From: Alicyclobacillus sp.
GTDB taxonomy: Bacteria; Bacillota; Bacilli; Alicyclobacillales; Alicyclobacillaceae
Length of the DNA stretch: 59,514 nt
Reading direction: 5' to 3'
Assembly: GCA_023511725.1 (NCBI GenBank)
Contig: JAIMAY010000014.1
Location: 1-59,514 of the forward strand
Position numbers and translations under genes: made by a program
In this document: positions 1 to 59,514 of the stretch, piece after piece
How positions within the stretch are numbered: position 1 is the stretch's first letter
Layout: every line of letters begins with the position of its first letter
Notes under the pieces: generated by a model
Seen by the model: only the letters and a program-made list of their open reading frames with translations
Database searches by the model: none
Told to the model about the DNA's origin: nothing

Positions 1-1653
1 CACGGCACCATCATGATCCTGTTCATGGCGATGCCGTTCATCTTCGCGCTGTTCAACATCGTCGTGCCGCTGCAGATTGGCGCGCGTGACGTGGCGTTCC
101 CGTATCTGAATGCCATCAGTTTCTGGCTGTTCTTCTTCGGCGCGCTGCTGTTCAACATCTCGTTTGTCTTCGGTGGTTCTCCGGATGCGGGTTGGGTCAG
201 CTACCCGCCGCTGACGGAACTCGGGTTCGACCCAGGCCCCGGCGAGAACTACTACCTGGTCGCCATCAATCTCTCGGGTATCGGTACCATCGCGACGGGC
301 ATCAACTTCCTGGCAACCATCATCAAGATGCGTGCGCCGGGCATGACCTGGGGCCGTGTGCCATTGTTCACTTGGTCGGTGCTGGCTTCGTGCATCGTGA
401 TTTTGGCCGCGTTCCCCGCGCTGACGGTGGCGCTGGCGCTGCTGTTGCTGGATAGGCTTGCGGGGACGGATTTCTTCACCATCCTGCACGGCGGTAACCC
501 GATGATGTTCATCAACCTGTTCTGGGTATGGGGTCACCCCGAGGTATACATCGTGGTGCTGCCCGCGTTCGGCGTCTACTCGGAAGTGGTGGCGACGTTC
601 GCGCGCAAGGAGATCTTTGGCTACAAGTCGATGGTCGCGTCGCTGCTGCTCATCAGCGTCATCAGCTACCTGGTGTGGGCGCACCACTTCTTCACGATGG
701 GCGCCGGTGCTGACGTGAACACGTTCTTCGCCATCGCTTCCATGTGCGTGGGTATTCCCACCGGTGTGAAGGTGTTCAACTGGCTGTTCACCATGTACCG
801 CGGCCGAATCCGGACGAACCTGCCGATGCTCTGGACCATCGGTTTCGTGCCCAACTTCGTCACGGGGGGCGCCACGGGCATCCTGCTGGCGGCCGCACCG
901 GAGGACTATCAGTATCACAACAGCTACTTCCTGATTGCGCACTTCCACCAAACGCTCATCGGCGGCGTGGTGTACGGCATGCTGGCCGGCATGTACTACT
1001 GGTGGCCGAAGATGTTTGGCTTTAAGCTGGATGAGCGCCTCGGGAAGATCGCCTTCTGGCTGTGGAACATCGGGTTCTACACCTGCTTCATGCCGCAGTA
1101 TGCGCTGGGCTTCATGGGCATGCAACGGCGTATGTACACCTATCCGGCGACGATGGGGTGGAACACCCTCAACCTGATCTCGACCATCGGCGCCTACATC
1201 ATGGGGCTCGCGTTCCTGTTCATCGTGGCCCAAGTGCTGTACAGCATCAAGCATGGTGAACGGGACTTGACGGGGGATCCTTGGGATGGTCGTACGCTCG
1301 AGTGGTCGTTGCCCTCGCCCGCGCCGGCTTACAACTTCGCCGTCATTCCGACGGTCACCGCGCGCGACATGTGGTGGGTGTTGAAGGAAGAGGGGCGTCA
1401 GGATGCACTGAGGCCGCGCGCGGAGGAGATTGCGTCCATTCACCTGCCGAAACACACCGCGCGCCCATTCATGCTAGGATTCTCGTTCTTCGTCGCGGGT
1501 TTGGGCCTCGTGTTCCAGTGGTATGTGCTCGTCGTCCTCGGCTTCGCCGGCGTGCTGCTGTGCCTGCTCCTGCGGGCGCTTGAGGTGCACGACGAGGTGG
1601 AGATCCCGGCGACGGAAATCCGCGAGACCGAAGCTGCGCTGGGGAGGTTGTGA
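1..1653 (+). CDS. qoxB: Cytochrome aa3-600 quinol oxidase subunit I (5' truncated by window)
   Basis: Catalytic heme-copper subunit of a proton-pumping quinol oxidase in the cytoplasmic membrane. The window opens inside the gene: the reading frame is open from base 1 (first residues HGTI) and about 550 residues are visible, so the N-terminus lies off the left edge. Visible ligands include the CuB histidine and cross-linked tyrosine in GHPEVY, the HH pair in WAHHFF, and the two heme histidines in AHFHQ. The tail (GRPF, GLVFQWY, ALEVHDEVEIP) resembles Bacillus QoxB rather than cytochrome c oxidase CtaD, which points to quinol as electron donor. The canonical SHFHY of QoxB is AHFHQ here. It is followed without a gap by qoxC and qoxD, and then by the heme A genes. 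The quinol call is inferred from overall resemblance; subunit II (qoxA) is presumably upstream. Confidence 0.93.
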   Translation, partial: HGTIMILFMAMPFIFALFNIVVPLQIGARDVAFPYLNAISFWLFFFGALLFNISFVFGGSPDAGWVSYPPLTELGFDPGPGENYYLVAINLSGIGTIATGINFLATIIKMRAPGMTWGRVPLFTWSVLASCIVILAAFPALTVALALLLLDRLAGTDFFTILHGGNPMMFINLFWVWGHPEVYIVVLPAFGVYSEVVATFARKEIFGYKSMVASLLLISVISYLVWAHHFFTMGAGADVNTFFAIASMCVGIPTGVKVFNWLFTMYRGRIRTNLPMLWTIGFVPNFVTGGATGILLAAAPEDYQYHNSYFLIAHFHQTLIGGVVYGMLAGMYYWWPKMFGFKLDERLGKIAFWLWNIGFYTCFMPQYALGFMGMQRRMYTYPATMGWNTLNLISTIGAYIMGLAFLFIVAQVLYSIKHGERDLTGDPWDGRTLEWSLPSPAPAYNFAVIPTVTARDMWWVLKEEGRQDALRPRAEEIASIHLPKHTARPFMLGFSFFVAGLGLVFQWYVLVVLGFAGVLLCLLLRALEVHDEVEIPATEIRETEAALGRL

Positions 1654-1655
1654 CC

Positions 1656-2294
1656 ATGGCTGTTTCGCCGCAAACGATGAACCAGCCGGTGCGGGCACGG
1701 ACGGCACCGGCGGTACCCCTGGAGTTTCAGGATCCGCATCAAAGCGTACGGATCTTCGGGTTCTGGCTGTTTCTTGCCACCGACATGCTGTTGTTTGGCT
1801 GTCTGTTCTCGATGTACCTGGTGGTGCGCACGCACACCGACGGCGGGCCGACGGCTCATGACCTGTTCGATATGACCGGGTTTGGCGCGGAGACCTTGCT
1901 CCTCTTGACCAGCAGCTTCACCGGCGGTCTCGCGACGCTATCCATGCGGGAGGGCCGGCGCAGGGCCCTCGCCGCCTGGCTGCTTGTGACGGCTCTGCTC
2001 GGGATGGCGTTCGTCGGGCTTGAGGTTCGCGAGTTCATCGACTACGCGCACATGGGTGCGACATGGCAGCGGAGCGCGTTTCTGTCCGCGTTCTTCACGC
2101 TGGTGGGGACGCACGGCAGCCACGTTTCGCTCGGTATCCTGTGGATGCTGACCACGCTCTACCAGGTGCTGCGGCGCGGGATCAACGCGGTCACCGCACG
2201 CAAGGTGTTCATCGTCAATCTGTACTGGCACTTCCTCGACGTGGTGTGGGTGTTCATTTTTACAGTGGTGTATCTCTCGGGGATGGTGATGTGA
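1656..2294 (+). CDS. qoxC: Cytochrome aa3-600 quinol oxidase subunit III
   Basis: Heme-copper oxidase subunit III family protein with about five membrane helices and roughly 212 residues, the usual length for QoxC. Conserved segments are FGFWLFLATDMLLFG near the N-terminus, GTHGSHVSLGILW in the middle and YWHFLDVVWVFIFTVVYL at the C-terminus. I chose ATG 1656 because GGGGAGG at 1641-1647 is 8 bases upstream of it. The in-frame GTG at 1650, which overlaps the qoxB stop, would have only 2 bases of spacing. It sits between qoxB and qoxD in one transcription unit. Confidence 0.92.
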   Translation: MAVSPQTMNQPVRARTAPAVPLEFQDPHQSVRIFGFWLFLATDMLLFGCLFSMYLVVRTHTDGGPTAHDLFDMTGFGAETLLLLTSSFTGGLATLSMREGRRRALAAWLLVTALLGMAFVGLEVREFIDYAHMGATWQRSAFLSAFFTLVGTHGSHVSLGILWMLTTLYQVLRRGINAVTARKVFIVNLYWHFLDVVWVFIFTVVYLSGMVM

Positions 2295-2295
2295 G

Positions 2296-2628
2296 ATGTC
2301 GAACAAGGTGACAGAAACCGGCGCTGCGGCACACACGGGGCCGGGCGCTCGGGCCAAATACATCTGGGGATACATCCTCTCGCTGGTGTTGACAGCCATC
2401 GCTTTCGGGCTGACGGCGGCACACGTTTGGGCGCCTGGCTCCCTCATCACCGTGCTGCTGATCCTGGCGGCGCTCCAGGTGGTGGTGCAACTGTTCCTGT
2501 TCATGCACGTGACGGAAGGGGACGGTGCACCGTTCCAGTCCACGGCCATCTATCTGGGGCTGTTCTTCACGTTAGCCATCGCTTTCGGGTCCATCTGGAT
2601 CATGTCGTTCAATTCTCAGGTGCAGTGA
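2296..2628 (+). CDS. qoxD: Cytochrome aa3-600 quinol oxidase subunit IV
   Basis: Small three-helix subunit (110 residues) of the quinol oxidase, belonging to the COX4/QoxD-CyoD family. It shows the family layout: a hydrophilic N-terminus, a first helix from YIWGYILSL, a second over VLLILAALQVVVQLFLFMH followed by VTEGDG, and a third ending FGSIWIM. It starts one base after the qoxC stop, which indicates translational coupling. The subunit is thought to help assemble the CuB centre. It is shorter than B. subtilis QoxD because it lacks the His-rich tail. Confidence 0.9.
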   Translation: MSNKVTETGAAAHTGPGARAKYIWGYILSLVLTAIAFGLTAAHVWAPGSLITVLLILAALQVVVQLFLFMHVTEGDGAPFQSTAIYLGLFFTLAIAFGSIWIMSFNSQVQ

Positions 2629-2640
2629 GGAGGGGTTCGG

Positions 2641-3579
2641 ATGACCACGGTTCGCACAGCCGTCGCCGGTGGTGCTACGGCGTCCCTCCCTGCCGGCCTG
2701 GGTCGCATTCGGGCGCTTTGGGCGTTGTCCAAACCGCGCATTAACGCACTGCTTCTGTTCACCGCCTTCTGCGCCATGGTGATGGCGCAGAAGGGCATCC
2801 CGTCCTGGCGCGTTCTTGTGCCTGGACTCGTCGGGCTCGCTCTCGCCGGTGGCGGTTCCGCGGCGCTGAATATGTGGTATGACCGGGACATCGACGCCGT
2901 GATGTCCCGGACGCGCCATCGGCCACTGCCGCAGGGCGAGGTGCAGGCCGCCACGGCGCTGGTGCTCGCCATCGCCATGGGTGTTGCCGGGGTGGCCATC
3001 GAGGCCATCTGGGTCAACGGCGCCGCCGCCCTGTGGACGACCGTGGGGTATGTGTACTACGGCATCGTCTACACCATGCTGCTCAAGCGGCGTACACCGC
3101 AGAACATCGTGATCGGCGGCGGTGCCGGCGCCATCCCGCCGCTTGTCGGTTGGGCTGCGGTGACCGGCCACCTGGCGGTGCCGGCGTGGTTGCTGTTTGC
3201 GGTGGTGCTGCTGTGGACGCCGAGCCACTTCTGGGGGTTGGCGCTGTACAAAGCGGACGACTACGCCAACGCAGGCGTTCCGATGATGCCGGTGGTGCGG
3301 GGCATCCGCTCGACGCGGCGGCAGATGTTGGCGTACGCCACCTTGCTGTGGGCCGTCACGCTGGCGATCACGCCCTACACCCGCGCTCCCATCCCTTACG
3401 CGGCGGGCGCGCTGACCATGGCGGCGGGCTTTTGGTGGATCAACTACCGTCTGCTGCGGTCGGACCTGACCGACACGACGTGGGCTCGTCGCACGTTCCT
3501 GGCATCGCTGGCGTACCTGCCGGCCGCGTTCACGTGGGTGGTGCTGTGCACGCTGTGGAGCGGAGGCGGTCTGGGATGA
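2641..3579 (+). CDS. ctaB: Protoheme IX farnesyltransferase (heme O synthase)
   Basis: UbiA-family membrane prenyltransferase that adds a farnesyl chain to heme B to give heme O, the precursor of the heme A used by the qox oxidase upstream. It has 312 residues and about nine helices. The first Asp-rich prenyl-diphosphate site is NMWYDRDIDAVMSRT, followed by RPLPQG. The second conserved segment is YKADDYANAGVPMMPVV, with TPSHFWGLAL just before it. ATG 2641 follows a strong GAGGAGGGG. It lies 12 bases after qoxD and overlaps ctaA by four bases (ATGA), so heme and apoprotein genes are probably co-expressed. Confidence 0.94.
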   Translation: MTTVRTAVAGGATASLPAGLGRIRALWALSKPRINALLLFTAFCAMVMAQKGIPSWRVLVPGLVGLALAGGGSAALNMWYDRDIDAVMSRTRHRPLPQGEVQAATALVLAIAMGVAGVAIEAIWVNGAAALWTTVGYVYYGIVYTMLLKRRTPQNIVIGGGAGAIPPLVGWAAVTGHLAVPAWLLFAVVLLWTPSHFWGLALYKADDYANAGVPMMPVVRGIRSTRRQMLAYATLLWAVTLAITPYTRAPIPYAAGALTMAAGFWWINYRLLRSDLTDTTWARRTFLASLAYLPAAFTWVVLCTLWSGGGLG

Positions 3580-4595
3580 GCGGCATGGGCGAAGTCGTTT
3601 CCTTCCCAGGACGGGCGTCCGAAGTGGCGTCCGCGTCTCGGCCGATCCGGTCAGGCGCGCGGATCATCCGCGTGCTGGCCTGGACCGCCGCAGCGCTGAT
3701 CCTTGTGGTCAATCTGCTCGGGTACACCGACACCGTCACTGGCTCCGCCCTTGGCTGCGGCCGCGACTGGCCGCTGTGCAACGGGGCGCTGATCCCGTCG
3801 GTGTGGACGCGTGCGACCGTGATCGAATGGACGCACCGGCTGAGCGTATTGGTGGCTGGCCCGGTGGTGTTGGTTTGGGCTGCGCTTGCTTGGATCCGGT
3901 ACCGAGCCTGGTGGGAGGCACGGCTCGGCGTGGTGATGATGGTGGGGGGCGTTCTGGGGGAAGGTGCGCTGGGCGCCCTCGCGGTCATGTTTGTCAACCC
4001 CGACTGGGTGATGGCACTGCACCTTGGCGTGGCGCTGCTGGCCTTGGTGGGGACGTATCTGCTGGCGGTCACGTCGGGGTGGGTGGAAAGGCGTCGAGCC
4101 GAAGCCAAGGACATCGGTTTACGGGCCTTCGCACTGCGGGCTAATGATTCCTCAGACGCTCTGCATCTCTCCACGTTTCTTCTGGTGGTGTACGGCTTCA
4201 TCGCCATCTATGTGGGCGCATACGTAGCCAGCACCGGCGCTGGGGCGATGTTTCAGGGTTGGCCGTTGCCCTCGGAGGGTTCCGCGGTTGGGCGGGCTTT
4301 CTGGCTCGACGTCGCGCACCGATCCATCGCCCTCGGCCTGCTGGTGTGGTTGGCGACGCTGTGGATGGTGTATCACCATCGCGGCCTTCGTGACATGCGG
4401 CGGCTGACGACGGTCGCGCTTGTGCTGGTCGTGCTGCAGGCGTACAGCGGTTGGCTGCTGCTGGTGACGCATCTGAGCGTTCCCGCCTTTCTTATCCACG
4501 TCACGATAGTATCCTGCATCATCTGCTGCCTGTCGCACCTCGCGCTGCGCGCGTGGCCCGACCGGCGTCCCCGCTTGGCGGCAAAGGCCGGGTGA
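3576..4595 (+). CDS. ctaA: Heme A synthase
   Basis: Integral membrane monooxygenase (339 residues, about eight helices in two homologous four-helix halves) that oxidises the C8 methyl of heme O to a formyl group, giving heme A. Key features are the extracytoplasmic cysteine pair in GCGRDWPLCNG, the first-half heme histidine in EWTHR, the VMALHLG histidine, and second-half histidines in VAHRSIALG and FLIHV. The frame is open upstream to 3033 inside ctaB, but that stretch is the shadow of ctaB. ATG 3576, overlapping the ctaB stop and 9 bases after GGAGG, is the real start. The gene ends in a hairpin that also faces the convergent gene. Confidence 0.93.
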   Translation: MSGMGEVVSFPGRASEVASASRPIRSGARIIRVLAWTAAALILVVNLLGYTDTVTGSALGCGRDWPLCNGALIPSVWTRATVIEWTHRLSVLVAGPVVLVWAALAWIRYRAWWEARLGVVMMVGGVLGEGALGALAVMFVNPDWVMALHLGVALLALVGTYLLAVTSGWVERRRAEAKDIGLRAFALRANDSSDALHLSTFLLVVYGFIAIYVGAYVASTGAGAMFQGWPLPSEGSAVGRAFWLDVAHRSIALGLLVWLATLWMVYHHRGLRDMRRLTTVALVLVVLQAYSGWLLLVTHLSVPAFLIHVTIVSCIICCLSHLALRAWPDRRPRLAAKAG

Positions 4596-4608
4596 CTTGC
4601 ACCCGGCC
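4586..4608. terminator. Bidirectional hairpin between convergent ctaA and lipoprotein gene
   Basis: Arms GGCCGGGTG and CACCCGGCC are perfectly complementary around a 5-base loop. The hairpin overlaps the ctaA stop codon. The T tracts are weak on both sides (CTGTTCC on plus, CCTTTGCC on minus), so termination strength is uncertain. Confidence 0.55.
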
Positions 4609-4616
4609 CTGTTCCC

Positions 4617-4982
4617 TCACTGCAGTTGGCCGATAATATTCTGCAACTCCTGCAGCGTTTGCTGCACCTGCTTCGCTTGCGAGGGGCTCACGCTATGATT
4701 CGACACCTGAGGCACCTGTCCCGTCGACGACGCCGCAGCACTTCCGGAGGATGTGCCATTCACGGTGACCTGCGCATCACCTGCGCTGGCGTTGCCGTGG
4801 CTGGCCGCCGTGCCGTTTGTGCTCACCTGAGGCGGGGACCCGGATGCGTTGGACGACGCCTGCACGTTACCGGACGCGGAGCCAGCGGCTGCGGTGCCGG
4901 TGGTCGGTGTGCCACAGGCGGCGAGCAAAGGAACCATGAAGGTTACGGCCATCCATATTGCACGGACACTGCTCACGGCCAT
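4617..4982 (-). CDS. Small Ser/Ala/Gly-rich lipoprotein, function unknown
   Basis: 121 residues. The N-terminus MAVSSVRAIWMAVTFMVPLLAAC has a type II signal peptide with lipobox LAAC, so the mature protein should be a membrane-anchored lipoprotein. The rest is low-complexity Gly/Ser/Asn/Thr, ending in a short amphipathic helix (QAKQVQQTLQELQNIIGQLQ). The frame is open further upstream to 5210, but that part lacks a signal and overlaps the neighbour. ATG 4982 puts the signal peptide first; GTG 4976 is also possible because AAAGGG sits 3 bases before the ATG but 9 before the GTG. It lies 70 bases downstream of the riboswitch-controlled secreted protein on the same strand, so it is probably co-transcribed. 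I do not recognise a family. Confidence 0.7.
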   Translation of the reverse strand: MAVSSVRAIWMAVTFMVPLLAACGTPTTGTAAAGSASGNVQASSNASGSPPQVSTNGTAASHGNASAGDAQVTVNGTSSGSAAASSTGQVPQVSNHSVSPSQAKQVQQTLQELQNIIGQLQ

Positions 4983-5052
4983 CGACCCTTTCGCTTGTGG
5001 AGGGGAGGCGGCGCGCCTATCCGCCCCCGGTCCCTCTCGTTTTGCCGCGGAC

Positions 5053-5883
5053 TCACGTGCCGTTTGCAGCCGCGTCACCGCTCGATGATGATTCGTCAGC
5101 TGCGCTGTTCTCATCGGAGTTACCGGCTCCCGCCTGCTCTTCGTTCGTGGCCGAGTCGTCCCCGCTCGATCCGGTTTCATTCGCACTCGGTGCGGACGGC
5201 TCCGCGCCACCTGTCGAGTTGGCTGCCCCCGACGCCGAACCCACCTGGCTGGTGAGCATCTGGGTCAGTTGCTCAAGCTCGTTGGTGGCGGTCTGCATCA
5301 GCGCGATCTTCTGCTTCACTCGTTGATCCGCAGCCTCAATCGCCGCGATGGCGGTGCCGAGGTCACCGCGGTTCTGCGCGGCCGTCGACTCTTGTTGCTG
5401 CTGATTCGCCGTGTTCTGTGCCTGCACGGCCTGGTGTAGGGTGGTCAAAATCGATTTGGCCTGACTCAAAGCGTTCTGCACATCCGTCGAGTCACCCGCA
5501 GCGACGGCCTGCTGGACGGCCGCAGCAAATGCCTGGCTTGCGGCGACAAGCTCAGCGTGCACGGCCCGGGCCTGCGCGACATCTGCATGCAACTGCGCAA
5601 TGGCCGCATGCAGCTGCTGAACCGCCTGCGCATGCGCGGCTTGCTTTGCTGCATTGGGATTGGTGGAACTCGTGTGCGCTGCCGTCGATTGGGCGTGCTG
5701 CACTCGCGCCAACGCCGCTTGGACCACCGCGTGGTTCGATTCGTGTTGTACGGCGGCTGCCGCATGTTCGCTCGGGTGCTCCGCCGTGTGGCCATGGCCC
5801 GCCGCCATGGCTGTGGTCGGCATCCACAGCACGGTCAAGCTGAGCGCCGCCGTGGTCGCCGTCCATTTCCAAGAGCGATGCAT
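5053..5883 (-). CDS. Secreted Ala/Gln/His-rich coiled-coil protein under c-di-GMP riboswitch
   Basis: 276 residues. The signal peptide has basic residues in MHRSWKW, a hydrophobic core and an AMAA cleavage region. A His-rich stretch (GHGHTAEHPSEHAA) follows. Residues about 45-220 form long Ala/Gln-rich heptads compatible with a coiled coil. A Ser/Gly/Asn/Glu-rich acidic low-complexity tail covers the last 55 residues. There are no membrane helices and no sortase motif. AAGGGAAGGG lies 8 bases before ATG 5883. The gene is preceded by a terminator and a c-di-GMP-I aptamer on the same strand, so expression should follow the sessile/motile second messenger. A role in adhesion, matrix or spore surface is inference only; I recognise no named family. 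Confidence 0.8.
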   Translation of the reverse strand: MHRSWKWTATTAALSLTVLWMPTTAMAAGHGHTAEHPSEHAAAAVQHESNHAVVQAALARVQHAQSTAAHTSSTNPNAAKQAAHAQAVQQLHAAIAQLHADVAQARAVHAELVAASQAFAAAVQQAVAAGDSTDVQNALSQAKSILTTLHQAVQAQNTANQQQQESTAAQNRGDLGTAIAAIEAADQRVKQKIALMQTATNELEQLTQMLTSQVGSASGAANSTGGAEPSAPSANETGSSGDDSATNEEQAGAGNSDENSAADESSSSGDAAANGT

Positions 5884-5950
5884 AGGACGAACCCTTCCCT
5901 TCTGTAAATTTCACCCGCCCCGAAAGGTTGGATAGGCACCCCTCACCGAA

Positions 5951-5982
5951 ATAAAAAGCGCCCCGATCCGGCATCGGAGCGC
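5951..5982 (-). terminator. Intrinsic terminator of the riboswitch expression platform
   Basis: On the minus strand, arms GCGCTCCGAT and ATCGGGGCGC (one G-U pair) enclose a 5-base loop, followed by TTTTTAT. It lies between the c-di-GMP aptamer and the secreted-protein start codon, which is where a transcriptional expression platform is expected. Confidence 0.85.
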
Positions 5983-6009
5983 ATGTCGCCTCACGCAGAT
6001 GACTTCCTC

Positions 6010-6114
6010 TATGAGCAGCCCGGCCGTCATAGGCACGCCCGGCGGATGTTTCCGGCCGCGCGGCCCTTAGACCCTCGGCTTTGCGCCCGCACCTTTCGGT
6101 GAGTTTGCCCGTTG
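6010..6114 (-). promoter_or_regulatory. Cyclic di-GMP-I riboswitch (GEMM-I)
   Basis: Read on the minus strand, this has the GEMM hallmarks in order: GGCAAACTCACCGAAAGGTG (with the conserved GAAA tetraloop), then GGGCGCAAAGCC, then GGGTCTAAGG, then a variable stem, then GCCTATGACGGCCGGGCTGC as the 3' strand. An intrinsic terminator and a secreted-protein gene follow about 30 and 130 bases downstream. Known family members bind c-di-GMP; a few variants bind 3',5'-3',5'-cGAMP and differ at the specificity base, which I could not place without an alignment. Whether ligand turns transcription on or off cannot be decided from the sequence alone. Confidence 0.88.
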
Positions 6115-6190
6115 TATGTTTGACCCCTGATTTCGACATCGGTGGGCGAGTTCCTGCTGGTTTCCGCTGTGATCGGACGAAAAAATGCGA

Positions 6191-7519
6191 TTAAGCGCCG
6201 GGCTCCCGTGCCACGGTCGCCGCTGGCTCCTCATCGGTGGGCCGCGGTCCGCCGATGGTAAGCACGTGGCGCAGGCTCAGCCACAGCATCGCCGTCCCCA
6301 GGGCTTGGCAGATCCCCGCTATCCATCCGGCCACCTCTGCGGCCGCTTCCGTCTCCGTAGCCAAGGCGCAGGCCAGGATCCCGGCGAGGGTGCCCACGCC
6401 GAACAGCACCCATCCGGCCAGCGCTGGGCGGCGCGGCACCATGTCGTCGATGAGCGGCGCCGTGCGGCGTTCTGGGCGCTTGCTGAAGCGGTATTCGAAC
6501 CACAGGAACGGCACCATCTTTTGGACATAGGCGAGGATGAGGGCCATGAGTCCGCCGAAGGTCAGCGCGTACAGGGCGGGTACCACCACCTCCATCCAGG
6601 GGATGGCCAACGCCAGGGCCGTCGCCGCGCCGCTCAGCGCCAACACCGCCATCGCCACCGCCGCTTCGTATACAGGGATCACGACTCGGCGTCGGCGGCT
6701 CGCCTGCCAGACGCGCATCATATCCACGGAGAAGCCCGCCAACGCCGCTATCGTGAGCAGGGCCGCGGTGATCCGGAGGAACGCGCTGATTCGGAAACTG
6801 CCCACCGTCACGCCCGCGTCCCCTGCCCACACCGCCGCCAACCACGACACTACGCCCGCGACGTAAAGGCTGATGGTGCGGGGCAAGGATGCCTTGTAAC
6901 CGTGGCTGATGACGAACATAGGAAACAGCTTGTAGGAGAAGACCAGCACCAGCCCCACCCAGAAACCGGCGATGCCAAGCAGCATGTGGCTGCTGACGAC
7001 GGTTGTGGTGGCTTGGGCCGGATCAAAGGCTTGAAGGAGTCCCACGCCCAGCACGCCCGCCAGCGCGAGCATCGGCATGATGAGACCGCGGTGCACGGCA
7101 GTGCGGTTACGCGCTCGGAGGTAGCTGCCAGCGATAAAGCTAAGATACACCCCGAGCAGGACGACGAGCGCCGTTCCGCTCCACCCGACCCAGAGCCAGT
7201 GGGCCGTGAGGAAGCCGGCCAGCATGCCTAACACGGCCAGCACGTGCAGCGGCAGGTGCCAGGCGAGTACGTGGCGGGGCACCGGCGGAGCTTGAAACGC
7301 GATCGGCACAATCTGGTACAGGACGCCGCACGCCACGGTCAGCATCACCCCCAGGAAGAGGGCGTGGATCACCGCGAGCGACAGCGGAGATGCGGTGTCG
7401 CCGCGCGCCCAGCCGGGGCACGCGATACCGGCACCGATGAAGGTGGGCACGCTCAGGGCAAGTCCTGTCAGAAGGTAGTACACCGTGGCGGACAGCCGCT
7501 TTTTCGTGGATGTGATCAT
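6191..7519 (-). CDS. NnrS-like / heme-copper-oxidase-like polytopic membrane protein
   Basis: 442 residues, about 12 membrane helices, with conserved-looking membrane histidines (for example in VIHALFLGVM, WHLPLHVLAV and SSHMLLGIAG). This layout recalls NnrS and the subunit-I-like orphan proteins of Firmicutes, which are linked to nitric oxide or low-oxygen physiology. The assignment is by overall pattern, not by a diagnostic motif. I chose ATG 7519 because GGAGG lies 9 bases upstream; the frame continues upstream to 7567 without a ribosome site. It is divergent from the DUF2249 cluster, with an FNR/CRP-type site between them, which supports a redox or NO-related role. It could instead be an unrelated heme-binding membrane protein. 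Confidence 0.7.
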   Translation of the reverse strand: MITSTKKRLSATVYYLLTGLALSVPTFIGAGIACPGWARGDTASPLSLAVIHALFLGVMLTVACGVLYQIVPIAFQAPPVPRHVLAWHLPLHVLAVLGMLAGFLTAHWLWVGWSGTALVVLLGVYLSFIAGSYLRARNRTAVHRGLIMPMLALAGVLGVGLLQAFDPAQATTTVVSSHMLLGIAGFWVGLVLVFSYKLFPMFVISHGYKASLPRTISLYVAGVVSWLAAVWAGDAGVTVGSFRISAFLRITAALLTIAALAGFSVDMMRVWQASRRRRVVIPVYEAAVAMAVLALSGAATALALAIPWMEVVVPALYALTFGGLMALILAYVQKMVPFLWFEYRFSKRPERRTAPLIDDMVPRRPALAGWVLFGVGTLAGILACALATETEAAAEVAGWIAGICQALGTAMLWLSLRHVLTIGGPRPTDEEPAATVAREPGA

Positions 7520-7688
7520 CCCGTGAAGCCTCCGGGGGCCATGCCTGCACCGGATGGGCGCAGGCATGCCTGATTCGATAGTTCCACTTTATACCGCGAC
7601 ACGCCGGAATTCTATGGGAAATGTCACCCCAATGGCCGGACGGTGTGCTGGGGCACTCCAACGCTGGCCGTGTAGATTTCATCCTCGC

Positions 7689-7704
7689 TGTGATGCGCGT
7701 CACG
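7689..7704. promoter_or_regulatory. FNR/CRP-family operator in divergent promoter region
   Basis: TGTGATGCGCGTCACG matches the Bacillus-type FNR/CRP consensus TGTGA-N6-TCACA except the last base. A -10-like TAGAGT at 7726-7731 places a start point near 7738, so the site is centred about 41.5 bases upstream: class II activator geometry for the DUF2249 operon. The same box and spacing recur at 40780. Confidence 0.65.
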
Positions 7705-7769
7705 AAGCCCGTCGGTCACATTCGCTAGAGTGGGCGTTGGAACCACATTTCACGGGAGGTTGACCATCG

Positions 7770-8009
7770 ATGAGTGAATTCGCGTACACGGTTCGCGCGA
7801 CCGAGTATCCGCCGCATATGAAGCACCGCGTGATCTTTGAGACGTTTGATAAGCTGGAACCTGGCCAGGCCATGCTGCTGGTGAATGATCACGATCCGGT
7901 TCCGCTCCGCTACCAGTTTGAACTGGAGCGCCCCGGCCTGTTCTCGTGGGAGTACATCGAGCGCGGCCCGCAACTGTTTCAGGTGCGCATCGGCCGGGTG
8001 GCAGAATGA
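7770..8009 (+). CDS. DUF2249 domain protein
   Basis: 79 residues covering a single DUF2249 domain, recognisable from HRVIFETFDKLEPGQAMLLVNDHDPVPLRYQFE and the C-terminal GPQLFQVRIGR. The domain has a TusA/SirA-like fold and is often found with hemerythrin-like, NnrS-like and denitrification-associated proteins; its biochemical function is not established. ATG 7770 follows GGGAGGTTGACC. Its stop overlaps the next ATG (ATGA). The FNR-type site about 70 bases upstream suggests induction at low oxygen or by NO. Confidence 0.85.
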   Translation: MSEFAYTVRATEYPPHMKHRVIFETFDKLEPGQAMLLVNDHDPVPLRYQFELERPGLFSWEYIERGPQLFQVRIGRVAE

Positions 8010-8500
8010 CCCCGGTGGTCCGTTGGCTCCCGGTGGGGCACATTGCGCATGGCTATCGACGCGTACTTCTCGTCGAGTCGAATGGCGCGATTCGGCACGT
8101 TGTGGTACTGGTGCCGATGCCTTATGAAGCGGTGTACCAGGTCCGTCAGCGGGCGCGCGAAACTCCTCCGTCTGATCCGTCGTTGTGGTGGGGCCTGGCG
8201 GTCATCCGCCGTCTCCTCGCAGAAGGTGTTTTGTTGAACCCGGACAACCCGGATGTGGCGGACGACGGCTTCATCCAACTGCGCCCGCCGTGGCCGGAGG
8301 ACGCCGACCTGTTGTCGATTGACGACTTTGAGGCGGCCGTACGTCAGGGATACTACACGCTGACGCCCGCAGGGGAGGGAAGTCCGAATGGCCCGCGTTG
8401 TAGTGACGGGACCTGCCACGCTGAAGATTCACGTGACCCTGCAGGACGCTGTGGAGATGGTGTCCGAGGCCGCCCGCGATGTGCAGCGGTACGCGCATGA
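8006..8500 (+). CDS. Hypothetical protein in DUF2249 cluster, overlaps next gene by 113 bases
   Basis: 164 residues from ATG 8006, which overlaps the DUF2249 stop. I recognise no family. Residues 1-125 look like a normal soluble domain (VRWLPVGHIAHGY, WGLAVIRRLLAEGVLL, PPWPEDADLLSIDDFEAAV). The last 38 residues are read out of frame through the start of the following gene and have shadow-like composition (Cys, Arg, Gly, Pro). This is either a true long overlap or a sign that a stop codon near 8388 has been lost by a frameshift. Co-transcription with the DUF2249 gene is almost certain from the overlap. Confidence 0.7.
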   Translation: MTPVVRWLPVGHIAHGYRRVLLVESNGAIRHVVVLVPMPYEAVYQVRQRARETPPSDPSLWWGLAVIRRLLAEGVLLNPDNPDVADDGFIQLRPPWPEDADLLSIDDFEAAVRQGYYTLTPAGEGSPNGPRCSDGTCHAEDSRDPAGRCGDGVRGRPRCAAVRA

Positions 8501-8738
8501 CATCGTGACCATCTACGAGAAGATGCCGCTGTTCGATTTCGTGAACTTCTGCTTCTACGCGTATGACAGCGCACGTCTGTTTGAACGCCAATTGGGCGTG
8601 GATCCGCGCAACTACGCGTCGTTTTCACTTGACGCGCCGGACGCTTTTTTCTATGCGCTGTATGGCGGGATGGCCGGGTTGTACGAGCGGGCAAAGGCAG
8701 CGCTGGAACCGCAGTCATCGCGGACTCAGGACGCCTGA
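8388..8738 (+). CDS. Hypothetical protein, last gene of DUF2249 cluster
   Basis: 116 residues, soluble, mixed helical, unrecognised. It contains EAARDVQRYAHDIVTIYEKM and an aromatic-rich centre (LFDFVNFCFYAYDSARLFE, FFYALYGGMAGLYERA). ATG 8388 has GGGGAGGGAAG upstream. It ends 27 bases before a strong intrinsic terminator, so the unit is DUF2249 plus two unknown proteins, probably controlled by the FNR-type site at 7689. Confidence 0.75.
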   Translation: MARVVVTGPATLKIHVTLQDAVEMVSEAARDVQRYAHDIVTIYEKMPLFDFVNFCFYAYDSARLFERQLGVDPRNYASFSLDAPDAFFYALYGGMAGLYERAKAALEPQSSRTQDA

Positions 8739-8765
8739 GGCCGACCGCTCCACGAATCCCCCAGG

Positions 8766-8800
8766 AACAACCCCACCCGACGGCCGGGTGGGGTTGTTGC
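8766..8800 (+). terminator. Intrinsic terminator after DUF2249 cluster
   Basis: Perfect 14-bp arms AACAACCCCACCCG and CGGGTGGGGTTGTT around ACGGC, followed by a short T-rich run. The arms are symmetrical but the minus-strand side lacks a gene to serve. Confidence 0.85.
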
Positions 8801-8864
8801 TTCAGTTCAACGCTCCAATCGGCAGGCAGGTTACCTCACGCCAGAACTTAGTATAAAAACATGG

Positions 8865-8894
8865 TTGACAGGGGTGAATTCCACGAATTATACT
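8865..8894 (+). promoter_or_regulatory. Sigma-A promoter for yeiH
   Basis: TTGACA at 8865-8870 and TATACT at 8889-8894 with 18-base spacing. A second -10-like TATAAT is at 8910-8915. The region is AT-rich compared with its surroundings and the gene starts at 9012. Confidence 0.7.
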
Positions 8895-9011
8895 CTAGCC
8901 ACAAAATCATATAATACAACTTTGTTTAATCAACATTAAGGCGAGGTTGTGCCTTCCAGGCGTTCCACGGGGTGAGGGCACGACGGCGAACCATGAAGGG
9001 AGGAGGATTGA

Positions 9012-10328
9012 ATGTCGGACGTCTCTCGGGAACACGCTCCTCCAGAGAAGGTGAAGGGCTGGAGCGAAGATGGCTGGTCGGTCTTCCTGGGACTGCTCTT
9101 GGTGGTCGCTGCGTGGGCTGCGTATCTGTTTCACATGCCGCTGGACTTCTTTCAGCACGCGGTACCCAAAAGCTGGCCACAAACACCCCTCGGTGTGCAC
9201 TTTGCCAAGCAGTGGCCTGCCTACATCGGTGTGTGGCTGGTATTGCTGGTGCTGACGGGGTTGGCGGCACAGCGGCTGGGTGCGTCGGCTCGACGTTACG
9301 TCGTCGGGTTCACGATACTGTTTATGGTGTCGTTGGTGGTGCTGGTTCTTGGCAGCCAGCAGACGCTCAAAACTTACGGTCTGGAGTATCCCTTCTGGGC
9401 GCTCATCATCGGCGTCATTGGCGGCAATGTGTTTCGTCTACCGCATTGGCTCAGGGCTGCTTCAGATCGGACAGAACTTTTCATCAAGACATCCATCGTG
9501 CTTCTGGGAGCAAACCTACCCTTCTCCATCATCGCCAGGTCTGGACCCAAAGGCTTCTTGGAGGCGCTGCTCATCGTTGCGGTGGGTTTCGCCGTCTCCC
9601 AGTGGCTTGGGCGCCGAATGAAGATCGAGGACCGATATCTGGCGGTGCTGGGCGCAGGTGCGTCCGTCTGTGGCGTATCGGCAGCCATCGCTGTGGGGAA
9701 CACCGTGCGAGCCAAGCATCGCCAGGTGGGTTACGTGGTGTCATTGGTGGTGGTATATGGCCTGGTCCTCATCTTCCTGTTGCCTGCGCTGGTACGCCTA
9801 CTGCATTTGTCAAATGTGGTCGGCGGGGCGTGGATCGGCGGCTCCGAACTCGCCGATGCCTCTGGTGCGGCAGCTGCTGCCATGCTTGGCGATGATGCGG
9901 TCAAGGCATTTTCTCTGGTCAAGCTCAGCCGGGACGTTCTCATCTCGATAGTTTGCCTCATCTTTGGTACCGTGTCGGCCGTGCTCTGGGATGCTCGTGA
10001 CGGCGATCCATCTGCGTCGCGTCCACAAGCTTCTGTACTGCGCCGGATCTGGGAGCGATTCCCAAAATTCGTGCTTGCCTTCATCGTGGCATCCCTACTG
10101 TCCACCTGGTGGCAGGCGGCGCTGGGGAATGACTTTGCCACGAATTTCACGGCAAATTTGAATGCACTGCGGACGTGGCTGTTCACGTTGACCTTCCTGG
10201 GGGTTGGTCTCAACACGCGTTTTTCCGACCTGCGTGACGTGGGCGGACGGGCGGTGGCGGTCTTCACCCTCACCGTGGTGGTGAACGTGATTCTCGGAGC
10301 GCTGTTGGCAATTTGGTTCTTCGGCTGA
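9012..10328 (+). CDS. yeiH: YeiH/UPF0324 family putative sulfate (anion) exporter
   Basis: 438 residues with about 11-12 membrane helices, belonging to the UPF0324 (YeiH) family. Diagnostic stretches are GANLPF, the signature GAGASVCGVSAAIAVGN, and the C-terminal FLGVGLNTRFSDLRDVGGR. Family members are annotated as putative sulfate exporters on limited evidence; the substrate is not proven. AGGAGG is 6 bases before ATG 9012. It has its own sigma-A promoter and seems monocistronic. A TauE-type sulfite exporter also exists at 49776, so the cell carries two candidate sulfur-oxyanion exporters in this window. Confidence 0.85.
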   Translation: MSDVSREHAPPEKVKGWSEDGWSVFLGLLLVVAAWAAYLFHMPLDFFQHAVPKSWPQTPLGVHFAKQWPAYIGVWLVLLVLTGLAAQRLGASARRYVVGFTILFMVSLVVLVLGSQQTLKTYGLEYPFWALIIGVIGGNVFRLPHWLRAASDRTELFIKTSIVLLGANLPFSIIARSGPKGFLEALLIVAVGFAVSQWLGRRMKIEDRYLAVLGAGASVCGVSAAIAVGNTVRAKHRQVGYVVSLVVVYGLVLIFLLPALVRLLHLSNVVGGAWIGGSELADASGAAAAAMLGDDAVKAFSLVKLSRDVLISIVCLIFGTVSAVLWDARDGDPSASRPQASVLRRIWERFPKFVLAFIVASLLSTWWQAALGNDFATNFTANLNALRTWLFTLTFLGVGLNTRFSDLRDVGGRAVAVFTLTVVVNVILGALLAIWFFG

Positions 10329-10370
10329 TCCTGAGGGCGGTGTGCCTCCCGCACATCCGCCTCTACTCTT

Positions 10371-10664
10371 ATAGATGGCTTTACCGAGAATATCCGCGCC
10401 AATACGGCGCTCATCAGCCGCTGCAACGAGCATCCGGCGCTGATTGTGGGCGGCCTCTCCTACTGGCTGGTGCTGGATCAGGGTCGCGCCTTGCGCTTTC
10501 TAACGGATCTCTGGCCGAGCGTTGCCCTGTCCCTGACGACCGTCTGGTTGCTGGCGTTGACGGCCGGTCGATTGTGGAGCACCCGTCGAAGTGCAGATCA
10601 TGGTATGCTGAAGGGTGCGCGGTCCGGACGAGGCGCATCGTCTAGGCCGCAGCCTTCATCCTGA
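10371..10664 (+). pseudogene. Possible membrane-protein gene remnant
   Basis: The stretch between yeiH and the next MFS gene has one frame with protein-like composition: ENIRANTALISRCNEHPAL, then GGLSYWLVLDQGRALRFL, then a hydrophobic helix DLWPSVALSLTTVWLLALTA and an Arg/Ser-rich tail. No good start codon or ribosome site precedes the first conserved-looking residues; GTG 10446 is the first usable start. It may be the end of a decayed membrane protein, a small one-helix protein, or chance. I do not recognise it. Confidence 0.25.
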
Positions 10665-10679
10665 GGAGATCCCGGCATC

Positions 10680-11879
10680 ATGAGCCATCCTCATCCGCTG
10701 GCGGAGGCCGAACGGGCGCAGGCCACGCCTCGTCTCAGTCTTCGCCGGAGCCTGATTCTCTACTTTGTCTCCGAACTGTGGCTGAGTGTCGGCATTGGCG
10801 TGAACAACTACACGCAGCCCTTTCTATACCAGTGGGGTCATATGAACGACGCCCGCATTGGCCTGCTGTTCGCGGCGAACTCGCTCGCGGCTGGACTCTC
10901 CGCGCTGCTGCTCGGACCGCTGTGTGACCGGGTGGGGGCGTCAGTCGCCTGGAAGTGGGCGACGCTCGGGGTTGGTGTGAGCTACCTGTGGACCGCCCTC
11001 GCGCACGGCTTCGGCGGCTGGCTGGGGGCGGCAGTGTTTGGTGGCATTGCCAATGGGCTTTTGATGGCCACGGAAAACGTGGTGCTCAGCTCACTGACGC
11101 CGGCCGACCGACGTGCTGCGGTGCTGAGCCGGTTTGTCGCTTTCTACAGTCTGGCCATCGCCATCGGCATGGCGGCCAGCGGTTGGCTGTGCGCGGCCTT
11201 TGGCTATCGCCTGACGATGGGGGTGGCTGCCGCCATCACGCTGGTGTCGCCATGCATTCGCTGGTTCGTACAGGCGCCGGACGCGCGGGCTCGGCATGCA
11301 TTCCAACTACCCTCATGGCACCTGGTGCGGATGGGTGCATACTCCTTCGGCGTGGGCGCGGCGTTCGGCCTGTTTACGCCATTCGCCTCGCTGGTGCTGA
11401 GGGATGAGTTCCACCTGTCGGATCACACCATTTCCACCATTTCTGCGGCCAACCTGCTGGCGACCTCGGTCGGCGCATGGCTGGTCAGCCTGTGCGTGGC
11501 GCGGCTCGGTCCCGTGCGCGTCATGACGGGCGCCTTCGCGCTCGCGGGACTGGGCACGTTGGGGCTGGCCGCAGCCCAAGGGCCCGTACCGTTCGCTGCG
11601 CTGTTTCTGCTCAGGTCCGCCTGCTCTCAGGCGGCGAGCCCCGTGATAGACAGCGTGTTTCTCGAGTTCACGCCTGCGACGGCATTCAGCCAGATGTTTG
11701 GCGTGCGGGTATTCGCCAACACCATCGGCAATGCACTGGGCTCTTCCTCGGCGGGCGGCCTGCTACAAGGAGGTCGCCTGTCGCTGAGCCTGGTGCTGTC
11801 GGCGGCGATGTTCGCCCTCACCTGGGGATATCTGTACGCGCTGTTGCGCCGGTTGCGCCGGGAGAAGGCGCGGAGCTGA
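10680..11879 (+). CDS. MFS transporter
   Basis: 399 residues, 12 predicted helices with the usual central loop near residues 195-210. The MFS A-motif region between helices 2 and 3 is GPLCDRVGASVAWKW. The N-terminal 25 residues are hydrophilic. ATG 10680 is preceded by GAGGAGATCCCGGC. Sequence resembles drug or metabolite efflux permeases, but no substrate can be assigned. It stands alone and converges on the GT-C gene, with only 27 bases between the stop codons and no clear terminator. Confidence 0.85.
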   Translation: MSHPHPLAEAERAQATPRLSLRRSLILYFVSELWLSVGIGVNNYTQPFLYQWGHMNDARIGLLFAANSLAAGLSALLLGPLCDRVGASVAWKWATLGVGVSYLWTALAHGFGGWLGAAVFGGIANGLLMATENVVLSSLTPADRRAAVLSRFVAFYSLAIAIGMAASGWLCAAFGYRLTMGVAAAITLVSPCIRWFVQAPDARARHAFQLPSWHLVRMGAYSFGVGAAFGLFTPFASLVLRDEFHLSDHTISTISAANLLATSVGAWLVSLCVARLGPVRVMTGAFALAGLGTLGLAAAQGPVPFAALFLLRSACSQAASPVIDSVFLEFTPATAFSQMFGVRVFANTIGNALGSSSAGGLLQGGRLSLSLVLSAAMFALTWGYLYALLRRLRREKARS

Positions 11880-11906
11880 GGCCTGGCGCGGTGGAGCGCC
11901 ACCCCC

Positions 11907-13706
11907 TCATCCGTGGACCCGCCACACCAGGGTGTGCTGGCCCACCACAGTGGGAGCCCCGAGTACCTGCGCAAACGCCTTTGCGAGGGGCGCGGGCGGC
12001 GGTGTGTCTTCGCTGTCGACGTACACGACGCACTGCGCGCCCGTCAACGACACGCCGCTTCGCAGGAAGCGGGCGAGGGTCTGCGGATCGGACGTATGAG
12101 CTAGCCACGACCGGTAGTTGCCCCCGAGCCATGGCCTTTGCCGGGCTGGATCAGGAGGGAAGCCGTACGTGTTCACGACCGGGAACGTGTAGCCGGCCAG
12201 GGCCTGCACCTGCATGAAGGAAGGAAAATCGTCGGTGATCACCAGGGTCCGCTGCGTCTCGAGTGTGCGCTCCACCGTGGAGGACGGTGTGAAGTCCGCC
12301 GCGTACGCTGGAGTCGAAGACCATGGAAAGGGCAGGTGGGGCAGCCAGGACAGCAGCACCGCGGCGAGCGCCAATCTGCCCCACCTCATGTGCGCGCGTG
12401 GATGCCCGGTCTGTGGATGCAGACGCTCCGTTCGGCTGCGTTCGCCATCGTGTACGGCCCATAGGATCAGAGCGACTATCACGAGGTCTCCTATGAGCAT
12501 CAGTCGAGCGGGCAATCCCTGATGCAGAACCGGCACATGTTCGAGGAGTTGCCACGGCAGCGGGACATGTGTGACCCGCCCCGCGATGTGCAGGTGTGGC
12601 CCAAGGGATAATAGAGCCAGAAGTGCTCCGGTCGCGGCGAGCGCGCGGCCGGCAGGATACCGGCGCAACCGCCAAGCTGCCCATATCCAGCAAAGGCTGG
12701 ACGCAATGCCCAGATAGCCGTTCCATTCGAAGAGATTCCCCGTATACCGATGTGCTAGCGATGAAGTTTGAGCTGTGTGCAGCAGGTAGATAGGTGTGGG
12801 AAGGAAGAAGTTCGCAAGGTCATTGGAGAAAACCTCTGCGCTATGAAATTGACCCTGCGGGCGCAGCGGCCCCAAAAACATGACGCTCAGGCCAGGTACA
12901 CAGAGCAGAACATATGCCACCAGCCCACTTGCCCATGCCCGCCACGGGATTCGGCGCATCGCGGTGGTCAACAGGCGTCGGCCGGCGACGCTTTCCACAA
13001 GTAGCCACAGTAGGAAGGCGAGAGCGGCCAGCACCGTGAATGCCACCAGTTCTGCGGATGTGTAGAAGGTGATGGCAGCCAACAGCCCCAGTCCCGCACC
13101 CCATAGCACCCAGCGGTGGACATATCCCGCGAAGGCCCGCGCCAACATGTAAGTGGCGGCCAGCCACGGGGCCAGGCACACGACGTGGGTGTGTTGGAGA
13201 AGTTGTGGTGTGAGGGCTGGCAAAGTCATGCATAAGCCGCCTCCCAGGGCAGCCAGTACCCGACTGAGGCCGCAGACCTGACCCGTTCGAAAGCCGAACC
13301 ATCCCATCAGCCAGAGGTTCACAGCGTTAAGGACATTGAACACCGTGGTCAACCCCAACAGAGGCACGAGCCATCCGAACAAGATGCTCTCGGCCACGAT
13401 GGAAGTGTTCCACATCAGGTTCATACCGGTGGGCGCGTTCAGGTCGTATGTGATCAGTGGATTCTGATGGGTTGCCACGGCGTGCCAAAACCATCCCAGG
13501 TACCACATGAACTGCTGCGTGTCTGTGGGTAGGCCGATAAACCGAGACTGAGGGTTGAGCCACACAGGTAGGAACCACAGCACGATGGCCAAGAGATACA
13601 CGGTACCGACGAGCGCATTGCGCAGGCCATCGCTCGGCGAGGCGAGCGTGATGGTTCGCCGGGTTGGGATCACCGGAAATGATTGGCGCTGACCTTGTCC
13701 AGCCAT
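11907..13706 (-). CDS. GT-C-like polytopic membrane protein, putative glycosyltransferase
   Basis: 599 residues with about 11-12 membrane helices and a C-terminal soluble extracytoplasmic segment (from about residue 470: AADFTPSSTVERTLE, LVITDDFPSFMQ). The first extracytoplasmic loop (GLPTDTQQFMWYLGWFWHA, followed by ITYDLNAPTGMNLMWN) has acidic residues where GT-C enzymes hold their catalytic Asp/Glu. This suggests a polyprenyl-phosphate-sugar-dependent transferase or a related DUF. The acceptor is unknown. I chose ATG 13706 because AAGGAG lies 6 bases upstream; the ATG at 13724 has no ribosome site. It is monocistronic, with the pst operon terminator upstream. Confidence 0.7.
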   Translation of the reverse strand: MAGQGQRQSFPVIPTRRTITLASPSDGLRNALVGTVYLLAIVLWFLPVWLNPQSRFIGLPTDTQQFMWYLGWFWHAVATHQNPLITYDLNAPTGMNLMWNTSIVAESILFGWLVPLLGLTTVFNVLNAVNLWLMGWFGFRTGQVCGLSRVLAALGGGLCMTLPALTPQLLQHTHVVCLAPWLAATYMLARAFAGYVHRWVLWGAGLGLLAAITFYTSAELVAFTVLAALAFLLWLLVESVAGRRLLTTAMRRIPWRAWASGLVAYVLLCVPGLSVMFLGPLRPQGQFHSAEVFSNDLANFFLPTPIYLLHTAQTSSLAHRYTGNLFEWNGYLGIASSLCWIWAAWRLRRYPAGRALAATGALLALLSLGPHLHIAGRVTHVPLPWQLLEHVPVLHQGLPARLMLIGDLVIVALILWAVHDGERSRTERLHPQTGHPRAHMRWGRLALAAVLLSWLPHLPFPWSSTPAYAADFTPSSTVERTLETQRTLVITDDFPSFMQVQALAGYTFPVVNTYGFPPDPARQRPWLGGNYRSWLAHTSDPQTLARFLRSGVSLTGAQCVVYVDSEDTPPPAPLAKAFAQVLGAPTVVGQHTLVWRVHG

Positions 13707-13815
13707 GTGTGTCTCCTTCAGCATAAGGATGGGGAAAGCTTGGGTACGTTGCCCAGCAAGAGCGTATCATCCGTGAAGGTTCGGGGCAAGGATGGTCATC
13801 GCAGGTACTCCGCAT

Positions 13816-13848
13816 AACAAAACCCCGGCAGACCTTTCGCTGCCGGGG
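13816..13848 (-). terminator. Intrinsic terminator of pst operon
   Basis: On the minus strand, CCCCGGCA and TGCCGGGG enclose a 10-base loop, followed by TTTTGTTAT. It lies 30 bases after the pstA stop and before the GT-C gene promoter. Confidence 0.88.
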
Positions 13849-13877
13849 CGTGATCCGTAATTCCTGTGCAGGGTGGC

Positions 13878-14723
13878 TCACCGCAGACCACGGCGCGCCA
13901 ACCCACGCGCTGCCACCTGTAGCACGAGCACGAGCACGAGCAGCAAAAGCGCGGCGTTGTAAGCGAGCGCATGGGCGGCTGGATAAGGCTGTTCGATATA
14001 GCTCCACGCGACGTACGTCAGGTATCCAACCGGATGGTGGAGGAGCGAGCCATCCGGTACAAGCGGCGACCAACCGGCGGTGAAAAGAAGCGGCGCGGTT
14101 TCTCCCACGGCGATGGCCGCGGCTAGCAACGTACCGCTGAGAACGGCCGGAGCGGCAGCCCGAAGCCCGACGCGTAGCACGGTCTGCCCTGGCGTCAAAC
14201 CTGCAGCAAGTGCGCCGTCACGTACATCGGTGCCCAACTGTGCAAGCCCGGCGTCCGTCGCCCGGGTGATGTAGGGCAACTGGATGGCGGCCAGTGCGAT
14301 GGCTCCGGCCAGTGTGCAGAAGCCCCAACCGAAACCCAGCACCAGCACGGTGTAGCCAACGTAGCCAATCACGATGCTCGGTACACCGCTCAGCACTTCG
14401 CAGGCAAAGCGGATGGCGCCCGCCCAGCGCGGAGGAGCCAGCCATGCGCAGTACAGGCCAGCGGCGACTCCCGGCACCGCGCTGAGCAAGGTGGACCACA
14501 GCGCCAGCCAGAGCGTGCCGAGGATGGCGTTTTCCAACCCGCCCGCGACGCCGTGTGTGACGGTCCAGAACACCGACAGCCGGAATGATGCGAGACCGCG
14601 AAGCAGGATATTGCCGATGATGCTGGCCAGCGCAGCGAGCACAAGCACTGTGGACAAGACCGAGATACCCCAACCGAGCGGGTCCCGTAGACGTCGCATC
14701 AGGCGGAGGCGCGGGAAGTCCAT
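13878..14723 (-). CDS. pstA: Phosphate ABC transporter permease PstA
   Basis: 281 residues, six helices, with the binding-protein-dependent permease EAA loop (TDAGLAQLGTDVRDGALAAG, followed by LTPGQTVLRVGLRAA). Also characteristic are GLENAILGT, SGVPSIVIGYVGY and VGETAPLLFTAG. It pairs with PstC to form the membrane channel for high-affinity phosphate import. ATG 14723 overlaps pstC by 25 bases and has an excellent GAGGAGGTGA 6 bases upstream. The gene ends the operon. Confidence 0.93.
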   Translation of the reverse strand: MDFPRLRLMRRLRDPLGWGISVLSTVLVLAALASIIGNILLRGLASFRLSVFWTVTHGVAGGLENAILGTLWLALWSTLLSAVPGVAAGLYCAWLAPPRWAGAIRFACEVLSGVPSIVIGYVGYTVLVLGFGWGFCTLAGAIALAAIQLPYITRATDAGLAQLGTDVRDGALAAGLTPGQTVLRVGLRAAAPAVLSGTLLAAAIAVGETAPLLFTAGWSPLVPDGSLLHHPVGYLTYVAWSYIEQPYPAAHALAYNAALLLLVLVLVLQVAARGLARRGLR

Positions 14724-15739
14724 GGGCTCACCTCCTCGTCTTCGGGTGACTGCGCCGCATGCCGGAACTGTGCGCTTCGACGGACAAGCAGCCGCGAGAG
14801 CGTGCTGGTGCCCACGGAGATCACCATCAGCACCAGCGCGAGCGCACTCAGCGCGTGCAGGGCCATGCCCGTCGGATCAGTGAGCGCGGCATCCAGTTGC
14901 TCCGCGACGCTGGCCGCGACCGTCGAGATGGGACTGAACAGCGTCGTGGGCAACACGTTCGCCGCGTTCCCGCCGACCATGAGCACCGCCATCGTCTCGC
15001 CGATGGCACGTCCCCATCCGAGTGCGACGGCTCCGACGCGACCGCTGCGCACCGCCGGCAGGCATACGAGGCGCACCACCTCCCATGACGTGAGACCCGC
15101 CGCGAAACCAGCCTCGCGGATCTCGGCCGGGACCTGCGCCAGCAGTTCCCGCAGCGTCGACGTGATCACAGGCGTGACCATCAGCGCCAGCACCAGCGTC
15201 GCCGCGAGCAGTCCCATGCCACTGGTGACGGGGCCATCGAGCCACGGGATCCATCGCCCGAGCCGCGTCAGTACCGGCGCCGCCGTGTTCTGAATGAAGG
15301 GGACCAGCACCAACAGACCCCACAGCCCGATCACGACACTCGGCAACCCGGCAATCAGATCGATGAGGACAGCGGCCATACGCTGCCACCGACCGCGCAG
15401 GCCGTACGCCGTCAGAATGGCGGCCCGGGTGGCCACGGGCACGGCGACCAGCATGGCCAAGGCCGACGACCACAGCGTGCCGACCAGGAACGGGAGCGCA
15501 CCGTAGTGCGCGCCGGTGGGTACCGGCACACCCCTCACGTGCGTCGTGGCACCATACAGGTTGCCGAGGTCCCACGTGGAGTCCGTTACCAGGTGCCAGC
15601 CCATCACACGCACTGCGGGGACCGCATCGACCGCCAGCACGCCGAGCAACAGTAGCGACAGCAGCACGGGCAGGGTTGCGGCGCCACCCAGCAAGAGCGA
15701 GGCGGCGCCAACCCATGGACGCTTGGGCACGGGCTTCAT
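14699..15739 (-). CDS. pstC: Phosphate ABC transporter permease PstC
   Basis: 346 residues, six helices. Family signatures are IDLIAGLPSVVIGLWGL, the EAA loop LAQVPAEIREAGFAAGLT followed by SWEVVRLVCLP, and GRAIGETMAVLMVGGN. It forms the phosphate channel with PstA. It follows pstS by 6 bases and overlaps pstA. The extracytoplasmic loop between helices 1 and 2 (about residues 40-75) is longer than minimal, as is usual for PstC. Confidence 0.93.
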   Translation of the reverse strand: MKPVPKRPWVGAASLLLGGAATLPVLLSLLLLGVLAVDAVPAVRVMGWHLVTDSTWDLGNLYGATTHVRGVPVPTGAHYGALPFLVGTLWSSALAMLVAVPVATRAAILTAYGLRGRWQRMAAVLIDLIAGLPSVVIGLWGLLVLVPFIQNTAAPVLTRLGRWIPWLDGPVTSGMGLLAATLVLALMVTPVITSTLRELLAQVPAEIREAGFAAGLTSWEVVRLVCLPAVRSGRVGAVALGWGRAIGETMAVLMVGGNAANVLPTTLFSPISTVAASVAEQLDAALTDPTGMALHALSALALVLMVISVGTSTLSRLLVRRSAQFRHAAQSPEDEEVSPWTSRASA

Positions 15740-15745
15740 GACCGC

Positions 15746-16876
15746 TCACTGCCCAATCTTGGAGATCTGGGCCTGGCTCTTACTCTGGATGGCCGCGGGC
15801 AGGGGCAGGAAGTGCACCGGTGTGAGATACTGCGAACCGCCCCCCTGCTGCGGATCGATGGCCCAGGTCAGGAACTTCTTGAGCGCCGTCGCGACGTCGG
15901 CGGGCTGCTGGCTGTTCACAATGGCATACTCGAAGTTGACGATGGGATAACCGCCATCGGCGGGCAGGTTGATAAGGGAGATGCGCTCATCGTCGGGTAC
16001 CTGATTCACACCTGCAGCCGCCTCCTTCTGAATCGCGTCGGCGGTCGGCAGTTCGAACTGGCCGTTATGGTTTTTGAGTGCCGCGTAGCCAAGCCCCTGT
16101 TGCACGCCTTGATCCAGCCAACTGATGCCCACGTAGCCAATGCTGCCCGGCGTGGCCGCGAGTGTCTGCACCACACCGCTGTTGCCCTTCGCGCCCAGCG
16201 CGCCTTGCACCGCCGGCCAGGAGACACTCGTCCCGTAGGCGATGCTGGTCTTCCAGGCGGCATCGGTATCCGACAGGTACTGCGTGAACAAGAACGTGTC
16301 ACCGCTTGAGTCGGAGCGATGTACCGGGATGATCCGCTGATGCGGCAGTTTCACATCGGGATTCAATGTGGTGATGGACGCGTCATCCCAGTACTGGACT
16401 TTGCCTTCATAAATGGCAGCCAGCGTCGGACCGTCCAGCTTGAGATGCACATTCTTGCCGAGCCCCGGGACGTTGTACATCACCTGCTGAGCCGACACAG
16501 CGAGCGGGATGTTGAGCATCGTCGGATGCTGCTGCATCTGCCCATCGCTGAGATAGGCGTCGGACGCGCCAATCTGCACCTGTCCCGCGATGGCCTTGGC
16601 AATGCCCGTGCCGCTGCCGCTGGACTCCGCTGTCAGGGTCACGCTTTTGTCCACCGAGGCATACGCCGGGATCCACTCGTTGTTGAAGAGCGGGTACAGC
16701 AGCGACGATCCGCTCTCCGCGAGGGTGACGGCCCCGATCGAAGCGGTGCTGTTACCGGCGGTATTGCCGTTGCCGCCGGTCGTGTCCGATCCACTGCCGC
16801 AACCTGCGAGTGCGCCCACGGCAAGCATTGCTGCTCCGACGAGTGCCATGCGTCCGTGGCGAAGGGTGTGTGTCAT
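15746..16876 (-). CDS. pstS: Phosphate-binding lipoprotein PstS
   Basis: 376 residues. A type II signal peptide ends in lipobox LAGC (about residue 26), followed by a Gly/Ser/Asn/Thr linker, so the mature protein is tethered outside the membrane. Phosphate-site elements are ESGSSLLYPLFN, ESSGSGTGIAKAIAG and HRSDSSGDTFLFTQYL. It starts with ATGA overlapping the response-regulator stop. Its position third in the operon, after pstB and the regulator, is unusual; in most Bacillales pstS comes first. Confidence 0.93.
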   Translation of the reverse strand: MTHTLRHGRMALVGAAMLAVGALAGCGSGSDTTGGNGNTAGNSTASIGAVTLAESGSSLLYPLFNNEWIPAYASVDKSVTLTAESSGSGTGIAKAIAGQVQIGASDAYLSDGQMQQHPTMLNIPLAVSAQQVMYNVPGLGKNVHLKLDGPTLAAIYEGKVQYWDDASITTLNPDVKLPHQRIIPVHRSDSSGDTFLFTQYLSDTDAAWKTSIAYGTSVSWPAVQGALGAKGNSGVVQTLAATPGSIGYVGISWLDQGVQQGLGYAALKNHNGQFELPTADAIQKEAAAGVNQVPDDERISLINLPADGGYPIVNFEYAIVNSQQPADVATALKKFLTWAIDPQQGGGSQYLTPVHFLPLPAAIQSKSQAQISKIGQ

Positions 16877-17607
16877 TTTCCCATCTCCTCCTGTGGGATG
16901 AATTTATATCCGATGCCGCGAACCGTGACGAAGCGTGCTCGGCTCTTCGCGCTGTCGCACAGCTTTTCGCGCAGGTGCGCGACATAGGTGTCCACGACCC
17001 GTGTATCGGGCGTGGCGGTGTATCCCCAAACGTGTTGCAGAATGTCATCCCTGCGCAGAACACGCTCGGGATGGCGCATGAAAAATACCAGCAGGTCGAA
17101 TTCTTTAGGTGTCAGATTGATCACACGGCCGCCGACGCGGACCTCGTGTCTCGTTTGGGACACCGCGATGTCACCGCTGACGAGCGGGGGTTCGTCGACC
17201 ATCGCGCCTGCGGCCGGTGTCCGGGTGGTGCGCCGGAGCACCGCGCGGATCCGTGCCACCAGTTCCCGCGGGCTGAACGGTTTGGTCACGTAGTCGTCGG
17301 CGCCAAGTTCCAGGCCGACAACGCGATCCACTTCATCATCGCGCGCTGTCAACAGCACGACAGCACCACATCCCCCCGACTGCCTGTAGCGACGGCACAA
17401 CTCCAACCCATCCATGCCTGGCAGCATGACGTCCATCACCAGCACGTCCCAAGCGGACATCGTGCCTTGCAGCAGCGTCCACGCCTCGTCCCCGCGCTCC
17501 ACGCCTGTCGTTCGGAAGCCTTCACGCCGCAGATGATGTTCCACCAACTGGCGAATGGCCGGCTCGTCGTCCACCACCAGTGCCGTGCGTTCTGCTCCGT
17601 CCGCCAC
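16873..17607 (-). CDS. OmpR/PhoB-type response regulator embedded in pst operon
   Basis: 244 residues: receiver domain (1-125) with acidic pair D13-D14, phospho-acceptor D59 in VLVMDVMLPGMDG and K109 in VTKPF; winged-helix DNA-binding domain (about 145-240) with LTPKEFDLLVFF and RVVDTYVAHLREKL. It is PhoP/PhoB-like by context and should activate this operon through the Pho box at 18536. Start is GTG 17607, with a weak ACGGGCGG upstream. No partner histidine kinase (PhoR) is visible in the window, which is unusual because phoP and phoR normally sit together. It lies between pstB and pstS with 13-base and overlapping junctions, so it is auto-controlled with the transporter. Confidence 0.88.
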   Translation of the reverse strand: MADGAERTALVVDDEPAIRQLVEHHLRREGFRTTGVERGDEAWTLLQGTMSAWDVLVMDVMLPGMDGLELCRRYRQSGGCGAVVLLTARDDEVDRVVGLELGADDYVTKPFSPRELVARIRAVLRRTTRTPAAGAMVDEPPLVSGDIAVSQTRHEVRVGGRVINLTPKEFDLLVFFMRHPERVLRRDDILQHVWGYTATPDTRVVDTYVAHLREKLCDSAKSRARFVTVRGIGYKFIPQEEMGK

Positions 17608-17620
17608 GCCGCCCGTTGCC

Positions 17621-18457
17621 TCACTCGGCGCGACTCAAGTAGGCCGCTGTGCGAGGATCCGACGGGGCCTCAAAAAGCTGCTCCGTGGGTCCCTGCTCGA
17701 CGATGCGACCGGCGTCGAGCAGCACCGTGTGCTCCGCCAACCGGCGCGCCTGACCCAGGTGGTGGGTGACGAGGATCAGCGTGCAGCGTGATTTAAGTTC
17801 CTGCAGCAGCGACTCAATGCGCTGGGTGGAGACGGGATCCAGAGCGGACGTTGGTTCGTCCAAAAGCAGCACCTGCGGTTCCAGCGCCAGTGCGCGGGCG
17901 ATGCAGAGCCGCTGCTGCTGTCCGCCGGAGAGTGCCTGGGCAGGTTGGTGCAGCCTATCCTTCACTTCGTCCCATAGCGCCGCTGCCTGCAGCGCCTGTT
18001 CGACCCGCTGTGCCAGCGCGCGTTTTCCGCGCACACCTGAGACTCGAAGCGGCAGCGCGATGTTCTCAAACACCGACCGACCGGGGAACGGATTCGGCCG
18101 CTGGAACACCATACCCACGCGCCGGCGCAGGGCCACGGGGTCCCAAGCACTCACTGGATAGCCGTTGATCCGGATTTCCCCCTCCACGCGCACGCCCGGG
18201 TTTACGTCGTGGAGCCGATTGAAGCATCGCAGCAGTGTGGACTTGCCACACCCGGATGGCCCGATCAGCGCGGTCAGCGTTCCCCGTGGGATACGCAACT
18301 CAATCTCGTGCAATACCTGGCGTGTGCCGTAGTGTACGGACAATCCGCAAGCCTCGAGCACAGCTTCCGCGGTGTGCGCGCCGGGCGCCGCGTCTGCCAT
18401 CCGCACCTGCGTGTTCGCGATTGGGGTGGACGTTGGGAGACTCACCGCCTGCGCCAT
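17621..18457 (-). CDS. pstB: Phosphate ABC transporter ATPase PstB
   Basis: 278 residues. Walker A GPSGCGKST at about 66-74, Q-loop MVFQRPNPFPG, ABC signature LSGGQQQRLCIARAL, Walker B VLLLDEPTSALDP and H-loop VTHH. The MVFQRPNPFP segment is typical of PstB. The frame is open to 18670, but ATG 18457 with GGAGGAGAGG upstream removes a 71-residue non-conserved extension that would also cross the Pho box. It is the first gene of the operon. About 28 residues precede the usual N-terminus (TSTPIANTQVRMADAAPGAH). Confidence 0.92.
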   Translation of the reverse strand: MAQAVSLPTSTPIANTQVRMADAAPGAHTAEAVLEACGLSVHYGTRQVLHEIELRIPRGTLTALIGPSGCGKSTLLRCFNRLHDVNPGVRVEGEIRINGYPVSAWDPVALRRRVGMVFQRPNPFPGRSVFENIALPLRVSGVRGKRALAQRVEQALQAAALWDEVKDRLHQPAQALSGGQQQRLCIARALALEPQVLLLDEPTSALDPVSTQRIESLLQELKSRCTLILVTHHLGQARRLAEHTVLLDAGRIVEQGPTEQLFEAPSDPRTAAYLSRAE

Positions 18458-18535
18458 ACTCTCACCTCTCCTCCGATTTGCACTTTCATCGTAGAATCCG
18501 CCCGTAAATGCACCGTTGAGCTTTCGTGGAGGCGC

Positions 18536-18563
18536 GGTAAAGTGTGTGTAAAGAATCTGTGAA
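18536..18563 (-). promoter_or_regulatory. Pho box: three 11-bp direct repeats upstream of pstB
   Basis: On the minus strand, TTCACA, TTTACA and TTTACC recur at exact 11-base steps (plus-strand positions 18558, 18547 and 18536). This is the layout of PhoP/PhoB recognition sites. It lies 79-106 bases upstream of the pstB start, so phosphate-starvation control of the whole pst operon is strongly implied. Confidence 0.8.
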
Positions 18564-18668
18564 TGGACCCGGGTAGGGTGTGGATCAAGCGGTGGCTTTG
18601 TCTCCCCATCCCTGTCGGGTCGTGATAGGATGGAAGAAGACTGCATCGGGAGAGGAGCGGGGTGACAC

Positions 18669-19715
18669 ATGAGCAGGGTTATCCACGGTCTGAGGGCGCA
18701 CAGGCGCCTGCTTCAAGGCGCCGGCATCCCGGTGGCACTGATGGCGCTCGTGGTGAGTGGCTGCGGCGCGCCGTCCAACGGAGGCCAAGCCGCAGGCGGA
18801 ACACAGCCTGTCACCCTGTCCGTGCTCTACGCTGGCTCCATGACCAAGGTGATGGAGGACCACATCGTGCCGGACGCGCTGGCGTCGCTTGGCGCCAAGG
18901 TCGAAGGCGAGGCGCAGGGATCAGCCGCGCTGGCGCAACTGATCCGCAGCGGGCTGCGCAAACCAGACGTGTTCATCAGCGCATCGCCCGCGGTAGTTCA
19001 GAACTTGTTGATGGGGAGCGCGAATCGCAATCTTGCGCGCTGGTACGTGCCGGTGGCGGAGGACGAGATGGTGATTGCGTATTCGCCCAAGAGCCGGTTT
19101 GCAGCGCAGCTTGCGGATGCGGCGAGCGGCAAAATGCCTTGGTACCAGGTGTTGGCACAGCCGGGCTTTCGCCTTGGGCGGACGGACCCGCAACTGGACC
19201 CCAAGGGCGTCAGCACCCTGTTCACGTTCCAGTTGGCTGAGCGGTATTACCATCTGCCGGGCTTGACGCGGAGGCTACTGGGGGATACGGAGAATCCAAA
19301 GCAGGTGTACCCGGAAGAAACCCTGCTGGCCATGCTGGAAACGGGGCAGTTGGATGCGGTCATGGCGTATCGGCATGAGGCGGTGGAGTGGCAGGTTCCC
19401 TTCATCTCCTTGCCGGACGAGATCAACCTGGGCAACCCGGCGGATGCCAAGTTGTATCAAACGGCTGTGTACACGCCCGCCAAGGGCCAGGCGCAGCATG
19501 GGGCGCCCATCCTGTTTGTCGCCACGGTACCGTCCACGTCCACGCATCCGGCCGAGGCGGCGGCGTTCGTCGCCTATCTGGTGAATGGGCGCGGCCACGA
19601 GATATTGATGGACGACGGCTTCCGGCCCGCGCCCGCCAGCATCGGCGGCGATACCAGCGCGGTTCCGGACGTGGTCAGGCAGGCCGTGGAGCGGGCGCGG
19701 GGAAGCGGGACGTGA
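18669..19715 (+). CDS. wtpA: Tungstate/molybdate-binding lipoprotein (WtpA/ModA-like)
   Basis: 348 residues. The signal peptide ends in VVSGC (lipobox), followed by a Gly/Ala-rich linker. Conserved solute-binding segments are LYAGSMTKVMEDHIVPDAL, GEAQGSAALAQLIRSG, PDVFISASPAVVQNLL, QLDPKGVSTLFTFQLAE and a C-terminal GFRPAPASIGG. These fit the WtpA/ModA tungstate-molybdate family, and the downstream permease supports it. Which oxyanion is preferred cannot be told. GAGGAGCGGGGTG precedes ATG 18669. The gene is divergent from the pst operon. Confidence 0.83.
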   Translation: MSRVIHGLRAHRRLLQGAGIPVALMALVVSGCGAPSNGGQAAGGTQPVTLSVLYAGSMTKVMEDHIVPDALASLGAKVEGEAQGSAALAQLIRSGLRKPDVFISASPAVVQNLLMGSANRNLARWYVPVAEDEMVIAYSPKSRFAAQLADAASGKMPWYQVLAQPGFRLGRTDPQLDPKGVSTLFTFQLAERYYHLPGLTRRLLGDTENPKQVYPEETLLAMLETGQLDAVMAYRHEAVEWQVPFISLPDEINLGNPADAKLYQTAVYTPAKGQAQHGAPILFVATVPSTSTHPAEAAAFVAYLVNGRGHEILMDDGFRPAPASIGGDTSAVPDVVRQAVERARGSGT

Positions 19716-20509
19716 TGCGGCTGCCACGCTTGCCTGCCGGCGTGCTGGCTGTGTGCGCCGTTGTGCCGTTCTTCTACATTGCATTGCCGCTGCTGCATCT
19801 GCTGCGGGGGTTGGGGCCCGGTGCGCTCTCCGCTGCGCTGGCGGATCCCACCCTGCGCCATGCTGCCGCAACATCTGCACTGGCGGCCCTGGTGTCCACA
19901 GGGCTCGCTGTGGTGTTCGGCATCCCCGCGGGTTACCTCCTATCGCTGCCGCGCCTGCCGGTGCGCCCGCTGCTGGAGGGGTTGGTCGCGCTACCGTTGG
20001 TGCTGCCGCCGGTGGTCGGGGGTATTGCCCAGATGGCGATGTACGGTCCCAATACCCTGGTGGGTGGCTGGGCGGCGGCGATGGGTTGGCCGCTCACCGG
20101 ATCGTTCGCTGGTGTTGTCCTGGCGCAGACCTACATCACCAGCCCGTACATGATTCTGTCTGCCAAGGCCGGTTTCGAGGACGTGCCCATCATTCTGCGC
20201 GAGGCGGCGCTGACGCTTGGCGCGGGGCGGTGGGATGTGTTCTGGTACGTCGCCTTGCCACTGGCCAGATCCGCGCTGCTCTCCGGCGCGGTTCTGACGT
20301 TCGCGCGATCCGTGGGCGAGTTTGGCGCGACCATGATTGTCGCGTATCATCCGTACACGCTGCCCGTCGCGCTGTGGGTGGACTTCACGGCGAACGGGCT
20401 CGAGGGCATCCTGCCGATTGCGGCGCTGGTGGCACTCACGACGCTCCTCATTGCGGTCTTGGCAATGTCGTTGGAGCGGCGGCCCTCGTCGCGGGATGGG
20501 GCCATGTAA
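19715..20509 (+). CDS. wtpB: Tungstate/molybdate ABC transporter permease (WtpB/ModB-like)
   Basis: 264 residues, about six helices. The EAA-type loop is AKAGFEDVPIILREAALTLG followed by AGRWDVFWYVALPLARSALL, then RSVGEFGATMIVAYHP, typical of ModB/CysT/WtpB permeases. The open frame begins at 19388 inside wtpA, but ATG 19715, overlapping the wtpA stop (TGATG), is the sensible start. No ATP-binding gene follows: the operon ends here and the next gene is an MFS transporter, so the ATPase must be encoded elsewhere or shared. Confidence 0.88.
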   Translation: MRLPRLPAGVLAVCAVVPFFYIALPLLHLLRGLGPGALSAALADPTLRHAAATSALAALVSTGLAVVFGIPAGYLLSLPRLPVRPLLEGLVALPLVLPPVVGGIAQMAMYGPNTLVGGWAAAMGWPLTGSFAGVVLAQTYITSPYMILSAKAGFEDVPIILREAALTLGAGRWDVFWYVALPLARSALLSGAVLTFARSVGEFGATMIVAYHPYTLPVALWVDFTANGLEGILPIAALVALTTLLIAVLAMSLERRPSSRDGAM

Positions 20510-20590
20510 AGGACCGCGTCAGCGGTTTCACGGTGGACGCGTATCCAGCATCAACATTCGCATACAGCGGACAGCCATTCATTTACAGTT

Positions 20591-20604
20591 TGTAAGCGCT
20601 GGCA
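20591..20604 (+). promoter_or_regulatory. Catabolite response element (cre)
   Basis: TGTAAGCGCTGGCA matches the CcpA consensus TGTAARCGYTWNCA with one mismatch. It lies about 20-30 bases upstream of a -10-like TAGAAT (20623-20628), so CcpA binding would repress the transporter gene downstream. This fits a sugar-acid substrate. Confidence 0.55.
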
Positions 20605-20687
20605 CTTGCGCGCCTGATCCGCTAGAATAGCAATGTTTGATTCCACCATGAAATCGATTTCCCGATATGGGGAAGGGAGGTCCGACC

Positions 20688-22019
20688 GTGGCTCAGCGGC
20701 GAAATTATCGCTACATCATCATGACGATGATTGTTTTGATGGTCGCCATCAACTATATCGATCGCGGCGCCATCTCCTATGCATCGGCCCCCATCATCAA
20801 GGAGTTCGGCCTGAACAAGGCGACGTGGGGCGATGTGCTGGGTTACTTCGGTTACGGCTACATGTTCGGCGCGCTCTTTGGCGGCGCACTGGCGGATCTG
20901 CGCGGTCCGAGATTTGTGTGGATTTTGTTTGGCACGCTCTGGTCGCTGTTTGAGATTGGCACCGCGTTCGCGGGCAACATTGGCATTGCGGTGTTTGGCG
21001 GCTCCGCACTGGCAGGTTTCGCGGTGTTCCGCATCCTGTTCGGATTCACGGAAGGGCCGACGTTCTCCACCGTCAACCGTACCATGGCGAACTGGGCGGC
21101 ACCGAAGGAAAAGGGCTTTGCCGCGTCGCTGGGACTGCTCGGCACGCCGGTCGGCGCCCTGCTGACCGCACCGGTGGCGGTGTTTCTGCTGAGCGTCACG
21201 CATGACTGGAAGTTGACGTTTGTCATCCTGGGCGTTCTGGGAATTCTCTGGGTCATCATCTGGAGCCGCGTGTTTACGAACCGGCCGGAGGAACACCCCA
21301 AGGTATCCAAGGATGAAGTCGAGCTCATCCGTTCGTCCAAGGACCTGCTCCAGAGCGAGACGACACTCACCGAGTCGGAACGGGCGCATGTGCCCTGGTA
21401 TCACTTCTTCCTCAATCCGACGCTGGTCTTCAATGCCATCGGCTACTTCGCGTTCCAGTACGTGAACTTTCTGATCCTGACGTGGACGCCGAAGTACCTG
21501 CAGGACGAGTTTCACTTCAACCTCAGCAGCCTCTGGTATCTCGGGATGATCCCGTGGATTGGCGCTTGCTTCACGGTCCTGCTCGGCGGTCGCATTTCTG
21601 ATGCCCTGCGTCGGAGGACGGGCAGCCTGCGGATTGCGAGGTCGGGTCTCGCCGTCGTATCGCTGCTGCTCACGGCGGCTTGCTTCCTCTTGATCCCGCT
21701 GTTCCACAGCGTGACAGCCGTGTTGCTGCTCATGGCCATCGGCAATGCGTTCAACTTCTTGCCGAACAGCGTGTATTGGACGGTGGTCATTGACACCGAG
21801 CCCGGCCGCGCCGGCACGTACGGTGGCATCACGCACTTCATCACCAACATCGCGACGGTGGTTGCGCCGACGCTCACCGGTGCGCTCGTGCAGAATCATG
21901 GCTATGGGGCCATGTTCGTGGCGGCGGCCATTGCGGCGGGCATCGGTATGGTGGCCATGCTGTTCGTGAACCCGGGCAAGCGTCGCCGCGGCAAGGATGC
22001 CACTGTGGTACCGGCGTGA
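20688..22019 (+). CDS. ACS-family MFS transporter (sugar-acid/organic anion type)
   Basis: 443 residues, 12 helices. Hallmarks of the anion:cation symporter branch are INYIDRGAISYASAPIIKEF at the first helix, GYGYMFGALFGGALADLRGPR, and RILFGFTEGPTFSTVNRTMANW. Relatives carry hexuronates, glucarate, galactonate or similar anions; the actual substrate is unknown. GTG 20688 is chosen because GGGAGG lies 7 bases upstream; ATG 20667 has none. It is monocistronic, with a cre site upstream and a terminator downstream, and no catabolic genes next to it. Confidence 0.87.
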   Translation: MAQRRNYRYIIMTMIVLMVAINYIDRGAISYASAPIIKEFGLNKATWGDVLGYFGYGYMFGALFGGALADLRGPRFVWILFGTLWSLFEIGTAFAGNIGIAVFGGSALAGFAVFRILFGFTEGPTFSTVNRTMANWAAPKEKGFAASLGLLGTPVGALLTAPVAVFLLSVTHDWKLTFVILGVLGILWVIIWSRVFTNRPEEHPKVSKDEVELIRSSKDLLQSETTLTESERAHVPWYHFFLNPTLVFNAIGYFAFQYVNFLILTWTPKYLQDEFHFNLSSLWYLGMIPWIGACFTVLLGGRISDALRRRTGSLRIARSGLAVVSLLLTAACFLLIPLFHSVTAVLLLMAIGNAFNFLPNSVYWTVVIDTEPGRAGTYGGITHFITNIATVVAPTLTGALVQNHGYGAMFVAAAIAAGIGMVAMLFVNPGKRRRGKDATVVPA

Positions 22020-22058
22020 CAGCATTCACGTCACGAATGATATCCCGAACTTGTTTCT

Positions 22059-22108
22059 CAAGGACCCGGTCGCGGCAAAATCCGCGTCACCGGGTCCTTG
22101 TTGTTTTC
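22059..22108 (+). terminator. Intrinsic terminator after MFS gene
   Basis: Perfect 12-bp arms CAAGGACCCGGT and ACCGGGTCCTTG around an 18-base loop, followed by TTGTTTTC. Confidence 0.85.
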
Positions 22109-22229
22109 GGGCGGCGGTGACAGCTCCTTGCGGGTGGCGCCGCCTTCGGCATCTTTCGGCTGGTCGGCGGGCCCCTCTTCGATGGACCCACGCCGGAGCT
22201 TGCACCTTGACGGCGATGCTTGCTCCCCA

Positions 22230-22259
22230 TTGACGATCATCCACGCGCAGTGGTATTGT
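22230..22259 (+). promoter_or_regulatory. Sigma-A promoter of GntR-ABC operon
   Basis: TTGACG at 22230-22235 and TATTGT at 22254-22259 with 18-base spacing. The predicted start point falls inside the palindromic operator that begins 4 bases downstream. Confidence 0.6.
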
Positions 22260-22262
22260 CTG

Positions 22263-22287
22263 TGTGTACTATGATTCATAGTACACA
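22263..22287. promoter_or_regulatory. 25-bp palindromic operator, probable autoregulatory site of the GntR protein
   Basis: Two perfect 12-base half sites, TGTGTACTATGA and its complement, flank one central T at 22275. It straddles the expected transcription start of the operon, so the YtrA-type repressor encoded immediately downstream is the obvious ligand. Confidence 0.8.
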
Positions 22288-22325
22288 AGGTACACCGTTC
22301 CCGAGGCAGGAAGGGGGTGTCCGCG

Positions 22326-22799
22326 ATGTGGCTGCGCGTGGATCCGCGTCTCAGCACCCCGGTATACCAGCAGGTGATGGACGGCATCAAGGCGGCCATC
22401 GCCAGCGGCTGGCTCAAACCGGGCGATAAATTGCCTTCGGTTCGAGAGCTCGCGCTTGAGTTGACCATCAACCACAATACGGTGGCCAAGGCGTATCAGG
22501 AACTGGAGCGCGAACGCGTGATTGAGGTGATCCGCGGCCGCGGCACATTCGTGGCGTACCCCGGGGAACGCAGGCCACCAGACCTAGAGAGGCGGGTAAC
22601 GGCCCTCCGCGACGAGATGAGGCGCATCTGGGTGGAGGCGTACCACCTCGGCCTGCGGCGGGCGGAGGTGATGGCGATGTTTGAGGCAGCCCACGGTGAC
22701 CAGACCTCGGTATCGTCTGAAGAAGGGGGGGAGCAAGATGGACCACGTCGTGGAGGTGCGGAATCTCAGCAAACGGATCCACGGACGGACGGTGCTTGA
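22326..22799 (+). CDS. GntR-family (YtrA subfamily) transcriptional repressor
   Basis: 157 residues. The winged helix-turn-helix covers residues about 8-75: VYQQVMDGIKAAIASGWLKPGDKLPSVREL, then NHNTVAKAYQELERERVIE and GRGTFV. It has only a short C-terminal helical tail (70-110) in place of a ligand domain, typical of YtrA proteins that control ABC exporters and often respond to cell-envelope antibiotics. The last 45 residues are charged and low-complexity. ATG 22326 is 6 bases after AAGGGGGTG. The end overlaps the following ATPase gene by 62 bases. It is the first gene of a five-gene operon. Confidence 0.88.
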   Translation: MWLRVDPRLSTPVYQQVMDGIKAAIASGWLKPGDKLPSVRELALELTINHNTVAKAYQELERERVIEVIRGRGTFVAYPGERRPPDLERRVTALRDEMRRIWVEAYHLGLRRAEVMAMFEAAHGDQTSVSSEEGGEQDGPRRGGAESQQTDPRTDGA

Positions 22800-23661
22800 T
22801 CACGTTGACCTGACGGTCCAACCCGGCTCCATCCACGCCCTGATTGGCGCCAACGGTGCAGGCAAGTCCACGTTGCTACGCGTCATCGCAGGGCTGTACA
22901 GCGCGAGCGCTGGAGAGGTGTTGGTGCTCGGCGAGCGGATGGACATTTCGCGCGCGGACCTGCGTCAGCACATCCACCTGGCGGGTACCGACATGCCGCT
23001 GCCTCACCGGTTCACGGTGGCGCAATACGCGAGGTATGCCTCGCTCCTCTACGAACGGTGGGACGCGGCGCGATGGGAAAGACTGCGTCGGGCCTTGGCG
23101 CTGCCTGAAAAGCAGCCCGTGCGGCGGCTGTCGTTCGGCATGCGGATGCAGGTGCAACTCGCCATCGCGCTGTCCACCCACCCTTCTCTGCTCCTGCTTG
23201 ACGAGCCGACGGTGGGGCTGGACGCGGTGGTGCGGCGCCAGGCTGTGCAGTGGCTGCTCGATGAGGCACAGGCCAACGGGATGTCGGTGGTGGTGGCGAG
23301 TCATCAACTGGACGAGTTGGAACGGCTGGCAGATCAGGTCACCGTCCTGTACGAGGGCCGGACGGTTATCTCGGGATCGCTCGAGGAACTCAAGCAGGCA
23401 TTCGTCCGCGTCACGGTCCGCGGGGATCAGCCACTGCCCGCGGATGTCCAGGCGCATTCGGGCGTCTGGACATGGGAACGCGATGGACGCTTGGGCGTCA
23501 GTCTGCTCGTACGCAGATCCGCGCTTGAAGAAGTTTTGGGCGCTCTGTGTGTGGCGGGTGTCGGACAGACGCTGGTTCACGAGGACCTGCCGCTGGAAGA
23601 ATTGTTCCGCCTGTGGCTAAAGCGGGAGGGATATTCGCGTGATGCTTTCACCCTCGCGTAA
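22738..23661 (+). CDS. ABC transporter ATP-binding protein (YtrB-like)
   Basis: 307 residues. Walker A GANGAGKST (about residues 35-43), Walker B LLLLDEPTVGLDA, H-loop VASHQ. The signature motif is degenerate, LSFGMRMQ in place of LSGGQ, as in YtrB-type exporters. The last 85 residues are an accessory domain. It pairs with the membrane protein that overlaps its 3' end. ATG 22738 follows GGGGGGAGCAAG; upstream in-frame sequence belongs to the overlapping regulator. Confidence 0.88.
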   Translation: MDHVVEVRNLSKRIHGRTVLDHVDLTVQPGSIHALIGANGAGKSTLLRVIAGLYSASAGEVLVLGERMDISRADLRQHIHLAGTDMPLPHRFTVAQYARYASLLYERWDAARWERLRRALALPEKQPVRRLSFGMRMQVQLAIALSTHPSLLLLDEPTVGLDAVVRRQAVQWLLDEAQANGMSVVVASHQLDELERLADQVTVLYEGRTVISGSLEELKQAFVRVTVRGDQPLPADVQAHSGVWTWERDGRLGVSLLVRRSALEEVLGALCVAGVGQTLVHEDLPLEELFRLWLKREGYSRDAFTLA

Positions 23662-24652
23662 GGCGGCGATGTTTCGCGCATGGCGGAGCCTGCGTTGGTG
23701 GATGCTGTTGACTTTGGTTTTCCTGTGGGGCGACTGGCTGCTTCCCTGGATGCAGATGGATAAGAACGGCATTATCACCGTGTTCACGCAGCAACTCCAC
23801 GTGGTGGCGGTCGGCAGGCCGGCGTACGTCGTGGACTGGACGTTGCTATGGGCCGTCATTTTCGGGGTGCTGACCATGGGTCAGCAGCATCACCAGGGAG
23901 GGCTGGTCTCGCTCTTCGCAGGACCCATGCGCCGCAGGGATCTGTACGACATGCACGTGCTGCTCGGTGTCGGCACATTGTGGGTGGGCTACGCGTTGCT
24001 CACCATGTACGTGCTACTGGTGAACCAACACCTGGGAGGTCTGGTGGAGCCGGGAAAGATCCTTTCATTCATGGGGCGGCAGGTGCTGAACCATACCGCG
24101 GCGTGGGCTGTGGGCCTGGCCGCCGGGGCCATCATCACACCGGTGCCGCTGGCGTCCTTTTGCGCGCTTGGTGTCGCAGCCTTTCCGCTTTATCTGTCGG
24201 GGTTCGTCGGCTTGCTCTGGGCCCGGTGGGAACAGGCACCGCATCCATTTGCCCCAGGGTTCGGATGGGTGAATGCTCTGATGTCGGCTCTGCAGTGGTT
24301 TGCGCCACTGACGCCGCTGGATGTGGCTCACGGCACCGTGCTGCGCGTCACCATCTTGTGGCTCGTGCTGTGGAGTGTTTTCTGGTATGCCATGGGCCGT
24401 CGCTGGTTTGACCGACTTCCGCTGGAGCACGCAGGTGAGGTCTTTCCGTATCCGGTCTTGTGGCATCCGTTCGGCCTTGGCTTGGGCATGCTGGCCGGCA
24501 CCGTCACCAGCATCCTGCTGACGCAGGCCACGCCGCCCCGACAGCTGTTTGTCACCACGCTGCTGATCTGGTTGGTTACCACGCTGCTCGTTTGGCAGTT
24601 GACGGTGCGTGTCACCCGCCGCCTGGAGCGACGGCGGGCGTCCGGTGAATGA
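23639..24652 (+). CDS. ABC transporter membrane protein (YtrC/D-like)
   Basis: 337 residues with about seven to eight membrane helices. The start is GTG 23639, 8 bases after GGGAGGG and overlapping the ATPase gene by 23 bases. It shows no strong motif; LFAGPMRRRDLYDMHVLLG is the conserved-looking coupling-helix region of ABC-2 type exporters (pattern GPxxR). The fit rests on topology and operon position with a dedicated ATPase. Confidence 0.78.
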   Translation: MMLSPSRKAAMFRAWRSLRWWMLLTLVFLWGDWLLPWMQMDKNGIITVFTQQLHVVAVGRPAYVVDWTLLWAVIFGVLTMGQQHHQGGLVSLFAGPMRRRDLYDMHVLLGVGTLWVGYALLTMYVLLVNQHLGGLVEPGKILSFMGRQVLNHTAAWAVGLAAGAIITPVPLASFCALGVAAFPLYLSGFVGLLWARWEQAPHPFAPGFGWVNALMSALQWFAPLTPLDVAHGTVLRVTILWLVLWSVFWYAMGRRWFDRLPLEHAGEVFPYPVLWHPFGLGLGMLAGTVTSILLTQATPPRQLFVTTLLIWLVTTLLVWQLTVRVTRRLERRRASGE

Positions 24653-24665
24653 AGGAGGGGATGAG

Positions 24666-25607
24666 ATGGACGTATTGGAACTGCGCGGTGTCAGCAAGCG
24701 GCTGGGCCGGCGCATGGTGGTGCAGGACCTGGACATGACGGTGCGCGAGGGAGAAGTGTACGGTTTTCTCGGGCCGAACGGAGCCGGCAAAACGACCACC
24801 ATCCGCATGATTGTGGGCCTGATCCGGCCGACCTCCGGCATCATTCGCATCTGTGGTCATGACATCGAACGCAATCCCGTGGGCGCCTTGAAACACGTCG
24901 GCACCATCGTCGAGAATCCCGAGATGTACAGCTACCTGACGGGCCGGCAGAACCTCATCCATTACGCCAGACTCGCAGGCGTGCGTGACATCGAACGGCG
25001 CGTTGCCGCGGTGGCGGAGCGGGTGGGGTTGGCGCAGCGGATCGACGAGAAGGTCAAGCGTTATTCGCTCGGCATGCGCCAACGCCTCGGCGTGGCGCAG
25101 GCACTGCTTGCGGATCCGAAGCTGCTTGTGCTGGACGAGCCGACCAACGGACTGGATCCCGCCGGCATGCGGGAATTCCGCGAGCTCATCCGCCGGCTGG
25201 CGAGTGAGGGCATGGCGGTGTTCATCTCGAGCCACCTTCTGGCGGAGGTGGAGCAGATGTGCGACCGGGTTGCGGTCATCCGGGATGGCCGGGTGATCAC
25301 CGAAGCCGATGTGGCGGATCTGAGGGCGGGAGCCGGGCAGGTGCAGATCCGTGTGTCCGATCCCGCCACGGCCCGCGCCACCCTCCTTGCCGCCGGCTGG
25401 AAGGCGGAGGACGGCGGCGACCGGCTGCGGCTGATGGCGAAGGACGACGAGGCGGTGGCGCAGGCGGTACGGGCACTGGTGGAAGCCGGGCTGGATGTGT
25501 ACGAGGTGACGCGCGCAGGCGGTTTGGAACAGTCGTTCCTTGCCCTCACCGGCGCGGCGCAGACAGGAGGGGAAGCGGATGCGGTTGTGGAACGTGCTGC
25601 GCAATGA
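24666..25607 (+). CDS. ABC transporter ATP-binding protein (BcrA-like)
   Basis: 313 residues. Walker A GPNGAGKTTTIRMIVGL, Q-loop region GTIVENPEMYSYLTGRQNL, signature YSLGMRQRLGVAQALL, Walker B LLVLDEPTNGLDPAGM and H-loop ISSHLL. The YSLGMRQRLG signature and C-terminal 90-residue regulatory domain are typical of bacitracin-type (BcrA/YhcH) exporters. ATG 24666 has AAGGAGGGG upstream. It overlaps its permease partner by 29 bases. Confidence 0.9.
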   Translation: MDVLELRGVSKRLGRRMVVQDLDMTVREGEVYGFLGPNGAGKTTTIRMIVGLIRPTSGIIRICGHDIERNPVGALKHVGTIVENPEMYSYLTGRQNLIHYARLAGVRDIERRVAAVAERVGLAQRIDEKVKRYSLGMRQRLGVAQALLADPKLLVLDEPTNGLDPAGMREFRELIRRLASEGMAVFISSHLLAEVEQMCDRVAVIRDGRVITEADVADLRAGAGQVQIRVSDPATARATLLAAGWKAEDGGDRLRLMAKDDEAVAQAVRALVEAGLDVYEVTRAGGLEQSFLALTGAAQTGGEADAVVERAAQ

Positions 25608-26808
25608 GTGGATGAAGCTGGTGCGGCGCCGGCGCCTGACGGTGGTCGCCGTTCTCGGGCTTTGTCTGGTGGGTCTGTTCGCCTTTGGCGAGTACCAGGC
25701 GCGGCAGAACGCCCGTAATTACAATCCCATCGTGGCCCAGCAGAATGCGCTCGCGGAGCTCAAGAAGCAGCGCAGCGCCATTGCGAGCGAGCCGCCGTCG
25801 CAGGCGCGGGATCAGCAGCTGCAGTCCATCGACGCGGCCATTGCGAGTGTGCAGCAGCAGCTGCAGGAGGCGAAGCAGCAGGCGCAGGCACAGGTGGATT
25901 GGCGCGCCAGCGTGAAAACCGAGATGGACAATATCCGCCAGGAACTCGCTCAGATCCCGACCGGTTCTGCAGCGCTGCCTTCGGAGCAGGCGCGCCGTGC
26001 CGATTTGCAGGCTGAACTCACGCTGGATCAGTATCGCTTGGATCACGATGTCGCCCCGGTGTTTCGGCCGAAGCTCAGCGCGTGGGAGGAGACGCTGAGC
26101 TTTCTGAGCGTCGCCGATAAGACCTTTATCCCACTGCTGGTGGTGGTACTGGTCGGCGACATGGTGGCCGGAGAGATGACGAGCGGCACCATCAAACTAC
26201 TGGTGGTGCGGCCGGTGCGCCGGCGAACGCTGCTGTTTGGCAAGTGGCTGGTGTCGGTCGCGGCGTCAGCGGTGGTGTCGTTCGTTTTATGTTGGCTGTT
26301 CCTGCTGGCGGGTCTTGCAATTCAGGGTACGCAGGGGGCCTTGGAGCCGCACTGGCTCGGCGTCACATACCAATTTGTAAAATCGCCGGATGATCCGCTG
26401 AACCTGACGGCCATTCCGAACTACGCGCATGCGTACCTGGTCCCTGCATGGCTGTGCGTGCTCTACCAGAGCCTGTTGGTCGCGCTGGCCATGGCTGTCG
26501 TGGCCACCATCACGTTCTTCTGCTCGACGGTGTTCAAATCGTCGATGGTGAGCACCGCCGTGGCGATGGGGGCGGTGGTGATTGGCTATGTGGTCACGGA
26601 GATAGCGACGGCGCGCGGCCAAGGCTGGGTGCGCTGGCTGTTTCCGACACACCTTGACCTGTTCTCCGACTGGAACGGCGATCTCGTCCGAGCGCTGCAG
26701 CACCCCGTGACGCTGGGGAGCGGGATCCTGACGCTGCTGGTGTGGGCGGCGGTGCTGCTGATGCTCTCTTTCATTCGATTCGGCCGGCAGGATATCCTGA
26801 ATGCGTGA
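25579..26808 (+). CDS. ABC-2 type permease with coiled-coil extracytoplasmic insert
   Basis: 409 residues. One N-terminal helix (about 20-38) is followed by a Gln/Ala-rich coiled-coil stretch (about 60-150, for example QQLQEAKQQAQAQVDWRASV), then five or more C-terminal helices with the ABC-2 segments GDMVAGEMTSGTIKLLVVRP and RRRTLLFGKWLV. The large coiled-coil insert between helices 1 and 2 is seen in exporters acting on the envelope. AGGAGGGG is 6 bases before ATG 25579. Last gene of the operon; it converges on lysE with a 15-base gap. Confidence 0.88.
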   Translation: MRLWNVLRNEWMKLVRRRRLTVVAVLGLCLVGLFAFGEYQARQNARNYNPIVAQQNALAELKKQRSAIASEPPSQARDQQLQSIDAAIASVQQQLQEAKQQAQAQVDWRASVKTEMDNIRQELAQIPTGSAALPSEQARRADLQAELTLDQYRLDHDVAPVFRPKLSAWEETLSFLSVADKTFIPLLVVVLVGDMVAGEMTSGTIKLLVVRPVRRRTLLFGKWLVSVAASAVVSFVLCWLFLLAGLAIQGTQGALEPHWLGVTYQFVKSPDDPLNLTAIPNYAHAYLVPAWLCVLYQSLLVALAMAVVATITFFCSTVFKSSMVSTAVAMGAVVIGYVVTEIATARGQGWVRWLFPTHLDLFSDWNGDLVRALQHPVTLGSGILTLLVWAAVLLMLSFIRFGRQDILNA

Positions 26809-26823
26809 TCTTCCTCCTGCGGG

Positions 26824-27525
26824 TCATGTGTGGCCGGGCCACCACAGGTGGACGGCCAGGCCAAGGAACATCAGCGCGGACAAGAGGTGAAGCGCGCGGA
26901 CCACACCGCGGCCATCGCCTCGCCCGATGAAATGTGCGACGGCGGCGAGAAAGGCGGACCACGCCATTCCAGCGACGAAGAACCCGCCGAGAAACAGCAC
27001 GAGCGCAAGGCCGACGCGGCTGGGATGCTCGGCTGCGATGAGGCTGCCGCCCACCGTCGCGAACCAGACGATGGCGGATGGGGAAGAGAGCGCGAGGAGC
27101 ACGCCACGCACAACATCGCGCCCAGCGCCCGGCACGTCTCGTCTGCGCTGGCCGGGGCCGGTGCGATGATGAGCGGCATCGGCAGCGCCTTCGCCCGTGG
27201 GCCTGGCGGCATCTTCCGAGGCGGCGACCGCGACGGTGGCGTCTCGTTGGAGAGCGGATTGGCCAGCGCTGAAGGCAAACCAGAGCAGGACGACCGTCCC
27301 GGCGATACGCAGGACCGCCTGGGCCGTCTCGCCCCGCAACAGCAGGGTGGCGCCGGCCGTGGAGAGCAGCGCGTACGTAAGGTCACCGAAACAGGAGCCA
27401 AAGCCCAGCCACCAGCCGGCGCGAAACCCGCGGCTGGCCCCGGCGGTGAGGATGGCAGTGTTGACCGCGCCGATGTCGAGGCACAGCGAGAGAGACAGCA
27501 GGAAGCCGGTCACGGCGAGGTGCAT
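26824..27525 (-). CDS. LysE/RhtB-family amino acid exporter
   Basis: 233 residues, six helices in the LysE layout: N-terminal LLSLSLCLDIGAVNTAILTA, then GFGSCFGDLTYALLSTAG, a charged cytoplasmic loop (about 110-150), and a second half with LALSSPSAIVWFATVGGSL. Family members export lysine, arginine, threonine, homoserine or similar. I chose ATG 27525 because GGAGGT is 6 bases upstream; the frame is open to 27702, but that part lies over the cobQ leader. It is divergent from cobQ, with an inverted repeat between. Confidence 0.87.
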   Translation of the reverse strand: MHLAVTGFLLSLSLCLDIGAVNTAILTAGASRGFRAGWWLGFGSCFGDLTYALLSTAGATLLLRGETAQAVLRIAGTVVLLWFAFSAGQSALQRDATVAVAASEDAARPTGEGAADAAHHRTGPGQRRRDVPGAGRDVVRGVLLALSSPSAIVWFATVGGSLIAAEHPSRVGLALVLFLGGFFVAGMAWSAFLAAVAHFIGRGDGRGVVRALHLLSALMFLGLAVHLWWPGHT

Positions 27526-27551
27526 CGGGGACCTCCGGAGCAAAGAATTTG

Positions 27552-27573
27552 CGCCTGTTGTTGCGCACAGGCG
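27552..27573. repeat. Inverted repeat between divergent lysE and cobQ promoters
   Basis: CGCCTGT and ACAGGCG are separated by 8 bases. It ends one base before the cobQ -35 region and 27 bases from the lysE start codon, so it could be an operator for either gene. No known consensus is recognised. Confidence 0.4.
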
Positions 27574-27574
27574 A

Positions 27575-27603
27575 TTCCATTTTACTGGATCCCGCGCTAT
27601 AAT
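27575..27603 (+). promoter_or_regulatory. Probable promoter of cobQ leader RNA
   Basis: A perfect TATAAT at 27598-27603 has a weak -35 TTCCAT at 27575-27580, spacing 17. It immediately precedes the structured leader. Confidence 0.6.
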
Positions 27604-27722
27604 GGATGTGCACCATATTCTGAAAATGGGATGTCGCCCATTTTCTGAAGTGCACCCATCCCGGCAGCGGGGCTGTTGCCGGGGAACACCCCGACGGAGC
27701 ACCCATCGTGGGTGCTCTTTTC
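27604..27722 (+). promoter_or_regulatory. Structured 5' leader with attenuator, candidate riboswitch upstream of cobQ
   Basis: A long stem pairs GGATG-TGCAC (27604-27613) with GTGCA (27650-27654) and CATCC (27657-27661), enclosing TTC/GAA and GAAAATGGG/CCCATTTTC around an ATGTCG loop. A second hairpin GGCA/TGCC (27663-27680) and GGGG/CCCC (27681-27692) follow. An intrinsic terminator with arms GAGCACCCA and TGGGTGCTC (27697-27717) plus TTTT ends the leader. GCACCCATC occurs both in the 3' strand of the first stem (27652-27660) and in the terminator arm (27699-27707), so mutually exclusive pairing is possible. It lacks the conserved cobalamin-riboswitch boxes. I do not recognise a named class. 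Confidence 0.6.
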
Positions 27723-27751
27723 CATGTCCAAGAGATCAAGAGGTGAAGGCT

Positions 27752-29356
27752 GTGCCGCGCAACCTGATGCTCGTCGGAACTGCGTCCAACGTGGGCAAGA
27801 GTGTGCTGTGCACGGCCTTCTGCCGCATCTTGTACCAGGATGGCCTGCGTGTGGCGCCGTTCAAAGCCCAGAACATGGCGCTGAACTCTGCGGCGACGCC
27901 GTCGGGGCGTGAGATTGGCCGCGCACAGGCGGTGCAGGCGGAAGCGTGCGGACTGCTGCCCAATGAGCACATGAACCCGGTGCTGCTCAAGCCGACGGGG
28001 GCGATGCAGACGCAGGTGGTGCTGCAGGGCCGGGTGTGGGACACGGTGCCTGCGTCGGCCTACTTCCGCGATGGCAAGAATGTGCTCTGGCGCGCGGTGG
28101 TCGAATCGTACGAGTATCTGCGGGATCGGTATGATCTGCTGGTGATTGAGGGTGCTGGCAGCCCCGTAGAGATGAACCTGAAGCCGAGGGACATTGCCAA
28201 CATGCGCACGGCTGAGTTGGCGGATGCCGTGGTGCTTCTTGTGGCGGACATTGACAGGGGCGGTGTGTTCGCGTCTGTCGTCGGTACGCTGCAACTTCTG
28301 GAGCCTCATGAGCGGGCGCGTGTCGCGGGCGTGATCGTCAACAAGTTTCGGGGAGATCCCACCCTTTTCTCCGACGGCGTCGACCTGCTGCAGTCCTATA
28401 CGGGCGTACCCGTGCTTGGGATCATCCCCTATCTGCCCGATGTCGGCATCGACGAGGAGGATTCGGTGGGGCTGGAGGGGGAACGGTATGCTGCCCGCAG
28501 CCTCGGTCCGGAGGCGCTTCGCATCGGCATTGTCCGGCTGCCGCACATCGCCAACTTCACCGATGTCGATCCGCTGTTCCTCGAGCCAGACGTAGCACCC
28601 GCGTTCTTGGAACGGCCGCCGGAATCCGTGGACGCGGAGGGGTCGGGCGAGATGGACGCGCTCATCCTTCCCGGTACCAAGAGCACCATGGGTGACTTGG
28701 GATGGCTGTGGGAGACCGGCTGGGCGCATTGGATACAGCGCGCCGCCGCGCGAGGGTTGCCGATTCTCGGGATCTGCGGTGGCTACCAGATGTTAGGGCA
28801 GTCGGTGGTGGATCCGAACTTGCACGAGGCGGATGTGACTGCGCGCCGAGGATTGGGGCTGGGGCCGCACCGGACCACCATAGGTGCGGACAAGCAGACG
28901 GTACCGGTGGAGGGAGAGTTGCTCGGTCCCTTTGTGGGGCTCGCGGTGTCAGGCTACGAAATCCACATGGGGCGGACGGAGGTACCCACGGGCGTGCCGC
29001 GCTTGGCGCGGGTGCGGACACTGGCCGCGGCGGGCGTAGGTCCGTCGGCCCGGGAGGCGCTTCGCCCGGAAGGACCGTGGCGCGAGGACGGCATTGTCCT
29101 CAGCGAGGGCCGGGTGGTGGGCACCTACCTGCACGGCATCCTGCACAACGATGCCTTCCGCGCCGCGTGGCTGAATGCCCTGCGGCGGCGACGGGGGCTG
29201 CACGAACGTCCACCCGCGGTGCAGGTGCGTGAAGCCAGGCGCGCAGCCCTGGACAGGCTCGCGGACCACGTCCGGGCGCATGTGGACATGAAGAGAATCT
29301 ATCAACTGCTGGAGGTGGAGCTGCGTGGACCCGGTGCAGGTAGGTGCCCTCCGTGA
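27752..29356 (+). CDS. cobQ: Cobyric acid synthase
   Basis: 534 residues. Cobyric acid synthase amidates four side chains of adenosyl-cobyrinic a,c-diamide, using glutamine and ATP, late in B12 synthesis. The N-terminal ATPase domain starts LMLVGTASNVGKSVLCTAFCR with FKAQNMALNS and RAQAVQAEA; the C-terminal glutaminase-like domain has LPGTKSTMGDL, the catalytic cysteine in GICGGYQMLG and the histidine in GTYLHGI. GTG 27752 is used, with AGAGGTGAAGG upstream; the frame is open much further upstream, but that overlaps lysE and the leader. The 40-residue C-terminal extension is longer than usual. No other cob genes adjoin, so it may serve salvage or a dispersed pathway. Confidence 0.93.
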   Translation: MPRNLMLVGTASNVGKSVLCTAFCRILYQDGLRVAPFKAQNMALNSAATPSGREIGRAQAVQAEACGLLPNEHMNPVLLKPTGAMQTQVVLQGRVWDTVPASAYFRDGKNVLWRAVVESYEYLRDRYDLLVIEGAGSPVEMNLKPRDIANMRTAELADAVVLLVADIDRGGVFASVVGTLQLLEPHERARVAGVIVNKFRGDPTLFSDGVDLLQSYTGVPVLGIIPYLPDVGIDEEDSVGLEGERYAARSLGPEALRIGIVRLPHIANFTDVDPLFLEPDVAPAFLERPPESVDAEGSGEMDALILPGTKSTMGDLGWLWETGWAHWIQRAAARGLPILGICGGYQMLGQSVVDPNLHEADVTARRGLGLGPHRTTIGADKQTVPVEGELLGPFVGLAVSGYEIHMGRTEVPTGVPRLARVRTLAAAGVGPSAREALRPEGPWREDGIVLSEGRVVGTYLHGILHNDAFRAAWLNALRRRRGLHERPPAVQVREARRAALDRLADHVRAHVDMKRIYQLLEVELRGPGAGRCPP

Positions 29357-29445
29357 ATCCCCTGCAGCGACGTGGCCCTCGCTGAACCCCGTGGACTGAG
29401 GCGTCGATAGGTATGATAGAATCGCGGTAAGCACCACCTTGGGGG

Positions 29446-29472
29446 ACCCCCTGCCCGTAGCGGGAAGGGGGT
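29446..29472 (+). promoter_or_regulatory. Hairpin sequestering the toxin ribosome-binding site
   Basis: ACCCCCT (29446-29452) plus CCCG (29454-29457) pair with CGGG (29461-29464) plus AGGGGGT (29466-29472), leaving a TAG loop. The 3' arm contains the Shine-Dalgarno of the small toxin ORF at 29479, so translation of the full-length mRNA should be blocked, as in several type I toxin systems. Confidence 0.6.
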
Positions 29473-29478
29473 GAGGCC

Positions 29479-29586
29479 TTGAACGCGGATGCCGCGTTGT
29501 CACTCATGGTCCAGTTCGGATCATTTGTGGTGGCGCTTCTGACGTTCGTGCTGGCTTTGGTTCTTGCCCTGCTGAAGCGCAAGTAA
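29479..29586 (+). CDS. Putative holin-like type I toxin (Hol_Tox/TxpA-like microprotein)
   Basis: 35 residues from TTG 29479: NADAALSLMVQFGSFV, a single hydrophobic helix, and a basic end LLKRK. The spacing of L-LM--FG-FV-ALL and the Lys/Arg tail match the putative holin-like toxin family of Bacillales, which includes TxpA-like membrane toxins controlled by antisense RNA. GGGGGTGAGG is upstream but lies in a hairpin. A hairpin overlaps the stop codon. A leftward promoter at 29710-29737 could produce the antitoxin RNA. The family call is from the short pattern and context. Confidence 0.65.
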   Translation: MNADAALSLMVQFGSFVVALLTFVLALVLALLKRK

Positions 29587-29622
29587 CCGCCCCCAACGGT
29601 TGCGCCAACGGGGCGGTTACTT
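29582..29622 (+). terminator. Hairpin at toxin 3' end
   Basis: AGTAACCGCCCC and GGGGCGGTTACT are perfect 12-base arms starting at the toxin stop codon. There is only a short T stretch afterwards, so it may act as a stability or terminator element in either direction. Confidence 0.6.
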
Positions 29623-29670
29623 GCCTGTCAAGTCGACGGGCAGGGCAACGCCCAAGGCGTCGGTGCCCGG

Positions 29671-29702
29671 GAGCCGAAGGTGCTCGCCTTCGGCTCTCTT
29701 TT
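29671..29702 (+). terminator. Intrinsic terminator downstream of toxin region
   Basis: GAGCCGAAGG and CCTTCGGCTC around a 6-base loop, followed by TCTTTT. It lies 85 bases after the toxin ORF; the 29623-29670 interval holds GC-rich, coding-free sequence. Confidence 0.8.
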
Positions 29703-29709
29703 CATGTTT

Positions 29710-29737
29710 AGTCTAACATAGGACCTTGATACGTCAA
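29710..29737 (-). promoter_or_regulatory. Candidate antisense (antitoxin RNA) promoter
   Basis: On the minus strand, TTGACG (29732-29737) and TAGACT (29710-29715) are 16 bases apart. Transcription from here would run leftward over the toxin 3' end. It would first cross the hairpin at 29671-29702, whose T tract is only on the plus strand. Confidence 0.4.
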
Positions 29738-29843
29738 GCTCGCCGTGTTTCCGGCAGACCCGTTCGCGGAACCGATGTGCCGATGCGCGCGTGGCCACCG
29801 ACAGCCTCCCGGTGCGTCAAGCCTCCCGCCCACGAGCATGCTT

Positions 29844-31019
29844 TCACCGGGCGTGGTGGCGCAGAAAATCGCCAATGCGGCGTGCCGCCTCACGCAGCCG
29901 CTGCTCTGGTTGCACGAGGGCGATGCGCACAAACCCCTCGCCCCGCTGGCCGAACGCGTCTCCAGGGGTGACGGCCACCCCGGTCGCCTCAAGCAGCGAG
30001 AACGAGAATTCGCGCGACGTGAAGCCGTCGGGGATGCGGGCCCAGGCGAACATCGTGGCCTGCGGTCTGTCGATCCGCCACCCTGCCTCGTCCAGCGCCT
30101 CGACGAGGGCGTCGCGCCGGCGCTCGTAGATGTGGACCTGTTCGGTGAGCGGGGTGGGATCCGCCGTCAGGGCCGCGATGGCCGCGCGCTGAATCGGCGC
30201 AAACACGCCGTAGTCGATGTGCGACTTGAGCGCCATCAGTGCGGCGAGCGCGCCGGGGTGGCCACACACGTAGCCGATCCGGCATCCCGCCATGTTGAAC
30301 GTCTTCGACAGGGAGTTGAACTCGATGCCAACCTCCTTAGCGCCCGGCACGGACAGGAAGCTCGGCGCGCGCACACCGTCGAAGACGAGCTCCGAATAGG
30401 CAAAGTCGTGTACCACGAGCAGCTCATAGTTGCGCGCAAAGGCAACCGCACGCTCGAAAAACGCCTCGTCTGCGAGCGCCGTCACCGGGTTGCCGGGATA
30501 GCTGAGGATAAGCATCCGCGCACGCCGCGCGACGTCCGGCGGGATGGCGTCGAGGTCGGGGAGAAAGCCGTGATCGGCCTGAAGCGGCAGTGGATACGGA
30601 ACACCGCCGGCGATGCGCACTCCGGCCTCGTAGATGGGGTAGCCAGGATCCGGCACGAACACGATGTCCCCCGGATTGATCAGGGCCATGGCGAGGTGGG
30701 CCAGCCCATCCTGCGAGCCCATGAGTTGGATCACTTCGCGCGCGGGGTCCAGATCCACGCCGTAACGGGTATGGTAGAAATGCGCCACGGCCTCGGCAAA
30801 GCCGGGGATGGCGGCCAGGGTGTAGCCGTAGTTGCGCGGGTCCTGCGCTTCGCGCGCCAACGTCTCCATCACGATGGGAGGCGGGGGCAGGTCCGGGCTG
30901 CCCACGGAGAGGTCGATGATGTCGCGTCCAGCCTGTTTGGCAGCGTGCTTGCGCCGCGCGAGTTCGCTAAAAATCCCGGTTTCGAGGTCACGTATGCGGT
31001 CTGATGGCTGAATCTCCAT
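29844..31019 (-). CDS. PLP-dependent aminotransferase (DapL/aspartate aminotransferase class I)
   Basis: 391 residues, fold type I. Features are DLSVGSPDLPPPP at the N-terminus, GSQDGLAHLAMALINPGD, the substrate-carboxylate segment LSYPGNPVTA, HDFAYSELVFDG and the PLP-binding Lys239 in SLSKTFNMAGCRIGY. The overall pattern is close to LL-diaminopimelate aminotransferase-like enzymes of Bacillales, but the true amino donor cannot be fixed. I chose ATG 31019 because GGAGGAACCTC precedes it; an upstream extension to 31208 lacks support. It is divergent from fetA. Confidence 0.88.
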   Translation of the reverse strand: MEIQPSDRIRDLETGIFSELARRKHAAKQAGRDIIDLSVGSPDLPPPPIVMETLAREAQDPRNYGYTLAAIPGFAEAVAHFYHTRYGVDLDPAREVIQLMGSQDGLAHLAMALINPGDIVFVPDPGYPIYEAGVRIAGGVPYPLPLQADHGFLPDLDAIPPDVARRARMLILSYPGNPVTALADEAFFERAVAFARNYELLVVHDFAYSELVFDGVRAPSFLSVPGAKEVGIEFNSLSKTFNMAGCRIGYVCGHPGALAALMALKSHIDYGVFAPIQRAAIAALTADPTPLTEQVHIYERRRDALVEALDEAGWRIDRPQATMFAWARIPDGFTSREFSFSLLEATGVAVTPGDAFGQRGEGFVRIALVQPEQRLREAARRIGDFLRHHAR

Positions 31020-31192
31020 GAGGTTCCTCCGCTCCGGCCGGCATTCACATGGCGCCGGCAGTTTGGTTTGATTATAGGAGATGCGTGACGACTGGGGAAA
31101 GCACCGAAGCCAAAGAACACGGTGGATCCATTCGCCAATCTTGGAGCGCTGGACAAGCGCGCTGGCTTGGTGCCCTGCGGGAGGCGATACAC

Positions 31193-32008
31193 GTGCAACC
31201 ACCATCACCGGATTCGCGCGGCGCCGCCATCCGTTTTGACCACGCGGGGGCGGCCGTGCTGGCTGGGGAAGGGAATCACGACAAGGTACGGAACGGGGAA
31301 GAGGGCGGCAGCCTGCGCTGGCTTCTGCGAGACGTGAACGGACGGGTGGAGCCCGGCCAGTGCGTGGCCATCATTGGTCCCTCCGGCTCGGGCAAAAGCA
31401 CGCTACTGTCCTTGTGCAATCTGCTGCGCACACCCAGCGCCGGTCACGTGTTCGTAGATGAGGTGGAGGTTCGCGCCTGGCGGCCGTCGGAGCTGCGTCG
31501 GCGCGTGGCGATGGTGTTTCAGCAGCCGGTCATGTTGCCGGGGACGGTCCGCGACAATATCGAAGCAGCTCCGCGCCTGCACGGTCTGCCGCTACCAGAT
31601 GCGCGAGAGCTGCTGGAGCGTGTGGGGCTGTTCGCGAGCATGGCGGAACAGCCCGCCGACGGACTCTCCGGCGGGCAGCGCCAGCGCGTGGCCCTGGCCC
31701 GCGCGCTGGCGCAGCGACCCGCGGCGCTGCTGCTCGACGAAGTGACATCAGCGCTGGATGCCGACGGCGTGCGCACCGTGGAGGCCGCCATCCTGGCGTG
31801 GCGACGGGAGACGGGAGGAACTGTGATGTGGGTGACCCATGACCTGGTCCAGGCCCGGCGTGTCAGTCATGTAACATGGGTGGTCCTGGAGGGGCGCATT
31901 GCGGCGCAGGGGGAGACGGAGAAAGTGTTCGCCTCGCCGCCTTCGGAGGCGGTGCGGGCATTTTTGGCTGGAGCCCAGCGGCCGGGGCAAGGAGAGGATA
32001 CCCCATGA
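31193..32008 (+). CDS. fetA: FetA-like ABC ATPase (iron/metal exporter)
   Basis: 271 residues. Walker A GPSGSGKST, Q-loop VFQQPVMLPGTVRDNI, signature LSGGQRQRVALARALA, Walker B LLLDEVTSALDADG and H-loop VTHD. The VMLPGTVRDNI segment and the UPF0014 partner point to FetA (YbbL/YjkB). GTG 31193 with GGGAGGCGA 8 bases upstream is favoured; the frame is open to 31049 but has no ribosome site. About 25 hydrophilic residues precede the usual domain start. It overlaps fetB by four bases. Confidence 0.83.
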   Translation: MQPPSPDSRGAAIRFDHAGAAVLAGEGNHDKVRNGEEGGSLRWLLRDVNGRVEPGQCVAIIGPSGSGKSTLLSLCNLLRTPSAGHVFVDEVEVRAWRPSELRRRVAMVFQQPVMLPGTVRDNIEAAPRLHGLPLPDARELLERVGLFASMAEQPADGLSGGQRQRVALARALAQRPAALLLDEVTSALDADGVRTVEAAILAWRRETGGTVMWVTHDLVQARRVSHVTWVVLEGRIAAQGETEKVFASPPSEAVRAFLAGAQRPGQGEDTP

Positions 32009-32769
32009 GCCTTGTGACGCTCGCGTGGACGGTGGCGTTCATCGTGATTGCGATGGTCATCTCGCTGTGGCAAAAGCTCAACCTCGAGCGCGATCTCGCC
32101 ATCTCCGCCATCCGCTGCGCCGTCCAACTTCTGGTGGTCGGTTATATTCTGAAGGTGGTGTTCGGGCTGTCGCGCTGGCCGTTCACCACACTCATGGTGA
32201 TGCTCATGTGGTCGGTGGCGGTGTGGAACGCGTCGAGGCGCGGGCGCGCGGTACCCGGCGCGTGGTGGAAGGTGGCGTGCGGCATTGGCCTCACGGAGGT
32301 GGTGACGCAGGGGTTGTTGCTCGGGCTGAGGATTGTGCCGGCCACCCCGCAATACGTGATTCCCATCAGCGGGATGATCATCGGCAACGCCATGGTGGTG
32401 GCGGGGCTGTTGCTGGACAGGCTTCAGGCGCAGGCGAGGGCGCAACGCGACGAGATCCGCACCTGGCTTGCGCTCGGGGCGCGACCGACGCAGGCCGGCC
32501 GCGGCGTGCTGCGCGCCGCCGTGCGCGCCAGCCTCATCCCCACCATCGACAGCACGAAGACCACCGGTCTCGTGCAACTCCCGGGCATGATGACGGGCCA
32601 GATCATCGCCGGCGCGGACCCCATTCAGGCGGTGCGTTACCAGGTGCTGATCCTGTTCACGCTGCTGGCCGCGGCAGCCATCACGGCGATGACCGTGGGA
32701 CTGCTCTCCTACACCAGCCTGTTCAACGCGTATGAGCAACTGCGGTTCGATGTGGAGCTACACCGGTGA
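32005..32769 (+). CDS. fetB: FetB-like UPF0014 membrane protein
   Basis: 254 residues, about seven helices. UPF0014 signature segments are LERDLAISAIRCAVQLLVVGYIL, ISGMIIGNAM, EIRTWLALGARPTQA and PTIDSTKTTGLVQLPGMMTG followed by QIIAGADPIQAVRYQ. In E. coli FetAB exports iron and improves oxidative-stress resistance. ATG 32005 overlaps the fetA stop (ATGA), with AAGGAGAGG upstream. A short GAGCCGG/CCGGCTC hairpin follows the stop, without a T tract. Confidence 0.88.
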   Translation: MSLVTLAWTVAFIVIAMVISLWQKLNLERDLAISAIRCAVQLLVVGYILKVVFGLSRWPFTTLMVMLMWSVAVWNASRRGRAVPGAWWKVACGIGLTEVVTQGLLLGLRIVPATPQYVIPISGMIIGNAMVVAGLLLDRLQAQARAQRDEIRTWLALGARPTQAGRGVLRAAVRASLIPTIDSTKTTGLVQLPGMMTGQIIAGADPIQAVRYQVLILFTLLAAAAITAMTVGLLSYTSLFNAYEQLRFDVELHR

Positions 32770-33040
32770 GCGGGAGCCGGGTACCGGCTCGTCAAGTGAG
32801 ATAATGCCACCGTGTGGCTAATCGGTCACGCTGTTGACTTTGCTCCGCCGGCGCGAGTTATATCCACGGTCGCCCCTTCGTCAAGAGACGCTGCGCGCGC
32901 CCTTTGGAACGCCCTTGACGGCACTCCTGCAGGCTGAATGTGCATTTGGGAGACAAGGCCAAGGTTTGCGTGTGGCATGCGCGCCCATCTCCTTGCGAGA
33001 ATTTTGTATGTGGGATGTCGCGTGATCACGAATCTCTTCT

Positions 33041-34252
33041 TTATGGTTCGCCTCTCGAAAGTTCTTCTATCCTCGAGCGAAGCTCACTCGGGGAAAACTG
33101 TGAGGGTGGCATCAGACCCTCAAGAGCGTTCCATAGCTGGTCACCGAGAATGGCCAATGCAGCTGTGAACCATTCCTTCACCAGACGGGGCTCATGAAGC
33201 TTATCGAATAGAATGACCTTCCACAGAAAGAGGCGACCGGCCTTGAGCATGTCTTGGCCATTAAGGAGGCGACATGCCATATCCACATGGTGCAGGGCTT
33301 CGTCATAATCATTCGATAGAAAGTGCAGCCTGGCGTACTCTTCGTAAACACTCACCAGTGCCATGGTATTCTGACGTACGGAGAAATGCTTCTTGGCGGT
33401 TTCCAAACACTGTGCTGCACAGGCGAAGTCCCCCGTGTCCAGCCAAAGTACGGCAAGGTTATGCACGCACATGAAGTATCTCTCCACATCGCGGAGCTCG
33501 TAGATGTCCTTTGCCGCTTGTGTAGCCTTGATTGCCTCAGGAAGCAGCCCCAAACTTCGGTAGCAAACGCCAAGGCCGTGCAAACACTTTGCCTTGCCTA
33601 ACACGTCGTTGTGACGCTCCGCCATGCCAAGCGCTGTCTCAAAGGCGTCGACTGCATCCTGAAAGTTGCGCATCTCCAGCAGGGTACTCCCCAAGTTCAA
33701 CCAGGCCCGAAGCAAGACCTCGCTTGGCGGATTGCGGTCAATGATGTCTCGGTACACCCAAGCTGCACGGTCCCATTGGCGAAGGTTAAAAAAGCCGTGT
33801 CCCAACCGTATGCTGGCCTCCCAGTACAGATGAGACGGTGCACTTTCTGCTGCGGCGCAAAGCAGGGTCGTGGACAATGCATCCAGCAGCTCGGGTGTAT
33901 AGGGTGAGCATTCAGACCAAGCCAGAACGCCTTCTAGCATTTGGTCTGCAAGGCGAAGACCGAAGAACTTTCTCCAAGCCACACGGAGTTTGGCGACATT
34001 TCTCGTCTGCCTGCCCTTCTCCAGCAGTGCCAGCGCTTCCTGATACGACGTCTCATATTCGAGAAAGGGTACCAAGGACTCCAACGGAACGTCCAGTCGC
34101 TGCGCCAGTAGCCGCAGAGTTTCGAGTGAGGGTCGCACCTTGCCATGCTCAATTTGGCTGAGATAGGAGCGGTCAAATAAGCCTTCGGCAACCTGCGCTT
34201 GGGTCAAACCTTTGCTCAAACGTATGCGCCGGACTGCGGCCCCGACATCCAT
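33041..34252 (-). CDS. HTH-XRE/TPR transcriptional regulator (RNPP-like)
   Basis: 403 residues: an XRE helix-turn-helix at 1-60 (RRIRLSKGLTQAQVAEGLFD, YLSQIEHGKVRPSLETLRLL) followed by a helical repeat region to the end. Clear TPR-like units occur around 165-300 (WLNLGSTLLEMRNFQDAVDA, KAKCLHGLGVCYRSLGLLPE, VHNLAVLWLDTGDFACAAQC). This is the architecture of peptide-responsive RNPP regulators (PlcR, NprR, PrgX). Divergent, 99 bases away, is a gene for a small secreted peptide that is a plausible ligand precursor. The gene and its neighbours have visibly lower GC than the flanking sequence, suggesting acquisition. Peptide binding is inference. Confidence 0.85.
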   Translation of the reverse strand: MDVGAAVRRIRLSKGLTQAQVAEGLFDRSYLSQIEHGKVRPSLETLRLLAQRLDVPLESLVPFLEYETSYQEALALLEKGRQTRNVAKLRVAWRKFFGLRLADQMLEGVLAWSECSPYTPELLDALSTTLLCAAAESAPSHLYWEASIRLGHGFFNLRQWDRAAWVYRDIIDRNPPSEVLLRAWLNLGSTLLEMRNFQDAVDAFETALGMAERHNDVLGKAKCLHGLGVCYRSLGLLPEAIKATQAAKDIYELRDVERYFMCVHNLAVLWLDTGDFACAAQCLETAKKHFSVRQNTMALVSVYEEYARLHFLSNDYDEALHHVDMACRLLNGQDMLKAGRLFLWKVILFDKLHEPRLVKEWFTAALAILGDQLWNALEGLMPPSQFSPSELRSRIEELSRGEP

Positions 34253-34351
34253 GTTGTTCGCCTGCCTTCACTTATGAGAGAACGAGTCACACACGTGAGT
34301 TGTCGGTTTCTGGCATAATTCCATTGTACACAGATAGTAGGGGTATGGGTG

Positions 34352-34534
34352 ATGCTAACACTGGGAAAGAGGCGACTATTGTATTCCATGTCGACACTCG
34401 TCGTCTTGGTTATGAGCAACTGCCAACATGGAGCCCACATCTTCGTGATGGGGGCTCCTCCCGTAAAACGTGACACGATGACTACTTGTGATGGCTACAT
34501 GTATGTTCACGCAGAAGGGACTTTGAAGCAGTGA
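34352..34534 (+). CDS. Small secreted or membrane microprotein, candidate signalling pre-peptide
   Basis: 60 residues from ATG 34352 (GTG 34349 is also in frame). It has a basic start (KRR at 6-8), a hydrophobic core (LLYSMSTLVVLVM, 9-21) and a hydrophilic tail with two cysteines (24 and 46), ending YVHAEGTLKQ. That is the layout of exported pro-peptides such as Phr, PapR or NprX precursors. Cys24 is preceded by MSN, which is a poor lipobox. AGGGGT is upstream. Its TGA overlaps the GTG of the large membrane protein (GTGA), so translation is coupled. It is divergent from the HTH-TPR regulator. I recognise no family. Confidence 0.5.
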   Translation: MLTLGKRRLLYSMSTLVVLVMSNCQHGAHIFVMGAPPVKRDTMTTCDGYMYVHAEGTLKQ

Positions 34535-36414
34535 ATCTCCCATGGGTCATCGGAACATTGGTAGCCATCTTCAATGCGTGGATGGCCACCCGGCGTTTTC
34601 GCTTCCAGAGAGTCGCAGACCGGGCCGTGACGTTTTCACTTATTGTCGTTATCGACATCGTGTACAGCACCTTCGCCGCTGGCGTCCTGGGCATACTCTC
34701 CTCCGTGGGCTTCATGCTATGCAATCTCGTTGGAGCCTTCCTCATCCTTGGGGTGATGTGGATCTGTGGCCTTCTGCCACGGCGGACGACACCCTTCCGC
34801 CCAAATCGAGGGAGGATATCTTTTCGCCATCTTGAACGTCCGGCCAGGTGGGTCATAGCTATCCTGGCGGTGTTGTTGCTGTTGCTTGCCGTCATCGGTG
34901 TGATCCTGCCGCCCTTTGCGTATGACGAACTCGGATACCATCTCGTTGCGGTCGCCGTATGGGTGCAGCAACATCGAATCGTCGACACAACGCTGTCCAT
35001 CTGGGCCAATGCCTACCCGAAAAACGCTGAGTTGCTGTACTGCTGGCTGTACCTTGCCACACATAGCGATCTGCTCGTCCATCTTGGGCAATGGATCTTC
35101 GCCGCCTTGGGTATGGTGTATACCACCGCCTGCGCCAGACGCATCGGCCTGGGTGAAACAGGGGCTGTGGTTGCCGGCACGCTCTTTTTCCTGACGCCCA
35201 CGGTGATGCTTCAAAGCATCACCGATTACAACGACGTGGCTTTCACATCGATGTTCCTGGCATTTTTCTATTTTTACCTGGTTTCGGTCAGAGAGGGCTT
35301 TCGGTTGCGGTACAGCTTTCTCGCAGGTCTGAGCGGAGGCATGGCGCTCGGCATCAAGTCCTCGGCCGCTGCGTACATCGGGGTGTGCTTGGCTTTTGCG
35401 TTCATCAAAATGTGCCGACTATGGGCAAAGCGCACCGTCAGCCTGCGTTTTGTGGCAACCCAGGTCACCCTGGTTGTGGTTCCGCTCCTTGGAATCGGAA
35501 CGTATTGGTACATCCACAACTGGGTGGTTCATCACAATCCTATGTATCCATTCACTGTGAGTGTGTTGGGGCATGTCCTGTTTCCCGGGCTTGGCAGTGT
35601 TCATGACCTGATCATGGTGCCCAACACACCTGATGCGCTGAAAGGACTGCCCTGGTGGCAACAAGTGTTCATCTCGTGGACAAGCTTTCCCACCTACTAT
35701 GCCTATGACATGCAGATAGGCGGTCTCGGGCTTCAGTGGACGTGGTTGGAACTGCCCTGCGCTGTGCTGGTGACCGGTTACGCCCTGCGGCGGAGGCGGG
35801 ATTTGCTGATGGTCATCCTGCCGCTTGTCATCATTTTTGTGCTTCAGCCGTCGAATTGGTGGGGCAGGTACACGCTGTTTCTCGCTGCGCTGGGTGGGTG
35901 GGCCGTGTCGATGGTGATCGGCTGGATCCGGCAACAAACGCTTCGAACCGCACTGTACATGGCCACGATAGTGGGCATCTGCGCATCGTATGTCCTTGGC
36001 ATTGTGGCGTTTGCACGAACGAACCACAGGGATTCCAATCTCGTCATGCAAGCTTTGTTGACGGCGATACGAACCGAACCCTCGCAGCGCACGGTTGGCC
36101 ATGTGGTTTTCCCGGAGTACCGGTGGGTGGACAGCATATCGTCCACGGCAAGTATTGGATGCACGGATGATCTGCCATACGTGTATCCCCTTTTCGGGCG
36201 CCATGCTGAACACCCGGTGTATCTCGTGACCAGTGCAGATCTCGTGCAGACCGTTCAGCACCATCACATTCAATACATCATGTGTAAGGAAGGTGACGAT
36301 GTTGACCGCCTCGCCCGGCAAATACCCGCTTTCTTCCACCTCCTCGGCGATAACCATGCCTATCCGGTTTATCAGGTCCGGGGTGTTCCCGATGCTCATG
36401 CTCGTTCTTCGTGA
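34531..36414 (+). CDS. Large GT-C-like membrane glycosyltransferase (GT39/ArnT-like topology)
   Basis: 627 residues, 12 or more helices. After three N-terminal helices, the extracytoplasmic segment PPFAYDELGYHL carries adjacent acidic residues (D-E) in the position of the GT-C catalytic Asp. GLSGGMALGIKSSA resembles a conserved cytoplasmic GT-C loop. A C-terminal soluble extracytoplasmic part (about 520-620) follows. Such enzymes use polyprenyl-phosphate sugars. The start is GTG 34531, overlapping the microprotein stop, with AAGGGA 11 bases upstream. It overlaps the prenyltransferase gene by 23 bases; that gene may supply the lipid-linked pentose. Donor and acceptor are unknown. Confidence 0.75.
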   Translation: MNLPWVIGTLVAIFNAWMATRRFRFQRVADRAVTFSLIVVIDIVYSTFAAGVLGILSSVGFMLCNLVGAFLILGVMWICGLLPRRTTPFRPNRGRISFRHLERPARWVIAILAVLLLLLAVIGVILPPFAYDELGYHLVAVAVWVQQHRIVDTTLSIWANAYPKNAELLYCWLYLATHSDLLVHLGQWIFAALGMVYTTACARRIGLGETGAVVAGTLFFLTPTVMLQSITDYNDVAFTSMFLAFFYFYLVSVREGFRLRYSFLAGLSGGMALGIKSSAAAYIGVCLAFAFIKMCRLWAKRTVSLRFVATQVTLVVVPLLGIGTYWYIHNWVVHHNPMYPFTVSVLGHVLFPGLGSVHDLIMVPNTPDALKGLPWWQQVFISWTSFPTYYAYDMQIGGLGLQWTWLELPCAVLVTGYALRRRRDLLMVILPLVIIFVLQPSNWWGRYTLFLAALGGWAVSMVIGWIRQQTLRTALYMATIVGICASYVLGIVAFARTNHRDSNLVMQALLTAIRTEPSQRTVGHVVFPEYRWVDSISSTASIGCTDDLPYVYPLFGRHAEHPVYLVTSADLVQTVQHHHIQYIMCKEGDDVDRLARQIPAFFHLLGDNHAYPVYQVRGVPDAHARSS

Positions 36415-37255
36415 AATGCGTCCGATGCAATGGAGCAAAAACGCATTTGTATTCGCGGCACTCATCTTTACCGTCCCGCATATCAACGCAGGGATGATTG
36501 GAAGATGCTTGGGATGCTTTCTCCTTTTTTGCCTCGTATCAGGTACCGTCTATATTGTCAACGACTTCATGGATCTTCCCAATGATATGCAGCATCCGGA
36601 AAAGCGCTCACGCCCCATGGCCTCGGGAGCACTCCCCACTTCAACAGCCCTTGTCGCCGCAAGCGTGGCTGCAGTCATTGCGCTGACCGGTGCCTGGATA
36701 TTCTACTCAGGGGAGTTGTTCCTCTGCATCCTCGGCTATTTGATCCTCAATTTGGGGTATTCGATCCGGCTCAAACACATCGCTATTCTCGACATCTGTG
36801 CCATTGCGGCGGGATTTGTGATACGGGCCGTGGCCGGCGGCGTGGCCATCGGAGTGGAGCTCACCCCGTGGTTTCTGATTTGTGCATTGATGCTGTCGCT
36901 GTTTCTGGCAACCGGGAAGCGTCGGCATGAGTACGTGCTGTGGAACAAAAGCGGCGTCTCGTCCCGGCCTGTGATGAATCAGTACTCTCTTGAGCTCCTT
37001 AACCAACTCAGCAGCATCACCGCCACCTGCGTCATTCTGTCGTATGCCCTATTTACCCTCAGTTCACAGCACGCTCGCCCTCTGATGGTCACCATCCCCT
37101 TCGTGATTTATGGGGTGATGCGGTATCTCAAGATTGTCTATACCGAGGGGGCAGGGGGTAAACCTGAAGTGACGCTGGTGGAGGACAAGCATATCCTCGT
37201 CACGGTTGTCCTCTTTGCCATTACCGTTGTGATGGTTCTGGCGCTCAAGGACTGA
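36392..37255 (+). CDS. UbiA-family prenyltransferase, decaprenyl-phosphate phosphoribosyltransferase-like
   Basis: 287 residues, about eight to nine helices. The N-terminus REMRPMQWSKNAFVFAALIF, then YIVNDFMDLPNDMQHPEKRSRPMASGALP with the NDxxDxxxD and KRxRP pattern, are typical of DPPR synthase (Rv3806c-like), which joins 5-phosphoribosyl diphosphate to polyprenyl phosphate. A second Asp segment region is LDICAIAAGFVIRAVAGG. ATG 36392 has GGGGTG upstream; ATG 36398 is an alternative. It overlaps the GT-C gene. A hairpin lies 37 bases downstream. The phosphoribosyl role is inferred from family likeness. Confidence 0.83.
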   Translation: MLMLVLREMRPMQWSKNAFVFAALIFTVPHINAGMIGRCLGCFLLFCLVSGTVYIVNDFMDLPNDMQHPEKRSRPMASGALPTSTALVAASVAAVIALTGAWIFYSGELFLCILGYLILNLGYSIRLKHIAILDICAIAAGFVIRAVAGGVAIGVELTPWFLICALMLSLFLATGKRRHEYVLWNKSGVSSRPVMNQYSLELLNQLSSITATCVILSYALFTLSSQHARPLMVTIPFVIYGVMRYLKIVYTEGAGGKPEVTLVEDKHILVTVVLFAITVVMVLALKD

Positions 37256-37292
37256 GTCAATTGAGTTCGCTTTCAAATGACGCATCGATTTG

Positions 37293-37330
37293 CCCTGCAC
37301 CCCTCCCTAAGCTGAAGGAGGGGTGCAGGG
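37293..37330. terminator. Perfect hairpin after prenyltransferase gene
   Basis: Arms CCCTGCACCCCTCC and GGAGGGGTGCAGGG are 14 bases and perfectly complementary, with a 10-base loop. Neither side has a clear T run, so it may be a terminator or an mRNA-end stabiliser. The remaining 115 bases to the next gene hold nothing I recognise. Confidence 0.5.
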
Positions 37331-37446
37331 TGAATGTCAATCAAAGTATCTACGGTCGTCGCAGCATCTCTGAATCGTGTAGGCTACGGATGACCCTGTG
37401 GCATGCACCGTCAAACAGGCATGCGCGCCCATGGAGTTTGCCTAGA

Positions 37447-37749
37447 TCATTCGTCCTCCCCGCCCCAAAACACCTCGTCGAACTTCTCGCTGAAGACCTC
37501 GAACACTTCCCGGTGGAGGTCGTCGTCTTCGATGGTGAGGTAGGTGACGGTGCCGTCGTCGTCCACCACCATCTCCAGGACGTCGGAGTAGTCATGTTCG
37601 ATGTCAGCGGGATGGTAGGCGACGTACGTGTGGCCCTTGTAGTCCAACTCCGCCACGAGGGCAATCTGCACCTTCTGCCCGTCTTCACTTTCGAGCTCTG
37701 CCATCAGGTCCCGGTCGTAGATCCGGATTTCCGCATCTTTTTGTGCCAT
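37447..37749 (-). CDS. DUF1292 family protein (YrzB-like)
   Basis: 100 residues, very acidic (pI well below 5), with the DUF1292 core: an N-terminal beta segment, then VQIALVAELDYKGHTYVAYHP, and a C-terminal DDDLHREVFEVFSEKFDEVF. It is usually a small cytoplasmic protein of unknown function near yrrK-type genes in Firmicutes; here it stands alone. GAGGAGGCC lies before ATG 37749. The same frame stays open to 39507 on the opposite strand of ubiB, but this is shadow. Confidence 0.85.
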   Translation of the reverse strand: MAQKDAEIRIYDRDLMAELESEDGQKVQIALVAELDYKGHTYVAYHPADIEHDYSDVLEMVVDDDGTVTYLTIEDDDLHREVFEVFSEKFDEVFWGGEDE

Positions 37750-37983
37750 GTTCTGGCCTCCTCGGTGTGGAGTGTACCATATTGGGCGCATGTGCGCCCA
37801 TCGACGGTGGCGTGGTAGACTGTGGACATGATGAGAAGGCAGGGCGGGTGGCGGCGAGGGTGGAACGCGGATCGGCGGCGCGGCGTTCCCAGGCGCGCAA
37901 GGCGCGAAAGGGGGTGAGCGGCCATCCAGATCATCAGCAGGCGGGTCCGGTATTGGAATCGTTACCGGGAGATTGCCCAGATC

Positions 37984-39606
37984 TTGATGCGAGGGGGCTT
38001 TGGCTGGTTCCTCGAGGAGATTGGTGCCAGTGATCTGCTGCACCTCCCGCGCGGCGGGAGAGACGAGGACGTGCGGCGTGGGGCGGCACGCATCGGTGAG
38101 CGCCTCCGGCGGGTGCTGGAGGAATTGGGGCCGACCTTCATCAAGATTGGGCAGGTGGCCAGCCTTCGCCAGGACCTGCTGCCGCCTGAAATCGTCGCGG
38201 AATTGGCCAAGTTGCAGGATGACGTGCCGCCTACGCCGTTTCCGGAGGTCAAGCGCATCCTCGAGGCGGAGTTGGGGGTGCCGGTCGGTGAGGTGTTCAA
38301 GCGCTTCGACGAAACGCCCATCGGTTCGGCGTCCATCGGCCAGGTGCACCGCGCCGTGTTGCATGACGACCGCGTCGTGGCGGTCAAGGTCCAGCGTCCC
38401 GGCATCCGCGACGCGATGGAGACGGACCTGGATATTCTCTCTGACCTTGCCCGCCTCGCGGAACGGCACGCCGCTTGGGCAAGGCACTATCGCGTCACCG
38501 AGGTGGTGGAGGAGTTCCGGCGTACGCTGATGAACGAACTGAATTATCTGCAGGAGGCGCGCAATGCCGAGCGTCTGCAGGAACTCACCCGCGCCGACAA
38601 GAACGTGGTGGTGCCGTCCATCCTTTGGGAGCACACGACGCAGCGCGTGCTCACGATGGAATTCGTGGAGGGCATCAAGCTGAACGACAAGGCGGGGCTG
38701 GATCAGGCCGGGGTCGACAGGAAGCGGATCGCCGAGCAATGCGTGCAGGCGGTGCTCCGCCAGATTCTTGTGTATGGGGTGTTCCACGCGGATCCGCATC
38801 CCGGCAACCTGGCCGTTCTCCCGGACGGGCGCATCCTGTTCATGGATTTCGGGATGACCGGTCGGCTGTCGCCGGAGTTGAAGCAACGCCTCGCGGCGCT
38901 CATCATTGGACTGATGCGCCGCGACAGTGATCTCATCCTCCGCGCTCTGCACCGCATGGGCGTGGTACCGCCGGACATTGATGAACACCGGCTGCGCCGC
39001 GACATCGATGATCTGCGCGAGAAGTACTACGACCTGCCGCTCAGCCAAATCCACCTCGGCGAATCCGTGCGGGACATCTTCACCGTGGCGTTCCGCCACC
39101 GCATCCAGATCCCGGTCGATCTCGTCCTCGTCGGCAAAACCCTGATCACCCTCGAAGGGCTGGTCGAAGAGCTGGACCCCACCTTTCGCATCCTCGACGC
39201 CGCCGAGCCTTTTGGTCGGCATCTCCTGCGCGAACGGTTTGACCCGCGGACGTGGGCGCGCGCAGCGCTGGATGCCGTGATTGACCTGTCGGACGCGCTG
39301 CTGGACCTGCCACGCCAACTCCGCGGCCTCGTGCGCGAGGCGCGCCGAGGTCCCGTACGGCTCACGCTCGACGTGCCGGAGACGGATCGGCTGATGGCGC
39401 GGGTGACCGGCGCGGGTAGGCAGATTGCCCTCGCGCTCACCCTGCTCTCCGTCAGCATCGTGCTCACCGGCTGGATGATTGCCAGCGCGCTGGGCGGGGA
39501 CGGGCACCGCCTGGTCACGGAGCCCGTCACCCTCGTCGGCCTGATCCTTGAGGCGCTGCTGATGCTCCTGGTGTTGTGGAACGTCTGGCGATCCGGCCGG
39601 CGTTGA
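37984..39606 (+). CDS. ABC1/AarF/UbiB family atypical kinase-like protein
   Basis: 540 residues from the first canonical start, TTG 37984. UbiB motifs in order: KxGQ in FIKIGQVASLRQDLLP, the A-rich loop PIGSASIGQVHRA, the VAVKVQRPGI lysine, catalytic HADPHPGNL, and MDFGMTGRL (DFG). The C-terminus carries two membrane helices (about 475-535). The family supports isoprenoid quinone or lipid metabolism. The conserved N-terminal block (RYWNRYREIAQILMRGGFG) begins upstream of any canonical start: it reads in frame from ATC 37924, 7 bases after GGGGGTGA, and the frame is closed by TGA at 37915. Translation may therefore initiate at ATC 37924, giving 560 residues. Confidence 0.88.
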   Translation: MMRGGFGWFLEEIGASDLLHLPRGGRDEDVRRGAARIGERLRRVLEELGPTFIKIGQVASLRQDLLPPEIVAELAKLQDDVPPTPFPEVKRILEAELGVPVGEVFKRFDETPIGSASIGQVHRAVLHDDRVVAVKVQRPGIRDAMETDLDILSDLARLAERHAAWARHYRVTEVVEEFRRTLMNELNYLQEARNAERLQELTRADKNVVVPSILWEHTTQRVLTMEFVEGIKLNDKAGLDQAGVDRKRIAEQCVQAVLRQILVYGVFHADPHPGNLAVLPDGRILFMDFGMTGRLSPELKQRLAALIIGLMRRDSDLILRALHRMGVVPPDIDEHRLRRDIDDLREKYYDLPLSQIHLGESVRDIFTVAFRHRIQIPVDLVLVGKTLITLEGLVEELDPTFRILDAAEPFGRHLLRERFDPRTWARAALDAVIDLSDALLDLPRQLRGLVREARRGPVRLTLDVPETDRLMARVTGAGRQIALALTLLSVSIVLTGWMIASALGGDGHRLVTEPVTLVGLILEALLMLLVLWNVWRSGRR

Positions 39607-39694
39607 CGCGCCTGGCGCGGAGGACGTCGGTGGGCCGCTTGGAGGCGTGGCCGGCCTTGGCGGCCTGCGCCGAGCGGGTGGCCTTCGCGACGCG

Positions 39695-40636
39695 TCAGGC
39701 GAGCGCCCGGCGCAGGGCGGATCCGATGATGTCGATGGCCTCCTGAGCCTGCGGGAATAGTTGCGTCATGGATACAAAGCCGTGAATCATGCCCGGGAAC
39801 TCATGATACTCCACCGACACGCCAGCATCGCGAAGCGCGTCGGCGTACGCGCGACCTTCGTCGCGAAGCGGATCATATTCCGCGGTGATCACCACGGCGG
39901 GCGCCAAGCCGGCCAGGCTCTTGGCCAGTGCCGGAGACGCCAGCGGATCCTGGGCGTCAGCGGGGGTGCGCAGGTAGTGGTGGCCGAACCACCGCATATC
40001 GGCTTCTTCAAGGAAATAGCCGGTGGCGTTCTCACGCTTTGACGGGGTCTCACCGGCGAGGTCCGTCGCCGGATAGATCAGCACCTGCATGCCGAGTGCT
40101 GGACCGCCTCGGTCACGTGCGAGCTGTGCCATCACGGCGGACAGGTTGCCGCCGGCACTGTCCCCAGCGACAGCGATCCGGGCGGGATCGGCACCGAGTT
40201 CCGGTGCGTGCTCAGCCAGCCAGCGCAGCGCGGCGTAACATTCTTCCACCGGCTGCGGGAATTTGTATTCAGGGGCAAGGCCGTAGTCCACGGACACCAC
40301 GACCGCATCCGCCGCCTTGGCCAAACGCCGGCAGACGTCATCGTACACCTCGATGTCACCGACCACCCAGCCACCGCCGTGGATGTACAATACCGCCGGC
40401 AGGACGGCGTCGGTGCGCGGCCAATAGATCCGCACCGGCGTCTCGCGGCCGGGCAACAGGTCCGGAAGCTTACGATCTTCGATTCGCGCCAGCGCCACAG
40501 CGCTCGGCTGCTGCATCTGCAGGAAGCCGAGTCTGAAACTGTTCCGCGCTTCTTCCGGTTGCAGTTTGTGCAGTGCAATGCCGCCCATCTGTCGCAGCTG
40601 ATCCAGCATCGCCTGAGCTCTCGGGTCCAGCGGCAA
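39695..40636 (-). CDS. EST2-like carboxylesterase (hormone-sensitive lipase family)
   Basis: 313 residues, closely resembling the thermostable esterase EST2 of A. acidocaldarius in length and sequence (shared MPLDP start, YHGGGWVVGD-type oxyanion loop). Oxyanion motif HGGGW at 86-90; catalytic Ser160 in GDSAGG, Asp255 in YDPLRD and His285 in MIHGF. It is an intracellular enzyme with no signal peptide, acting on short- to medium-chain esters. The start is TTG 40636 with AAGGGTG 7 bases upstream. It faces the FNR-type promoter at 40780, from which it is transcribed divergently. Confidence 0.93.
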   Translation of the reverse strand: MPLDPRAQAMLDQLRQMGGIALHKLQPEEARNSFRLGFLQMQQPSAVALARIEDRKLPDLLPGRETPVRIYWPRTDAVLPAVLYIHGGGWVVGDIEVYDDVCRRLAKAADAVVVSVDYGLAPEYKFPQPVEECYAALRWLAEHAPELGADPARIAVAGDSAGGNLSAVMAQLARDRGGPALGMQVLIYPATDLAGETPSKRENATGYFLEEADMRWFGHHYLRTPADAQDPLASPALAKSLAGLAPAVVITAEYDPLRDEGRAYADALRDAGVSVEYHEFPGMIHGFVSMTQLFPQAQEAIDIIGSALRRALA

Positions 40637-40779
40637 ACGTCATCACCCTTCCCTGCGCGCGTAACGCGCGAGCCAGAATTGACGAACTCCTCTGTTATTG
40701 TAGCGCACGGGCATGACGGGCGGCCAGGGGTGTGGCGTAGGTGCCTTACGGAGGAGGGCAGGGAGGTGCACGTGCCGCC

Positions 40780-40822
40780 TGTGAAGCGCGTCACAAGGCG
40801 GGATCTGGGGTCGCGGTACAGT
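40780..40822 (+). promoter_or_regulatory. FNR/CRP-type operator with class II promoter
   Basis: TGTGAAGCGCGTCACA at 40780-40795 is a perfect TGTGA-N6-TCACA. TACAGT at 40817-40822 is a -10-like hexamer. The interval from box start to -10 (37 bases) is identical to that at 7689/7726, and the central N6 shares GCGCG. A start point near 40829 puts the box at about -41.5. Confidence 0.65.
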
Positions 40823-40848
40823 GGGCGGAGTGACGAGGAGGGGTACGC

Positions 40849-40869
40849 ATGCAACGTGAGCCGCTGTGA
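40849..40869 (+). other. Six-codon leader ORF with strong ribosome site and hairpin
   Basis: GAGGAGGGG is 5 bases before ATG 40849, which opens the short ORF MQREPL. TGCAACGT (40850-40857) can pair with ACGTTGCA (40880-40887). It lies between the FNR-type promoter and the 88-residue gene. It may be an upstream control peptide, or the 5' stub of a broken gene. Confidence 0.35.
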
Positions 40870-40969
40870 GCTTCGTCTGACGTTGCACTCGCTGTCTCGT
40901 TTCTGAAAGGTCCATCGTGGCCATGGCGCACCCTGATCATGGTACTATCCGGGAGAGGTGATGTTAGAG

Positions 40970-41233
40970 ATGCGGATCCGTGAACACGTGCTGCTCGGCA
41001 CGCAAAGCGTGACCGTCAGCGCCACGGCGAAAACCGACCTGTCGCGCGAAGAGCTGTTTACCGAAGCGGCGCGTGCTCTGTTGTTCAGGTATCAGGAGGA
41101 ATTCGGGCGCGAGGCGGTGGAGGCGGTGTTGCGCGCCTGGCTGACGCAGGGCGTGCCAAATACGGAGTGGCGCCTTCGTCCCGAGGACTCATGCTGGGAG
41201 ACGATGCGCGGCAACGGCCAGAGACGAACGTGA
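40970..41233 (+). CDS. Hypothetical protein downstream of FNR-type promoter
   Basis: 87 residues, soluble, unrecognised. It has a beta-rich start (MRIREHVLLGTQSVTVSATA), a helical middle (FTEAARALLFRYQEEFGREAVEAVLRAWL) and a basic end. ATG 40970 is favoured because AGAGGTG is 9 bases upstream; GTG 40958 and ATG 40961 lie on top of the ribosome site. Its promoter is probably the FNR-type one at 40780, 140 bases upstream, which hints at low-oxygen expression. Confidence 0.6.
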   Translation: MRIREHVLLGTQSVTVSATAKTDLSREELFTEAARALLFRYQEEFGREAVEAVLRAWLTQGVPNTEWRLRPEDSCWETMRGNGQRRT

Positions 41234-41477
41234 GAAGGGGGGCGGGGGGGCGGATCAGCCCCGTGTGACCGCTTGCCGGCGAGTGGTGGTGCACGGCAGC
41301 GTGGTGAGGTCCGATGCTGCCGTGACGCATTTGCCGGTGGAGCGGAACCCGGATCGGAATCTGCGCATTTACAGGTCTCTGTTGGCGCGCGGGCGGAGGC
41401 CAAAGCAGCGGTCACGCGCTCCATGGAACGCGACATCGATGGTCTGCATCGCGCGGAGAAAAGATGACGCACAACAA
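41234..41477. other. Intergenic, no supported gene
   Basis: Two overlapping plus-strand frames (41265-41531 and 41273-41467) have partly protein-like stretches, such as EAKAAVTRSMERDIDGLHRAE in the second, but neither has a ribosome site nor a recognisable family. A G-rich run (ten or more G with few breaks) lies near 41236-41252. It may hold the remains of a frameshifted small gene. Confidence 0.3.
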
Positions 41478-41508
41478 AGCCCCCATGCGTCGCAGGCGCA
41501 TGGGGGCT
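41478..41508 (-). terminator. Intrinsic terminator of odhAB operon
   Basis: AGCCCCCATGCG and CGCATGGGGGCT are perfect 12-base arms; the minus-strand 3' side continues TTTGTTGTG. It is 67 bases after the odhB stop. Confidence 0.85.
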
Positions 41509-41574
41509 ATAGATGGTGGCGGTGCTGCTAGCTTTGCGCCTCGCTGCAGGCGCCCCAGGACAGGGTCAGCCAGC

Positions 41575-42954
41575 TCAGCCCTCGAGCAGCAGCGATTCCG
41601 GATCCTCGATGAGCTCCTTCACCTTCACGAGGAAGCTCACGGCCTCGGCGCCGTCGATGATGCGGTGGTCGTACGTCAGCGCGATGTACATCATCGGCCG
41701 GATGACGACCTCGCCGTTGATGGCGACGGGCCGCTCCTGGATTTTGTGCATGCCGAGGATGCCCACCTGATGTGTTCCGTTCAGGATAGGTGTCGACATC
41801 AGCGATCCGAACACGCCGCCGTTGGTGATGGTGAACGTGCCGCCCTGCAGATCGGCCAGCGACAGCGTCTTGCTGCGCGCCTTCTCCGCGAGCTCGGCAA
41901 TCTTCCGCTCAATCTCCGCGAAGGTCAGCTTGTCCGCGTCGCGCACCACCGGGACGACCAGACCTTCGTTGGTCGATACGGCGATACCGATATCGTAGTG
42001 CTGCTTGAGGATGATGTCACTGCCGTCGATCTCGGCATTCAGCATCGGATACGCCTTGAGCGCGCCGACCACGGCCTTGGTGAAGAACGACATGAAGCCG
42101 AGGCTGACGCCGTGCTTCTGCTTGAACTCCTCGCGGCGGCGCTTGCGGATGTCCAGCACCGCGGACATGTCGACCTCGTTGAACGTCGTCAGCAGCGCTG
42201 CGACGTTCTGCGTCTCCTTCAGGTTGCGCGCAATCGTCAAGCGGCGGCGCGACATCGGGATGCGCTGTTCATCCGGCCGTGTCGTACCGGCGGTCGGCGC
42301 GGGCGCCGTGGGACGGGGGGGCGCAGGCGCAACGGCTCCCGCCGGCGCAGGTGTCACCGGCGCCGGTGCGGGGGTCAGGGTGACGCTCTGCTGCGCACGC
42401 GCCGCGTTCAGCACATCTTGCTCCGTGATGCGGCCGAGGCCGCCCGTGCCCTGGACACGGCTGAGATCCACGCCGTACTCCAACGCCAACCGGCGGACGG
42501 CCGGTGACGCGACCGGTGCCGCGCCGGGGCTGGCGGGCTGGGCCGGGCTTGTCGCCGCTAGCGTGGCCGGCGCCACGGGTGCAGCAGCTGCCGCGGGCGC
42601 GGAGGCCGGCGCCTGCTGGGGCTGTGCAGGCGTGAACGGAGCGGCTGGGGCCGCGGCCTGCGGAGCGGCAGTACCCGGCGCTGCCGCCGGGGCCGCATCG
42701 GCGCTCGGCTGGGCGGCCGCACCCTCGCCGATCACGGCAATCGCCTCCCCGACCTTCACCGTTTCGCCGGCCTGGCGCAGGATCTGCTGCAGCACGCCGG
42801 ACTGCTCGCTGATCACCTCGACGTTGACCTTGTCCGTTTCCAGTTCGGCGACGGCTTCGCCTTGGCTGACCGGATCGCCCACGTTCTTGAGCCAGTTGAG
42901 AATCGTCGCTTCGACGATGGATTCGCCGAGTTCAGGCACGCGGATTTCACTCAT
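41575..42954 (-). CDS. odhB: Dihydrolipoyllysine succinyltransferase (E2 of 2-oxoglutarate dehydrogenase)
   Basis: 459 residues. The lipoyl domain at 1-77 has lipoylated Lys42 in [10 protein letters not shown] long Ala/Pro linker (about 78-145) leads to the E1/E3-binding domain (about 147-185, [19 protein letters not shown] followed by [14 protein letters not shown]). A second Ala/Pro linker precedes the catalytic acyltransferase domain (about 230-459) with [37 protein letters not shown] and the active site [12 protein letters not shown]. It transfers succinyl groups to CoA in the TCA cycle. It overlaps odhA by four bases. The Ala/Pro linkers are longer than in B. subtilis. Confidence 0.95.
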
Positions 42955-45842
42955 CGCACAGTCCTCCCTGCTTCCGGAATCGAGCCCAACGCGTCAGGCG
43001 TGAGCGCTTCGTCGATGATCTGCTTCTGCGCCTTGTCATGCGCATCGGCGACGCCTTCTGCCGGGCTCGACCGCTCCGGCCGGCCGACGTAGCGCACGCG
43101 GATCCGCCGCGACACCAGCGCCTCCAGGCGCGGCGCCATGTACGTCCAGGCGCCCATGTTCTGCGGTTCCTCCTGCACCCACACCATCTCTTCCACGTTC
43201 GGATACTGGGCGAGGGTCTGCAGCAGCTCGTCCTCGGGGAACGGGTACAGAAGTTCCACTCGGACCACGGCGAGCCAATCGGGCGCCGGTTGAAGCGCTT
43301 CGAGCGCGTTGAACAGGTCCACCGAGACTTTGCCGCTGCACAGGATCAGGCGGCGGACGTTCTGCTTGTCGATAGCGCGCGGATCATCCAGGACAGGCTG
43401 GAACCGGCTGCTGGCGAGTTCCTGTACGCTAGAAGCCGCGCGCGGGTTGCGCAGCAGGCTCTTCGGCGTCATCAGGACGAGCGGCTTCGGATTCGTCTTC
43501 AGCCGCGCCGCCTGGAGCCGAAGCAGATGGAAGTACTGCGCCGCCGTGGTGACGTTGGCCACCCACCAGTTGTTCTCCGCCGAGAGTTGCAGGTACCGCT
43601 CCAGCCGCGCACTCGAGTGCTCCGGCCCTTGGCCCTCGTAGCCATGCGGCAGCAGCAACACCAACCCCGATTGCTGCGCCCACTTGGCGCGGCCAGACGA
43701 GATGAACTGATCAATCAGCACCTGACCGGCGTTGGCGAAGTCGCCGAACTGCGCTTCCCACAGCACCAGCGTTTCCGGCGCCTGCACGTTGTAGCCATAC
43801 TCGAAACCGATGATGGCCGCTTCCGACAGCGGGCTGTTGTGGATGGCGAACGACGCCTTCGCCTGCGGCAGCCCATGCAGCGGACAGTACTCCTGTCCCG
43901 ACTCCACATCGTGCAGCACCAGGTGGCGCTGGCCGAACGTGCCGCGCTCCGAATCCTGGCCGGTCAAGCGGATGGGCGTGCCATCGGCGAGGATGGTGGC
44001 GAAAGCGAGCGCCTCCGCGTGCGCCCAGTCCACCTTGCCGCCCTCATCGAACGCGTTGCGACGGCGCTGCAGGATGCGGTCCAGCTTCGGGTACACCTTG
44101 AAGCCCTCGGGCCAGGTGAGCAATGCGTCGTTGATCTCACGCAGCTTTTCCAGCGGCACGGCCGTCTCCGGAGCGGGGCCATTGTCGATCCCGGCCGCAA
44201 GCTGCACCGTCTGGCTGACCTGGCCGGCCGTGACGTCGTCGTACGCCTTCTTCAGGCGTGCTTCCACGGCCGCCTCCATCTCCTTGATCTCCTGCTCGGT
44301 CACGAGCCCTTCCGCCTGCAGTGCGCGCGCATACAGATGACGCACGCTCGGGTGCTGATGGATCTTGGCGTATAACTGGGGCTGGGTCATGACCGGATCG
44401 TCCATCTCGTTGTGGCCCCAGCGCCGGTAACCGACCAGGTCAATCAGGAAGTCCTTGCGGAACCTGCGCCGGTACGCAAAGGCCAGACAGATGGCGGCCA
44501 GGCACGCTTCCGGGTCATCCGCGTTGACGTGAACGACCGGGATCTCGAAGCCCTTGGCCAGATCGCTGGCGTAGCGCGTCGACCTGCCTTCGTCAGCTTC
44601 TGCCGTGAAGCCCAATTGGTTGTTAGCGATGATGTGGATGGTGCCGCCGGTCTGGTAGCCACGCAGGCGCGACAGGTTCAGGGTCTCGGCGACAATGCCC
44701 TCGCCGGGGAACGCTGCGTCGCCGTGGATCAGGACGGCCAGCGCCGCGTCGACGTCCTGGACGGGTGCGCCCGGTTTTGTCCGGTCATCCTGAGCGGCTC
44801 GGGCAAAACCTTCCACCACCGGGTTGACAAACTCCAGGTGGCTGGGGTTGTTGGCCAGCGTGAGCCTTGCCTGGACAATTTCGCCTTCCTTCATCGTGCG
44901 GCGCGCGCCCAGGTGGTATTTGACGTCGCCCGTCCAGCCGTAGTTGATGCCCATGGACCCTTCCGACGGCACGAGCTCTTTGTTCGGCGAGGCATGAAAT
45001 TCGGAGAAGATGATGCCGTAAGGCTTGCCGAGCACATGCGCCAGCACGTTGAGGCGACCGCGGTGCGCCATGCCAATCATGACATGCCGCGTCCCAGCAT
45101 GGACAGCCTCTTTGATCAATTCGTCGAGCATGGGCACCATCACATCGACGCCCTCGATGGAGAAGCGCTTCTGGCCGACGAAGGTGCGATGAAGGAACTT
45201 CTCGAACTCCTCCACCTCAATCAGCCGGGCGAGCAGCGCCTTCCGCTCCTCCGGGGTACGCGGCGGTGCAAAGGCTCCGGACTCGACGGTCTGGAGCAAC
45301 CAGGTGTACTCTTCTTCTTCGTGCACATGGGCGAAATCATACGCGAGGGTCCCCGTGTAGATGTCGCGCAGGCGCACGACAGCATCCAGCGCGGTCTGCA
45401 CGCCTTCTGGGGCATGCGTCCAAATCCAGCGGGCGGGAATATTGCGAAGGTCCGCCTCGGTGAGTTGATAGGTCGCCGGATCCAGCGCGGGCACGTACGG
45501 GGCCGTGTCCTGCAACGGATTGATCCGGGCGGCGAGGTGACCAAACTGACGAATGTTGCGAACGAGCCGGTGTGCGCTCACCACACGGTTAATCTCGGCC
45601 AGGCTGGCCGGCGTCTGCATGGTGGCGGGGGACACCGGAATGGACGTGGTGATGGCCGGTGTGGTGGCTGGCTCCTCCCCTTCGGGGGGTGCACCCCAGG
45701 TCTCGAAAAAGGCCCGGGTCTCCGGATCAACCGCGCCTGGGTCAGCCAGGTAGCGCTCATACAGCTCGGCGGCGTAGCCGAGGTTGGCGCCGAAGAACGA
45801 CCGCCACGCGTCCGTCCGGAGGGCGGATGCTGTGTCTGACAT
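42951..45842 (-). CDS. odhA: 2-oxoglutarate dehydrogenase E1 component
   Basis: 963 residues, the normal length for the thiamine-diphosphate-dependent E1o. Key segments are a start resembling [20 protein letters not shown], the [15 protein letters not shown] block, [19 protein letters not shown] with the ThDP/Mg Asp, [20 protein letters not shown], and the C-terminal domain with GFEYGYN and [12 protein letters not shown]. It decarboxylates 2-oxoglutarate and passes the succinyl group to OdhB. GAGGGGAATGGAG precedes ATG 45842. A minus-strand TATAAT lies at 45986-45991. The 280 bases upstream hold no other feature I recognise. Confidence 0.96.
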
Positions 45843-46123
45843 ACTCCATTCCCCTCGCTCTCACAGGCCGTTGCCCACGCAGGGATGGGCGGATGGCCGC
45901 TGTGCTTTCCCTATTTTTCTTGTCCGTGCGCCGGTTTACTCATCTATGCACGAGCGGCAACGCCGCCCGTCGGACCCAACGTAGTATTATACATCTTTCT
46001 TACGTGCGCCGGGAAACGGAAGGCGCGAAAAAGCGGCGCTCAGCCGCGTTGCAGCCAAGCGCCGCGCGTAGCAGAGCCATGATCCACCCGCCGCATGCGC
46101 CGCCATGGCCCGGGCCGCCTGTG

Positions 46124-46498
46124 TCAGGCCGCCTTGGGCTGGCCGCCGCGCACGCCACGGGTGCCCCTGTCTTCCACCAGGTTCCACACGTTGAGCAGCG
46201 CCGTGATGACGCCGAGCACGGCGGTCACCCAGGTGGTCACCGTGTTCTGCGCAAACGCAAACGGCTGGATCACAAACCATACGCCCGTGATCAGGCTGAT
46301 GGCGGCCATCCAAAGCCGGATCGAGCCTGTGTCACGGGTCAACGCGCCCCAGACCGAAGCTATCAACTGGATGGCGCCGATAACGATGCTCGTCCACAGC
46401 GCCGCGGTCTGATGCTGGAACGAAAGCACCCACGGCGAGATGATGAACCAAGCACCCATGAGAGCCGACAGCCACTGCTTCCACGTCTGCTTCAGCAT
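46124..46498 (-). CDS. SPW-repeat membrane protein
   Basis: 124 residues with four membrane helices in two repeats of the SPW motif: WLSALMGAWFIISPWVL in the first half and ISLITGVWFVIQPFAF (SPW degenerated to QPF) in the second. SPW proteins are small membrane proteins of unknown function. The last 15 residues are basic and hydrophilic. GGAGGTGACG precedes ATG 46498. It has its own promoter (46544-46572), separate from the protease upstream. Confidence 0.88.
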   Translation of the reverse strand: MLKQTWKQWLSALMGAWFIISPWVLSFQHQTAALWTSIVIGAIQLIASVWGALTRDTGSIRLWMAAISLITGVWFVIQPFAFAQNTVTTWVTAVLGVITALLNVWNLVEDRGTRGVRGGQPKAA

Positions 46499-46543
46499 GG
46501 CACGTCACCTCCAAAAAGGATGAGGGTACTTCGTCCACTAGGG

Positions 46544-46572
46544 ATACTAGATCTTCGGTTTACATAATGCAA
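46544..46572 (-). promoter_or_regulatory. Sigma-A promoter of SPW gene
   Basis: On the minus strand, TTGCAT (46567-46572) and TAGTAT (46544-46549) have the ideal 17-base spacing, ending 46 bases before the start codon. Confidence 0.65.
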
Positions 46573-46688
46573 AGCCAGGTAACGGCTGCAACTGGCAATC
46601 AAGGCGCAAGAGCGCCAACCATGACGGATTATGCATGAATTTCTCGTGGGATCGCGGCGTTTCACGTTCTCGCTTCACTCGCCGCGTT

Positions 46689-46725
46689 GCAAAACAAGAG
46701 AGGGCGCACCCAACATCGGTGCGCC
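46689..46725 (-). terminator. Intrinsic terminator of S53 protease gene
   Basis: GGGCGCACC and GGTGCGCCC (46701-46725) flank a 7-base loop; on the minus strand a T-rich run (TCTCTTGTTTTG) follows. It is 50 bases after the protease stop codon. Confidence 0.85.
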
Positions 46726-46774
46726 CATCCGTGGGCTGCAGGCTCGTGCCGAGGAGCACGATGCGTACCATGCC

Positions 46775-48688
46775 TCAGTGACCTGCGAAGCGATCCGCCA
46801 GCTTGGCGATATCGGGAATCCCGAGACCCGTGGCCTGGTTGTACACAGTGCCCGCCGTGCCGGTGTATAGGTCGTTGTCGTTGGTGGTGCCCGTCGTATT
46901 GAGTGGTGTGAATGGGCTGTTCTTCGTGGTGGCGAAGCGATAGATCTGCGGGTTCCAGAACCCGACGCGCGTGTGGTCCGCGTCGTTGATCAGCGCCGTC
47001 AAGCCGGCAAGCTGCGGTGCCACGAAGCTGGTGCCACCATACACGGCGTAGCCGGCGTTGCTGCCGGGCTTCCCAGGATCCGACAAGTACACCAGATAGC
47101 CCGTGTAGGGGTCGGCGTTCATGGACAGGTCCGGCAGGTTGCGGCCTGCGCCGTTGCCGGTGATGATCTGGGGCTGCGTTGCGCGCGTCAGGCTGGAGCC
47201 GTTCTGTGTCGGGATCCACTGCAACACACCCGTGAACTTGTTGACGCCAGGCACGCCCTGCTGGTAGTCGGGCGTCGGGAAGAACAGGCTGAAGCCGCCA
47301 CCGCCGCCGACCAGGTACCGAGCCGCCCACTGGGCTGGGTTGTTCAGGCCACGTGCATCAAAGTAGTTGTACAGGTAGTCCCAGCCCCACGCGCGCTCCT
47401 GGTCCACGTGCACCGTGATGCCGGTCGACGGCGAGGTGAAGTGAAACGGCAGCGTTGTGCCCCCCGCGGCGGTGATGTACGGGCTGTCGGCAGGTTGATC
47501 CACGGAAGGGAGGGCCACTCCGGGGACTCCGGAATTCAAATAGAATTCGCGCACCGCATCGTACGCCCCCTCATCGCCCGCGGCGGCAAACATCGATTGC
47601 CCCTGGGCCGCGGCCTCCATGAACAGCTGGTTGAAGACGTATGGATATGCGGGCGTCTCCGCGTTGTTCGCCACCAGGTAGAGAATGGCGGGTTCCGCCA
47701 GACCCCAGGAGACGGAGATCTGCTGCGCGATGTCTTCGCTGATGGCCGTGGCGAACGCATCGACAAAGCCTGTATCGGTGTTGGGCGCCTCATAGACGCG
47801 GATGTCGGCCTGCGGGGCGAGCGCGCCGGACTGCTCCACGTCCAGCGTCGTCTCGTCGTACCCGTCCCAACCAGCGCCACCGTCCACCGGCACCTCGGTG
47901 ATGCGGTTCGCCTTGACGTTGATACCCATGTCGTTCCAGAACGCGTAGGCATCCTCTGGATTGAAGTCCGCCAGGGTGACAATGCCAATCGTTTGTCCTG
48001 CACCGGTGGCCCCCTGCTGATAGAGCGGCCCCACGTCGTAGTGCGAGATGAGGTCCTGCGGTGTGAGATTCAGCGGGCCGACGGGCGTATCCGCGGGATC
48101 CAGATTGCGCTCAAGCGCGTTCGATTTGAAATTGTAGTAGTTGGTCAGGCCCAGGACGCAGAGCACATCCTTGGCGATCCCGGCCGGCAGCATGGGGTTT
48201 TGCTTCGCCGCGTGGAAGGAGCGGCCGTTCAGCTTGGCCGACTGGATTTTTGTCTTAAATGCCTGATTGAACTGGCCGACTGTGCCGTTGGCCGTGATGA
48301 TCAGGTGGTCCGGATAGACGGTCGTCTGAATGCCAAAGGCCTGAAGATAATTGGTGATGGCCCGAATGTCCTGTGGGCTTGGCGCGTACTGCTGAGCAAA
48401 CTGCGACACGGAAAGATAATGCCGGTAATTGCGGCTGGACGGATCTGTCGTCTGGTTGATGTAGGACTGCAGTGCCTGAGCATTCCGTAACTTCAGGACG
48501 ATATCCACAGTAACCGGCGTGTCGTCGGGAAGGTCTCCGAAGTAGCTGGCCTGACTGAGCACTGCTGGCGAGACGTCCTGCGGAACGCTCTGGGAAGTGT
48601 CACCATACGCAAAACCCGGACTCACCGCGAAAGCGAGCATCCCTGCGCTTGCCATCGCCAACGGAATGGTCCATCTCCGCTGTCCCAT
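46775..48688 (-). CDS. Secreted S53 sedolisin-family acid protease (kumamolisin-like)
   Basis: 637 residues: signal peptide (1-29, cleavage near FAYG), pro-domain (about 40-190, SYFGDLPDD, NYRHYLSVSQFAQQYAPSPQ) and catalytic domain (about 205-637). Catalytic residues fit the family: Glu279 and Asp283 in DETTLD, Asp372 in AAAGDEG (oxyanion), and Ser554 in GGTSFVAP. The C-terminal region likely holds the calcium site. Such enzymes work at acid pH after self-cleavage of the pro-domain, which fits an acidophile. GGAGG is upstream of ATG 48688, and a sigma-A promoter is at 48741. It is monocistronic. Confidence 0.94.
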   Translation of the reverse strand: MGQRRWTIPLAMASAGMLAFAVSPGFAYGDTSQSVPQDVSPAVLSQASYFGDLPDDTPVTVDIVLKLRNAQALQSYINQTTDPSSRNYRHYLSVSQFAQQYAPSPQDIRAITNYLQAFGIQTTVYPDHLIITANGTVGQFNQAFKTKIQSAKLNGRSFHAAKQNPMLPAGIAKDVLCVLGLTNYYNFKSNALERNLDPADTPVGPLNLTPQDLISHYDVGPLYQQGATGAGQTIGIVTLADFNPEDAYAFWNDMGINVKANRITEVPVDGGAGWDGYDETTLDVEQSGALAPQADIRVYEAPNTDTGFVDAFATAISEDIAQQISVSWGLAEPAILYLVANNAETPAYPYVFNQLFMEAAAQGQSMFAAAGDEGAYDAVREFYLNSGVPGVALPSVDQPADSPYITAAGGTTLPFHFTSPSTGITVHVDQERAWGWDYLYNYFDARGLNNPAQWAARYLVGGGGGFSLFFPTPDYQQGVPGVNKFTGVLQWIPTQNGSSLTRATQPQIITGNGAGRNLPDLSMNADPYTGYLVYLSDPGKPGSNAGYAVYGGTSFVAPQLAGLTALINDADHTRVGFWNPQIYRFATTKNSPFTPLNTTGTTNDNDLYTGTAGTVYNQATGLGIPDIAKLADRFAGH

Positions 48689-48740
48689 GGAATCATAGCC
48701 TCCTTTTCCACGTCAGTACCGAGGGCTCCCGGCGCTGACA

Positions 48741-48769
48741 ATTCTACCAAGACTTCGGTGTAGTAACAA
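48741..48769 (-). promoter_or_regulatory. Sigma-A promoter of S53 protease
   Basis: On the minus strand, TTGTTA (48764-48769) and TAGAAT (48741-48746), spacing 17 bases, 53 bases before the start codon. Confidence 0.65.
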
Positions 48770-48933
48770 TAGAAAAATAGCGACAAAATCAACCACGCTT
48801 CGCCTTCCCGGGTTTCTCGCCACTGTGTGGCCGACGGCGCGTGCGGCGCATACCCATGCGCTGTGGCCTGCGGGCAGCGGGCCGTGCCCCGCGGGAAAAG
48901 TTGTCCATAGGCTGAGAATATCGCGGATCCCGA

Positions 48934-48962
48934 TTGACGCGCGGGGGCCGCATCCGTACAAT
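48934..48962 (+). promoter_or_regulatory. Sigma-A promoter of sulfate-assimilation operon
   Basis: TTGACG (48934-48939) and TACAAT (48957-48962) with 17-base spacing. An AT-rich stretch (TCATAGTAATTAGATCGGAA) follows before cysH and may hold a regulator site, but no S-box or T-box fold is present. The rest of 48689-49016 is GC-rich and featureless. Confidence 0.75.
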
Positions 48963-49016
48963 ATTCATTAATCCGCTTTGTCATAGTAATTAGATCGGAA
49001 TAATGGGGTGTGTGGC

Positions 49017-49715
49017 GTGGCTCAGTTGGTGCTTGAGGTATCGGAAATCGAGAAGCTGGCGGAACGGTGGAAGGACGGGGCGGCGGAGGAGATCCTTCGC
49101 GTCGCTCTGGAGCGCGTGCCCCGCATCGCATTGGCCTGCAGCTTTGGTGCGGAGGACATGGTGTTGCTCGACATGTTGATGAAGCTGAATCCCGAGGCAC
49201 ACGTGTTCTACCTCGACACGGACGTGCTGTTCCCCGAGACGTACGAACTCATCGAGCGCGCCAAGCAGCGTTATGGGATTCCGAATCTCCGGCAGGTACG
49301 GCCCGCGCTGACGCTGGAGCAGCAGGCGGCGCAGTACGGGGATGCGCTGTGGTCCCGAGACCCGAACCTGTGCTGCAACCTCCGCAAGGTACAGCCGCTG
49401 ACCGGCGTGCTGGCGGAGTTGGATGGCTGGATCACCGGGATTCGTCGCGACCAGGCACCGACGCGCGCGGGCGCGCAGGTGTTCGAGGTGGACCACAAGT
49501 TCGGCATCGTCAAGGTGAATCCGCTCGCGTTCTGGACCTGGGACGAGGTGTGGGCGTATATCCGGCGCCATGATGTGCCCTACAACGTGCTGCACGACCA
49601 GGGTTATCCCAGCATCGGCTGTCTGCACTGCACGCGCCCTGTGGCGGCCGGAGAGGATCTGCGTGCCGGCCGGTGGGCGGGGTTCGATAAGACCGAGTGC
49701 GGCTTGCATCGATGA
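49017..49715 (+). CDS. cysH: Adenylyl-sulfate (APS/PAPS) reductase
   Basis: 232 residues. CysH reduces activated sulfate to sulfite using thioredoxin. The two cysteine pairs (CCNLRK and GCLHC) that ligate a [4Fe-4S] cluster mark it as the bacterial APS-reducing type. Other motifs are ACSFGAEDMVLLDML, YLDTDVLFPETYE, ITGIRRDQAPTR and the catalytic C-terminal ECGLH. GTG 49017 is favoured because GGGGTG is 6-7 bases upstream; GTG 49008 is alternative. First gene of a six-gene operon. APS reduction explains why no APS kinase gene follows sat. Confidence 0.95.
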   Translation: MAQLVLEVSEIEKLAERWKDGAAEEILRVALERVPRIALACSFGAEDMVLLDMLMKLNPEAHVFYLDTDVLFPETYELIERAKQRYGIPNLRQVRPALTLEQQAAQYGDALWSRDPNLCCNLRKVQPLTGVLAELDGWITGIRRDQAPTRAGAQVFEVDHKFGIVKVNPLAFWTWDEVWAYIRRHDVPYNVLHDQGYPSIGCLHCTRPVAAGEDLRAGRWAGFDKTECGLHR

Positions 49716-49775
49716 CGCGCGGGTGAAGGACGGATGGAGCAGCGGCTCGTCCGGAGGAAGTGAGGGATCCGACCG

Positions 49776-50549
49776 ATGGAATGGCAAGTTACGCTGGGGG
49801 GTCTGGTCGTCGGTCTGCTGATAGGCCTCACGGGAATGGGTGGCGGCTCGGTCATGACGCCCATGATGATCTTCCTGTTCCACATGCACCCGACGGTCGC
49901 TGTGGGCACCGACCTTGTGTATTCGTGCATCACCAAGATTGCGGGGGCCATCCAGCACATCCGCCAGAAGACCGTGGACTTCAAGGCGCTCGGTTGGATG
50001 TCGGTCGGCTCCGTGCCCGGGGCGCTGGCGGGATCGCTCGTGGTGGGCTACCTGCAGCAGCGTTATCCCATCAGCCACGTCGACGGCATCGTGGGCCAGA
50101 CGCTCGGTGGCGTGTACATCCTGATTGTGCTGGCGATGGCCTGGCGGTGGTGGTGGCAGACTCGCCGCAAGCAACCTGTGCCGGAGCCGGTGCGCGTACC
50201 GCGCTTGGCGCTGGCCATCCTCGGGGTCACGGCCGGCTTCGTGGTGGGGCTCACCTCGGTCGGATCCGGCGCGTTGTTCATTTCGGTAATTGCGATGATC
50301 TATCCGATTGCCGCCGCGCGGCTCGTCGGCACGGATATCACGGAGGGTGTGCTGGTCACGGGCGTGGCGGGGGCCGCTCACTGGGCATTCGGCAACGTGA
50401 ATCTGCCCATGGTGGCGAGCCTCCTCCTCGGCTCCGTCCCCGGCATCCTCATTGGCAGCCGGCTCACCATCCGCGTTCCCGAAGGTCTGGTGCGCGCGTG
50501 CCTGATGATTATGCTGGGTTGGTCCAGCTATACCCTGCTGACAAAGTGA
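49776..50549 (+). CDS. TauE/SafE family sulfite exporter-like protein
   Basis: 257 residues, about eight helices in two related halves. Family features are GLLIGLTGMGGGSVMTPMM in helix 1, GTDLVYSCITKIAGA, and the second-half repeat FVVGLTSVGSGALF and GTDITEGVLVTG. Its position between cysH and sat suggests export of excess sulfite or an intermediate, or sulfate uptake. ATG 49776 follows GGAGGAAGTGAGGG. Direction of transport cannot be told from sequence. Confidence 0.88.
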   Translation: MEWQVTLGGLVVGLLIGLTGMGGGSVMTPMMIFLFHMHPTVAVGTDLVYSCITKIAGAIQHIRQKTVDFKALGWMSVGSVPGALAGSLVVGYLQQRYPISHVDGIVGQTLGGVYILIVLAMAWRWWWQTRRKQPVPEPVRVPRLALAILGVTAGFVVGLTSVGSGALFISVIAMIYPIAAARLVGTDITEGVLVTGVAGAAHWAFGNVNLPMVASLLLGSVPGILIGSRLTIRVPEGLVRACLMIMLGWSSYTLLTK

Positions 50550-50561
50550 GGGGGCAAGGAC

Positions 50562-51743
50562 ATGACCGAGAATATCTCCGCTCACGGCGGCGTTCTGATC
50601 AACCGGGTGCTGCAAGGTGAGGCGCGGCGGGAGGCGCTTGAGGCCAGTCGCGATCTGCCGAAGATTCCCATCAACCGCTGGTCGATGTCGGATCTGGAAC
50701 TGATTGGTATAGGTGCGTTTTCGCCGCTCACAGGCTTCATGGGCCCGGAGGACTACGACGCCGTGCTGGAGTCCATGCGGCTCGCGAACGGCCTCGTCTG
50801 GTCCATTCCCATCACCCTCCCCGTCGACGAGAACATCGCCCGCCGGCTGCAGCCCGGTAAGAAGGCGGCGCTGGTGGGCGAGGAGGACGGCGTGACGTAC
50901 GGCGTGATGGAGGTCACGCACGTCTATCCCTACGACAAGCGGCGCGAGGCGGAATGGGTCTACCGCACGACGGAAGAGGCGCATCCGGGCGTGGCCAAGT
51001 TGTACCAGCGGCCGCCCTACTACGTGGCGGGTCCGGTGTGGCTGCTCAATCGCAAGGAGCCGGAGCAGTTCAAGGAATTCTACCTTGACCCGGCGGAGAC
51101 GCGGGCGGAGTTTGCGTGTCGCGGCTGGAAAACCATCGTCGGTTTCCAGACGCGCAACCCGGTGCACCGCGCGCACGAGTACATCCAGAAGTGTGCGCTG
51201 GAGATTGTCGACGGTCTGTTCCTGAATCCGCTGGTCGGCGAGACGAAGGCGGACGACATCCCGGCGGACGTGCGGATGCGCAGCTACCAGGTGCTGTTGG
51301 AACACTACTATCCGAAAGACCGCGTGTTCCTTGCGGTCTACCCGGCGGCCATGCGCTACGCCGGACCGCGCGAAGCGGTGTTGCACGCCCTCGTTCGTAA
51401 GAACTACGGCTGCACACACTTCATCGTCGGTCGCGATCACGCCGGCGTCGGCAGCTATTACGGCACTTACGACGCGCAAAAGATCTTCTCTAACTTCAAG
51501 CCGGAGGAATTGGGGATCACGCCGCTGTTCTTCGAGAACAGCTTTTACTGCGAGAAGTGCGATGGCATGGCGTCGGAAAAGACCTGTCCGCATTCGGCGG
51601 AATACCGCTACATCCTGTCGGGGACGAAGGTGCGTCAGATCCTGCGCAGCGGCCAGCGGCCGTCACCCAAGTTCACGCGGCCGGAGGTGGCGGATGTACT
51701 GATTGCGGGCTTGGCGGAAGGAGTGGGCGTGCGTGGCTCCTGA
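50562..51743 (+). CDS. sat: Sulfate adenylyltransferase
   Basis: 393 residues, a monofunctional ATP sulfurylase that makes APS and PPi from sulfate and ATP. Motifs are [32 protein letters not shown] (nucleotide-binding QxRNPxHxAHE), [13 protein letters not shown], and a C-terminal zinc-like cluster [17 protein letters not shown]. No APS kinase domain is fused. ATG 50562 follows GAGGGGGCAAGG, 12 bases after the TauE gene. It overlaps cysI by 11 bases. Confidence 0.95.
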
Positions 51744-53430
51744 GCAGCAGAAGGAGTCGAAGGTCGAGGTCATCAAGCGCGAGAGCCGGTTCCTACGCGG
51801 CACATTGAAAGAAGCGCTGCAGGACGATGAGGCCAAGTTCTCCGAGGACAACGTGCAAGTGCTCAAGTTTCACGGCGTGTATCAGCAGGATGATCGGGAC
51901 CTGCGTCAGCAGCTCAAGAAAGAAGGCAAGGACCGGCATTGGATCATGATGGTGCGCGCCCGTATCCCTGGCGGGGTGCTGACGGCGGATCAGTATCTGG
52001 TGTTTGACCGAATTGCCGATGAGCTGACGGATTATGGCACGCTGCGCATCACCACGCGGCAGACCATTCAGTTGCATGGCGTGGTGAAGGACAACCTGAA
52101 GGAGACCATCCGCCGGATCAACGACGCCATGATCACCACGCTCGGCGGTTGCGGTGACCAGGTGCGCAACATCATTTGCTGCTCTGCGCCCGGAGACGAG
52201 CCGTTCCGGGGGGAGATGCGGGAGGACCTGCTCAGCCTGGTTGACAGGCTTGGCGCCAAGACACACGCATACTACGAGATCTGGCTGGACGGGGAGCCTA
52301 TCGAGTTGGAGCCTGGCAAAACGGAGGAGCCGCTCTACGGTGATGTGTACCTGCCGCGCAAGTTCAAGGTGGCCATGACCCCGGAAGGGGACAACTGCAT
52401 CGACGTGTACGACAACGACGTCGGTCTCGTCGCCCACATCGAGGATGGTCACGTCACGGGGTACACGGTGCTGGTCGGCGGCGGGATGGGTCGCACTGCC
52501 ACAGACCCGAAGACCTATCCGCGCCTGGCGAGTCCCTTTGCGTACACGTCTCGCGACAAGCTGGTGGACGTGGTGACGGCCATCGTGACGGTGCAGCGGG
52601 ACTTCGGCGACAGGGTCAATCGTCGCTTTGCGCGGCTGAAGTACACCCTCGACCGGCGCGGTGTGGACTGGTTCCGCAGCGAGGTGGAGGAGCGTCTTGG
52701 CTACAGGCTGGATGCGCCACGCGAATTGGTATGGCACAACGCGTCGGACCACTTCGGCTGGCATCGGGAAGCGGACGGCGTCAGCTACTTGGGTCTCTTC
52801 ATCCCCCAGGGCCGCGTCAAGGACGACGAGGGCGTGCGGCTGAAGACGGCCCTGCGCGAGGTCATCCGGGAATTCCGTCCGACGGTGCGGCTGACGACGC
52901 AGCAGAACGTGATCCTGAGTGGCATCCCTGACGAGCAGAAGGCGGCGGTGGAGGCGCGGCTGCGCGAATTTGGCGTGCCCATGCCGTGGGAACTCTCGCC
53001 CACGCGGCTGGGCGCCATGGCCTGCGTGGCCTTGCCGACCTGCGGTCTCGCGGTGGCCGAGTCGGAGCGGGTGCTGCCGGAGTTGTTGCCGCAGTTCGAG
53101 CAGTTGTTTGCCGATCTCGGCATTGCCGACGCAGGCATCACCCTTCGTATGACGGGATGCCCGAATGGGTGCGCGCGCCCCTACAACGCGGACATCGCGT
53201 TCGTTGGGCGCACGCTCGGGAAGTATGATGTGTTTCTGGGTGGCGGATCGCTGGGCACCGCACTCAATGAAAAGTTCGCGGACGCCGTACCCTTCGCGGC
53301 GTTGGTGGACGTTGTACGGCCGGTGCTTGAGGCGTACGCGCGCGAACGCCAGGTCGGCGAAGGCTTTGGCGAGTACTGTCGCCGCGTGGGGTTGGAGCGG
53401 TTCCGCAGCACAGAACCGGCGCTGTCTTAA
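51733..53430 (+). CDS. cysI: Sulfite reductase hemoprotein (nitrite/sulfite reductase family)
   Basis: 565 residues with two ferredoxin-like/siroheme repeats. It reduces sulfite to sulfide with six electrons. N-terminal substrate residues are in [16 protein letters not shown] and [14 protein letters not shown]; the siroheme-[4Fe-4S] cysteines are in [16 protein letters not shown] and [20 protein letters not shown] start at GTG 51733, 9 bases after GGAAGGAG, is preferred over the ORF start at 51703. No flavoprotein partner (cysJ) is next to it, so ferredoxin may be the donor. The cofactor genes follow directly. Confidence 0.93.
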
Positions 53431-53481
53431 GCACGGCACGGCGTCCACCTCGGCACAAGATCTCCACGGGAGGTGGACGAG

Positions 53482-55116
53482 ATGGCGGTGGGCAAGGTGT
53501 TTCTGGTGGGCGCAGGTCCCGGCGACCCGGGTCTGCTCACGGTGCGCGGCCGGCGGGCGCTGGCCGAGGCGGATGCCATCGTGATGGATCATTTGGCACC
53601 CGCGCGTCTGCTGCGCTACGCCCGACCGGATGCCGAGGTCTACGACGTCGGCAAGGAGGCCGGTCACCACAAGCTGCCGCAGCGTGAGATTGAGGCGCTT
53701 CTGATCCGGTTAGCGCGCGCGGGCAAGACGGTGGTACGCCTTAAGGGGGGCGATCCGTTCGTCTTCGGCCGCGGCGGCGAAGAGGCGCTCGCGCTGACGG
53801 AGGCCGGGATTCCTTGGCAGGTGGTCCCCGGCGTCACGTCGGCGGTGGCCGTGCCTGCTTACGCCGGCCTGCCCATCACGCACCGCCGCGTGTCCCCGAC
53901 TTTCACCGTACTGACGGGGCACCAGTGCGCGCAGATGCTGGCGGAGGGCACGGCGCGGGGCGGTGGCAGGGGCGTGATCGACTGGGCCAGTCTTGCACGC
54001 TCCGGCGGCACGCTCGTCATCCTGATGGGCATGTCGAAACTGCAGGCCATTGTGGATAACCTTGTCGTGGCCGGCAGGGCGCCTGAGACCCCCGCCGCCG
54101 CCATCCAGTGGGGTACGCGCGCGGCGCAGCGCACCGTGCGCGCGCCACTCGTTCACCTGCCGCAGGCCGTGCGCGCGGCGGGGCTGGGGTCGCCGGCGGT
54201 CGTTGTGATCGGCGAGGTGGCCGGGCTGCCCGACGCGCTGGCCTGGTTCGAGCGCCAGCCCATGTTCGGGCGGCGCGTGGTCGTCGTGGGCGAGAGCGAA
54301 GAGGAGACCTTGAAGCGTGCCGAGGACGTGGAAGCGCTGGGTGCGGAAGCGGTGGACCTGCCGCTTGCGCCCTACGCCCGCCCGGTCGCGGACGCCGCCC
54401 GCGCGTGGGTCGCGGCGCTGGGGACTTGGAGTGCGCGCCGCCCGGAGCGGGTGGCCTGGGTCCTGCGTACTGGCCTGGGCGTCCGTTCGGTCTGGACGGC
54501 GCTGCGCGAGGCGGGGCTGGACGCCCGTGCGCTGGCGGGCGTGCGGCTCGTGGCGTCCGGCGACGCGGCCGCCGACGCGCTGCGGCGTGTGGGACTGGTG
54601 CCGGACGCTGTGGTCGGCGCGGCCGGCGATGCGCGCCGCACGTCCCGGATGGACGGTCCGGCGTGGCGCGAGGCCTTGGCGGAGAGCGCAGCGTGGTGTG
54701 CAGGGCTCACGGGCCACGAGACAGAGGTGTGGGTCGAGGACCTGCCTGCGGTGGGAGGCTTGCCTGCCGGATTGGAGCGCCATCCCGGAGCCCAAGCGGG
54801 GGGCGGATCAGCCGAAGGCAGCGGCGATTCCACGCGCGCCGTGATCCACAGAGTGCGGCTGTGGGGAGCGGATCCGGCCGGGCTGCGCCTGCGCCTTGAA
54901 CGCCTGTGGGCGGACGTGGACGACGCGGAACCGGACGTGATCTGGGCCGATACGCCGCTGGCAGCAGCGCTGTGGTTCGACGTGTGCGGGACCTGCCGCA
55001 CGCGGCCGGACGAGGTGCCGCTGGTGGTGGGCGGCACGGCAGACGACGTGGTGGCCGCGTGCGCGGGGGCCGGGCGTCACGCATCGGCGGCCAGCGAGGA
55101 GACGGGAACAGGATGA
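53482..55116 (+). CDS. cobA: Uroporphyrinogen-III C-methyltransferase fused to HemD-like domain
   Basis: 544 residues. The N-terminal SUMT domain (about 1-245) has VGAGPGDPGLLTVRG, DHLAPARLL, VVRLKGGDPFVFGRGGEE, VPGVTSAVAVPAYAGLPITH and GTLVILMGM; it makes precorrin-2 from uroporphyrinogen III. The C-terminal part (about 255-540) resembles uroporphyrinogen-III synthase (HemD), but is divergent and contains a Gly/Ser-rich insert near 440-455, so its activity is uncertain. ATG 53482 is placed after GGGAGGTGG. It supplies siroheme for CysI. The precorrin-2 dehydrogenase step is not encoded in the operon. It overlaps sirB by four bases. Confidence 0.9.
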   Translation: MAVGKVFLVGAGPGDPGLLTVRGRRALAEADAIVMDHLAPARLLRYARPDAEVYDVGKEAGHHKLPQREIEALLIRLARAGKTVVRLKGGDPFVFGRGGEEALALTEAGIPWQVVPGVTSAVAVPAYAGLPITHRRVSPTFTVLTGHQCAQMLAEGTARGGGRGVIDWASLARSGGTLVILMGMSKLQAIVDNLVVAGRAPETPAAAIQWGTRAAQRTVRAPLVHLPQAVRAAGLGSPAVVVIGEVAGLPDALAWFERQPMFGRRVVVVGESEEETLKRAEDVEALGAEAVDLPLAPYARPVADAARAWVAALGTWSARRPERVAWVLRTGLGVRSVWTALREAGLDARALAGVRLVASGDAAADALRRVGLVPDAVVGAAGDARRTSRMDGPAWREALAESAAWCAGLTGHETEVWVEDLPAVGGLPAGLERHPGAQAGGGSAEGSGDSTRAVIHRVRLWGADPAGLRLRLERLWADVDDAEPDVIWADTPLAAALWFDVCGTCRTRPDEVPLVVGGTADDVVAACAGAGRHASAASEETGTG

Positions 55117-55946
55117 GCATGACGAACCCGAATTTCGTACAGCACGCACACAGCCTGGATACGCCCGCGGTGTCGCCGCGGGCTCTTGTGTTTGTCGGGC
55201 ACGGCACGCGCAGCGACGAAGGGACGCGCATGTTCATGGACACGGTGCGACGGGCCATCCAGCGCCTGCCCGAGGCCGTGCACCAGGATCTGGCGGCCAT
55301 CCACGTGGCGTACCTGGAGCTTCGCACGCCGGATATTGCCACCGTCCTCACGGATCTGTATCGTCGCGGTATTCGGGACGCGTACCTGGTGCCGGTGCTG
55401 CTGTTCGCGGCCGGTCACTGGAAGCATGACATCCCGGCGCAGGTGGCGACGGCGATGGTGCAGTGTCCTGAGCTGCGGGTGACGCTGGGTCCGGTATTGG
55501 GCGGGGACCCGCGGTTGATAGCGCTCGCGGCGCGGCGCTGCAGGGAGGCTGCAGGGCCTCTGCGCGACGGCGACGCCCTGGTGGTGGTGGGCCGCGGCAA
55601 CCGCGACGAGGAGGCGATGGCCGCCTTTGAGCATGTGGCCGCAGGGATCCGTCGCCTGCTCTTGCCGCCGCATTTCACCAGCGGTATGCTCGCCGGCTTC
55701 GGGCCGTCGTTGGAGGAGGCGATGCAGCGCGTGATGGAGCAGGGCACCGTGCGGCGGCTGGTGCTGCTTCCCTACCTCTTGTTTGAAGGCTATCTCACGC
55801 GTACGCTGCCGGAGCGGACCCAGGCGGCCCTGCGCGCTTTGGGGACGCTACCCGAGGTGGTCATCGCGCCGACGTTGGGGCCGGATGACACGGTGGCCGA
55901 GGTGTTGGCGGAGCGGGTAAGGGAGACCCTCGCCATCACGGTGTGA
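55113..55946 (+). CDS. sirB: Sirohydrochlorin chelatase (SirB/CbiX)
   Basis: 277 residues, two homologous CbiX domains (about 22-135 and 145-270). Active-site histidines are in VGHGTRSDEG and LLFAAGHWKHDIP. The second half has VVVGRGNRDEEA and LPYLLFEGYLTRTL, in which the first histidine of the H-G pattern is replaced by Arg. It inserts iron into sirohydrochlorin to give siroheme, or cobalt for B12; context favours iron. ATG 55113 overlaps the previous stop. It ends the operon 80 bases before a toxin-antitoxin module. Confidence 0.88.
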   Translation: MSMTNPNFVQHAHSLDTPAVSPRALVFVGHGTRSDEGTRMFMDTVRRAIQRLPEAVHQDLAAIHVAYLELRTPDIATVLTDLYRRGIRDAYLVPVLLFAAGHWKHDIPAQVATAMVQCPELRVTLGPVLGGDPRLIALAARRCREAAGPLRDGDALVVVGRGNRDEEAMAAFEHVAAGIRRLLLPPHFTSGMLAGFGPSLEEAMQRVMEQGTVRRLVLLPYLLFEGYLTRTLPERTQAALRALGTLPEVVIAPTLGPDDTVAEVLAERVRETLAITV

Positions 55947-56026
55947 TAGAAGTGTTGCCTCCGGCACGTGCTGGGGTGGCGAGATCGGTCTATAATGGAA
56001 AACAAAAGGACTTGGAGGCGCGGCGG

Positions 56027-56389
56027 ATGGGGCGAGCCAAGCAGGCCACGGATGACGTATTCTCGGTGTTTGCACGGACGCAGGATCCGACCGAGCGGCG
56101 GCGGGCCATGATGCCGGAGATAGCTCGGTTGGTCCGATCCGTCCTCGACCATCGGCCCTGCCGCATCATTCTCTTCGGGTCCGTCGCGCGAGGCGAAGCC
56201 CAGCACATCTCCGACATTGACATTGCGCTCGACGCCGGTGAGCGGCTCGATGGATACACCATGTTTCAAATCCGTGACGCGCTCGAAGAGTCGCTGATTC
56301 CGTACCGCATCGATGTGCTCGATCTCGCCGCCGTCTCGCCCGAGATGCGGGCCCACGTGCTGAAGGAGGGCATCGTGTGGAACGGGTGA
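56027..56389 (+). CDS. MNT-domain nucleotidyltransferase antitoxin (MntA-like)
   Basis: 120 residues. The minimal nucleotidyltransferase motif is complete: G51-S52, ten residues, then D63-x-D65 (GSVARGEAQHISDIDIALD). Family members neutralise HEPN toxins by adding AMP to them. ATG 56027 is 8 bases after GGAGG; the frame is open upstream to 55943 inside sirB. A TATAAT lies at 55991-55996. The 3' end overlaps the HEPN gene by 13 bases, so the pair is translationally coupled. Confidence 0.88.
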   Translation: MGRAKQATDDVFSVFARTQDPTERRRAMMPEIARLVRSVLDHRPCRIILFGSVARGEAQHISDIDIALDAGERLDGYTMFQIRDALEESLIPYRIDVLDLAAVSPEMRAHVLKEGIVWNG

Positions 56390-56778
56390 ATGTGGCTCTG
56401 AGGCGGGCGGAGCAGGCGTTGTCACGGTTGGAAGAGGTGTTGACCATCGCGGACATGACGGATATTGTGCGTGATGCGTCCATCCAACGGTTTGAATTTA
56501 CATTTGAATGTGTGTGGAAGGCTGCCCAGCGGGTGTTGGCGGCCGTCGACGGTATGAGCGCTGCTTCGCCGAAAGGGGTCATCCGCGCCTGCAGGGACGT
56601 GGGGCTGCTCTCGGATGAGGATACGCAGTATGCCCTGGAGATGGTCGAGGACAGGAACCTGACCAGCCATGTTTACGACGAATCTGCAGCCGAGGATTTG
56701 GCGGGGCGCCTGCCGCAACATGCCGCGTTCCTGCGGAAGTGGTTGGAGCGGGTGAAGGCGAGAGCGGCAGAGGAGTAA
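56377..56778 (+). CDS. HEPN-family toxin / nucleotidyltransferase substrate-binding protein (HepT/HI0074-like)
   Basis: 133 residues, all helical. The substrate-binding family core is RFEFTFECVWKAAQRVL and the HEPN ribonuclease motif R-x4-H is R93-H98 (RNLTSH), followed by Tyr100, which in HepT is the residue adenylylated by MntA. The start is GTG 56377, 6 bases after GGAGGG. It forms a two-gene module with the nucleotidyltransferase. It may act as a toxin or as part of a tRNA/RNA-targeting defence. Confidence 0.88.
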   Translation: MERVNVALRRAEQALSRLEEVLTIADMTDIVRDASIQRFEFTFECVWKAAQRVLAAVDGMSAASPKGVIRACRDVGLLSDEDTQYALEMVEDRNLTSHVYDESAAEDLAGRLPQHAAFLRKWLERVKARAAEE

Positions 56779-57058
56779 CTCGGGCGAAGCAGGTGGTACG
56801 TTTGGAAAAAATGCTCACGCAGCCGGGAACGGTCGTGGCCACCGCTCTGAACGGTCCAGGTATCTCTTGCAGGTGTCTGCCTCGCGGATGAAGTCGGCGA
56901 TAGCTGGCCCTGTTCCCTGGCTATGGCCCCACGATTTAGATGCGCCTCCTGTATTCAATATTTTCGAACTCATCCCTACAATAGAAGTGGCAACATCCCC
57001 GCATGGGCGGGGTGACAACATCTCGGCATGGGCACGGAAACGGCGACAGAGGGAGAGG

Positions 57059-57517
57059 ATGGTGTTGGCTCGATGGAAAGTCGTCCTGCCCACGGTGCTG
57101 GCGGTTCTTCTGCTGGCCGGCAACGCGTGGCTGGCATGGGCACATTACCGAGCCACGGAGCAGGCCGTGCGCGAGGAGATGATGTTCTTTACTCCTGAGA
57201 TAGAGAATGCCTTACGGGCCTATGAGCAAGGGGACGTACGCGGTGCGCAGGTGGCGCTCGCCACGGCCGGCGGGGCGATGCAGGCGTTGGCGCAGCAACT
57301 GCAGGGGAGGGATCAGGCCGCGGCAGCGAATGTGGCAGAGTTTCTTCGGTCGAGCGCTGAAAACCTGTCTGGGAGCAGGACAGAAGAGGCGGCCGTGATG
57401 CGGACGGTTCAGGGGTTTGACCACATCCTTCGCCCCAACCCGCAGGCTTCCTCCTACGACGTGTCGCACCTGTCATCGGATCTGCAGCAGCTCCAGGAGG
57501 TCCTGCAGCAGGGTTGA
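57059..57517 (+). CDS. Small one-helix membrane protein, helical, unknown
   Basis: 152 residues: a basic start, one membrane helix (WKVVLPTVLAVLLLAGNAWLA) and an extracytoplasmic helical domain rich in Ala/Gln/Glu with possible coiled coils (QALAQQLQGRDQAAAANVAE, DLQQLQEVLQQG). Start choice is uncertain: ATG 57059 directly follows GGGAGAGG, whereas TTG 57065 has 6-base spacing. TACAAT at 56977-56982 with TTCAAT at 56954-56959 could be its promoter. Between them lie two imperfect 20-bp direct repeats containing CCCCGC-ATG-GGCGGGG. I recognise no family. Confidence 0.65.
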   Translation: MVLARWKVVLPTVLAVLLLAGNAWLAWAHYRATEQAVREEMMFFTPEIENALRAYEQGDVRGAQVALATAGGAMQALAQQLQGRDQAAAANVAEFLRSSAENLSGSRTEEAAVMRTVQGFDHILRPNPQASSYDVSHLSSDLQQLQEVLQQG

Positions 57518-57829
57518 AGGATGTGACAGGCTAGCGCCGGCGGTCATCGGAGGCTCCGCACTGCGAAGTCTTCGGATCTACGTCTGCTGAACCCACGCCG
57601 GCATGGCGGTTGCTCTCGCATGGAGGAAAAGTCCTTGATGAGAGGTGCCTTTGTTCTGCATGCCATGGTACGCTTAAGCCGGGTGGCTCGCGCTGGACAG
57701 GGCGCGCTCCGAGGCGAAGGAGCGAATCACGATGCCCTCTGCGGTGCAGGGCTGTGCACGGTTGCGGGTATGCCCCCTTGAGCCACAACCGGTCAAGGGC
57801 TGCCTATGGCCTCGCTGTTTCCGTGGACG
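57518..57829. other. Intergenic, no supported gene
   Basis: About 310 bases between the membrane protein and the CRISPR leader. Several frames are open on both strands, but none has a ribosome site or a recognisable family. I see no cas fragment, tRNA or terminator. Confidence 0.4.
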
Positions 57830-58026
57830 TGTGTTTGCGCGAACCACCATCGGTGCGAAATCCCCCGGAGGTTCGCGAAAGCCTTTCATCCCGCGTCAAC
57901 TCTGGATCTGCGCGTCTTCGTATGGTATGGTGAAACCAGTTCTGCAGGTTGCCAAGGCTAAGCGAGTGACCGGTTCGCGGAAAAGGTCTGAGAAGCCTTG
58001 TGCTGCAAGGCATCGGAGGCCAACTG
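57830..58026 (+). promoter_or_regulatory. CRISPR leader
   Basis: The 197 bases before the first repeat contain an inverted repeat, CGCGAACC (57838-57845) and GGTTCGCG (57870-57877), with a third GGTTCGCG at 57973-57980. Similar GCGAACC/GGTTCGC pairs flank many type I arrays. The TATGGT at about 57923-57928 could be a -10. Leader polarity is supported by the degenerate repeat at the opposite end. Confidence 0.7.
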
Positions 58027-59316
58027 TAGATCCGCGGGATCGACCCGCGGCCCCATTGAAGCTCCTCTTTTTGCGCGCAGGATATTGAGCGCCAACTTAT
58101 GTAGATCCGCGGGATCGACCCGCGGCCCCATTGAAGCCACTGTGCGGCGTCCTCCGCCGCCTGTTCCGACGGGTAGATCCGCGGGATCGACCCGCGGCCC
58201 CATTGAAGCTCGCAGGGGGGTGGAGGCGAGTGAGAACAGCGGTAGCCGATAGTAGATCCGCGGGATCGACCCGCGGCCCCATTGAAGCTTCTTCTGCGCG
58301 TCACTCAGGCCGGTCATGCGCAGGGTAGATCCGCGGGATCGACCCGCGGCCCCATTGAAGCGCGCCGGCGGACGCGACCGTGGCGGACGTCTCTGGTAGA
58401 TCCGCGGGATCGACCCGCGGCCCCATTGAAGCATTTTGACATAGACGTTTTGTGCTTTCTGCCAACGTAGATCCGCGGGATCGACCCGCGGCCCCATTGA
58501 AGCAACGTGTCCGACTACGTGAGCTGGATCGGTCTGCTCGTAGATCCGCGGGATCGACCCGCGGCCCCATTGAAGCACCAGCGCGGATGGAACCTAGCAC
58601 AGGAACAGGCCGCATGTAGATCCGCGGGATCGACCCGCGGCCCCATTGAAGCCCGCAGGTCCCCCTTCCAATCCTGCAGTTCGTGTATGGTAGATCCGCG
58701 GGATCGACCCGCGGCCCCATTGAAGCATCGAAGTTCATATCCCGTCAAGACATCCTGGTGTAAGTAGATCCGCGGGATCGACCCGCGGCCCCATTGAAGC
58801 CCAACGCCGTGACCCGCACGTACAGCAAGGCGCCCGGTAGATCCGCGGGATCGACCCGCGGCCCCATTGAAGCGATCTGCGTGTACTCGCAGCGCGGATG
58901 CACGATGATGTAGATCCGCGGGATCGACCCGCGGCCCCATTGAAGCAGGTGACGACCAAACCGTATTGGACGAGGTGGAATGGTAGATCCGCGGGATCGA
59001 CCCGCGGCCCCATTGAAGCCATCCGAAAGTGTTAGCGAGGGAGTTCTCCGATTCGCGTAGATCCGCGGGATCGACCCGCGGCCCCATTGAAGCGTCAGCA
59101 TCTCGCGCTTGTAGTACATCCGCTTACCCGTGGTAGATCCGCGGGATCGACCCGCGGCCCCATTGAAGCCGCGACATGGCGCAGGTGGCCCAGGCGCTGT
59201 ACTGGTAGATCCGCGGGATCGACCCGCGGCCCCATTGAAGCACGCCGGAGCTAGCTGCGACGGTGGTCGGTGAGGAGGTGTAGGTCCGCGGGATCGACCC
59301 GCGGCCCCATTGAAGC
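58027..59316 (+). CRISPR. CRISPR array, 18 repeats of 37 bp, 17 spacers
   Basis: Repeats start at 58027, 58101, 58173, 58252, 58325, 58396, 58467, 58540, 58616, 58690, 58764, 58837, 58910, 58983, 59057, 59133, 59205 and 59280. The first 17 are identical; the last has one A-to-G change (GTAGG). Each repeat begins GTAGAT, has a perfect 7-bp stem CCGCGGG-ATCGA-CCCGCGG, and ends CCCCATTGAAGC. Spacers are 34-42 bp and all different. The ATTGAAGC end (probable 5' handle) and the single variant repeat on the right suggest transcription from left to right. The form resembles type I (I-C or I-G like) repeats, but no cas gene is in the window. Confidence 0.98.
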
Positions 59317-59514
59317 ATGAAGCAATCCGCCGTGTTCCGGGTGTGGCGTCAGTATCCGGCGTTCGCACGTCTCCAGTACTCCAACATCCTCACCAACTTT
59401 GTCGGATGGGGATCCTTCATCGCCATGCTGGCGCTGCTGACGGACATCACGCGCAGCGGCATCGCCCTCGGGGTCCTGTGGTCCGTGAGCGGCATCCTGC
59501 CGCTCATCTGCAAC
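59317..59514 (+). CDS. MFS transporter, N-terminal part (3' truncated by window)
   Basis: 66 codons visible. ATG 59317 is the first base after the last CRISPR repeat; the TGA in the repeat (59311-59313) closes the frame upstream, so no earlier start exists. MKQSAVFRVWRQYPAFARLQ followed by YSNILTNFVGWGSFIAMLALL matches the N-terminus of MFS permeases of the macrolide-efflux type, with the first helix beginning at about residue 22. There is no ribosome site before ATG 59317; GTG 59332 and GTG 59341 are alternatives but equally unsupported. The rest lies off the right edge. Confidence 0.75.
   Translation, partial: MKQSAVFRVWRQYPAFARLQYSNILTNFVGWGSFIAMLALLTDITRSGIALGVLWSVSGILPLICN

Follow-up and report, generated by a model that had tools for sequence, protein, structure and literature searches.

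A divergent regulator, small ORF and enzyme pair in a low-G+C block

The window analysed here (the whole stretch of DNA, 59,514 nt long) comes from a 2.66 Mb genome in 76 contigs, that of a relative of the acidophile Alicyclobacillus and the sole member of its genus among the genomes searched. An HTH-TPR regulator gene faces a small ORF that leads into two membrane-enzyme genes (Table 1), and the ORF list and sequence bear out the places that the initial annotation gave to these four features. Both of the overlaps reported there are also real. The TGA of the small ORF and the GTG start of the GT-C gene share the bases GTGA. The longest UbiA ORF begins at 36233, but ATG 36392 is the likelier start because GGGGTG lies six bases upstream of it and the family alignment agrees; the GT-C and UbiA genes thus overlap by ~20 bases.

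The G+C fraction of 0.536-0.564 in the four 1-kb intervals from 33001 to 37000 is the lowest of the 59 in the window, as had been suspected. Flanking genes are not common to other GT-C loci, except for low-identity matches to an ABC ATPase and an aminotransferase-like protein (the gene lists used for this comparison, and for the Alicyclobacillus contaminans locus below, are naive ORF calls). The low G+C and the mostly unshared flanks agree with the transfer proposed earlier, and the gene block was probably transferred. Immediately before it (31049-32769) are genes for an ABC ATPase and a UPF0014 membrane protein, a pair that we take to be FetAB-like. Neither an Rfam scan of 32700-37500 nor a consensus promoter and terminator scan of 34100-34650 gave a match.

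Table 1 Features of the locus, with ECF sigma factor loci from two related genomes.
Feature	Position	Strand	Remarks
HTH-TPR regulator; RRNPP-like peptide receptor (predicted)	33041..34252	-	403 aa
Weak operator-like palindrome between divergent genes	34283..34302	.	Symmetric matrix from 6 relatives; suggestive only
Candidate exported propeptide ORF	34349..34534	+	61 aa from GTG, or 60 aa from ATG 34352
GT-C membrane glycosyltransferase	34531..36414	+	627 aa; ArnT-like model, PMT_2 near cut-off
UbiA-fold polyprenyl-phosphate phosphoribosyltransferase (PPPRS/DPPR synthase-like)	36392..37255	+	~287 aa
ECF sigma factor loci	L073 1602-3166; L076 3570-5232		A. suci and Alicyclobacillus sp. SP_1

A predicted phosphoribosyltransferase coupled to a GT-C enzyme

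The UbiA protein passes two NCBIfam equivalogs for decaprenyl-phosphate phosphoribosyltransferase (NF008977, 235.9 bits against a cut-off of 234; NF008978, 221.7 against 207) and falls under the cut-off for NF008976 (171.5 against 474) and NF006088 (163.2 against 351). Its profile has as best PDB match the decaprenyl-phosphate phosphoribosyltransferase 8j8j (E 8e-57). The motifs NDFMDLPND (N-D-x-x-D-x-x-x-D, loop II) and RRHE (R-x-x-E, loop IV) are invariant in 7 aligned proteins; the excerpted text of PMC11127046 lists the conserved residues (loop II N, D, D, D; loop IV R, E) as required in the M. tuberculosis enzyme. Curated models, the catalytic residues and the known structure of a homologue all lead us to predict a polyprenyl-phosphate phosphoribosyltransferase, and the earlier description as DPPR-synthase-like stands on all three counts.

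The structure model of the neighbouring membrane protein (pLDDT 80.4) has a GT-C fold closest to ArnT (5f15; Z 23.4, rmsd 4.6, 440 residues aligned). Oligosaccharyltransferases and protein mannosyltransferases follow ArnT in the fold list, with AftA, AftB, AftD and EmbB at Z 12-15. Against PMT_2 the protein scores 25.2 bits, slightly under the 26.1 cut-off. We aligned it with 8 homologues; the profile found no match up to E 1 among PDB sequences.

A Pfam scan of four flanking genes turned up neither a flippase nor a phosphatase, and no MATE or phosphatase domain was found in the pair itself. The ALO domain of DprE1-type proteins (PF04030) has 0 matches in the window genome (G000) and occurs in two of the 11 GT-C genomes (G022 and G017); since no such protein was found in the window genome, ribose is a likelier sugar than arabinose.

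The pair recurs beside different regulators

The GT-C gene occurs in 10 of 61 genomes, the window's own included, and the UbiA gene adjoins it in nine (the exception is G017). Counting A. acidiphilus (G061), which lies outside those 61, 11 genomes with GT-C were found in the order, 10 of them with the two genes side by side. In the phylum sample, GT-C is found in 12 of 397 other genomes. Seventeen phylum loci were listed, of which 13 were tested; three of the remaining four are fragments of places already included, and the fourth is a weak second match. Flanks of at most 1.5 kb contain a UbiA homologue in 8 of the 13. Four loci viewed more widely hold the pair in either order among other genes. 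One of the recurrences (G445, L153 1207-8688) has an S-layer-homology protein, an FAD oxidoreductase, an EamA/SMR-type transporter, UbiA and GT-C in a row, and the transporter is a possible flippase linked to the pair. This recurrence indicates that the module is present in several Bacillota. The initial annotation had held a lipid-linked pentose pathway to be unusual in a Firmicute, a view contradicted by the pair's presence in the order and in other Bacillota and by the candidate systems in gram-positive bacteria, Bacillus among them, that the available portion of PMC11127046 describes.

Two of the 11 GT-C loci in the order (G009, G041) are on contigs that end <200 bases upstream. The other nine divide into four with an HTH-TPR neighbour (the window, A. 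contaminans, A. herbarius and A. acidiphilus), two with an ECF sigma factor and three with neither. The regulators of A. herbarius and A. acidiphilus are only distantly related to that of the window (24-25% identical) and to each other (27%). In both species the HTH-TPR gene faces a secreted protein (183 and 171 aa, 44% identical over 139 aa) that lies between it and the GT-C and UbiA genes. Each gap also has a small exported ORF: one, of 43 aa and ending GLPEPDRAPTLAQFD, starts ~113 nt from the regulator start, and the other, of 45 aa and containing NLPEPSAHCVELSIHNNL, directly precedes the secreted protein, well over 700 nt from the regulator. Upstream of the pair, an ECF sigma factor gene is found two genes away in A. 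suci and ~4.7 kb away on the same strand in Alicyclobacillus sp. SP_1. The gene next to the sigma factor encodes a DUF4179 protein in A. suci, possibly an anti-sigma factor, and has no Pfam match in SP_1. Repeated attachment of regulators is, to us, the most interesting pattern at these GT-C loci.

An RRNPP-like regulator subfamily

The regulator, earlier described as RNPP-type, matches Pfam HTH_3 (1.2e-13) and TPR models, and scores 14.1 bits against RNPP_C, below the 26.5 cut-off. Its structure model (pLDDT 90.9) has the N-terminal HTH and C-terminal TPR superhelix of RRNPP receptors. A structure search returns NprR-NprX at Z 21.9 and Rap-peptide chains at Z 20-22; generic eukaryotic TPR chains reach Z 27, with LGN/Pins chains outscoring NprR. 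TPR folds are general. The sequence profile matches PlcR (2qfc) across profile positions 1-252. Fold and domains therefore fit the earlier description. We grade the protein RRNPP-like and not an RRNPP member, since peptide re-import, TPR binding and a change in transcription are matters for binding and reporter experiments.

The protein belongs to a small Alicyclobacillaceae subfamily whose members are 30-46% identical to it. At E 1e-45 its profile finds only its own genome in 398 genomes sampled from the phylum. The closest relative is A. contaminans (G014), where regulator, GT-C and UbiA lie in the same order as in the window. Plasmid records yield one partial match, on an A. fastidiosus plasmid; there (L088 6807-9514, a 205-kb replicon) a 417-aa ORF separates two pieces of the regulator gene, and the small ORF and operator-like sites are still present. 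Another window-type regulator gene (G062, L087 8439-9440) is broken by an in-frame TAG, and no small exported ORF passing the strict filter was seen beside it.

The 60-residue ORF of the window

Starting 99 nt from the regulator start, the window ORF encodes one lysine and two arginines followed by a hydrophobic run, and passes our charge, hydropathy and position test for an export-like ORF. With a tail of ~40 residues it is longer than the other candidates described below. Its ribosome-site match covers 3 bases only, and its codon score is negative, below the range of the neighbouring genes. A Pfam and NCBIfam scan placed no family over cut-off, and a search of 60 relatives returned noise-level matches only, the strongest (E 0.0077) containing two internal stops and the second standing at 0.039. 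Of the exported microprotein proposed earlier, the ORF, its position and its export-like N-terminus hold up, whereas codons, ribosome site, family and homologues lend it no support.

We gauged chance by Markov shuffles of the gap. An export-like ORF with a ribosome-site match of at least 3 bases arises somewhere in the gap in ~10% of them, and 3% have an ORF at least 61 codons long whose end falls in the GTGA overlap. Of 20,000 shuffles, 1.7% yield an export-like ORF that begins 70-120 nt from the start of the regulator, and 0.1% yield one whose stop lies in the GTGA overlap as well.

No counterpart at the position of the window ORF was found in the A. contaminans gap (555-585 bp). An export-like ORF of 30 aa is present there at a distance of 470 nt, adjoining GT-C, with no ribosome site and the worst codon score. 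The initial annotation had itself named a homologous locus with the enzymes and no microprotein as evidence against signalling, and A. contaminans, with the same gene order and no matching ORF, is such a locus.

Several relatives of the regulator face a conserved candidate peptide

Eight other genomes of the subfamily were tested, the ninth (G062, with the interrupted regulator) having been left out beforehand. In five (G064, G012, G015, G024 and, on the A. fastidiosus plasmid, G063) a divergent exported ORF, 40-51 aa long, begins 78-87 nt from the start of the regulator. In G014, G035 and G036 a matching divergent ORF is absent at that position; the G035 and G036 regulators are 97% identical, so these two make nearly one observation.

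The segment EIPGPGVDVV is identical in G012, G024 and G015, with 6 of its 10 codons differing synonymously, and corresponds to DIPDPGVGIT in G064 and VTSPGVGVT in G063. A P-G-V segment is thus present in the ORFs of all five relatives and absent from that of the window alone, where APPVK is the nearest approach to the proline-rich tails. A segment shared within a subfamily supports an RRNPP-type pair but does not strictly define one. The C-terminal comparison suggested earlier as a search for a conserved mature peptide therefore finds a fixed segment in three relatives, where codons change, and none in the window. Across 59 genomes of the order, the P-G-P pattern matches in nine, four of them at the divergent ORFs and five elsewhere; the G063 version escaped this pattern and was found by separate examination. 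One relative's peptide had no match in plasmid records. Codon statistics are uninformative for the relatives' small ORFs, which also score poorly.

The EIPGPGVDVV ORFs lie beside window-type regulators (L084 from ~2669, L085 from ~8820 on the minus strand, L086 from ~9827) and are a candidate new pheromone family in Alicyclobacillaceae. Directly 3' of the IPGPG ORF in L085 is a ThiF-family gene (7605-8666), which suggests that the cargo of this switch in L085 is a cluster for a modified peptide.

Divergent exported ORFs in other regulator groups

With the window included, 6 of 9 subfamily members pass the position and shape rule at the strict setting, against 0 of 40 other HTH-TPR regulators of these bacteria, under thresholds that were chosen after the ORFs, the window's among them, had been seen. 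At three settings the 70-120 nt rule passes 0, 1 and 3 of the 40, which include the GT-C-linked regulator of A. acidiphilus (L043). When any export-like divergent ORF within 300 nt is accepted, the counts rise to 7, 8 and 10.

Six of the seven regulators with an ORF within 300 nt are of a third kind (L038, L041, L126, L130, L131 and, from A. contaminans, L132), with a GSQSMISLIE-like N-terminus where the sequence was displayed; the seventh (L121) has a 29-aa ORF. The displayed parts of L038 and L131 do not differ. Third-kind ORFs are exported, divergent and 40-62 aa long, and lie at distances other than those of the window subfamily. Their proline-rich tails (for example NLPPEPMVVSSM, SLPPLPVKGIVKLS, TVPEPMVGYQTTHLP and PLPPTPMTVHQTV) carry the motifs LPPEPM, LPPLPV, VPEPM and LPPTPM. 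At least three regulator groups in these bacteria thus have divergent exported small ORFs with proline-rich tails. The third-kind ORFs make divergent peptides a wider habit, and an export-like ORF alone is therefore not specific to the window's subfamily.

A palindrome in the gaps

Six gaps hold a palindrome of rough consensus AGTC(A/T)C-GTGC-G(A/T)GA. When each site and its close relative are removed from the matrix in turn, the gap palindrome ranks first in all six loci of 12-19.5 kb. In G063, which did not contribute to the matrix, a related site that is longer by one base lies in the gap, and a stronger site is found ~540 nt upstream of the regulator. In the window, the site listed in Table 1 is the best in the gap with a symmetric matrix, about 13th of 59,500 window positions; a one-strand matrix prefers a different gap site (rank 41 of 118,990). 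The window's operator-like site is accordingly weak and suggestive only.

Discussion

The sequence itself gives the gene order, the families of both enzymes and a regulator subfamily that commonly faces exported small ORFs. From these we propose, at a little under even confidence, a probably transferred cassette in which an RRNPP-like regulator is divergent from an operon encoding a propeptide, a GT-C enzyme and a polyprenyl-phosphate phosphoribosyltransferase. The small ORF product would be secreted and trimmed, and the trimmed peptide re-imported to bind the TPR superhelix. The regulator would occupy a site between the divergent genes, such that transcription of the operon changes with cell density. 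UbiA would transfer ribose-5-phosphate from PRPP to undecaprenyl phosphate, unlinked proteins would take off the phosphate and flip the lipid, and GT-C would move the ribofuranose onto a surface glycan or protein. The parts of the proposal differ in strength: its enzymatic half is probable, a peptide switch of some kind is evenly poised, and we lean somewhat against the window ORF being the propeptide of that switch. That last reading we rate as plausible only, given the missing P-G-V segment, the weak codon and ribosome-site support and the missing A. contaminans counterpart.

The competitor to be taken most seriously, somewhat less likely than our proposal, keeps the regulator as a genuine controller of GT-C and UbiA and treats the 60-residue ORF as a chance or leader ORF, the ligand being something else or a peptide encoded elsewhere. 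The noise-level matches in relatives, the empty position in A. contaminans, the codon score under gene range and the ease with which shuffled gaps yield an export-like ORF when no position rule is applied all fit it; it is harder to square with the rarity of shuffles that join position, export-like N-terminus and GTGA coupling, and with a subfamily that usually has such an ORF. Improbable by comparison is a genuine exported microprotein that serves the glycosyltransferase as accessory or acceptor and not as a signal. The secreted protein between regulator and GT-C in A. herbarius and A. acidiphilus means that this slot can hold an enzyme partner, and the window ORF is the longest of the candidates. 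Those two species, however, have a separate small exported ORF as well, and the window ORF was not seen to resemble their secreted proteins.

The enzyme assignment has its own challenger, which we consider slightly less probable still: a UbiA-like enzyme using another donor or lipid, in a pair that does not transfer ribofuranose. Function is here assigned by homology, two of four related NCBIfam models are under cut-off, and the flanking genes scanned contain no phosphatase or flippase. Against this stand the two curated equivalog cut-offs passed, the identity of the top PDB match, the invariant catalytic residues and an adjoining GT-C that is nearest to a lipid-linked pentose transferase.

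Much of what the proposed cassette combines is already known, namely RRNPP pairs, Rgg-SHP control of capsule and PPPRS/GT-C systems. Rgg-SHP, PlcR-PapR and NprR-NprX likewise set an HTH and TPR receptor beside a short exported ORF, in Rgg-SHP with the divergent layout of the window locus. The window regulator differs in being a separate sequence subfamily, seen only in Alicyclobacillaceae at the phylum depth given above, in the proline-glycine segment of its relatives and in a peptide role predicted from sequence. The mycobacterial arabinan pathway (DPPR synthase; AftA, AftB, AftD and Emb) also joins a UbiA phosphoribosyltransferase to GT-C enzymes, encoded by neighbouring genes; the window genome, by contrast, has no DprE1-type ALO domain, so arabinose is not expected, and ArnT is the better structural match.

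In the part of PMC7425212 available to us, the AloR-AloP systems of Paenibacillus polymyxa are similarly HTH-TPR regulators with 32-50-aa ORFs that have hydrophobic N-termini, but the Alo ORFs lie immediately 3' of the receptor, whereas window-type ORFs are divergent and upstream. Three-component pentofuranose systems, as set out in the excerpts of PMC11127046, comprise a PPPRS, a MATE flippase and a GT136 GT-C; the window shares a PPPRS with the same catalytic residues and a GT-C enzyme, and differs in lacking a MATE flippase or phosphatase domain (pair and four flanking genes scanned) and in its attached regulator. Peptide quorum sensing over surface carbohydrate has a precedent in Rgg-SHP control of the streptococcal capsule (PMC5913232 and PMC6482233, in the portions consulted), where enzymes, organisms and regulator subfamily differ from those of the window. 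PMC10075063, in its accessible text, counts Alicyclobacillaceae among the families whose biosynthetic clusters hold candidate RRNPP systems, and the terms Alicyclobacill and glycosyl are absent from the main texts of PMC9765709 and PMC12700828. By title, no published report of this gene combination or of IPGPG peptides was found among the matches listed.

A broader and more speculative scenario, which we think unlikely but worth stating, is that a self-contained lipid-linked ribose module, found in Bacillota, has repeatedly been taken over by dedicated switches. Different HTH-TPR regulators in two lineages, each with its own exported pheromone gene, would place surface ribosylation under density control. 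The window ORF would be a fast-diverged precursor of a new RRNPP subfamily (the IPGPG type), which would drive other cargo in sister species and belong to a larger group of Alicyclobacillaceae systems with divergent, proline-rich peptides.

If the proposed cassette is real, communication by peptides would be tied to the addition of pentose to the cell surface in Alicyclobacillus-type bacteria, and the two-enzyme pair would gain a regulatory context. Sister species would also offer a receptor subfamily with an operator and a conserved candidate peptide (IPGPGVDVV), directly testable there ahead of the more difficult case of the window.
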